From Gammaproteobacteria bacterium (GTDB taxonomy: Bacteria; Pseudomonadota; Gammaproteobacteria; Steroidobacterales; GCA-2729495), in assembly GCA_024276095.1 (NCBI GenBank), contig JAJRXW010000150.1, forward strand, positions 1-32,480: 32,480 nt of DNA, written 5' to 3'. Below the pieces are notes generated by a model that ran no database searches, was not told the origin of the DNA, and saw nothing but the letters and a program-made list of their open reading frames with translations. This document shows, piece after piece, positions 1-32,480 of this stretch. The position numbers and the translations under genes were made by a program. The first letter of the stretch is position 1; every line of letters begins with the position of its first letter.

Positions 1-327
1 CGCACCATCCTGAGCCTGTTCATGTTTCTGACTTTCACACTGGGATTCCTGTTCATAGGCCTGCAGGCGTATGAGTATGGTCACGCTTTCAACGACCTGA
101 ACCTGACGCTGAGCAGCGGAGTCTACGGCTCGACATTTTTCATGCTCACCGGTTTTCACGGCCTGCATGTCACGCTCGGTGCCATCATGCTGGTGGTGAT
201 CTGGATCAGGTGTCTGAAAGGGCACTTTACACCCGCCCGGCATTTTGCTTTCGAGGGTGTCGCCTGGTACTGGCACTTTGTCGATGTCGTCTGGCTGGGC
301 CTGTTTATTTTCGTGTACTGGATGTAA
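1..327 (+). CDS. coxC: Cytochrome c oxidase subunit III, C-terminal part (5' end outside window)
   Basis: This is the C-terminal part of subunit III of an aa3-type cytochrome c oxidase, an inner-membrane respiratory complex. The frame is open from the first base, so the gene begins upstream of the window. An internal Met at 22 is only a residue, not the start. The visible 108 residues hold the last transmembrane helices with the family motifs [12 protein letters not shown] and [17 protein letters not shown], and the protein ends at TAA exactly where subunit III normally ends. The genes that follow (DUF2909, surf1, a CXXXC protein, ctaA) are the usual oxidase assembly neighbours in gammaproteobacteria, which supports the call. 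The assignment is secure. Only the subtype of heme-copper oxidase cannot be settled from this fragment. Confidence 0.95.
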
Positions 328-347
328 AGGCCGGGGTAACCACGACA

Positions 348-371
348 GGGGGCAGGATAAAACCTGTCCCC
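348..371. terminator. Hairpin between convergent coxC and DUF2909 gene
   Basis: A nine-pair stem (GGGGGCAGG against CCTGTCCCC, with one G-T wobble) closes a six-base AT-rich loop, 20 bases after the coxC stop and 18 bases from the stop of the convergent DUF2909 gene. The position suits a shared terminator. No T-run follows on either strand, so intrinsic termination is uncertain. Confidence 0.35.
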
Positions 372-389
372 GCTTCGGCCCCGCCCCTG

Positions 390-605
390 CTACGGAGACG
401 GCATTATGCCGTGCGGTGTAATCATCCCGGTGAAATAGGCCACCATCAGCAGAATAAACAGAGCGACCGATAGTCCGATCCGGACAGTCAGGGCGGTCAC
501 CAGCCGGCTGGAATCCTGTTTGTCCCTGACCAGAAAAAACAGCCCGGACCCCAGGCTAATGACGATTGCCACCAATACGGCAATAATGAGCAATTTGATC
601 AGCAT
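390..605 (-). CDS. DUF2909 family small twin-transmembrane protein
   Basis: This is a 71-residue protein with two hydrophobic segments (about residues 3-24 and 40-60) separated by a short polar loop containing RDKQDSSRL. That matches the DUF2909 'twin transmembrane' family, which is typically about 70 residues and lies between coxC and surf1 in oxidase clusters of gammaproteobacteria. I chose the ATG at 605 because the extra upstream reading is polar, unlike the family, and would overlap surf1. The start lies only 18 bases from the divergent surf1 start, so the two genes must share or interleave promoter elements. The function is unknown; a role in oxidase biogenesis is inferred from location only. 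Confidence 0.75.
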   Translation of the reverse strand: MLIKLLIIAVLVAIVISLGSGLFFLVRDKQDSSRLVTALTVRIGLSVALFILLMVAYFTGMITPHGIMPSP

Positions 606-623
606 AGCGTCCCAAAATACCGC

Positions 624-1364
624 GTGAACAATATCAGGGCAAGATTCAGGCCACCGCTTTGGTCCACGGCGCTGCTGTTGGCACTGTGCACCCTGTTCGT
701 ATCGGCAGGCCTGTGGCAACTGGACCGGGCGAATCAGAAACGCGCATTATTTCGGGCGTTTGACCAGGCCGACCAGGGACCGCCACTGGACAGGCTGGTA
801 GATGACACCCTGGCCCTGCCATTCAGATATCGGCGTTTCAGCATTTCCGGCTACTACGACAACGAGCATCAGATACTGCTCGACAGCATGATTTACGAGG
901 GCCGGGCCGGATTCCAGGTACTGACGCCGCTGATCGGCGGAGAGAAGGCCATACTGGTCAACCGGGGATGGTTTCCTCAGTCGGCGGACCGGTCCAGGCT
1001 TCCGGACCTTTCGGTGGACTCGCAGAACCGGCAGGTTACCGGGCGCCTCGATCTGTTGCCCCGGTCCGGGTTCGCACTGGCCCCGGCAGAACAGGGCACA
1101 GATCAGGACCTGGCCCCGTGGCCAAGACGATTGTTGTTTCCCTCGGCACAGGAGATCGAGCAACATCTCGGCTATTCCGTATATCACTACCAGTTGCTGC
1201 TGTCGGAGAATGACCAGCCGGGCTTCATCAGGGACTGGCGTCCCGGCCTGTCGGGTTCCGAAAAGAATATAGGCTATGCAATTCAGTGGTTTTCGTTTAC
1301 TTTGGCCATCATTGTGATCTACGTGGTAATGAATTTTCGGCGCACCGGCAAAGGTGCCTCTTGA
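624..1364 (+). CDS. surf1: SURF1 family cytochrome oxidase biogenesis protein
   Basis: SURF1 proteins help insert heme a into subunit I of cytochrome c oxidase at the inner membrane. The 246-residue product has the family architecture: an N-terminal membrane helix (about 13-33) followed by GLWQLDRA, a periplasmic domain with VNRGWF at about 113-118, and a C-terminal membrane helix (about 218-238). The start is a GTG, supported because it places the first helix at the usual distance from the N-terminus. The stop codon overlaps the TTG start of the next gene (TTGA), suggesting translational coupling. The gene sits in the coxC-ctaA assembly cluster. Confidence in the family is high. Confidence 0.92.
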   Translation: MNNIRARFRPPLWSTALLLALCTLFVSAGLWQLDRANQKRALFRAFDQADQGPPLDRLVDDTLALPFRYRRFSISGYYDNEHQILLDSMIYEGRAGFQVLTPLIGGEKAILVNRGWFPQSADRSRLPDLSVDSQNRQVTGRLDLLPRSGFALAPAEQGTDQDLAPWPRRLLFPSAQEIEQHLGYSVYHYQLLLSENDQPGFIRDWRPGLSGSEKNIGYAIQWFSFTLAIIVIYVVMNFRRTGKGAS

Positions 1365-1936
1365 CGGGCTCCAGGCTGAAAGGACGCAGCACCCTGATCC
1401 TGGTGGCCGCGGCATTTCTGGGCCCCTTCGTGCTGGCGCTGATTCTCTTCAAGACGGACAGCAGCCTGATTCCGAGTACCACCACCGAGCATGGTGTGCT
1501 GATCGTTCCGCCACGCGCCCTGCCGAAGCTTGCCATGACGCCTGATGCACAATCCGGCCTGCTGCGCGGAAAGTGGTCCCTGCTCTATATTGGCCCCGCA
1601 GAGTGCGGAGATCCATGCCGTCAGTCGCTGCTGGAGACCCGCCAGGTGCGCCGTGCGCTGGGCAAGGAAATGGGTCGCGTACAGCGTATATTCTTCATCA
1701 CGCAGGGGCAGCCCGACGAAAGCAGCCTGAATCGCGAACACCCCGACATGATCGTTTTCGACCTTCAGCAACAAAGCGGGAAAGAACTGCTGGAGGCGGT
1801 CGGTGACGTTAGCGAAGGCGATATTCTCCTGTTGGACCCGCTCGGAAACCTGATGATGCGCTACGCTTCCGGCACCGGCATGAAGGGAATGCATGAAGAC
1901 CTGAAACGTTTACTGAAAATATCGCAAATTGGATAG
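1361..1936 (+). CDS. Membrane-anchored CXXXC protein of oxidase cluster (SCO/thioredoxin-like)
   Basis: This predicted 191-residue protein has one N-terminal membrane anchor (about 11-30) and a periplasmic domain. The segment LLYIGPAECGDPC carries a CXXXC pair (Cys82 and Cys86) in the position where SCO1/SenC copper chaperones have their copper-binding CXXXC. The later stretch QRIFFITQG and the LLLDPLGNLMMRY end also resemble a thioredoxin-like fold. Proteins of this kind are known as conserved unknowns between surf1 and ctaA in pseudomonad-type cox clusters. I chose the TTG at 1361 because it overlaps the surf1 stop and leaves a compact N-terminus. Longer in-frame starts would lie inside surf1. 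Copper delivery to the oxidase is an inference from the motif and neighbours. Confidence 0.72.
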   Translation: MTGSRLKGRSTLILVAAAFLGPFVLALILFKTDSSLIPSTTTEHGVLIVPPRALPKLAMTPDAQSGLLRGKWSLLYIGPAECGDPCRQSLLETRQVRRALGKEMGRVQRIFFITQGQPDESSLNREHPDMIVFDLQQQSGKELLEAVGDVSEGDILLLDPLGNLMMRYASGTGMKGMHEDLKRLLKISQIG

Positions 1937-1943
1937 ATGAAAG

Positions 1944-2951
1944 ATGGTTAGTTGGTATACACGGTTACTCTATGTGGCGACCATCCTCGCCTTGATTGTT
2001 GTTGTCATGGGCGCATGGGTCCGGCTTTCCGATGCAGGGCTGGGATGCCCGGACTGGCCGGGCTGCTATGGATCGCTCATTGTCCCAAAGACAGCGGATC
2101 ATGTCGGAGAAGAGCACAAGGCGCTGCTTGAACGACCGCTGGAAACGGCCAAGGCATGGAAGGAAATGATCCATCGATATGCCGCCTCTACGCTGGGCTT
2201 TGTGGTCATATTGATCGCCGCACTGGCTTGGCTGAACCGGCGCCAGCCCGGGCAACCCGTGGCGCTGCCCATATTCCTGCTTGGCCTGATCATTTTCCAG
2301 GGCCTGCTCGGTATGTGGACCGTTACCCTGCTGGTCAAACCCGTGATCGTGATGGCACATCTTCTCGGCGGCCTCGGCACACTGGCGCTGTGTTTCTGGT
2401 TACTGCTTGAAACGCGGCGAAACACCGCGCAAAGAATCGATACCCGCTCGCACCGGGCCCCGGCGCTGGCTGTTGCCGGGCTGATCGTGCTGGTCTTGCA
2501 GATCGCCCTGGGCGGCTGGACCAGTTCGAACTACGCTGCACTGGCCTGCCCGGACCTGCCCACCTGTAACGGTCAGTGGTGGCCGTCGGAGGCAAACTTT
2601 GCCGAAGGCTTTGTGCTGTGGCGCGGCCTGGGCGTCGATTATGAGTTTGGCGTTCTGGATGCACCGTCCAGGGTCGCCATTCACATTACGCACCGAATTG
2701 GCGCTGTGGTCACGCTGCTGTTTCTTGCCTGCATCGGCATGTTCTACCGGCGCCGGGCAAAAACCGATGCAAGCCGGCGGGCCGGCACCTATATGATGAT
2801 CCTGCTGGCCCTGCAGTTTTCGCTGGGTGTGAGCGTGGTCTGGTTCGGCCTGCCCCTGGTGCTGGCAACGGCACACAATGGCGTGGCCGCCCTGCTTTTG
2901 CTCTCAATGGTCAATCTGAATCACGGCCTTTCCCTGGAACCGGGCTCCTGA
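1944..2951 (+). CDS. ctaA: Heme A synthase (COX15/CtaA family)
   Basis: Heme A synthase oxidises the C8 methyl of heme O to a formyl group, giving the heme A needed by aa3 oxidase. The 335-residue, multi-helix membrane protein shows the family landmarks: GCPDWPGC near 34-41, HRYAAS (His77), MAHLLGG (His139), CPDLPTC (202-208), HITHRIGA (His250) and AHNGVAALLL (His311). The four histidines are the expected heme ligands, and the paired cysteines match the bacterial loop disulfide motif. The gene starts 7 bases after the CXXXC protein gene and is likely co-transcribed with it. The heme O synthase gene (ctaB/cyoE) that often follows is not present in the window. Confidence 0.95.
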   Translation: MVSWYTRLLYVATILALIVVVMGAWVRLSDAGLGCPDWPGCYGSLIVPKTADHVGEEHKALLERPLETAKAWKEMIHRYAASTLGFVVILIAALAWLNRRQPGQPVALPIFLLGLIIFQGLLGMWTVTLLVKPVIVMAHLLGGLGTLALCFWLLLETRRNTAQRIDTRSHRAPALAVAGLIVLVLQIALGGWTSSNYAALACPDLPTCNGQWWPSEANFAEGFVLWRGLGVDYEFGVLDAPSRVAIHITHRIGAVVTLLFLACIGMFYRRRAKTDASRRAGTYMMILLALQFSLGVSVVWFGLPLVLATAHNGVAALLLLSMVNLNHGLSLEPGS

Positions 2952-2969
2952 CCATGCCCACCGGCTGAC

Positions 2970-3965
2970 ATGTCGAAAAACAATCTTATGATCCTGGCGG
3001 CGACGGGCCTGCTGGGCATGCTGCTGTATGTCGTACTGGGGATTGTCGGCCAGGTTCCCGTGCCCACCGGAAAAACCTCCGTGCAACAGCCCTCTTTTGC
3101 CGCCGGCAGCCACTCGCCGGAGCAGACCGCCCGGGACAGCGGTACTGCCGGCCAGGACGCCATGCCGAAGTACGAGCATTTTTCCGGGCTTCTTGCGGAT
3201 AAGGGACTCGATGCCGCCCGGGCAATCGAGCAGTATGCACAGTGGCGACAGCAACGGGGATTTCTGGGTGCAGATCCGCTGCTGGGCATCCGTTACGATC
3301 AGGCGCCGGCCCGTTATTATGAGGATCTCGACGATGCAGCGCTCGAGACCGCGGCGATCGGCAAGGAACCAGGTGCCATACAGGAACTCGCCGCCCGAAG
3401 CGTCGCCACCGATACAGTGAAAACGATCGAGAAGTATCGCGAAGCGGCGTCACTGGGTTCGACCTATGCCCTGCTGCAGATTGGCTGGCTGATGGACACA
3501 TTCGCCACGATGGACCAGGGCAGGGCGACTGCGAACGGGAGCTACGACGGGCAGTTGACACGATTGAAATCGTTCTCGGCGAATGGAAACCTGAAGCAGG
3601 AGGCGCTCTCCTGGACGCTTGCCGCAATTCGCGACGGCGGTGCTGCAATTGCCCGGGCCGATGTGCTGGGCTGGGTTGAAGCAACCGTGGCGAACCTCGA
3701 TGCCGAGGCAGTCACCGCCGCATGTGCACAATCGATCGATATCATGATCCGGACAGGATCGTCACGGCGGGCGCAGGGGCGCCCACCGCTTTCCATTGAA
3801 CCGCCGCCGGTATTTCTGAGGCCTGCCGACCTGTATGATCGGCTGCCTTGCGGGAATTCAGTGAATCCGCTTGAACCGCTGGTCAGTGCCGAGGAATGTG
3901 TCGTTGCTTCGGTGCTCACTGTCCGGGCCGAGCCCCGTCAGTTGTGGATATGCAAAGCACTATAG
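2970..3965 (+). CDS. Unrecognised protein with N-terminal membrane anchor
   Basis: I do not recognise the family of this 331-residue protein. It begins with a short basic stretch and one hydrophobic segment (about 7-28), then a Ser/Thr/Gln-rich linker (about 30-65). A soluble, mostly alpha-helical domain follows. The stretch KYREAASLGSTYALLQIGWL at about 155-174 looks like one Sel1/TPR-type helical repeat, but I cannot find a clear series. The C-terminal third has a few cysteines (CGNSVNP, EECVV, WICKAL). It therefore probably lies in the periplasm, anchored to the inner membrane. It starts 18 bases after ctaA and ends 21 bases before uvrD, so it may be read with either. I see no clear ribosome-binding site. 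Confidence 0.6.
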   Translation: MSKNNLMILAATGLLGMLLYVVLGIVGQVPVPTGKTSVQQPSFAAGSHSPEQTARDSGTAGQDAMPKYEHFSGLLADKGLDAARAIEQYAQWRQQRGFLGADPLLGIRYDQAPARYYEDLDDAALETAAIGKEPGAIQELAARSVATDTVKTIEKYREAASLGSTYALLQIGWLMDTFATMDQGRATANGSYDGQLTRLKSFSANGNLKQEALSWTLAAIRDGGAAIARADVLGWVEATVANLDAEAVTAACAQSIDIMIRTGSSRRAQGRPPLSIEPPPVFLRPADLYDRLPCGNSVNPLEPLVSAEECVVASVLTVRAEPRQLWICKAL

Positions 3966-3986
3966 AACAAACAGCCGGGACGAATC

Positions 3987-6140
3987 GTGGACGTCACATC
4001 GATTATAGAACCGCTTAACGACGCCCAGCGCGAGGCGGTCACAGCACCCAGCGCACCGCTGCTGGTGGTTGCCGGCGCCGGCAGCGGCAAGACCCGGGTG
4101 CTGGTACATCGGGTGGCGTGGCTCCTGCAGGTCGAGAATGTCTCCCCCCTTGGAATTCTTGCAGTTACTTTCACCAACAAGGCCGCAGCGGAAATGCGCG
4201 GCCGGATCGAGAGCCTGCTTGGCCTGCCGGTCAGCAATCTCTGGATCGGGACTTTTCACGGGCTGGCGCATCGTTTGTTGCGCAAGCACTGGCGGGAAGC
4301 CGGCCTGCCGCAGTCCTTCCAGATCATCGATTCGGATGATCAGCAGCGGCTGATTCGGCGCATGCTGAAAAACATGGAGGTGGACGACTCGGTCTGGATA
4401 CCGCGTGAAGTTCAGTGGTTTATCAACAACCAGAAAGACGAAGGCCTGCGCCCCGACGATATCCGGGATCAGGGCGACCAGAACCGGCGCGAGCTGATTC
4501 ATTTCTACCGAAGCTACCAGGAAATCTGCGAACACTCCGGGCTGGTCGATTTTGCAGAGCTGCTGCTGCGATCCCTTGAACTGTGGATCAATAACCCGGC
4601 TGTCCTGGAGCGCTATCAGCGGCGCTTCGGTCACTTGCTGGTCGACGAATTCCAGGATACCAATGCCGTACAGTACGAATGGCTGCGGCGACTGGCGGGA
4701 GACAGCGGTATTCCTTTTGCGGTGGGGGATGACGATCAGTCCATATACCGCTGGCGGGGCGCCAGAGTCGAAAACCTGCAGAAGTTCCGCAGGCATTTCC
4801 CCGGCGCCCACACCGTCAAGCTGGAACAAAACTACCGGTCTACCGCCACCATTCTCAAAGCCGCCAATGCCATCATCGAGAACAACAGCTCCCGGATGAA
4901 AAAAAAGCTCTGGACCGCCGGCAGCGAAGGAGAGCCGATTCGTATCTACAGCGCCTATAACGAGCGCGATGAAGCGGATTTTATTATCGGCAGAATCCAG
5001 GAAGGGCAGAATCAGGGCGCTGCACGCAGTGATATCGCCATATTATACCGGTCCAATGCCCAGTCCCGGGTTTTTGAAGAGGCGCTGCTGCGAAACAATA
5101 TTCCTTACCGCGTATTCGGTGGCCAGCGGTTCTTCGAGCGGGCGGAAATCAAGGACGCTTTGGCCTACCTGAGACTGATCGCCAGCCGGGACGACGATGC
5201 TTCATTCGAGCGGGTGGTCAACCTGCCTACCCGCGGGATCGGCGCGCGCACGGTCGATATCATCCGTCAGTATGCGCGCGCCAATGCAATTTCCATGTGG
5301 CAGGCGGCGAGAACGGCGGCGGGCGGCCAGCTTTCGGGCCGGGCCGCCAACGCAGCAGGTGCTTTTTTGCAGCTGATCGAGATGCTTGACCGTGACACCG
5401 GTGATATGGCCCTGCATGAGCAGGTCGATCATGCCATCCAGAACAGCGGCCTGATTCCGCACTATCGCAAACAGACCAGAGATCGCGCCGAAGCGCGTAT
5501 CGAGAACCTCGAAGAACTGGTCAGTGCCGCGCGGGGATTCGAGCCCGACGAAGAGGACAGCCTGCCGCCACTGGAGGCTTTTTTGTCCAATGCCGTACTG
5601 GAGTCGGGGGAAGCACAGGCCGATGACTGGGAAGACTGTGTGCAGCTGATGACCCTGCATACTGCAAAAGGCCTTGAGTTCCCTGTTGTGATCATTACCG
5701 GCATGGAAGACGGTCTGTTCCCTCACAGCCGCTCACTCAATGACCCGGATGGGCTGGAGGAATAACGGCGGCTTTGCTACGTCGGGGCCACCCGGGCAAT
5801 GAGCGAGCTGTACCTGACCTATGCCGAACAGCGGCGGCTGCACGGGATCGACAGTTTCAGGCAGCCGTCCCGCTTTATCAGGGAAATCCCGGACGAGCTG
5901 GTCGAGGAGATCCGGCCGCAAATCAAGGTATCTCGACCGGTCTATCGACAAGCGGTGCCGACCGTTGCAGAATCTGCCGGTAGCGTGAAGCTGGGCCAGC
6001 GCGTACGGCACAAGAAATTCGGCGATGGCGTGGTACTTAACTGCGAGGGGTCCGGTGCCCACGAGCGTGTTCAGGTGAACTTTGAAACAGAAGGCACAAA
6101 GTGGCTGGTAATGTCCTACGCCAATCTCGACCTGATGTAA
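3987..6140 (+). pseudogene. uvrD: DNA helicase II UvrD, interrupted by an in-frame TAA
   Basis: UvrD is the superfamily 1 3'-5' helicase of nucleotide-excision and mismatch repair. The reading frame matches E. coli UvrD from end to end (718 codons including the stop): Walker A GAGSGKT (30-36), TFTNKAAAEM, LLVDEFQDT (217-225), VGDDDQSIYRWRGA (246-259), EQNYRST and LHTAKGLEFP. The C-terminal RNA-polymerase-binding domain is also present (LGQRVRHKKFGDG). Codon 593 (5763-5765) is TAA. Homologues read LEEERRL.YVG.TRA; here it is LEE-stop-RRLCYVGATRA, so one base change from GAA explains it. The 592-residue product would lack motif VI with its catalytic Arg603 and the whole C-terminus, so it should not unwind DNA. 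No decay is seen beyond the stop, so the change is recent or a sequence error. The GTG start is set by the homologous N-terminus (MDV..I..LND.QREAV). Confidence 0.9.
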
Positions 6141-6171
6141 CCGGTCGACGACGAATGACAGGTAACCGTTA

Positions 6172-7545
6172 ATGAGAATTCTTATTCTGGGCGCCGGACA
6201 GGTCGGATCTACCGCTGCATACAGCCTGGCGCGCGAAGAAGCCAACGAAGTCACCATTGTCGACGCCGACCCCGGCGCACTGCGCGATCTGCAGGACCGG
6301 CTCGATGTACGTACGGTGGTCGGCCACGCGGCGCATCCGGACGTGCTGGAACGCGCCGGAGCAAAAACCGCCGATATGATCATCGCGCTGACCGACAGCG
6401 ATGAAGTCAACATGGTGGCCTGCCAGGTAGCCTTTACCATTTTTCACACCCCGCTGAAGATCGCCCGCGTCAGGGCGTCGGAATATACCCGTACCGACAC
6501 GCTGTTCATGCAGGAAGCACTGCCCGTGGACGTATGTATCAACCCCGAGCAGCTGGTGACCGAGTACATCGAGCGGCTGGTTCACTATCCCGGGGCATTC
6601 CAGGTACTCGATTTCGCGGACGGTGCTGTGCGGCTGGTCGGCGCCAGGGCGCACAGCGCGGGGCTGCTGGTGGGACAGCAGATCAAGGCGCTCAAGGAAC
6701 ACATCCCCGGCACAGAAACGCGAATCGCGGCGATTTACCGGGGTGACAAAAGCATTCTCCCCAAGGGCGATACCCTGATCCAGGAAGATGACCAGGTATT
6801 TTTCATCGCCGCCCGTTCGGATATTCGCCTGGTAATGAGCGAGATGAGGAAACTCGAAGACCCGGTGCGTCATGTGGTCATTGCCGGGGGCGGTAATATC
6901 GGCCTGCGGCTCGCCAGTGCGCTCGAGCAGACCAACCAGGTCAAGATTATCGAGCGCTCCAAGGAACGCGCCCAGACGATATCCGAGCGGCTCGGCAGAG
7001 CCATCGTTCTGCACGGAGATGCGGCGGACGAAGAGTTGCTGCTGGAAGAAAATATCGACAGGACCGATATTTTCATCGCGGTAACCAATTCCGAGGAGGC
7101 CAATATCCTGTCGGCCATGGTGGCCAAGCGCATGGGCTGCAAGAAGGTCATGGCCCTGGTAACCCGGCCGTCCTACGTGGAACTGGTGGAAAGCGGCTCG
7201 ATCGATGTCGCCATATCGCCCCAGCAGATCACGATCGGTTCTTTGCTGGCTCATGTACGCAAGGGAGATGTCGTCAAGGTACACTCGCTGCGCCGTGGCC
7301 GGGCCGAGGCAATCGAGGCCATTGCGCATGGCGACGAGAAAAGTTCCCGGGTGGTCGGCAAGCGTATTGACGAGATCCCCCTGCCGCCGGGAACAAGTAT
7401 CAACATCATCATCCGGGGCGAACAGGTAAGACAGGCACATCACGACACGGTCGTCGAAGCGAACGATCATGTGATTCTATTCATGACGGACAGGCGCCAT
7501 ATCGATGAAGTAGAACGATTGTTCCAGACCGACGTAACGTTCTGA
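6172..7545 (+). CDS. trkA: Trk potassium uptake system, NAD-binding regulatory protein TrkA
   Basis: TrkA is the cytoplasmic gating ring that binds NAD(H)/nucleotides and controls the TrkH channel. At 457 residues it is the normal two-unit length. The first Rossmann fold starts at residue 3 with GAGQVG (7-12) and an acidic VDAD at the end of the second strand. The second Rossmann fold has GGGNIG (239-244) and IIERSKER. Each is followed by a TrkA-C type domain (VRLVGARAHSAGLLVG and VVKVHSLRRGRAEAIE). The gene lies 31 bases after uvrD and 19 bases before trkH, so trkA-trkH form an operon. A modest AGGT Shine-Dalgarno precedes the ATG. Confidence 0.96.
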   Translation: MRILILGAGQVGSTAAYSLAREEANEVTIVDADPGALRDLQDRLDVRTVVGHAAHPDVLERAGAKTADMIIALTDSDEVNMVACQVAFTIFHTPLKIARVRASEYTRTDTLFMQEALPVDVCINPEQLVTEYIERLVHYPGAFQVLDFADGAVRLVGARAHSAGLLVGQQIKALKEHIPGTETRIAAIYRGDKSILPKGDTLIQEDDQVFFIAARSDIRLVMSEMRKLEDPVRHVVIAGGGNIGLRLASALEQTNQVKIIERSKERAQTISERLGRAIVLHGDAADEELLLEENIDRTDIFIAVTNSEEANILSAMVAKRMGCKKVMALVTRPSYVELVESGSIDVAISPQQITIGSLLAHVRKGDVVKVHSLRRGRAEAIEAIAHGDEKSSRVVGKRIDEIPLPPGTSINIIIRGEQVRQAHHDTVVEANDHVILFMTDRRHIDEVERLFQTDVTF

Positions 7546-7564
7546 ACAGCGCCCGACAGAACCC

Positions 7565-9016
7565 ATGCACATATCGGTAGTTCAGCGCATCCTGGGGTTA
7601 TTGCTGATGCTGTTCAGCACCACCATGCTGCCGCCGGTGCTGGTCTCTTTTATCTTCCAGGACGGCTCCGAACAGGCTTTTCTTTCAGGGTTTGCAATCA
7701 CGCTGCTGTCCGGACTGCTGATCTGGCTTCCGGTGCGCCATGAAAAGCGGGATCTTCGGCTGCGGGACGGGTTCCTGGTCGTCGCGGCGTTCTGGGTCGT
7801 GCTGGGCAGTTTCGGCGCGGCCCCGCTGATCTTCTCCGAGCAGCCCTCGATGTCGCTGACCGATGCGGTGTTCGAATCGGTCTCCGGGCTGACCACGACC
7901 GGAGCTACGGTGCTCACCGGCCTGGACACGCTGCCAAAGGCCATTCTCTACTACCGGCAACAACTCCAGTGGCTCGGGGGAATGGGCATTATCGTGCTCG
8001 CCGTCGCGGTACTGCCCATGCTGGGGGTCGGCGGCATGCAGCTGTATCGCGCCGAAACGCCCGGGCCGGTCAAGGACGGCAAGCTGACGCCGAGAATCGC
8101 AGAAACAGCCAAGGCACTGTGGTACATCTATTTTTCGCTGACATTGTTGTGCGCCCTGGCTTACTGGGCGGCCGGCATGAGCCTGTTCGATGCCATTTGC
8201 CATTCATTCTCAACCATAGCGATCGGCGGCTTCTCGACACATGACGCCAGCATGGCGTATTTCAACAGTTCCATGATCGACATGATTGCTGTCGTGTTCA
8301 TGGTGCTGGCCGGCATCAATTTTTCACTTCATTTTCTCGGCTGGCGCAGCGCTACGTTCCGGCATTATGTAGAGGACCCCGAGTTCCGGGCCTATATGAA
8401 CATTCTCGGCACCCTGGTCATCGTCGTGCTGCTCTACCTGTATGTTGAAAACACCTACGATACTTTTTCCGATACGGCGATCAATGGCCTGTTCCAGGTA
8501 GTCTCCATCGCCACGACAACCGGTTTTACCACAACTGATTTTTCCGCCTGGCCGGGGGCTCTGCCGGTTTTACTGCTGTTTTCCAGCTTCATCGGCGGCT
8601 GTGCCGGGTCCACTGCCGGTGGCATGAAAGTTATTCGCTGTCTGTTGCTGTTCAAACAGGGCCGGCGAGAAATACGGCGCCTGGTGCATCCCAATGCCGA
8701 AATGCCGGTCAAACTCGGAACCATGGCGGTATCGCAGCGGGTGGTCGACGCGGTCTGGGGATTTTTTGCCGTCTACGTCGTGCTGTTCACCGCCATGATG
8801 ATCATTCTGCTCGCTACCGGGCTGGACCAGGTCACCGCCTTTTCCGCGATTGCCGCCAGCCTGAACAACCTCGGCCCCGGACTGGGCGAAGTCTCCCAGG
8901 GCTTCGGCAGCATGGATAATGTCACCAAGTGGGTCTGTACGGGGGCCATGCTGCTCGGGAGGCTGGAAATCTTTACTCTGCTGGTGCTCGTCTCCAGCAC
9001 GTTCTGGCGAAATTGA
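7565..9016 (+). CDS. trkH: Trk/TrkH-type potassium channel subunit
   Basis: This is the membrane subunit of the low-affinity K+ uptake system. The 483-residue protein has the four membrane-pore-membrane repeats of the family, with selectivity-filter loops recognisable as SGLTTTGATV, TIAIGGFSTHD, IATTTGFTTTDF and ASLNNLGPGLG. The C-terminus VLVSSTFWRN corresponds to the usual short end with a conserved FW. It follows trkA by 19 bases, and its TGA stop overlaps a TTG that probably starts dctQ. TrkH versus the closely related TrkI/TrkG cannot be distinguished here. Confidence 0.95.
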   Translation: MHISVVQRILGLLLMLFSTTMLPPVLVSFIFQDGSEQAFLSGFAITLLSGLLIWLPVRHEKRDLRLRDGFLVVAAFWVVLGSFGAAPLIFSEQPSMSLTDAVFESVSGLTTTGATVLTGLDTLPKAILYYRQQLQWLGGMGIIVLAVAVLPMLGVGGMQLYRAETPGPVKDGKLTPRIAETAKALWYIYFSLTLLCALAYWAAGMSLFDAICHSFSTIAIGGFSTHDASMAYFNSSMIDMIAVVFMVLAGINFSLHFLGWRSATFRHYVEDPEFRAYMNILGTLVIVVLLYLYVENTYDTFSDTAINGLFQVVSIATTTGFTTTDFSAWPGALPVLLLFSSFIGGCAGSTAGGMKVIRCLLLFKQGRREIRRLVHPNAEMPVKLGTMAVSQRVVDAVWGFFAVYVVLFTAMMIILLATGLDQVTAFSAIAASLNNLGPGLGEVSQGFGSMDNVTKWVCTGAMLLGRLEIFTLLVLVSSTFWRN

Positions 9017-9519
9017 GCGGCCTGGCGAAAAAACTGGAGCGCTTGAACAAAGCCGTCGGGCAGGCCTGCTCATGGCTCACGCTGTGCATGGTGCTGCTGA
9101 CGTTCGTGATCGTCGTGTTGCGCTACATGTTCAATCTCGGCTGGATCTGGCTGCAGGAATCGGTGATCTGGATGCATGCGGCCGTATTCATGCTGGCGGC
9201 CGCCTATACCCTGGCGGAGAACGAGCATGTCAGGGTCGATATTTTTTACCGCGATCTTTCCTCGCGGGGGAAAGCGGTCGTGGACCTGGCGGGCACCATG
9301 ATATTCCTGATTCCGTTTTCGCTTTTCCTGATTTTCAAAAGCTGGAATTTTGTCGTTATTTCCTGGCAAATCCACGAGGCCTCGGCCGATTCCGGCGGGC
9401 TGGTATATCCGATGATTCCGCTGCTCAAAAGCTTCATTCCCGGCATGGCACTGCTGTTGCTGATGCAGGGGATCGCGATGGCGCTGCGCGCGGGCGCTGC
9501 GCTGCGCGCGAACAACTAG
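9013..9519 (+). CDS. dctQ: TRAP transporter small membrane subunit (DctQ family)
   Basis: This is the four-helix small permease of a tripartite ATP-independent periplasmic (TRAP) transporter, which works with DctM and a periplasmic binding protein to import carboxylates using a sodium gradient. The 168-residue product shows the family pattern: an early helix with MVLLTFVIVVLRYMFN, then LGWIWLQESVIWMHAAVFML, AAAYTLAENEHVRVDIFY, and later helices. The start is uncertain. The TTG at 9013 overlaps the trkH stop (TTGA), another TTG lies at 9043, and the frame also runs back into trkH. The gene ends in a short GC-rich repeat tract encoding ALRAGAALRANN. dctM follows after 11 bases. Confidence 0.88.
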   Translation: MSGLAKKLERLNKAVGQACSWLTLCMVLLTFVIVVLRYMFNLGWIWLQESVIWMHAAVFMLAAAYTLAENEHVRVDIFYRDLSSRGKAVVDLAGTMIFLIPFSLFLIFKSWNFVVISWQIHEASADSGGLVYPMIPLLKSFIPGMALLLLMQGIAMALRAGAALRANN

Positions 9520-9539
9520 CGGGGATCGCGATGGCGCTG
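9468..9539 (+). repeat. 19-bp direct repeat spanning dctQ end and dctM start
   Basis: The 19-base sequence ggggatcgcgatggcgctg occurs at 9468-9486 inside dctQ and again at 9521-9539, where it contains the dctM start codon. Between the copies, gcgctgcgcgcg occurs at 9481-9492 and again at 9499-9510. The arrangement looks like a local 53-bp duplication plus slippage that reshaped the dctQ C-terminus and the dctM initiation site. Confidence 0.85.
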
Positions 9540-10913
9540 TTGTTATTCCTGAGTGTTGTCGTGGTCCTGCTGGCCGGGTATCCGGTGGCTTTTTCGCTGG
9601 CAGGAACGGCCCTGGTCTTTGCCCTGATCGGTGTCCTTACCGGCACGTTCGATGCCGGCTTCCTGGGCACCATCCCCAATCGCATTTTCGGCATCATGGG
9701 CAATGAAACCCTGATGGCGGTACCGTTATTCGTATTCATGGGCGTGACCCTGGAGCGGGCGCGTATCGCCGAGGACCTGCTCGGTACACTCGGGATGCTG
9801 TTCGGGAAACTGCGCGGCGGGCTGGGCATTTCGGTTACGCTGGTCGGCATGCTGCTGGCCGCCAGCACCGGTATCGTTGGCGCAACAGTCGTAACCATGG
9901 GTCTGTTGTCACTGCCGACCATGCTCAAAAACGGTTACGACCCGGCCATTGCGACCGGCACCATCAGCGCTTCGGGAACCCTTGGGCAGATTATCCCACC
10001 GTCGATCATCCTGGTACTGCTGGGCGACGTGCTGTCGTCATCGTTCCAGCAGGCCCAGGTCAGCCAGGGCATTTTTTCACCGAAAACCGTATCGGTGGGA
10101 GACCTGTTTGTCGGCGCGGTCATCCCGGGTTTGATGCTGGTGGTCCTGTATATTCTTTATCTCTTGCTGGTCGCCTGGCTGCGTCCGAATGCCATGCCGG
10201 TGCCCAAAGAGGTACTGTCCGGGGAGATGGTCGGTTCGCGGCTGCTGGTCAGGGTCATCAAGGCGCTCATGCCGCCGCTCGTCCTGATCATCGCGGTACT
10301 CGGCTCGATTCTTGCCGGCTTCGCCACGCCGACCGAAGCGGCCGCTGTCGGTGCAACCGGAGCGTTGATCCTGGCCCTGACCAAACGCGCCCTGACACGG
10401 GCTACACTGCGGGAAATCATGCGCAGTACCACACGGATCAGCTCGATGGTCTTTATGATACTCATTGGAGCATCGATCTTCTCGCTGGTGTTTCGCGGCT
10501 ATGAAGGGGACGAAATCGTAAGGGAATTCCTGACCGGCCTGCCCGGCGGCGCCACCGGAGCCATCATCACGGTCATGCTGGTGATGTTCCTGCTTGGCTT
10601 CGTTCTGGATTTTATCGAAATCACTTTCGTTGTAGTGCCTATTGTCGGCCCGATACTTTTCACAATGGGAGTCGATCCCGTGTGGCTGGGCATCATGATC
10701 GCAGTCAACCTGCAGACGTCTTTTCTCACACCGCCGTTCGGCTTCGCACTATTCTATTTGCGTGGCGTCGCACCGCCGGAGGTTTCCACGATGACCATTT
10801 ACAAAGGCGTGATACCGTTTGTGCTGATCCAGATACTGGCACTGGTGCTGCTGGCGGTCTGGCCGCAACTGGCCACCTGGCTGCCCGGACAAATCTACGG
10901 CACCGGGCAGTAG
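9531..10913 (+). CDS. dctM: TRAP transporter large membrane subunit (DctM family)
   Basis: This is the large permease of the TRAP transporter, forming the sodium-coupled transport path together with DctQ. The 460-residue membrane protein is in the long part of the family range. It has typical DctM features: PLFVFMG near 64-70, TGIVGATVVTMGLLSLPTML, the ASGTLGQIIPPSI motif, FATPTEAAAVGA, and QTSFLTPPFGFALFYLRGVAP near the end. I chose the ATG at 9531, 11 bases after the dctQ stop, because earlier in-frame starts read through dctQ and trkH. No binding-protein gene adjoins it. The only DctP-type gene in the window lies about 8 kb away on the other strand (18749-19837). Confidence 0.94.
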   Translation: MALLLFLSVVVVLLAGYPVAFSLAGTALVFALIGVLTGTFDAGFLGTIPNRIFGIMGNETLMAVPLFVFMGVTLERARIAEDLLGTLGMLFGKLRGGLGISVTLVGMLLAASTGIVGATVVTMGLLSLPTMLKNGYDPAIATGTISASGTLGQIIPPSIILVLLGDVLSSSFQQAQVSQGIFSPKTVSVGDLFVGAVIPGLMLVVLYILYLLLVAWLRPNAMPVPKEVLSGEMVGSRLLVRVIKALMPPLVLIIAVLGSILAGFATPTEAAAVGATGALILALTKRALTRATLREIMRSTTRISSMVFMILIGASIFSLVFRGYEGDEIVREFLTGLPGGATGAIITVMLVMFLLGFVLDFIEITFVVVPIVGPILFTMGVDPVWLGIMIAVNLQTSFLTPPFGFALFYLRGVAPPEVSTMTIYKGVIPFVLIQILALVLLAVWPQLATWLPGQIYGTGQ

Positions 10914-10929
10914 CACGATTAGTACGGGC

Positions 10930-12021
10930 TTATTCCGCGGCGGGCACCAGGCCGGGCTCCGGCTTCAGCCATTCTTCCGTTACGGTAGGATCGATCAGGC
11001 GCGATACCACTTTCGGAATCACCCAGATGACGGCAATGACGCCCAGCAGAAGATTCAGTATAAAGATGCCGGAAGCCAGCATGGCCCCGACAATAATCGT
11101 CAGCACGGCCATGGCCGGAACGGCTGCCTGCAGGCGGCTGCGCTCCGTTTTACGGTACTCGAGTGAAGCGGGGATTCGGGGTTTTATACGCTCAAGCGCA
11201 TGCGCCTTGACCGTTTGATTCAGGAACTCCAGAGAATGAATATCATCGCCGTACTCGACGCTGATGGTATCCGAATTGTGATGACTGGTCAGCTTGCCTG
11301 TTTCAGCCAGCGGAATGCGGCTGAACTTCGATGACTTGCTTATGGCAACAAGCTCTTCCAGTGTGGCGTCATTTTGATACGCCTCCTGCACAGTACCCGA
11401 CTGTTTGGCATCGATATTAAAATATACCAGGTCGTCTCCATCGAGCATCACGACATAATTGTCGTCAACATCCAGCCACGAGGTTTCCGTATAAAAGCCC
11501 TCCGGCAGGGATTTTTTGGACTCTCTCACAAACACGATGCTCAGAATCCAGTATAGAACCAGGCCGGCGGGACCTGTGTACGGCACAACGTTGAGCATGT
11601 TTTCCACCGTATTGTTGGCGGAAAGTTCCAGCTCTATATTGCTTTCGATATCGCTGGTATAAGGATCATCGGCAGCGTACAGGACTGCTACCTGGCTTCC
11701 GTTCTCATAACCGGAGTACAGTGCCTCGCTGACCTCAACGGTATTGGAGTACTCATTACCATCGACAACATAACTGTAGGTAACGGAATAGATATCCCGG
11801 TAGCGCTTGCGGCCTCTCAGGTTACGATACTCCTCCTGTTCGTAGTTCATCTCGCTTACGGTTGCCAGAACCTGGTGACTGGCCTGCACCCATTCAAGAC
11901 TGCCGGAAGTCAGGCTCCCCAGCACCGATGATGCTCCGTAAGTCGCGAAGGCAAACACAGTAAAAGCAACGAGACGTACGATTCCTTTACGTTTTTGTCC
12001 TGGAGATTTGTGTTTTGGCAT
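10930..12021 (-). CDS. DUF3592-like membrane protein, function unknown
   Basis: This 363-residue protein starts with a basic N-terminus and a membrane helix (about 15-35). A domain of about 100 residues follows that resembles DUF3592: VTYSYVVDGNEYSNTVEV, then GSQVAVLYAADDPYTSDIE. A second helix comes at about 155-170 (TGPAGLVLYWILSIVFV), then a soluble domain of about 120 residues, and two further helices near 305-345. DUF3592 proteins are uncharacterised membrane proteins with an extracytoplasmic beta-rich domain. The ATG at 12021 is preceded by a strong GGAGGG at correct spacing, so I prefer it to the codon nine residues upstream. Base composition looks less GC-rich than the neighbours, by eye. 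It is convergent with dctM, with only 16 bases between the stops. Confidence 0.65.
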   Translation of the reverse strand: MPKHKSPGQKRKGIVRLVAFTVFAFATYGASSVLGSLTSGSLEWVQASHQVLATVSEMNYEQEEYRNLRGRKRYRDIYSVTYSYVVDGNEYSNTVEVSEALYSGYENGSQVAVLYAADDPYTSDIESNIELELSANNTVENMLNVVPYTGPAGLVLYWILSIVFVRESKKSLPEGFYTETSWLDVDDNYVVMLDGDDLVYFNIDAKQSGTVQEAYQNDATLEELVAISKSSKFSRIPLAETGKLTSHHNSDTISVEYGDDIHSLEFLNQTVKAHALERIKPRIPASLEYRKTERSRLQAAVPAMAVLTIIVGAMLASGIFILNLLLGVIAVIWVIPKVVSRLIDPTVTEEWLKPEPGLVPAAE

Positions 12022-12108
12022 AACGCCCTCCGGTTTGACGGTTTGCACCGGCGCTTGTGCCAGGCTGGTTTCTGTTGATGCATATGGCCGAGAGTCAGCC
12101 GCCCAATG

Positions 12109-12132
12109 GCAGATACGGTTATCTGCTAAAAT
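12109..12132 (+). promoter_or_regulatory. Inverted repeat abutting a -10-like TAAAAT
   Basis: The perfect seven-base arms GCAGATA and TATCTGC around a CGGT centre (12109-12126) are followed directly by TAAAAT (12127-12132). This lies in the 289-base divergent region between the DUF3592-like gene and the GST gene. If TAAAAT is a -10 element, the repeat fills the spacer, as in MerR-type operators, but I see no convincing -35. A five-pair GCCGG/CCGGC hairpin lies at 12152-12166. Nothing else stands out up to the GST start. Confidence 0.35.
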
Positions 12133-12310
12133 GCCCGTTCGCTTTCCGCGGGCCGGTATGGCCGGCGGCTGAAATCACCCGGGCCGGATTATAGAATGGC
12201 GAGATACATTCAGGGATATCGACCGGTTCCCAAAATGCAAAAATGGGCCCGGATCGACCGATTTGCAGGGGCCGGGAGCCCGGGACCGCAAGGCAAAGAG
12301 ATACCGTGCC

Positions 12311-13048
12311 ATGAGTGACTCCCCGGTCGTTGTTCTGAGATATTTCAATTGCCGCGGCCGGGCCCAGGGACTGCGGAATTTCTTTGCCGACAGCTCGATT
12401 GCTTTCACGGACGATCGCGTCGGTATCGATGACGGCTTTGTCGACTGGATCAACAATAAAAAGAATACCGCTTACTCAGGCATGTTTGCCCGGCTGCCGG
12501 TACTGGTAGTCGATGACTGCACGGTATCGGAAACCTTGAGCATCGCCGTATTTCTGAATGAGCGATTTGCACTCTATGCCGATACCTCCGAGCAACGCAA
12601 GGCCGATCTCAACGCGCTTGTTTTTTCCGCCTGCCAGGATATTTCCGTGCGGGTAGCGGAGTGTTTCTGGCTGGATGTCACGCATCCGGGCGCGAGTTTT
12701 TCCGACCGGGCCATCACCATCCTCAGCGGAGTAACGGCATTATTGCCCGCATACAATAAATTGTTACCCGAAAAGGGCGCCTACTTCGGAGGCAACGCGC
12801 CCGCCCTGGCCGATTATTTTCTTCATGAGGCCGTCGATCTTTGCAGGACCGTCATGGAAGACCCGTTCACTGAAATCTTCGATCAATATGACGGGCTGGC
12901 ACGCTGGCTGGCGGCCATGGACAACCGGCCGATCCTCAAGCGGTACATTGCCGACGGCAACCGTCCCACCCAGTTTTCCGGCAAGCCCGACGAACTCAAA
13001 CTGTGGCCGCAATTCGCAGCGGCGGTCGCCGAAAAATTTGCCTCATAG
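12311..13048 (+). CDS. Glutathione S-transferase family protein
   Basis: The predicted 245-residue protein has the two-part GST fold. The N-terminal thioredoxin-like domain has VLRYFNCRGRAQGLR at about 8-22, matching the YF..RGRAE..R start of sigma/alpha-like GSTs, where the Tyr (here Tyr11) activates glutathione. It also has the cis-Pro segment RLPVLVVDDCTVSETLSIAVFL, containing the glutathione-binding Glu-Ser-like TVSET. The C-terminal helical domain includes GGNAPALADYFLHEAVD. I chose the ATG at 12311, since the upstream extension is poor in family features. It is a single gene, convergent with the opp operon. The substrate is unknown; a detoxification role is inferred from the family. Confidence 0.87.
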   Translation: MSDSPVVVLRYFNCRGRAQGLRNFFADSSIAFTDDRVGIDDGFVDWINNKKNTAYSGMFARLPVLVVDDCTVSETLSIAVFLNERFALYADTSEQRKADLNALVFSACQDISVRVAECFWLDVTHPGASFSDRAITILSGVTALLPAYNKLLPEKGAYFGGNAPALADYFLHEAVDLCRTVMEDPFTEIFDQYDGLARWLAAMDNRPILKRYIADGNRPTQFSGKPDELKLWPQFAAAVAEKFAS

Positions 13049-13107
13049 GCGCCGCATCGCGACATATCCGGGATACCCGACTGCTCAAATACCGTACAGC
13101 TTCGACA

Positions 13108-14097
13108 TTACTGACCGCCATCGCCATACAGGTGGCAACTGACGAGATGGGGCCTGCCGCTTGCTCCGACGTCGACAGCCAGTGGCCGTTTAACGGAACA
13201 CACGGCCTTTACCTGTTCGCATCGGGTATGAAACGGACATCCTGCCGGCGGATCGATCGGGGAGGGAACCTCTCCTTTGACAACCAGCCGGGTGCGCTTC
13301 CTGCCCGGCTCGGGAACCGGGATGGCGGCCATCAAGGCTTTGGTATAAGGATGCTGCGGATCGCGGTACAGATCCTGCGCCGAGGCAAACTCGACCAGCC
13401 GGCCCAGGTACATCACCCCGACATCGTCGCTGACGTGCTGTATTACAGCCAGATCATGGGAAATGAACAGAAAAGCAATGCCCATGTCCCGTTTGAGATC
13501 GGCGATCAGGTTCAATACCTGCGACTGGACGGAAACATCCAGTGCAGAAACGGGCTCGTCGGCGACAATAAACTCGGGGTTCAATGCCAGTGCCCGGGCA
13601 ATCCCGATCCGCTGTCGCTGGCCGCCGGAGAACTCGTGGGGATAACGGTCCCGTACCTGCGGCCCCATGCTGACAATATCGAGCAGCCTGTCCACCTGCC
13701 TGCGGCGCTCTTCCCGGGTGCCTATCCCGTGTACATCCAGCGGTTCCCGTATGGTCTGTGCAACGGTACGCCTCGGGCTCAGGGATGAGTACGGGTCCTG
13801 GAAGATCATCTGCATCTGGCGTCGCAGGCCCATCATGCCGCTGCGGGGAACATCGATAATGCTCCTGCCGTTGAGCAGGATGTCGCCCGAACTCGGCTCA
13901 TGCAGGCGGAGAATCGCCCGGCCCAGTGTTGACTTGCCGCAGCCTGACTCACCCACCAGGCCCAGGGTACGCCCTTTTTCGATACGAAAACTCACTCCAT
14001 CGACGGCCCGCAACTGAGCTTTTGTACGCCGGAACAGGCCCGCGCGTACCGGAAAATACTTTTTCAGATCGCGTACTTCCAGCAAAGGCATACTCAT
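13108..14097 (-). CDS. oppF: Peptide ABC transporter ATP-binding protein OppF/DppF
   Basis: This is the second ATPase of an oligopeptide/dipeptide ABC importer at the cytoplasmic face of the inner membrane. The 329 residues show Walker A GESGCGKST (49-57), the Q-loop MIFQDPYSSLSPR, signature FSGGQRQR (156-163), Walker B FIVADEP (176-182) and the switch His in FLFISHDLA. The C-terminal extension of the Opp family is present, with GCPFHTRC. The N-terminal YFPVRAGLFRR insertion distinguishes OppF from OppD. It is the last gene of the operon, 6 bases after oppD, and ends 59 bases from the convergent GST gene without an obvious terminator. Confidence 0.95.
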   Translation of the reverse strand: MSMPLLEVRDLKKYFPVRAGLFRRTKAQLRAVDGVSFRIEKGRTLGLVGESGCGKSTLGRAILRLHEPSSGDILLNGRSIIDVPRSGMMGLRRQMQMIFQDPYSSLSPRRTVAQTIREPLDVHGIGTREERRRQVDRLLDIVSMGPQVRDRYPHEFSGGQRQRIGIARALALNPEFIVADEPVSALDVSVQSQVLNLIADLKRDMGIAFLFISHDLAVIQHVSDDVGVMYLGRLVEFASAQDLYRDPQHPYTKALMAAIPVPEPGRKRTRLVVKGEVPSPIDPPAGCPFHTRCEQVKAVCSVKRPLAVDVGASGRPHLVSCHLYGDGGQ

Positions 14098-14103
14098 CGT
14101 TCC

Positions 14104-15093
14104 TCAGGCCACCGGATTGAAGCAGGATACGGCTGTACTGCCCGTCAATTGCTGCAGCACCGGAGCCTCCTGCCGGCAGCGATCCGTGACCTTGCTGCAG
14201 CGGTCGGCGAACCGGCATCCCGAAGGCAGGTGAAAAAGATCCGGAACACGACCGGGAATAATCGGCAGACGATCGACCGGCTTTTCACGGAGACGCGGTA
14301 TCGACTGCAGCAGCCCTTCGGTGTACGGATGACAGGGATGGTTGAACAGGTCCTCGATGCCTGCCGATTCAACGATACTGCCGCAATACATCACGATACC
14401 GCGGTCACAAGTTTCCGCCACTACGCCCAGATCGTGTGTGACCAGAATGACAGCCATCTGAAACTCGTCCTGCAGCAGGCGGATCTGTTCCAGCACCTGT
14501 GCCTGGGTAGTTACATCGAGCGCGGTTGTCGGTTCGTCGGCAACCAGCAGCTTCGGGCCGCAGGACAAGGCCATTGCAATCATGACCCTTTGACGCATGC
14601 CTCCCGACAGTTGATGAGGGTACTCAAGGATTCTTTGCCCCGGGGCCGGTATGCCGACTTTGTCCAGCATTTCAATCGCAACGGAATGGGCCTGTTTGCG
14701 CGTCAGATTACGATGTTGTGTGAGTACATCGACCATCTGGTTGCCGATCGTGAAAACCGGGTTCAAGGCCGTCATCGGTTCCTGGAAAATCATCGAGATA
14801 TCGCCACCCCGAATATCGCGCAGTTCCTTTTCCGGAATTGCCGTCAGATCTTTCCCCATTAACTCGATGCTGCCGCGGACAATTTTGCCCGGCGGACTCG
14901 GAATCAATCCCAGGATGGACAGGCCGGTAACGGTCTTGCCACAGCCCGACTCTCCAACCAGGCCTACCGTCTCGTTGGGGTAGATGTCGAAACTGATGCC
15001 GTCGATGGCACGCGCCACGCCGACTTCGGTGCTGAACTCGACGACCAGGTCCCTGACCCGCAGCAGTGGTGCCTGATCCGGATTCATCGTCAT
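14104..15093 (-). CDS. oppD: Peptide ABC transporter ATP-binding protein OppD/DppD
   Basis: This is the first ATPase of the peptide importer. It has 329 residues, with Walker A GESGCGKT (47-54), the Q-loop MIFQEPMTALNPVF, signature LSGGMRQR (162-169), Walker B LLVADEP (182-188) and switch His in VTHDLGVVAE. The Opp-family C-terminal part has HPYTEGLLQSIP and GCRFADRC. Its start overlaps the oppC stop by four bases (ATGA), so the two are translationally coupled. Its partner is OppF directly downstream. Confidence 0.95.
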   Translation of the reverse strand: MTMNPDQAPLLRVRDLVVEFSTEVGVARAIDGISFDIYPNETVGLVGESGCGKTVTGLSILGLIPSPPGKIVRGSIELMGKDLTAIPEKELRDIRGGDISMIFQEPMTALNPVFTIGNQMVDVLTQHRNLTRKQAHSVAIEMLDKVGIPAPGQRILEYPHQLSGGMRQRVMIAMALSCGPKLLVADEPTTALDVTTQAQVLEQIRLLQDEFQMAVILVTHDLGVVAETCDRGIVMYCGSIVESAGIEDLFNHPCHPYTEGLLQSIPRLREKPVDRLPIIPGRVPDLFHLPSGCRFADRCSKVTDRCRQEAPVLQQLTGSTAVSCFNPVA

Positions 15094-15968
15094 ACCTTCT
15101 TCGGGTCCAGGGCATCCTGCAGGGCATCGGAAAACATATTGAATGCCATCACCAGCACAAACAGGAATACAGAGGCGGCCAGGAAATTGTTGAAAAACCC
15201 CGCCATGACCTCCAGCGTGCTTTCGGCAATCATCAGGCCCCAGCTCATACCGTCTTTCACACCCAGGCCCAGGAAACTCAGAATGACTTCCGACTTGATC
15301 GCCGCAACGAAAGTAATGGTTCCCTGTACCAGCAGGATGTGAAATGTATTGGGCAGAATATGCCTGAATATGATGGTTATTTCCGGCACGCCGATAGCGT
15401 GGGCAGCCTCCACGTATTCAAGGCTTTTCAACTTGATGACTTCGCCGCGAACCAGTCTGGCCACTGTCGTCCAGAATGTCGAAATCATGGCCACATGCAT
15501 GGCATAGGGATTGTCCTGAAGCGCAAAGGCGATCGCGGCCACAAACAGGTAAAACGGAATGGAATCGAGAACGCCCATCAGCCAGAGCGCAATCTCGTCG
15601 ATCCAGCTGCCACTGAAAAACCCGGCAACCGCACCCAGCAACGCGCCAACGGCCGTTGCCAGCACCGCCACGACCAGCCCGACCTCGAATGCCGTACGGG
15701 TGCTGTACAGGGTTCGCTGAAAAATATCCTGGCCGATGAGGTTGGTACCGAACCAGTACTCCGATGAGACCGGCATCCATTTGGTTCCCGTCACATCCGC
15801 CCATTCGGTTGCCCACAGGCCGGCCCAGACGCCCAGCGCCACGATGGTATAGAGCAGCACGATCACCAGCGATATCAGGCCGGCACGATCGCGGCTGAAC
15901 TTGTGCAGCGCCTTGCTCCACAGGCCTTCCCGGCGGGCCGGCAATGCCGATGCGGCCGGCGCGTTCAT
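15090..15968 (-). CDS. oppC: Peptide ABC transporter permease OppC/DppC
   Basis: This is one of the two membrane permeases of the peptide importer. The 292-residue protein has an N-terminal cytoplasmic stretch, a first helix near 32-52, an extracytoplasmic segment (FGTNLIGQDIFQRTLYSTR, typical of OppC) and a block of five further helices. The EAA loop that contacts the ATPases reads VEAAHAIGVPEITIIFRHIL. It overlaps oppB upstream and oppD downstream by four bases each (ATGA). Confidence 0.94.
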   Translation of the reverse strand: MNAPAASALPARREGLWSKALHKFSRDRAGLISLVIVLLYTIVALGVWAGLWATEWADVTGTKWMPVSSEYWFGTNLIGQDIFQRTLYSTRTAFEVGLVVAVLATAVGALLGAVAGFFSGSWIDEIALWLMGVLDSIPFYLFVAAIAFALQDNPYAMHVAMISTFWTTVARLVRGEVIKLKSLEYVEAAHAIGVPEITIIFRHILPNTFHILLVQGTITFVAAIKSEVILSFLGLGVKDGMSWGLMIAESTLEVMAGFFNNFLAASVFLFVLVMAFNMFSDALQDALDPKKV

Positions 15969-16918
15969 TTCAGGGTCACCCGCGGATCCACGGCCCGGTA
16001 AAGAATGTCGGTCAGCAGCTGCGCCAGAACGAACAGCACGGCGGTCAGCCCGACGACCGCCTTGAGAACGGGCTGGTCCCCGGTGGTAATCGCGTCAAAG
16101 GTCACCTTGCCCACGCCGGGAATACCGAAGTAACTTTCTATCAGCAGGCTGCCGCTGATCACGACCAGCGGAATCGAGAATATCACCCGGGTGATGATCG
16201 GAATCATGCTGTTTTTCAGAATATTCTTGTAGAAAATCCTGGCCGGCGGAATACCGAATGCCCTGGCAGTGCGGACGTGATCGCGGGTCATTTCCTCGAC
16301 GATCACGGCACGATAGAAGCGGGTATTGTAGCCAAGCGACACGAACACGGTGGCCAGTGTCGGCACGGTAACGTAGCTCAGATAGTTACCGACGGTACTC
16401 ATGTTCCAGCCCCGCACCGGGAACATGTTCAGGCCGTAGCTCGAAGAAAGCAGGATCTGGAAACCGATGATGGCGATCAGAAAACTGATGCTCATGCCGA
16501 CGACAGAAAAGCCCATGATGAACCGGTCAACCCATGAACTTCGGTGGTAGGCCGCGACCAGTGCCAGCAGCACGGCAATCAGGTTACCGAGTACGAATCC
16601 GGGTGTAATCAGTGCCAGCGAGATGGGTATGGTCCGGGACAGCAGCCCGCTGACCGGCTCTCCGGTGGAATCGGAGTGGCCAAAATCCATTGTGGCCAGT
16701 TCTTTCAGATACTGCCCATAACGGGCGATAAACGGGCGGTCGTAGCCAAGCTGATGGCGAACCTCTTCAATCTGCTCCGGCGTCGCGCTCTTGCCCAGCA
16801 GTTCATAAGTCTTGTCCGGGCCGAAGTACACCATCAGCAGGAAACTGATGAACGTCACGCCCAGCAACAGCGGGATTCCCGTGAGCAGCTTACGCAGGAT
16901 ATATTGCAGTGTTTCCAC
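15965..16918 (-). CDS. oppB: Peptide ABC transporter permease OppB/DppB
   Basis: This is the other membrane permease of the peptide importer, with 317 residues. It begins with the standard OppB start (ILRKLLTGIPLLLGVTFISF), a helix followed by the long periplasmic loop. That loop holds LGYDRPFIARYGQYLKEL and the MDFGHSDSTGEPV element. Five more helices follow, and the EAA loop is ARAFGIPPARIFYKNILKN. The segment SYFGIPGVGKVTFDAI near the end is a family hallmark. The start lies 4 bases after the oppA stop and the end overlaps oppC. Confidence 0.94.
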   Translation of the reverse strand: METLQYILRKLLTGIPLLLGVTFISFLLMVYFGPDKTYELLGKSATPEQIEEVRHQLGYDRPFIARYGQYLKELATMDFGHSDSTGEPVSGLLSRTIPISLALITPGFVLGNLIAVLLALVAAYHRSSWVDRFIMGFSVVGMSISFLIAIIGFQILLSSSYGLNMFPVRGWNMSTVGNYLSYVTVPTLATVFVSLGYNTRFYRAVIVEEMTRDHVRTARAFGIPPARIFYKNILKNSMIPIITRVIFSIPLVVISGSLLIESYFGIPGVGKVTFDAITTGDQPVLKAVVGLTAVLFVLAQLLTDILYRAVDPRVTLK

Positions 16919-16922
16919 GGTT

Positions 16923-18749
16923 TCAGTTTACCTGTGCCTGGTCTGCGTCATCTGTTTTCAGATCGACATACTTGAGAAAAAAACCGCCGACGATTTGCCG
17001 ATCCGGCAATGCAATCACATTCTTGTGCCACATGAAAATCCGGGTGCGTGACAGGCCGGTTTGCGCAACGCAATCGTCGATGACCAGGCGATTCATCTTC
17101 CGGTAGATACGCGTGCGCTCCGGTGATGACCGCATCACGGCGGATTGTTCATATAATGCATCGTATTGCGGGTTTTTGTAGTTGGCATCGTTCGATCCCG
17201 GCGTACCGTTGGGCCCGTAGAACAGCTGCAGGGTATTTTCCGCATCCGGGTAATCCAGCCCCCATGCCTTGGCAACATAGGGCAGTTCGCTGTTGCGCCA
17301 CGCTTTGCTCAAATCGCCGAACGTCGCATATTGCTTGTGCTTCATTTTTTCGGGCGGGTAACCGACTTCCTTGAACCAGGAACGAATCTGCTCGAAAAAC
17401 AGCCGGGTCTTGATGCCGGAAGTACTGCCGTAAACGAATTCCGGCAGGTTCTCTTTTGTCCAGCCGCCTTCCGCCAGCAGTCGTTTTGACTCCGCAACGT
17501 CACGGATTACGCTGTCCCTGGACAGGTCAGGATCGTACTCGGGCACGACCGGGGGAATAATGCCCGGGTAGATCTTTGCCAGACCGAAGTAGAAACTCTC
17601 GTTACGCGCCTGCCAGTCCCAGGCTTTGATCAGCGCACAACGCAGCAGCTTGTTGCGGTGGTCCTCCACCGGATCGTCGCGATAACCGAACTCCGGATGA
17701 TCCATGTTAAATGCGTTGAAAACGAAGCCGGCTTCCACGACATCGTAGCCGTTATATTTTTCGGCGTATTCCGGCTTGAACGTAACCGGGTGCTTCGAAG
17801 AAAGTACCTGGTCGACCTGCTCGTTGGGCAACACGGTAAACTGAACTTCGTTGCCTTTGGTAAATGAATTCCATCTGGCGGCATCCTCGCCGATAAAGTC
17901 GATTTCCAGGCGGTCGATAAAAGGCGGCGAACGGCCATCGATGGCTTCGACACCCGTATAAGCCTGGGTTTCCGGATCGTAACCCTCATACCAGATATCG
18001 ACCGGTTCCTGGCGATAGTACTTGTTGCGTTCGAATACGATTTTCGCGGTGTCGTAGGAAATCACCTTGAACGGCCCCGACCCGACCGGGTGTGACGCGA
18101 ACTCCTTGCCGTAGTATTCAACCGCCTCACGCGGGACTATTGCAGAGTAACCCTGGGCAAAGGTGTCGAGCAACTGCGGGTAGGGACGTTTGAGCTCGAT
18201 CCTGATCGTGTAGTCATCGAGCGCCCGCAAACCCTCCACTTCGACAGAATAGTCGGAGCCGGCCTCTTTCCATGCGTCGAGACCGACGATCCTGCCGATC
18301 CACAGCCATGTGCCGTTGGGCAGCTGCGCCGGATCGAACTGGCGCTTGATCGAGTACACAAAATCCGACGCGACCAGCTCCCGGCCCTTGCCGTCGGGAA
18401 ATGCCGGATCGTCGACAAACCGCACACCCTGCTTGATACGTATAGTGTAAGTCAGTTCGTCTTCTGAAATCTCCGGAAAACCGGCGGCAAGATTCGGCTT
18501 CAGCGTATAGGGCCGGGCCAGGTACTTGTATGAAAACAGCGTATCGTAGGCGTTGAGCGCAACGTGATTGGCGTAGATATTGGAAGCCTGTACCGGGTCG
18601 AGGGTACTCGGCGCCTGGTCCATCGCATGGCGATAGACTTTCAGCCCGGCGATCGATTCGGAGCTGCCCGCGGGACCGTCGCCGCCGCAGGCGGCCGTCT
18701 GCAAAGCGACAACCACCAGCAGCACGCGGAATATATGCCGGGAGTGCAT
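16923..18749 (-). CDS. oppA: Peptide-binding lipoprotein, solute-binding protein family 5 (OppA-like)
   Basis: This is the periplasmic binding protein delivering peptides or similar ligands to OppBC. From the ATG at 18749 it has 608 residues with a lipoprotein signal (hydrophobic 8-20, then TAAC with Cys21). Family 5 landmarks are APSTLDPVQASN, ALNAYDTLFSYKY, the TYTIRIKQGVRFVDDP strand and VASDFVYSIKRQFDP. Also present are SHPVGSGPFKV, and YPDAENTLQLFYGPNGTPGSND near the C-terminal lobe. An in-frame upstream Met lies inside the dctP-type gene and would spoil the signal peptide. The start codon overlaps the preceding dctP stop by one base (TGATG), so translation of the ABC operon is coupled to a TRAP-type binding protein. 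The ligand is inferred from the family. Confidence 0.92.
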   Translation of the reverse strand: MHSRHIFRVLLVVVALQTAACGGDGPAGSSESIAGLKVYRHAMDQAPSTLDPVQASNIYANHVALNAYDTLFSYKYLARPYTLKPNLAAGFPEISEDELTYTIRIKQGVRFVDDPAFPDGKGRELVASDFVYSIKRQFDPAQLPNGTWLWIGRIVGLDAWKEAGSDYSVEVEGLRALDDYTIRIELKRPYPQLLDTFAQGYSAIVPREAVEYYGKEFASHPVGSGPFKVISYDTAKIVFERNKYYRQEPVDIWYEGYDPETQAYTGVEAIDGRSPPFIDRLEIDFIGEDAARWNSFTKGNEVQFTVLPNEQVDQVLSSKHPVTFKPEYAEKYNGYDVVEAGFVFNAFNMDHPEFGYRDDPVEDHRNKLLRCALIKAWDWQARNESFYFGLAKIYPGIIPPVVPEYDPDLSRDSVIRDVAESKRLLAEGGWTKENLPEFVYGSTSGIKTRLFFEQIRSWFKEVGYPPEKMKHKQYATFGDLSKAWRNSELPYVAKAWGLDYPDAENTLQLFYGPNGTPGSNDANYKNPQYDALYEQSAVMRSSPERTRIYRKMNRLVIDDCVAQTGLSRTRIFMWHKNVIALPDRQIVGGFFLKYVDLKTDDADQAQVN

Positions 18750-19837
18750 CACAGGTTGCGGGTGTTCAGGTAGGCCTGCTGGGAAATCGCCGTCCATTCA
18801 CCAATGGTTTCTTTGAACGTCGAAAAAGACTCAAGAATTATTGCCACGGTTTGATCGTTCGCCGCCAGTTCATCGTAGACCTCGCCGGTAATACGGTGCA
18901 GCTCACTGAGCACATCATCGGGAAACGGGCGAATCTCTACCTTGCCTTCCTGCTTGATCTGGCGGAGATTCAAAGCGTTGCGAGCTGCGTATTCCGCCGT
19001 CATCTGATCGTTCAGTGCGCTGCAGGCTATTGCCACGATGGTTTGCAGATCAGCAGGCAGTCCCGCCCAGGCCTCGCGATTGATGATGCACTCTAGCACC
19101 GGGCCGGGTTCGTGCCAGCCCGGATAATAATAGTAACGGGCCGCCTTGTGCAGGCCGAAAGTCAGATCGTTGTACGGCCCGTTCCACTCGGCCGCGTCGA
19201 TACTGCCGGTCTGCAGGGCGGTGAAAATTTCTGCGCCGGGCAGGGCAACCGGCGTTCCGCCGGCGCGCCTGAGGACTTCGCCGCCCAGTCCGGGAATGCG
19301 CATTTTCAGGCCCTTGAGATCGGCCAGCGTGTTGATCTCCCGGTTGAACCATCCGCCCATCTGGATGCCGGTGTTGCCGGCCGGAAAGGGCATCAGGTTA
19401 AACGGCTCGTACAGCTCTCGGTATAACTCCAGTCCGCCGCCATAGTAGAGCCAGGCATTCATCTCCATGACATTCATGCCGAAGGGGATGGCGGTAAAAA
19501 ACTGGGTTGCTTCCGACTTTCCCCGCCAATAATAAGCGGCGCTGTGCCCCATCTCTACCGTACCCTCGGAAACGGCGCCAAACACTTCAAAGGCGGGTAC
19601 CAGCTCTCCGGCCGCATAGACCTTGATACGAATGCGACCACCGGAGGCTGCTTCAATATTTTCCGCCAGCTTTGTCGCGCCGGTACCCAAGCCGGGCAGA
19701 TTCGGCGGCCAGGAGGTCACCATTTTCCAGTTGAACTGCTTGTCCCCGCCCGCGGATGACTGACACTCCGAAACTTCGCTGGCACAACCTGTCAGTGCCA
19801 GGGCACCTGCAGCGGTCAGTACATCTCTTCTTTTCAT
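18749..19837 (-). CDS. TRAP transporter periplasmic binding lipoprotein (DctP/TakP type)
   Basis: This is a predicted 362-residue solute-binding protein of the TRAP family, closest by eye to TakP-like alpha-keto acid binders. Matching segments are WKMVTSWPPNLPGLGTGA, SGGRIRIKVYAAGELVPAFEVF, GNTGIQMGGWFNREI, GLKMRIPGLGGEVLRRAGG and SIDAAEWNGPYND. The N-terminus MKRRDVLTAAGALALTGC combines a twin arginine (residues 3-4) with a lipobox ending at Cys18, so it is probably a Tat-exported lipoprotein. The ATG at 19837 follows a good GGAGG site. It is the first gene of the operon that continues into oppABCDF through a one-base overlap. No dctQM follows; the nearest pair is at 9013-10913. Family certainty is high, the substrate (2-oxo or other organic acid) uncertain. 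Confidence 0.9.
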   Translation of the reverse strand: MKRRDVLTAAGALALTGCASEVSECQSSAGGDKQFNWKMVTSWPPNLPGLGTGATKLAENIEAASGGRIRIKVYAAGELVPAFEVFGAVSEGTVEMGHSAAYYWRGKSEATQFFTAIPFGMNVMEMNAWLYYGGGLELYRELYEPFNLMPFPAGNTGIQMGGWFNREINTLADLKGLKMRIPGLGGEVLRRAGGTPVALPGAEIFTALQTGSIDAAEWNGPYNDLTFGLHKAARYYYYPGWHEPGPVLECIINREAWAGLPADLQTIVAIACSALNDQMTAEYAARNALNLRQIKQEGKVEIRPFPDDVLSELHRITGEVYDELAANDQTVAIILESFSTFKETIGEWTAISQQAYLNTRNL

Positions 19838-20147
19838 GGGCCCTCCTGGCAATCCGGCTTTGGGCCCCTTGTGACGAAGCCTCCTGCGACGGGCCATAGT
19901 AGTCTGGCTGTCGATTCATTCCAACGGTGTGAGCGAGAATCCTGCTATTTGGCGATAATCCACAATGCGGATGATATCGGTATTATATTGATAGATATTC
20001 CCACAATTTAAGAAATCTCTATAACGTGGGGAGAGCTGGCCAATATCTGCGATATATTTCATATAAAGTGGGAATAGAAGCAGTTTCCATTGCCGGCGAA
20101 GATCGCTGTTAAAATCGCTGGCTCGACAATTCAGCAACGGCGGGCAA
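19838..20147. other. 310-base divergent intergenic region between dctP-opp operon and dtd
   Basis: No gene is visible. The stretch 19920-20100 is clearly more AT-rich than the flanks. It contains a TATAAT on the minus strand (19982-19987) suited to the dctP-opp operon, and a TAAAAT on the plus strand (20110-20115) possibly serving dtd. Two exact nine-base inverted copies lie 63 bases apart: TATTCCCAC (19996-20004) and GTGGGAATA (20068-20076). This looks like a divergent control region. Confidence 0.55.
19982..19987 (-). promoter_or_regulatory. Candidate -10 element for dctP-oppABCDF
   Basis: A perfect TATAAT on the minus strand lies about 145 bases upstream of the dctP-type start. I find no good -35 hexamer at 16-18 bases; the expected zone overlaps one arm of the inverted repeat, which would suit an activator-dependent promoter. 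This rests on sequence resemblance only. Confidence 0.35.
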
Positions 20148-20597
20148 ATGATCGGTTTATTGCAGCGGGTTTCCGAGGCCAGCGTCAGTATCGAAGGCCA
20201 AACCATTGCGACCATCGGGCGTGGCCTGCTGGTGCTCGCTGCCGTGGAGCGCGGCGATGAACGGCAACAGGCCGAACGGCTGGCGGACCGGTTACTCTCT
20301 TATCGGGTTTTCGAAGACGATCACGGCAAAATGAACCTTAATCTGGCCAAGATCGACGGAGATCTGTTGATTGTTCCGCAGTTCACGCTGGCTGCCGACA
20401 CCAGCAGCGGTAACCGGCCCGGGTTTTCCCGGGCCGCTGAACCGGCGCATGGCCTGGCAATGTTCAACCACCTGGTAGAAGCCCTGACCCGCCAGCATCC
20501 GCGCATCGCGACCGGCCGGTTCGGCGCCAATATGGACGTTGCGCTTACCAACCAGGGGCCCGTGACCTTCTGGCTCAGGGTGCGACCCGATCCATGA
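20148..20597 (+). CDS. dtd: D-aminoacyl-tRNA deacylase
   Basis: DTD hydrolyses D-aminoacyl-tRNAs (such as D-Tyr-tRNA) and mischarged Gly-tRNA(Ala), keeping D-residues out of proteins. The 149-residue length is normal. Catalytic-site motifs are present: QFTLAAD (78-84, usually preceded by Ser, here Pro) and the Gly-cisPro motif in NQGPVTFWL (Gly137-Pro138). The start IGLLQRVSEASVSIEG is typical. The gene is divergent from the dctP-opp operon and lies 143 bases before tatA. Confidence 0.96.
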   Translation: MIGLLQRVSEASVSIEGQTIATIGRGLLVLAAVERGDERQQAERLADRLLSYRVFEDDHGKMNLNLAKIDGDLLIVPQFTLAADTSSGNRPGFSRAAEPAHGLAMFNHLVEALTRQHPRIATGRFGANMDVALTNQGPVTFWLRVRPDP

Positions 20598-20740
20598 CCG
20601 CCCACTTTCGCAGCGCTGCGGTATGTTCCAAACAGGCTGAAAATCGACAATTAGCGCACCGGAATATGCTCTGTTTTGCCGTATCATAGGCCCTGTACCG
20701 ACACAGGAGTGGCGGACATCAAATAATGGAGTAAACACTT

Positions 20741-20995
20741 ATGGGACTTGGCGGAATAAGTATTTGGCAATTACTGATCGTGCTGGTAATCGTCGTGTTG
20801 ATATTCGGCACCAAGCGGTTAAAAGGGATGGGGTCCGATCTTGGCGGCGCTTTGAAAAGTTTTCGCAAGGCTGTTTCCGATGCGGATCAGCCTGACGCTG
20901 ATGCGCAGAGAAAACTCAATGAGCCTGACGCGGAGTTTGACGATGCACATGACACCGCGGAACGCAAAGAAGCGGATCATAATCATTCATCCTGA
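20741..20995 (+). CDS. tatA: Sec-independent (Tat) translocase subunit TatA
   Basis: TatA oligomerises to form the pore-like component that moves folded twin-arginine proteins across the inner membrane. This 84-residue protein has the standard short N-terminal helix ([18 protein letters not shown], about 6-23), the FGTKRL hinge, an amphipathic helix ([15 protein letters not shown]) and a charged, disordered tail rich in Asp, Glu and His. A GGAG lies 9 bases before the ATG. It heads the tatABC operon. The 143-base space before it holds no gene and only a weak TATCAT -10 resemblance. Confidence 0.96.
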
Positions 20996-21027
20996 GTTTT
21001 CGCCCGGACAGAGTTCAACTACGCGCT

Positions 21028-21354
21028 ATGTTTGATATCGGATTCCAGGAACTGATCCTGTTGTTCGGCCTGGGATTGATGGTCCTCGGGCCGGAGCGAC
21101 TGCCGCGCGTGGTCACGCAGCTGGGCACATGGATCGGAAAGGCCCGGCGCATGGCCCGCTCGGTCTCGGCCCAGCTTCGCGACGAACTGGACGTAGATCT
21201 TCAGTCGATAGCCGACCCTGACCGGCCGGGCCCTCCACCGACCTACAGCCGACCGGGTATCGATGACCTGAAACCCTCGACCATGAACGAAAACGATGCT
21301 GACGATTCGGGCGATTCGTCAGCAACCAAAGATCAATCGGCACATGGCCAATAG
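21028..21354 (+). CDS. tatB: Sec-independent (Tat) translocase subunit TatB
   Basis: TatB forms the twin-arginine signal receptor with TatC. The 108-residue product begins MFDIGFQELILLFGLGLMVL, then GPERLPRVV, the TatB-type hinge with Glu and Pro that separates it from TatA. An amphipathic helix (GTWIGKARRMARSVSAQLRD) and an acidic, proline-containing tail follow. It starts 32 bases after tatA. Its 3' end overlaps the tatC start by 11 bases in another frame, so the C-terminal tail AHGQ is encoded together with the tatC N-terminus. Confidence 0.95.
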   Translation: MFDIGFQELILLFGLGLMVLGPERLPRVVTQLGTWIGKARRMARSVSAQLRDELDVDLQSIADPDRPGPPPTYSRPGIDDLKPSTMNENDADDSGDSSATKDQSAHGQ

Positions 21355-22126
21355 CGTCCCGGAAGAGCCAGAAGAAGCACTGGAAGAGGAGACGCTGGTT
21401 TCACACCTGGTCGAGCTGCGCTCCAGGCTGCTCAAAGCGTCGGCGTCGATACTGATCGTATTTCTTGCCCTGATGCCGTTTTCCCAGGAGATTTTTACAG
21501 CCGTTGCGCAGCCGTTGATGCAACAGTTGCCCGACCAGTCGACGATGATCGCCACACAGGTAGCGGCGCCTTTTCTTACGCCATTCAAAACAACGCTGTT
21601 TGTCGCCCTGTTCGTTGCCATGCCCATGGTGATCTATCAGATCTGGGCTTTTGTCGCACCGGGTCTGTACCGCAAGGAAAAGCGTTTTGCGGTACCGCTG
21701 GTAACGTCCAGCGTACTGCTTTTCTACCTGGGCGCTGCTTTCGCCTATTTTGTGGTATTTCCGCTGATGTTCGGTTTTTTCACCGCCGTTGCTCCGGAAG
21801 GCGTTTCGGTGATGACGGATATCAGCAGTTACCTCGACTTTGTGCTGGTCATTTTTTTCGCCTTCGGTATCGCCTTTGAAGTGCCCATTGCAACGGTCAT
21901 GCTGGTCGGCAGCGGGCTGGTCAGTGCCAAGGCGCTTGCAGCCAAACGTCCCTATGTATTCCTCGGCAGTTTCGTGGTCGGCATGCTGCTGACACCGCCC
22001 GATTTTATTTCGCAAACCCTGCTGGCCATTCCTGTCTACCTGCTCTACGAAGCCGGAATACTGATGTCGAAAATCGTATTCCCCGGCAAGGCCGAAGACC
22101 CGGCAGTCAGCAACGACTCCCCCTAG
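21344..22126 (+). CDS. tatC: Sec-independent (Tat) translocase subunit TatC
   Basis: TatC is the six-helix membrane protein that recognises the twin-arginine motif. The 260-residue product has the conserved cytoplasmic HLVELRSRLL (21-30, with Glu24 of the signal-binding surface), the periplasmic region after FLTPFKTTLFVALF, the FVAPGLYRKEKRF loop and the C-terminal helices ending FVVGMLLTPPDFISQTLLAIP. I chose the ATG at 21344, which overlaps tatB by 11 bases. The other in-frame Met at 21296 would add residues read from inside tatB. The operon tatABC is complete. Confidence 0.95.
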   Translation: MANSVPEEPEEALEEETLVSHLVELRSRLLKASASILIVFLALMPFSQEIFTAVAQPLMQQLPDQSTMIATQVAAPFLTPFKTTLFVALFVAMPMVIYQIWAFVAPGLYRKEKRFAVPLVTSSVLLFYLGAAFAYFVVFPLMFGFFTAVAPEGVSVMTDISSYLDFVLVIFFAFGIAFEVPIATVMLVGSGLVSAKALAAKRPYVFLGSFVVGMLLTPPDFISQTLLAIPVYLLYEAGILMSKIVFPGKAEDPAVSNDSP

Positions 22127-22143
22127 AACAAAGGCAATAACAG

Positions 22144-23649
22144 ATGAGTATCGACACTAGTTCGGACCCGTCGGTCCGTAACGGCCATCCAGCCGGTTTA
22201 AGCACGCTGTTTTTCACCGAAATGTGGGAGCGATTCAGCTACTACGGAATGCGTGCGCTGCTGGTACTTTTTCTTGTGGAGTCGGTTGCCGACGGGGGCC
22301 TTGGGCTGGACGACAAAACGGCTACCGCAATCTATGGTCTCTACACCGCTGCTGTCTATATCGTCGCGCTGCCGGGCGGCTGGGTTGCGGACCGGCTGCT
22401 GGGAGCGCAGCGGTCAATCTGGTATGGCGGCATTATCATTATGCTGGGGCATTTTACGCTCGCGATTCCATCCGTTTATGCTTTTTTCCTGGGCCTGATT
22501 TTTGTCGTATTGGGCACGGGATTACTCAAACCGAATATCAGCGCAGTGGTCGGAGAACTCTATCGGGCCGACGATCCGCGGCGCGATGCCGGATTCACTA
22601 TTTTCTATATGGGCATCAACATCGGCGCCGCGATAGGACCGCTGATTTGCAGCACGCTCGGCGAAAGCGAATCGTTCGGCTGGCACTACGGTTTCGCCGC
22701 GGCCGGCGTAGGGATGCTGCTGGGGCTGGTACAGTTTCGCTGGTCGCTGAGCCGCCTGGGCGACGCGGGCCGGGCGCCCAGCCTGGATGCGTCGATACCG
22801 GAAGACCGCAGGCGCATGCAGGTTTGCTGGCGCTGGCTGATCGGCCTGCTGGCGCTGTTTGCCGGATTCGTGGGGCTGTTAATGGCCGGGGTTTTCACAG
22901 TTGACCCGCTGGTGCTCGCAGGGCAAACAACCATCGGCATCGCGGTACTTGCCGTCGGTTACTTTACTTACCTGTTTGCATTCGGCGGCCTGAATACCGT
23001 CGAGAAGAAAAGGCTGGTCGTGATCATTGTGCTGTTTTTCGGCACCGCCATGTTCTGGGCGGGTTTCGAACAAACGGGTTCGTCGCTCACACTGTTCGCA
23101 GAGCGATACACGCAACGCGTATTTGGAGGATTCGAAATTCCGACGGGCTGGTTTCAAAGCCTGAACCCGACATTTATCATCATTCTCGCGCCGCTGTATG
23201 CGGCGATGTGGACGGCCCTGGCAAGGCGCCAGATGGCCCCTTCGACGCCTGCCAAGTTCGGCCTCGGGCTGATCATCATGGGGCTCGGTTTCGTCGTGAT
23301 GATTGGCGCAGCAAAGCTCGTCGTTGCGGGCAACACCGTTCTGCCTACCTGGCTGATACTGACCTATCTGCTGCACACCATGGGGGAACTGGCGCTAAGC
23401 CCGGTCGGCCTGAGCGCAACCACGAAGCTGGCACCGCGACGCTATGTCGGCCAGATGATGGGCATCTGGTTCCTAGGCACTGCGATGGGCAACCTCGTGG
23501 CAGGGTTAATCGCCGGCGGGTTCCACAGCGAAGCCATTGCGGACATGCCGGGCCTGTATCTGCAAATTGTCATGACAACGGTTGGGTCCGGACTGCTGTT
23601 GCTGGTTTTCAGCCGGCCGATCAAGAAACTGATGGGGGGTATCGAGTAA
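22144..23649 (+). CDS. Proton-dependent oligopeptide transporter (POT/PTR2 family)
   Basis: This is a major-facilitator peptide symporter importing di- and tripeptides with protons. The 501 residues correspond to the 14-helix bacterial type. Diagnostic features are the ExxER motif in TEMWERFSYYGMRALLVLFL (Glu26, Glu29, Arg30), GGWVADRLLGAQRSIWYGG, and the PTR2 signature FTIFYMGINIGAAIGPLI. Others are FWAGFEQTGSSLTLFAER and GELALSPVGLSATTKLAP. It lies 17 bases after tatC, possibly still under tat expression. Its TAA stop shares one base with the ATG of the next gene (TAATG), so the two peptide transporters are translationally coupled. Confidence 0.93.
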   Translation: MSIDTSSDPSVRNGHPAGLSTLFFTEMWERFSYYGMRALLVLFLVESVADGGLGLDDKTATAIYGLYTAAVYIVALPGGWVADRLLGAQRSIWYGGIIIMLGHFTLAIPSVYAFFLGLIFVVLGTGLLKPNISAVVGELYRADDPRRDAGFTIFYMGINIGAAIGPLICSTLGESESFGWHYGFAAAGVGMLLGLVQFRWSLSRLGDAGRAPSLDASIPEDRRRMQVCWRWLIGLLALFAGFVGLLMAGVFTVDPLVLAGQTTIGIAVLAVGYFTYLFAFGGLNTVEKKRLVVIIVLFFGTAMFWAGFEQTGSSLTLFAERYTQRVFGGFEIPTGWFQSLNPTFIIILAPLYAAMWTALARRQMAPSTPAKFGLGLIIMGLGFVVMIGAAKLVVAGNTVLPTWLILTYLLHTMGELALSPVGLSATTKLAPRRYVGQMMGIWFLGTAMGNLVAGLIAGGFHSEAIADMPGLYLQIVMTTVGSGLLLLVFSRPIKKLMGGIE

Positions 23650-25580
23650 TGGGAGCAGAGACGGTCCGATCGGTACACAGCCTGCCCCAACTCACTGTCA
23701 AGGCAGTGCTGTTGGGTATTGTCCTGTCTGCAGTACTGGCCGGCGCCAATGCCTATCTTGGCCTGTTTGCCGGTATGACGGTATCGGCATCCATCCCGGC
23801 TGCTGTAATTTCCATGGGGCTGCTGCGGCTGTTCCGGGAATCCAATATTCTCGAAAACAACATCGTTCAAACAACGGCATCCGCCGGAGAATCCATTGCG
23901 GCGGGTGTCATCTTTACGATTCCTGCGCTGGTCATTCTCGGCTACTGGAAAGTATTCGACTACTGGTGGGTAACGGCCATCGCCGGTATCGGAGGCCTGC
24001 TGGGCGTTTTGTTCACCATTCCCCTGCGTCGTTCGCTGATTGTCGAGCAAAAGCTCATGTTTCCGGAAGGTACGGCGACTGCGGAAGTGCTGAAGATCGG
24101 CGAGAACCCCGGCAAAGGACTGCGTTACCTTTCGATTGCCGGTATCACCGGCGCACTGGTCAAGTTTGCCGAAACCGGACTCAGCCTGTGGCCGGGATCT
24201 ACCCAGGCTGCCGCCTATCTCGGCAAGAGCACCATCGCCTATGTCGGCACGAACCTGTCACCGGCGTTGCTGGCCGTGGGCTACATCGTCGGTCTGAATA
24301 TTGCCATCCTGATTTTTCTCGGCGGCGCGATCTCCTGGTATGTCGCCATTCCGATCTACAGCCATTTTGCACTGGCATCGGACCCGGTTCTTTCCGGACT
24401 GTTCTCTGCCGGCATGCCGGCAGCTGACCTGGCTTTTGAAATCTGGTCAACGAAGATTCGCTACCTGGGTGTCGGCGCCATGCTGGTGGGCGGTATCTGG
24501 GCGCTGATCTCGATGCGAGCTTCCCTGTTTTCCGGAATCATGGCCGGGCTGCACAGGCATGCCAACACAGCCAGTGCCGATATTCCCGAAACGGATCGTG
24601 ATACGCCCATGCGGCTGGTGCTGATCGGAATCGCCGTATTCATCATCCCCATTTTTTTCCTCTACCAGTCTATCGTCGATAGCCTGGCGATCGGGCTGCT
24701 GATGACCGTAATCATGGTCGTCACCGGCTTTCTGTTTTCCGCGGTAGCTGCTTACATGGCCGGCATGGTGGGGTCGTCCAACAACCCGATCTCCGGTATT
24801 ACCATCGCCACCATTTTATTTGCCTCGCTGTTGCTGTTGTGGCTGATGGGCGAGAGTAACGTCGGGCCGGCGGCAGCCATACTGATTGGCGCTGTAGTGT
24901 GCAGTGCCGCTGCCATCGCCGGGGACAACATGCAGGACCTCAAAGCGGGTTATATCGTCGGCGCTACCCCCTGGAAACAGCAACTGATGCAGGTGGTAGG
25001 AGTGCTGTCATCCGTTCTGCTGATGGCGCCGATACTGAACCTGTTGCTGCAGGCCTACGGTATCGGCGTGCCGACGGCAGAAAGGCCCGATTCACTGCTT
25101 GCGCCACAGGCCACGTTGATGGCATCCGTCGCACGGGGCGTCATATCCGGCGGCCTGCCCTGGACCATGGTCGGCATCGGGGCAGGAATTGGTGTCGCGA
25201 TCATCGGCTGGGACGAATGGCTGCGATCACGCGGCAGTTCTTTCAGAGCGCCGGTGCTTGCGGTTGCGGTGGGCATCTATCTGCCCCTGGAACTGGCCGT
25301 ACCGATTCTTGCCGGCGGACTGATCGCTCACCTGGTCGGCAAATATACCGGCCGGTCAACCAGCACAGGGTTCGGCATGCTGTTCGCCGCGGGACTGATT
25401 ACCGGTGAAGCCCTGGTCGGCATCCTGATGGCCATTCCTATCGTAATGACCGGCGATTCGGAACTGTTTGCCGTTCCCCAGGCATGGCGAATCGGCGGCA
25501 CGCTCGGCCTGGTGATCGTGGCCTGGGTCGCCTGGCGGTTGTATCGCACAGGCATCTCCGATGCCTCCGGGCCGGCATAG
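23649..25580 (+). CDS. OPT family oligopeptide transporter
   Basis: This is a large multi-helix membrane protein of the OPT family, which imports oligopeptides or, in some members, metal-chelator complexes. From the ATG at 23649 it has 643 residues, the usual size for the bacterial branch. Recognisable blocks are GANAYLGLFAGMTVSASIPAA, NNIVQTTASAGESIAAG, LRRSLIVEQKLMFPEGTATA and GLNIAILIFLGGAISWYVA. Further blocks are MVGSSNNPISGITIAT, AGDNMQDLKAGYIVGATPW and FGMLFAAGLITGEALVG. Longer in-frame starts would run inside the POT gene. The one-base overlap with that gene indicates joint expression. Substrate preference cannot be read from the sequence. Confidence 0.92.
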   Translation: MGAETVRSVHSLPQLTVKAVLLGIVLSAVLAGANAYLGLFAGMTVSASIPAAVISMGLLRLFRESNILENNIVQTTASAGESIAAGVIFTIPALVILGYWKVFDYWWVTAIAGIGGLLGVLFTIPLRRSLIVEQKLMFPEGTATAEVLKIGENPGKGLRYLSIAGITGALVKFAETGLSLWPGSTQAAAYLGKSTIAYVGTNLSPALLAVGYIVGLNIAILIFLGGAISWYVAIPIYSHFALASDPVLSGLFSAGMPAADLAFEIWSTKIRYLGVGAMLVGGIWALISMRASLFSGIMAGLHRHANTASADIPETDRDTPMRLVLIGIAVFIIPIFFLYQSIVDSLAIGLLMTVIMVVTGFLFSAVAAYMAGMVGSSNNPISGITIATILFASLLLLWLMGESNVGPAAAILIGAVVCSAAAIAGDNMQDLKAGYIVGATPWKQQLMQVVGVLSSVLLMAPILNLLLQAYGIGVPTAERPDSLLAPQATLMASVARGVISGGLPWTMVGIGAGIGVAIIGWDEWLRSRGSSFRAPVLAVAVGIYLPLELAVPILAGGLIAHLVGKYTGRSTSTGFGMLFAAGLITGEALVGILMAIPIVMTGDSELFAVPQAWRIGGTLGLVIVAWVAWRLYRTGISDASGPA

Positions 25581-25624
25581 TAAACTTCCACGTCAAACAT
25601 ACCGATATTCGCAGGAGAGAATTT

Positions 25625-25936
25625 ATGGCAGCTTATCTCGTCGCCCAGGCTGAAGTCACCAACATGACCGAAAATTTTAAACGATACGCAGAACGATCAG
25701 CAGAAATCCTGCACGATCATGGCGGCAAGTACATTGTTCGCGGACTTCCGGCAAAGGTCATAAAAGGCGAGCAGTTCAAGGGCAAATTCATCATCATCGC
25801 CGAGTTTCCGTCGATGGAGCATCTCGACGGCTTTCTCAATGACGAAGAGTATGTGAACGATGTCGCACCGCTTCGCGAGGGCACCGGCAATTACGAATTT
25901 GCGGCCTGCGAGTCCCCGCCGCCTGAGATGGTCTGA
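25625..25936 (+). CDS. DUF1330 family small protein
   Basis: This 103-residue soluble protein has the DUF1330 pattern: AAYLVAQAEVTN at the start, a helix with FKRYAERSAEILHDHGGKYIVRG, then GKFIIIAEFPSMEHLDGFLNDEEY and APLREGTG. The family adopts a ferredoxin-like alpha/beta-barrel dimer, and its function is not established. The ATG follows an AGGAG at good spacing. The ATG at 25625 is preferred, because the earlier in-frame starts lie within the OPT gene. It is convergent with the thioesterase gene; the stops are 5 bases apart. Confidence 0.85.
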   Translation: MAAYLVAQAEVTNMTENFKRYAERSAEILHDHGGKYIVRGLPAKVIKGEQFKGKFIIIAEFPSMEHLDGFLNDEEYVNDVAPLREGTGNYEFAACESPPPEMV

Positions 25937-25941
25937 TCGAA

Positions 25942-26355
25942 TCAGCCGCCGGTTACGATCATGAAACTCGCCGTGGCATTTGCAATGACCGTGCCGTTGT
26001 CAGCCTGAACAGCGGAAGATTCCATCAGGGCCAGGCGCCCCTTACGTTTCACCTGCCTGCCTTCGAGCAGAATCGTTTTGCCGAGTTCCAGCGGCCTGCG
26101 GTAACGTATCTCGCACTTCGCCGTATGTGCTGTCTCGCCCTGAAGATACATCCAGTTGGCCATCACATCATCGAGCGCGCAAAATATCATGCCGCCATGA
26201 GTTTGATTGGCGTAGCCGGCATGATGTTCGCCCGGTGTAAATTCGGAGAGGCAAAGATCGCCCTCCATCCGGAACTTCAGCCTCAGGCCAATCGGGTTAT
26301 CAGGGCCACAGACGAAGCAGTGGTTGTCTTCGGATTGCAATAGTGCTTCGGACAC
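25942..26355 (-). CDS. Hotdog-fold acyl-CoA thioesterase (PaaI/4HBT type)
   Basis: This is a predicted 137-residue single hotdog domain. NHCFVCGPDNPIGLRLKF (11-28) is the typical Cys-containing opening of this subgroup, followed by HHAGYANQTHGGMIFCALDDVM with the HGGM motif (53-56) of thioesterases, CEIRYRRPLELG and the final strand with TASFMIVTG. I chose a GTG at 26355 because it has an AGGAG eight bases upstream and gives a compact N-terminus; the frame extends 16 codons further without support. It is divergent from the HIT gene (58 bases). It probably cleaves acyl-CoA esters; the specific substrate is unknown. Confidence 0.8.
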   Translation of the reverse strand: MSEALLQSEDNHCFVCGPDNPIGLRLKFRMEGDLCLSEFTPGEHHAGYANQTHGGMIFCALDDVMANWMYLQGETAHTAKCEIRYRRPLELGKTILLEGRQVKRKGRLALMESSAVQADNGTVIANATASFMIVTGG

Positions 26356-26413
26356 TGTCTGTGCTCCTGACTGAAGAAATACGCGGTAACCGTAAACTAG
26401 CACAGGAGAGGTA

Positions 26414-26845
26414 ATGATGGCGTACGACGATACGAATATTTTCGCAAAAATCCTGCGTGGTGAAATCCCGGCCTATCGCGTTTACGAAGACGACCGGACC
26501 TTTGCGATGCTCGACATCATGCCGCAATCCGACGGCCATACCCTGGTCCTACCCAAATCGCCGGCCGAGAATCTGTTCGATCTCGACCCTGACAGTGCGA
26601 CAGCAGTCATTCTGTCGACGCAGCGGGTTGCCCGTGCAATCCAGGCCGCGTTCTCACCCGATGGCATGTTGCTGCAACAGTTCAACGGAACGGCGGCCGG
26701 CCAGACGGTATTTCATTTTCACATGCACATTGTGCCGCGCTACGAGAACCAGCCCTTGCGTGGACATTCCCGCAACATGGCGGATTCGGAGCTGCTCGAA
26801 CGCCATGCAGACAAAATTCGCCAGGCCCTGAACGACACGGCCTGA
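26414..26845 (+). CDS. HIT (histidine triad) family nucleotide-binding protein
   Basis: This is a 143-residue HIT-domain protein. The triad is VFHFHMHIVPR with His101, His103 and His105, which transfers or hydrolyses nucleoside phosphates. IFAKILRGEIPAYRVYEDD and GHTLVLPKSPAENLFDL are also typical. It resembles the Hit/HinT-like hydrolases acting on AMP-lysine or phosphoramidate-type substrates. Two adjacent ATGs (26414 and 26417) both fit the AGGAG at 26404-26408. A short hairpin (AGGCAG/CTGCCT, 26845-26858) lies at its stop codon, without a T-run. Confidence 0.92.
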   Translation: MMAYDDTNIFAKILRGEIPAYRVYEDDRTFAMLDIMPQSDGHTLVLPKSPAENLFDLDPDSATAVILSTQRVARAIQAAFSPDGMLLQQFNGTAAGQTVFHFHMHIVPRYENQPLRGHSRNMADSELLERHADKIRQALNDTA

Positions 26846-26891
26846 GGCAGTTCTGCCTGAATCTCCCGGATCGGCCGACGACCCGCACGGC

Positions 26892-26903
26892 GTTGCCGGC
26901 AAC
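26892..26903. repeat. 12-bp perfect palindrome in hit-DUF1326 spacer
   Basis: GTTGCCGGCAAC is a perfect 12-base palindrome about 40 bases upstream of the promoter-like sequence that precedes the DUF1326 gene. It could be a regulator site or chance in a GC-rich spacer. No partner copy was noticed elsewhere in the spacer. Confidence 0.4.
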
Positions 26904-26942
26904 AGCGCGCCGCGGCATTGCGCGGCCTTCGGTTTCCAGGCG

Positions 26943-26972
26943 CTGACATTGGTTCAGCCGGCATGATAGAGT
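26943..26972 (+). promoter_or_regulatory. Candidate promoter for the DUF1326-DUF2182 pair
   Basis: CTGACA (26943-26948, five of six -35 bases) and TAGAGT (26967-26972, four of six -10 bases) are separated by 18 bases. This predicts transcription from about 26979 and a leader of about 70 bases carrying a perfect palindrome. It is a resemblance only. Confidence 0.45.
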
Positions 26973-27003
26973 GCTGAGCGCACTTACCGGGCCTGGACAG
27001 TCT

Positions 27004-27015
27004 GGACAGCTGTCC
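27004..27015. promoter_or_regulatory. Palindromic operator-like site in DUF1326 leader
   Basis: GGACAGCTGTCC is a perfect 12-base palindrome. An extra direct copy of CTGGACAG sits just before it (26993-27000), so the half site occurs three times in 23 bases. It lies about 25 bases after the predicted transcription start and 37 bases before the DUF1326 ATG, a typical repressor position. Confidence 0.5.
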
Positions 27016-27051
27016 GAACAACAACCAAACAACAATACGGGGAGCACAGCG

Positions 27052-27693
27052 ATGATACCTTGGGAAATACAGGCAGACGAGTTTGGAAGCTGCAACTGCG
27101 CGTACGGCTGTCCCTGCCAGTTCAGCGCACTGCCGACTCACGGCAACTGCGAGGCAGTGGTCGGTTTCCAGGTCAAGCGGGGACATTTCGGTGACACGCA
27201 ACTGGACGGTTTGCGCGCGGTCGGAATTCTGTCGTGGCCCGGCGCCATTCACGAGGGCGGCGGCAAGGCCTTCAATATCATCGATGAGCGGGCAAACGAG
27301 GCGCAACGCCAGGCACTGCTGACGATTTTCGGCGGCGAGGAAACCGATCCCGGCGCTACGGTGTGGAACGTTTTCGCAGCAACCCTGGATCAGGTGTTTG
27401 AAACGGTTTTCAAACCGATAGAAATCGAGATCGATGTAGAGGCCCGGGTTGGACGGGTGTTCGTGGAAGGCTTCGCCGAGTGTTCCGGTGAGCCCATTCG
27501 CAACCCGGTCACCGGCGATCCACAACGCGCGCGTATCGACTTGCCGGACGGTTTTGAATACACCATCGCCGAAATGGGCAGTTCCACTTTTCAATCGACC
27601 GGACCTATTGAAATGTCGTTCAAGGACCGGTACGCGCAGTTTGCGCATATTCACCTGAACAACCACGGCGTGATAAAAAGCGCGGCAGCCTGA
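27052..27693 (+). CDS. DUF1326 family cysteine-rich protein
   Basis: The predicted 213-residue soluble protein opens with FGSCNCAYGCPCQF (Cys14, Cys16, Cys20, Cys22), the hallmark cysteine cluster of DUF1326, followed by HGNCEAVVGFQVKRGHFG. The family has no established biochemical role; the cysteine cluster suggests metal or redox chemistry. The ATG at 27052 has a GGGGAG upstream and places the cluster at the usual N-terminal distance. The neighbouring DUF2182 membrane protein starts 10 bases downstream. As I recall, the two families commonly occur together, so they probably act as a pair. A promoter-like sequence and a palindrome precede the gene. Confidence 0.85.
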   Translation: MIPWEIQADEFGSCNCAYGCPCQFSALPTHGNCEAVVGFQVKRGHFGDTQLDGLRAVGILSWPGAIHEGGGKAFNIIDERANEAQRQALLTIFGGEETDPGATVWNVFAATLDQVFETVFKPIEIEIDVEARVGRVFVEGFAECSGEPIRNPVTGDPQRARIDLPDGFEYTIAEMGSSTFQSTGPIEMSFKDRYAQFAHIHLNNHGVIKSAAA

Positions 27694-27703
27694 TCGGCCA
27701 ACG

Positions 27704-28543
27704 ATGTCCCGGGTAACCGCGACCGAGGCCCTGCTTCGTCGTGACCGGCTGATTATCGGCGCCGGTCTGATCCTGATCTGCCTGCTGGGCTGGCTGTACA
27801 TTCTCATCGGGGCCGGAACCGGAATGAGCACTGCTGCCATGACGACATGGCAGTTTCCGCCACCGGTATATTCGGGCACCGCGGCGGCAAAGTGGAATGT
27901 GTCCTACTGGATCATCATGACGCTCATGTGGTGGGTCATGATGATTGCCATGATGGTGCCCAGCGCTGCACCGACAATTCTGCTCTATGCCAGGGTCCAC
28001 CGCCATGCCCAAAAGAAAGACCGGGAGAGGCCCGGGCGTGAACCTGCTCAGGCGCAAAATTCCGCTGCTCCAACGGCCACGTTCGTCTGCGGATACCTGC
28101 TGGTCTGGCTGGCATTCAGCCTGACGGCAACAGCCCTGCAGTGGTTGTTTGAACGGGCCGGGCTGATGCACGCCATGATGATGTGGAGTACCAGCACGGT
28201 ATTGTCAGCGCTTTTCCTGCTGGCGGCCGGCTTCTATCAGCTCTCTGCGCTGAAACACACCTGCCTGCAACATTGCCGTTCGCCGGTGGCATTCCTCTCG
28301 CATCATTGGCGCGCCGGGCACTCGGGGGCATTGCGCATGGGGCTGGAGCATGGCCTGTATTGTCTTGGATGCTGCTGGTTGCTGATGGCGCTGCTGTTTG
28401 TCGGCGGCATCATGAACCTGGTCTGGATAATCGGCCTGGCGGTGTTTGTACTGCTTGAGAAGCTCGGCCCCTGGAGCTACCTGGTCAATCGTATTTCCGG
28501 TTTCCTGATGATTGGCACCGGCGGATATTTGCTGTTGCAGTAA
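27704..28543 (+). CDS. DUF2182 predicted metal-binding membrane protein
   Basis: This is a 279-residue integral membrane protein. Family hallmarks are MTLMWWVMMIAMMVPSAAP (about 72-90), the cytoplasmic or periplasmic HTCLQHCRSPVAFL segment, and GLEHGLYCLGCCWLLMALLF with an HG..C.GCC cluster, then MNLVWI. The His/Cys-rich sites inside and next to helices are why the family is described as predicted metal-binding. It follows the DUF1326 gene by 10 bases and probably forms one transcription unit with it. Transport or sensing of a metal ion is an inference. The + strand shows no T-rich terminator after it; the hairpin downstream points the other way. Confidence 0.85.
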   Translation: MSRVTATEALLRRDRLIIGAGLILICLLGWLYILIGAGTGMSTAAMTTWQFPPPVYSGTAAAKWNVSYWIIMTLMWWVMMIAMMVPSAAPTILLYARVHRHAQKKDRERPGREPAQAQNSAAPTATFVCGYLLVWLAFSLTATALQWLFERAGLMHAMMMWSTSTVLSALFLLAAGFYQLSALKHTCLQHCRSPVAFLSHHWRAGHSGALRMGLEHGLYCLGCCWLLMALLFVGGIMNLVWIIGLAVFVLLEKLGPWSYLVNRISGFLMIGTGGYLLLQ

Positions 28544-28584
28544 TGAAAGCGACACCGGGCACTGTTATTGCGCACGGCCCCGAT

Positions 28585-28611
28585 ACAAAAAACCCGGCGC
28601 GAAGCCGGGTT
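28585..28611 (-). terminator. Rho-independent terminator of the RRM gene
   Basis: On the minus strand an eight-pair stem AACCCGGC/GCCGGGTT closes a TTCGC loop (28591-28611). With its last Ts, the stem runs straight into further Ts, a classic intrinsic terminator. It lies 76 bases after the stop of the RNA-binding protein gene. On the plus strand no T-run follows, so it terminates mainly the minus-strand transcript. Confidence 0.85.
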
Positions 28612-28687
28612 CCCTGTTCTGTGCCGGAGCTCGATTCCAGGCCGGCCGTTATTGCGGCGGCCCGAATCGATGCCCTGGAGAAAGCCG

Positions 28688-28990
28688 CTACCAGCGATCT
28701 CCACCGTAGCCGCCGCCACCACCGCCGCGGTTGCCGCGCGGTGCTTTCGGCTTGGCTTCGTTGACCTTGATTTCACGGCCTTCCATGCTGGTGCCATTAA
28801 GCTCCTGGATGGCCTTTTGAGCCTCGCCGTCGCGCGACATTTCGACGAAAGCAAAACCCTTGCTCTGGCCGGTATCGCGATCCGTGATCACATTGACCGA
28901 ATCAACGGTGCCGCACTGGCTGAATGCCTCTTCCAGCGTTTGCTGGTTAGCTGAATACGGCAAATTGCCGACGTAAAGTTTCCTACCCAT
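28688..28990 (-). CDS. RRM-type RNA-binding protein with glycine-rich tail
   Basis: This 100-residue protein consists of one RNA recognition motif, RNP2 LYVGNL (5-10) and RNP1 KGFAFVEM (44-51), plus a short basic Gly-rich tail (85-98). This is the bacterial cold-induced RNA-binding type, thought to act on mRNA structure. A perfect AGGAGG lies five bases before the ATG, predicting strong translation. The gene has its own TATACT-type -10 about 85-90 bases upstream and a strong terminator. It follows rhlE on the same strand, another RNA-remodelling gene that is often cold-responsive. Confidence 0.93.
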   Translation of the reverse strand: MGRKLYVGNLPYSANQQTLEEAFSQCGTVDSVNVITDRDTGQSKGFAFVEMSRDGEAQKAIQELNGTSMEGREIKVNEAKPKAPRGNRGGGGGGYGGDRW

Positions 28991-29075
28991 GATACCTCCT
29001 AAAGGTTCGATAACCGCTCAAGAGGATGTAGGCACGATGCCCGCAGACTCGACAGAAACGATGTAAGGGCCGCGA

Positions 29076-29081
29076 AGTATA
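29076..29081 (-). promoter_or_regulatory. Candidate -10 element for the RRM gene
   Basis: On the minus strand TATACT follows GGG and precedes TCGCGG, predicting a start near 29068 and a leader of about 78 bases. No convincing -35 is seen at the standard distance. A long leader would suit cold-shock type regulation, but this is inference. Confidence 0.4.
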
Positions 29082-29134
29082 CCCTTTTTCAGGGGGCTTA
29101 ATACCTCGCCGGCCAGAAACAGCCCGATCACGGC

Positions 29135-30445
29135 TTATCCTGCGCGCCGCCGGCGACCGGAAGAGCGGTTCCCCTGCGCGCTGCGGGCGTCATGACTGTG
29201 GGAAGGCCCGGTTCTCTTTTTCTTGCGGCCACCGGTATTTCGTCCTCCGCCGTTATGCCCGGCGGAACGCTGCGAACGGCCCTGGAGAATCGGCTCCGCC
29301 TTGATGCGCGGGTCCGGCTCGTAACCCGGAATGATCTCCTGTTCTATCCTGCCCTTGAGTATACGTTCGATGTCGCGCAGCAGCTTGAGTTCATCGATAC
29401 AGACCAGGGATACCGCCTGTCCTTCCTGGCCGGCGCGCGCAGTACGCCCGATGCGATGCACGTAGTCCTCCGGAACATTGGGCAATTCGTAGTTTACGAC
29501 GTGCGGCAGCCGTTCGATATCCAGACCGCGCGCTGCAATATCCGTCGCAACCAGTACCCGGACTTTACCGGCCTTGAAATCCGCCAGCGCTTTGGTTCGC
29601 GCCGCCTGCGATTTATTGCCGTGGATCGCCACCGCCCTGATGCCGTCATCCGACAGCTGTTCGGCAAGCCGATTGGCGCCATGCTTGGTGCGCGTGAAAA
29701 CCAGTACCTGTCGCCAGTTCTCCACACCGATGCGGTGCGAGAGCAGTTCGCGTTTGCGGCGCTTGTCGACCGGATACACAACCTGGCTGACGCGATCTGC
29801 CGTCGTATTTCGGGGAGCTACCTGAATCTCAGTCGGAGCATGCAGGAAATCAGCCGCAAGGCGCCTGATTTCTTTTGAAAAGGTCGCTGAAAACAACAGA
29901 TTCTGGCGCTGCTTCGGCAATGTACTGAGAATTTTACGGATGTCGCGGATAAACCCCATATCGAGCATGCGATCCGCTTCGTCCAGAACGAGTGTTTCGA
30001 CACTGGACAGGTCAATCGTTCTTTGCTGGACATGATCGAGCAATCGGCCGGGTGTCGCGACCACGATATCGACACCCTTTCGTAATTTTGAGATTTGCGG
30101 ATTGATACTGACACCGCCAAATATTTCCATGGTCCTGAACGGCAGAAAACTGCCGTAGGTAAGAACGCTTTGACGAACCTGTGCGGCAAGCTCGCGCGTC
30201 GGGACAAGAATCAGCGCCCTGACGCATCCGCGCCGCCCCTCGGAAGGTCGCATTTGCAGTTGCTGTAACAGCGGCAACGTAAAGCCGGCTGTTTTGCCGG
30301 TGCCGGTCTGGGCCCCGGCGAGAACGTCGCGGCCTTCGAGAATAAGCGGTATCGCCTGCTGCTGGATCGGGGTTGCCTTGAGGTAGCCCTGTTTTTCAAT
30401 CGCGCGCAGCAATTCGGCCGACAGGCCGAGTTTTTCAAATAACAT
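29135..30445 (-). CDS. rhlE: DEAD-box RNA helicase RhlE
   Basis: This is an ATP-dependent RNA helicase linked to ribosome maturation and RNA turnover. From the ATG at 30445 it has 436 residues: a Q motif around [14 protein letters not shown] (20-33), motif I AQTGTGKT (45-52), [18 protein letters not shown] (155-158), SAT (186-188) and motif [12 protein letters not shown]. The [11 protein letters not shown] form and the basic, Gly/Ser/Arg-rich C-terminal tail are typical of RhlE rather than DbpA, SrmB or RhlB. The frame extends 17 codons upstream, but the family N-terminus (F..LGLS..LLRA) fits the internal Met. A 229-base leader or spacer precedes it. Confidence 0.93.
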
Positions 30446-30481
30446 GTGTTTGTGTACTCCAGAATCGCCTGACCCAAAGGC

Positions 30482-30569
30482 GAACATATGCCGCACGGGT
30501 TCGGTCCAGGCTGGAAAAATCAGAAAGCTCCGTTGCCCGCGGAATTGCTGGGCTGGAACATATGGCGCA
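30482..30569 (-). repeat. 14-base imperfect direct repeat in rhlE upstream region
   Basis: GAACATATGCCGCA (30482-30495) and GAACATATGGCGCA (30556-30569) match at 13 of 14 bases, 74 bases apart, upstream of rhlE. A TATAGT on the minus strand (30596-30601) could be the rhlE -10, which would put both copies in the mRNA leader. Apart from these and a small ACACCG/CGGTGT hairpin at the GFA gene's stop, I see nothing in the spacer 30446-30674. Confidence 0.5.
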
Positions 30570-30674
30570 GACCGAAGTGCGCCAGAACGCGACGGACTAT
30601 AACAGATGCGGAACCAAAAGCCAGTAACCGGTTATCAAACCCCGCCGGAGCGGCTGGAATACACCGAAACGGTG

Positions 30675-31094
30675 TCAGTCGTGGAGATTCATGACGGTCG
30701 GCGCCCAGACCGCTTTTCGAAACTCGATGCGCTCCCGACGAGACTGGTCCCGCCATCGCCTGACCTGCGGTGCTTCCAGGTCGCGATAATTCGTCAGCCT
30801 GAGATTCAGCGCACTCCAGCACCGGCCCTGTTCCTCGATGATGGCGGCCACATAAATACCGCAGCGTTTGCAGATCAGAAAGTCTGAACTGTTCTCGCCG
30901 AACCGGTAACGCAGCAGCTGGTCGCTGTCCCTGATGCCGATCGACGCTGCTCCCTGCGCATCGGACAGATAACTCGCTCCATGCATGGTGCAGAAACGGC
31001 AGGGACAGGTTCTCGGATTCAGGTCCTGCGGACTTCTGCCCGTCTTGAACCGTACTTCGATATTGCCGCAGTGGCACTGTGCCCGGATAATCAC
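30675..31094 (-). CDS. GFA (glutathione-dependent formaldehyde-activating/CENP-V) family zinc protein
   Basis: This 139-residue protein has the cysteine pattern of the GFA fold: CHCG at 7-10, CPCRFC at 30-35 and CKRCG at 75-79, which together bind zinc. The original GFA enzyme was proposed to speed S-hydroxymethylglutathione formation, but most family members have no proven activity, so function remains open. Translation starts at a GTG, 10 bases after the stop of the GIY-YIG-like gene upstream, suggesting one operon. A small hairpin overlaps its stop codon without a T-run. Confidence 0.85.
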   Translation of the reverse strand: MIIRAQCHCGNIEVRFKTGRSPQDLNPRTCPCRFCTMHGASYLSDAQGAASIGIRDSDQLLRYRFGENSSDFLICKRCGIYVAAIIEEQGRCWSALNLRLTNYRDLEAPQVRRWRDQSRRERIEFRKAVWAPTVMNLHD

Positions 31095-31104
31095 AGGTCT
31101 TCGA

Positions 31105-31605
31105 TCAGTGCAGGCCGGCCATTACGGCCAGTTGTTGTCTGGAAAGATAATGCACCGTGCCGCATGCATCGACAGACATCAATGCAATGCCGATGGCTCG
31201 AACGGCCATACGCTGCGGTAAAGACACCAGGTGCGTGAGACACCGGCAATCCGAGGCGCCGAAACCCGGCATTGGTACTTCGGCCTCGGGCAATGCCAGC
31301 AGCTGTTCGCTCCAGGCATGTTCCAGGTTGCGGCGGCCGTAGCGAATCCAGCACCCGCGTATGTCGCAATAGGGGCGCAAATAGTCCAGGTGCCAGTGCG
31401 GCTTCTGGCTCAGGCGCAGGTGGTGCTTCAGCCGGGCCGCCGTTCCGCCGGCGCCCTGGGCGCTGCCGAGGTAAATGTAGCGCCTTGGGCGGATCTGCAG
31501 CGGCCCCTTTGCACCGATGTCGATGCTGATCCCGGACTCGTGCGGTTCGAGCAGCAGGCAATAGGTCCCCTGGCCGGATACCGCGAACGTCGAACGCGGT
31601 TTGAT
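31105..31605 (-). CDS. GIY-YIG nuclease-like protein of DUF123 family, start codon not canonical
   Basis: Translating the minus strand gives about 166 residues that match DUF123: SGQGTYCLLLEP (the GIY-like strand), RPRRYIYLGSAQGAGGTAARLKHHLR (the YIG-like strand and catalytic Arg region, 61-66 residues before PMPGFGASDCRCLTHL), and HWHLDYLRP. The frame opens after a TAG at 31609-31611 and has no ATG, GTG or TTG before the conserved core; the first TTG (31380) lies in the middle of the domain. An ATC at 31605 sits eight bases after a GGAG and may be a rare start, a mutated ATG or a sequencing error. The gene lies between the DUF190 gene (same frame) and the GFA gene. Nuclease activity of the family is not established. 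Confidence 0.7.
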   Translation of the reverse strand: MKPRSTFAVSGQGTYCLLLEPHESGISIDIGAKGPLQIRPRRYIYLGSAQGAGGTAARLKHHLRLSQKPHWHLDYLRPYCDIRGCWIRYGRRNLEHAWSEQLLALPEAEVPMPGFGASDCRCLTHLVSLPQRMAVRAIGIALMSVDACGTVHYLSRQQLAVMAGLH

Positions 31606-31608
31606 AAG

Positions 31609-31947
<339 letters not shown>

Positions 31948-31953
31948 TCACCT

Positions 31954-32346
31954 CTAGATGTATCGAGCGCCTACGTATCCGGCGTAGGCGGCCACCAGCC
32001 CCAGAAACAGCTGCAGAAAAATATTGATGAATGCTCTTAACAGCTCCGTATTCTCCAGCAGCATCAGTGTCTCGAAGGCGAAGGTCGAGAAAGTCGTAAA
32101 ACCGCCCAGCACGCCGATCATCAGGAACAGTCGCTGGCCCGGGTCGAGAACGCCGCGGTACTCGGCCAGCCCGCCAAGCAGGCCGATAAAAAGACAGCCG
32201 ATGACATTGACGGCCAGTGTGCCATACGGAAATACACTTGCGGGCACCAGGCGCTGCGTCCATCCGCTGATCATGAATCTCAGGCCGGAACCGACGAAGC
32301 CGCCCATACCGACTATCAGCAGCTGCTTGATATAAATTGTATTCAC
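31954..32346 (-). CDS. crcB: Fluoride channel FluC (CrcB)
   Basis: FluC is a dual-topology dimeric channel that lets toxic fluoride leave the cytoplasm. The 130-residue protein has four helices and the family signatures: GGFVGSGLRF at 15-24, GTLAVNVIGCLFIG with Asn47, and GGFTTFSTF (81-89) containing the fluoride-lining Phe and the central sodium-site residues. Translation starts at a GTG that overlaps the stop of the upstream deacetylase gene (GTGA). The DUF190 gene follows after 9 bases. I see no fluoride riboswitch; the upstream operon start lies outside the window. Confidence 0.95.
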   Translation of the reverse strand: MNTIYIKQLLIVGMGGFVGSGLRFMISGWTQRLVPASVFPYGTLAVNVIGCLFIGLLGGLAEYRGVLDPGQRLFLMIGVLGGFTTFSTFAFETLMLLENTELLRAFINIFLQLFLGLVAAYAGYVGARYI

Positions 32347-32480
32347 AGGCCCTCCGACTGCTCGGCGATCAGGTCCGATATCGGCACCAGGCGGAATCCC
32401 TCCTGCCTGAGCTTCGGCAGCTCGCGTTCCAGGTAGCTGATCGTCACCAGGTTCGGGTGGCCGATGCCAACGGCCGTACC
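32343..32480 (-). CDS. Divergent polysaccharide deacetylase family protein, C-terminal fragment
   Basis: Only the last 45 residues are inside the window; the 5' part lies beyond the right edge. The visible end reads GTAVGIGHPNLVTISYLERE, then LPKLRQEGFRLVPISDLIAE. The GIGHP...L..L...G.RLVP.S pattern is the C-terminal strand-helix of the 'divergent polysaccharide deacetylase' (YibQ-like) family of NodB-fold periplasmic proteins, often encoded next to cell-division or murein hydrolase genes. Its TGA stop overlaps the crcB GTG by two bases of shared codon (GTGA). The assignment rests on a short stretch. Confidence 0.7.
   Translation of the reverse strand, partial: GTAVGIGHPNLVTISYLERELPKLRQEGFRLVPISDLIAEQSEGL

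Follow-up and report, generated by a model that had tools for sequence, protein, structure and literature searches.

An in-frame stop codon in uvrD of a gammaproteobacterial draft genome, a probable consensus error of the assembly

Regarding the loss of UvrD-type helicases, uvrD mutants of Pseudomonas aeruginosa and Pseudomonas putida are reported as hypermutable, to a lesser degree than mutS or mutL mutants (PMC8744996); loss of PcrA is described as lethal in Bacillus subtilis, and the combined loss of uvrD and rep as inviable in fast-growing Escherichia coli (PMC7385302, PMC4999830, PMC5389703). According to two of these reports (PMC7385302, PMC4999830), the lethal effect of PcrA depletion in B. 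subtilis is suppressed when RecJ is lost, and so, in part, is that of the uvrD rep combination in E. coli; growth of E. coli without rep and uvrD on minimal medium is also reported (PMC4999830). As for the marks left on a genome, loss of mismatch repair is reported to give transitions and indels (PMC5793043), and low coverage together with low read quality is described as a source of internal stops in bacterial assemblies (PMC11017572).

The stretch analysed here (the window) comprises 32,480 nucleotides, contig JAJRXW010000150.1 of the assembly GCA_024276095.1, assigned to the Gammaproteobacteria (Steroidobacterales, GCA-2729495). Its uvrD gene contains an in-frame TAA, and with a mutator gene interrupted in this way a striking account of hypermutation is tempting; the first-pass annotation proposed a recent mutator-type lesion or, failing that, a consensus error in the assembly. 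It is the fallback that we favour, with a probability of about 0.6 that the TAA is a consensus error in a fragmented draft. The observation itself is correct and the specific mutator story is unsupported, with at least ten such stops in 926 kb of the draft, a pattern better explained by an erroneous sequence, or by general decay; most likely, the feature is an artefact of the draft sequence.

The uvrD frame and its stop codon

The features of the gene, in window coordinates, are as follows:

3987..6140, + strand: frame of uvrD (DNA helicase II) with one stop inside (translation; NCBIfam and Pfam on the halves)
3987..5765, + strand: product as written, 592 aa, with UvrD-helicase and most of UvrD_C, without motif VI (translation, Pfam)
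5763..5765, + strand: in-frame TAA; loci of other genomes have Glu here in 109 of 109 cases (translation, alignment)
5766..5798, + strand: block RRLCYVGATRA, 3′ of the stop, which we take to be helicase motif VI (translation, alignments)
5799..6140, + strand: frame beginning at the first in-frame start (ATG) past the stop; C-terminal tudor domain, without motif VI

On translation, the frame has 592 codons, the TAA at 5763-5765, 124 further codons and a final TAA, so that the initial description of an otherwise open uvrD frame, interrupted just 5′ of motif VI, was confirmed. UvrD family sequence had been claimed for both sides of the stop, and one model is indeed matched by both halves: NCBIfam PRK11773 is covered at positions 1-594 by the part 5′ of the stop and at positions 596-718 by the part 3′ of it, from end to end and with no overlap, which means that exactly one codon of uvrD is replaced and that the protein as written is truncated before motif VI. 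Pfam places a complete N-terminal UvrD-helicase domain (PF00580, 294.7 bits, profile positions 1-271 of 271) and UvrD_C (positions 1-327 of 350) 5′ of the stop; the PcrA/UvrD tudor domain lies 3′ of it. The product as written scores 962.1 bits, below the PRK11773 cut-off of 965, and the frame read through with a placeholder residue scores 1151.7 bits, above it; the cut-off of TIGR01075 (1144.45) is missed even by the read-through frame (1095).

With Glu as the placeholder, the read-through frame aligns with the E. coli UvrD chain 2is1 over residues 1-680 (E 1.3e-271); by our own count on the alignment with 2is1 and 3lfu, the stop corresponds to E. coli residue 595 and the Arg of motif VI (window 5793-5795) to residue 605. 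No in-frame start occurs between the stop and motif VI; the first one, the ATG at 5799, lies past the RRLCYVGATRA block, and motif VI would therefore be absent from any simple product. A promoter and terminator scan of uvrD returned about as many sites as shuffled sequences did.

The uvrD gene among relatives

The codon alignment was built from 29 family loci and 80 contigs, two sets that may overlap; two further rows, L001 and L033, both from the contig of the window itself, are outside these 109. The stop-site codon is GAG in 65 loci and GAA in 44, so that the Glu ascribed to homologues in the first-pass annotation holds throughout, and the sharing of the stop by relatives, which it had listed as refuting, was seen in none of the 109. 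Downstream of the stop there is no excess decay: in the family alignment, the C/N identity ratio around the stop is 0.974 for the window's own genome (G000) against a mean of 0.966 for the relatives (sd 0.033), and 17 of the 29 relatives have a lower ratio. Family-invariant columns are kept by G000 in 242 of 247 cases (98.0%) 5′ of the stop and in 47 of 49 (95.9%) 3′ of it; the relatives' mean is 99.4% in both parts, and their minimum 3′ of the stop is 95.9%. The low values of G000 in both parts fit scattered errors or a faster lineage; by these alignments, the stop is either of very recent origin or not real.

Among the 60 relatives searched are 36 members of the family, in 34 of which UvrD was found, the exceptions being G001 and G032; among the matches listed, ranked by E-value down to weak ones, none of the 36 has a second strong match of the UvrD/Rep type; for this reason, UvrD may be essential in the window's organism. 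In other families of the order, 7 of 23 genomes have a second match at 39-42% identity, which we took for Rep. In the organism's own genome, the other matches to the helicase at E 0.001 are only two stretches of a single long frame on contig 36, which, from its length and match, is probably RecB/AddA-like. A second uvrD or rep copy, another check named in the annotation, was rejected as a rescue, this frame being the only other match in the genome. The search of a plasmid collection with uvrD gave no match.

As for the congener G001, the only one compared, its sequence is matched by none of the UvrD, TrkA and CtaA proteins, and only short ABC-transporter stretches match the first 20 kb of the window. 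Since the neighbouring genes are absent as well, G001 is uninformative on uvrD, and its non-match, due to an assembly gap or to a different region, is no sign of uvrD loss. A RecB/AddA-like gene of the same congener has one in-frame TAA (L115 2761-2763, + strand, contig 153).

In-frame stops elsewhere in the draft

The draft assembly has 2.87 Mb in 322 contigs, with a completeness of 99.69% and a contamination of 2.38%; the contig number and the contamination suggest that it is probably a metagenome bin. Of the 120 stretches of this genome sampled for the census, window included, 104 could be used (926,324 bases) and 16 were dropped as more than half N, ten of them being all N. A codon model trained on 542 long frames served to list the stops with same-frame coding signal on both sides, and replaced a first coding-potential scan which, lacking a frame comparison, was too noisy (326 candidates). 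Fifteen of the 80 candidates were tested with HMMs, and ten were judged to lie inside one gene, the other five being gene junctions or unclear; the remaining 65 were judged by eye and are mostly junctions, where a start codon and a new N-terminus follow soon after, with a few unclear. Ten conserved genes, uvrD included, thus carry an in-frame stop, a lower bound given that frameshifts and short genes are outside the scan; without the window, chosen for its stop, there are nine in 893,844 bases. These nine are:

L170 11158-11160, − strand: RND efflux pump, TAA (contig 55; ACR_tran matched to position 352 on the 5′ side of the stop and from 354 on the 3′ side)
L170 13973-13975: CitMHS transporter, TAG (matched on both sides)
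L207 455-457: DctM, TAA (one model spans the stop)
L222 4404-4406: Rieske/VanA oxygenase, TAA (one model spans the stop)
L206 8120-8122: SDR, TAG (one model spans the stop)
L246 7657-7659: Fnr regulator, TAA (one model spans the stop)
L239 7698-7700: DctP, TAA (one model spans the stop)
L157 11208-11210, + strand: RecJ, TAG (contig 42; a whole-length model spans the stop)
L223 4466-4468: pyruvate:ferredoxin oxidoreductase, TAA (a whole-length model spans the stop)

The recJ TAG sits between the DHH and DHHA1 domains, and none of the 12 relatives searched has an internal stop in recJ; CitMHS of the congener (87% identity) is without a stop. The RND gene is also frameshifted near a T7 run (L170 about 10370-10390, − strand). 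For the oxidoreductase, the match in G012 shows a TAG near the N-terminal end that may lie outside the gene. The Rieske, DctM and Fnr proteins were compared with the plasmid collection, where the matches listed were about 27-40% identical and were not used. Within the window, inspection of the frame list by eye revealed no other obviously broken gene. Regarding the mismatch repair genes, mutL is intact; mutS, on L180 (contig 291), is matched over model positions 1-502 of 840 at the contig start, and is probably cut by the contig end.

The ten stops comprise 7 TAA, 3 TAG and no TGA, where uniform single substitutions would give 31%, 48% and 21%; with n = 10, the TAA excess has P 0.012 and the absence of TGA P 0.10. 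A bias towards A and T is the one explanation that we offer for this skew. An ancestral codon could be suggested for only three of the ten stops, in each case only if one step away: GAA for uvrD, where relatives have GAA or GAG; TCG for CitMHS (TCA, TCG, GGG and GGC in relatives); and CAA for RND (CAG and CAG). Two of these three changes would be of the type G:C to T:A, the third of the type C to T. At the RecJ site relatives mostly have Ala (8 of 12) and at the oxidoreductase site Asn (2 of 2), and no single step leads to the stop from the commonest codons. With an ancestor suggested for 3 of 10 stops only, the base-change spectrum was discarded as a means of telling a mutator from errors. 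If the ten stops were random errors, about 324 substitutions would lie behind them, at a rate of 4.5e-4 per coding base.

The same scan was applied to two sets of control loci: the 29 family loci (134,797 bases, 9 candidate stops) and the 37 of the 80 contig loci with a G+C content of 53-65% (267,603 bases, 14 candidates), the other 43 being outside this range. In these 402,400 bases no stop was judged to lie inside a gene, where 4.3 would be expected at the density of the draft (P of zero 0.013); this control is weak, its loci being selected for an intact uvrD and drawn from many assemblies. Seven of the 23 candidates were tested with Pfam and the other 16 judged by eye; six of the seven have no domain across the stop, and in the seventh, in L014, a sub-threshold TgpA_N match crosses the stop and the CtaA domain ends before it. 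Internal-stop density is therefore raised in the draft compared with the other genomes, ten in 926,324 bases against none judged to be inside a gene in 402,400.

Readings of the stop and described systems

In the favoured reading, a base error in the draft consensus would have turned one uvrD codon into TAA, the living organism most likely makes a full-length UvrD, and the common cause of all ten stops would be a raised consensus error rate, about 4-5 per 10,000 bases if random. The reading is preferred because at least nine other conserved genes of the same assembly have one in-frame stop, against none judged intragenic in the control loci, because uvrD shows no excess divergence 3′ of the stop and shares it with none of the 109 relatives, and because UvrD is the only UvrD/Rep-type helicase found, where PcrA loss is reported as lethal in B. 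subtilis and the loss of uvrD and rep together as inviable in fast-growing E. coli. Several points speak against it: the assembly, at its completeness of 99.69%, is not poor overall; no other gene of the window is obviously broken; seven of the ten stops are TAA; and the RND gene has two lesions, which would suit a true pseudogene or a mutator.

The second reading, which we consider less likely, is a real nonsense mutation of very recent date, carried by the sequenced strain or by part of its population. Without motif VI, the 592-residue UvrD should then be inactive as a helicase, with mismatch and excision repair impaired, and the other broken genes would be partly a consequence of the mutator state, or of relaxed selection. 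Many fresh single lesions, among them the frameshift near the T7 run, form the pattern of a mutator, in which a raised stop density would be expected too; uvrD mutants of Pseudomonas offer a reported precedent (PMC8744996); and recJ, the gene whose loss is reported to relieve the lack of UvrD or PcrA (PMC7385302, PMC4999830), is also broken. Moreover, as E. coli without rep and uvrD is reported to grow on minimal medium, a slow grower might live without UvrD. On the opposite side, no other helicase of the UvrD/Rep type was found in the genome or the family, which makes a viable null less likely and weighs against the specific mutator lesion of the first-pass annotation; the sequence 3′ of the stop has not decayed in excess; and mutL is intact, with the pathway seen in part owing to the cut mutS. 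The G:C to T:A changes at two of the three sites differ from the transitions and indels reported for mismatch-repair loss (PMC5793043), and three cases are indecisive.

A variant of the second reading, that a real loss of UvrD was survived thanks to the loss of RecJ, which would make the organism a double mutant in uvrD and recJ that arose in nature, and a mutator lineage in the wild, draws on the suppression described for B. subtilis and E. coli; if the stop were real, the one helicase of the UvrD/Rep type found in this bacterium would have been lost in nature along with recJ. We regard this variant as very unlikely, since eight other unrelated genes are broken alike and the recJ stop may be a coincidence. 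Finally, readthrough or recoding of the stop, or a helicase made in two assembling pieces, is hardly credible, and these were rejected: the sequence 3′ of the stop is conserved, as any of them would need, but the stop is unshared among relatives, the ten stops include both TAA and TAG, where relatives show Glu, Gln, Ser or Gly, Asn, or mostly Ala, depending on the site, ordinary genes of this genome also end in TAA and TAG, no tRNA gene was found within the window, and a second piece, with no in-frame start before motif VI, would be without this motif.

With a consensus error as the preferred reading, the meaning of the census is a practical one: many genes of the draft have such stops, and gene loss should therefore be called from it only with the reads at hand.

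Compared with the Pseudomonas uvrD mutators of PMC8744996, the likeness lies in the increase of the mutation rate expected from UvrD loss; here, no other helicase of the UvrD/Rep type was found. The likeness to E. coli UvrD (2is1, 3lfu) extends over residues 1-680 with the placeholder Glu, whereas the product as written in the window ends one codon before the motif VI block. As for the spurious pseudogenes described for bacterial assemblies in PMC11017572, the cause is inferred in the present case; the two are alike in having single internal stops in otherwise intact genes, at a frequency raised across one assembly.
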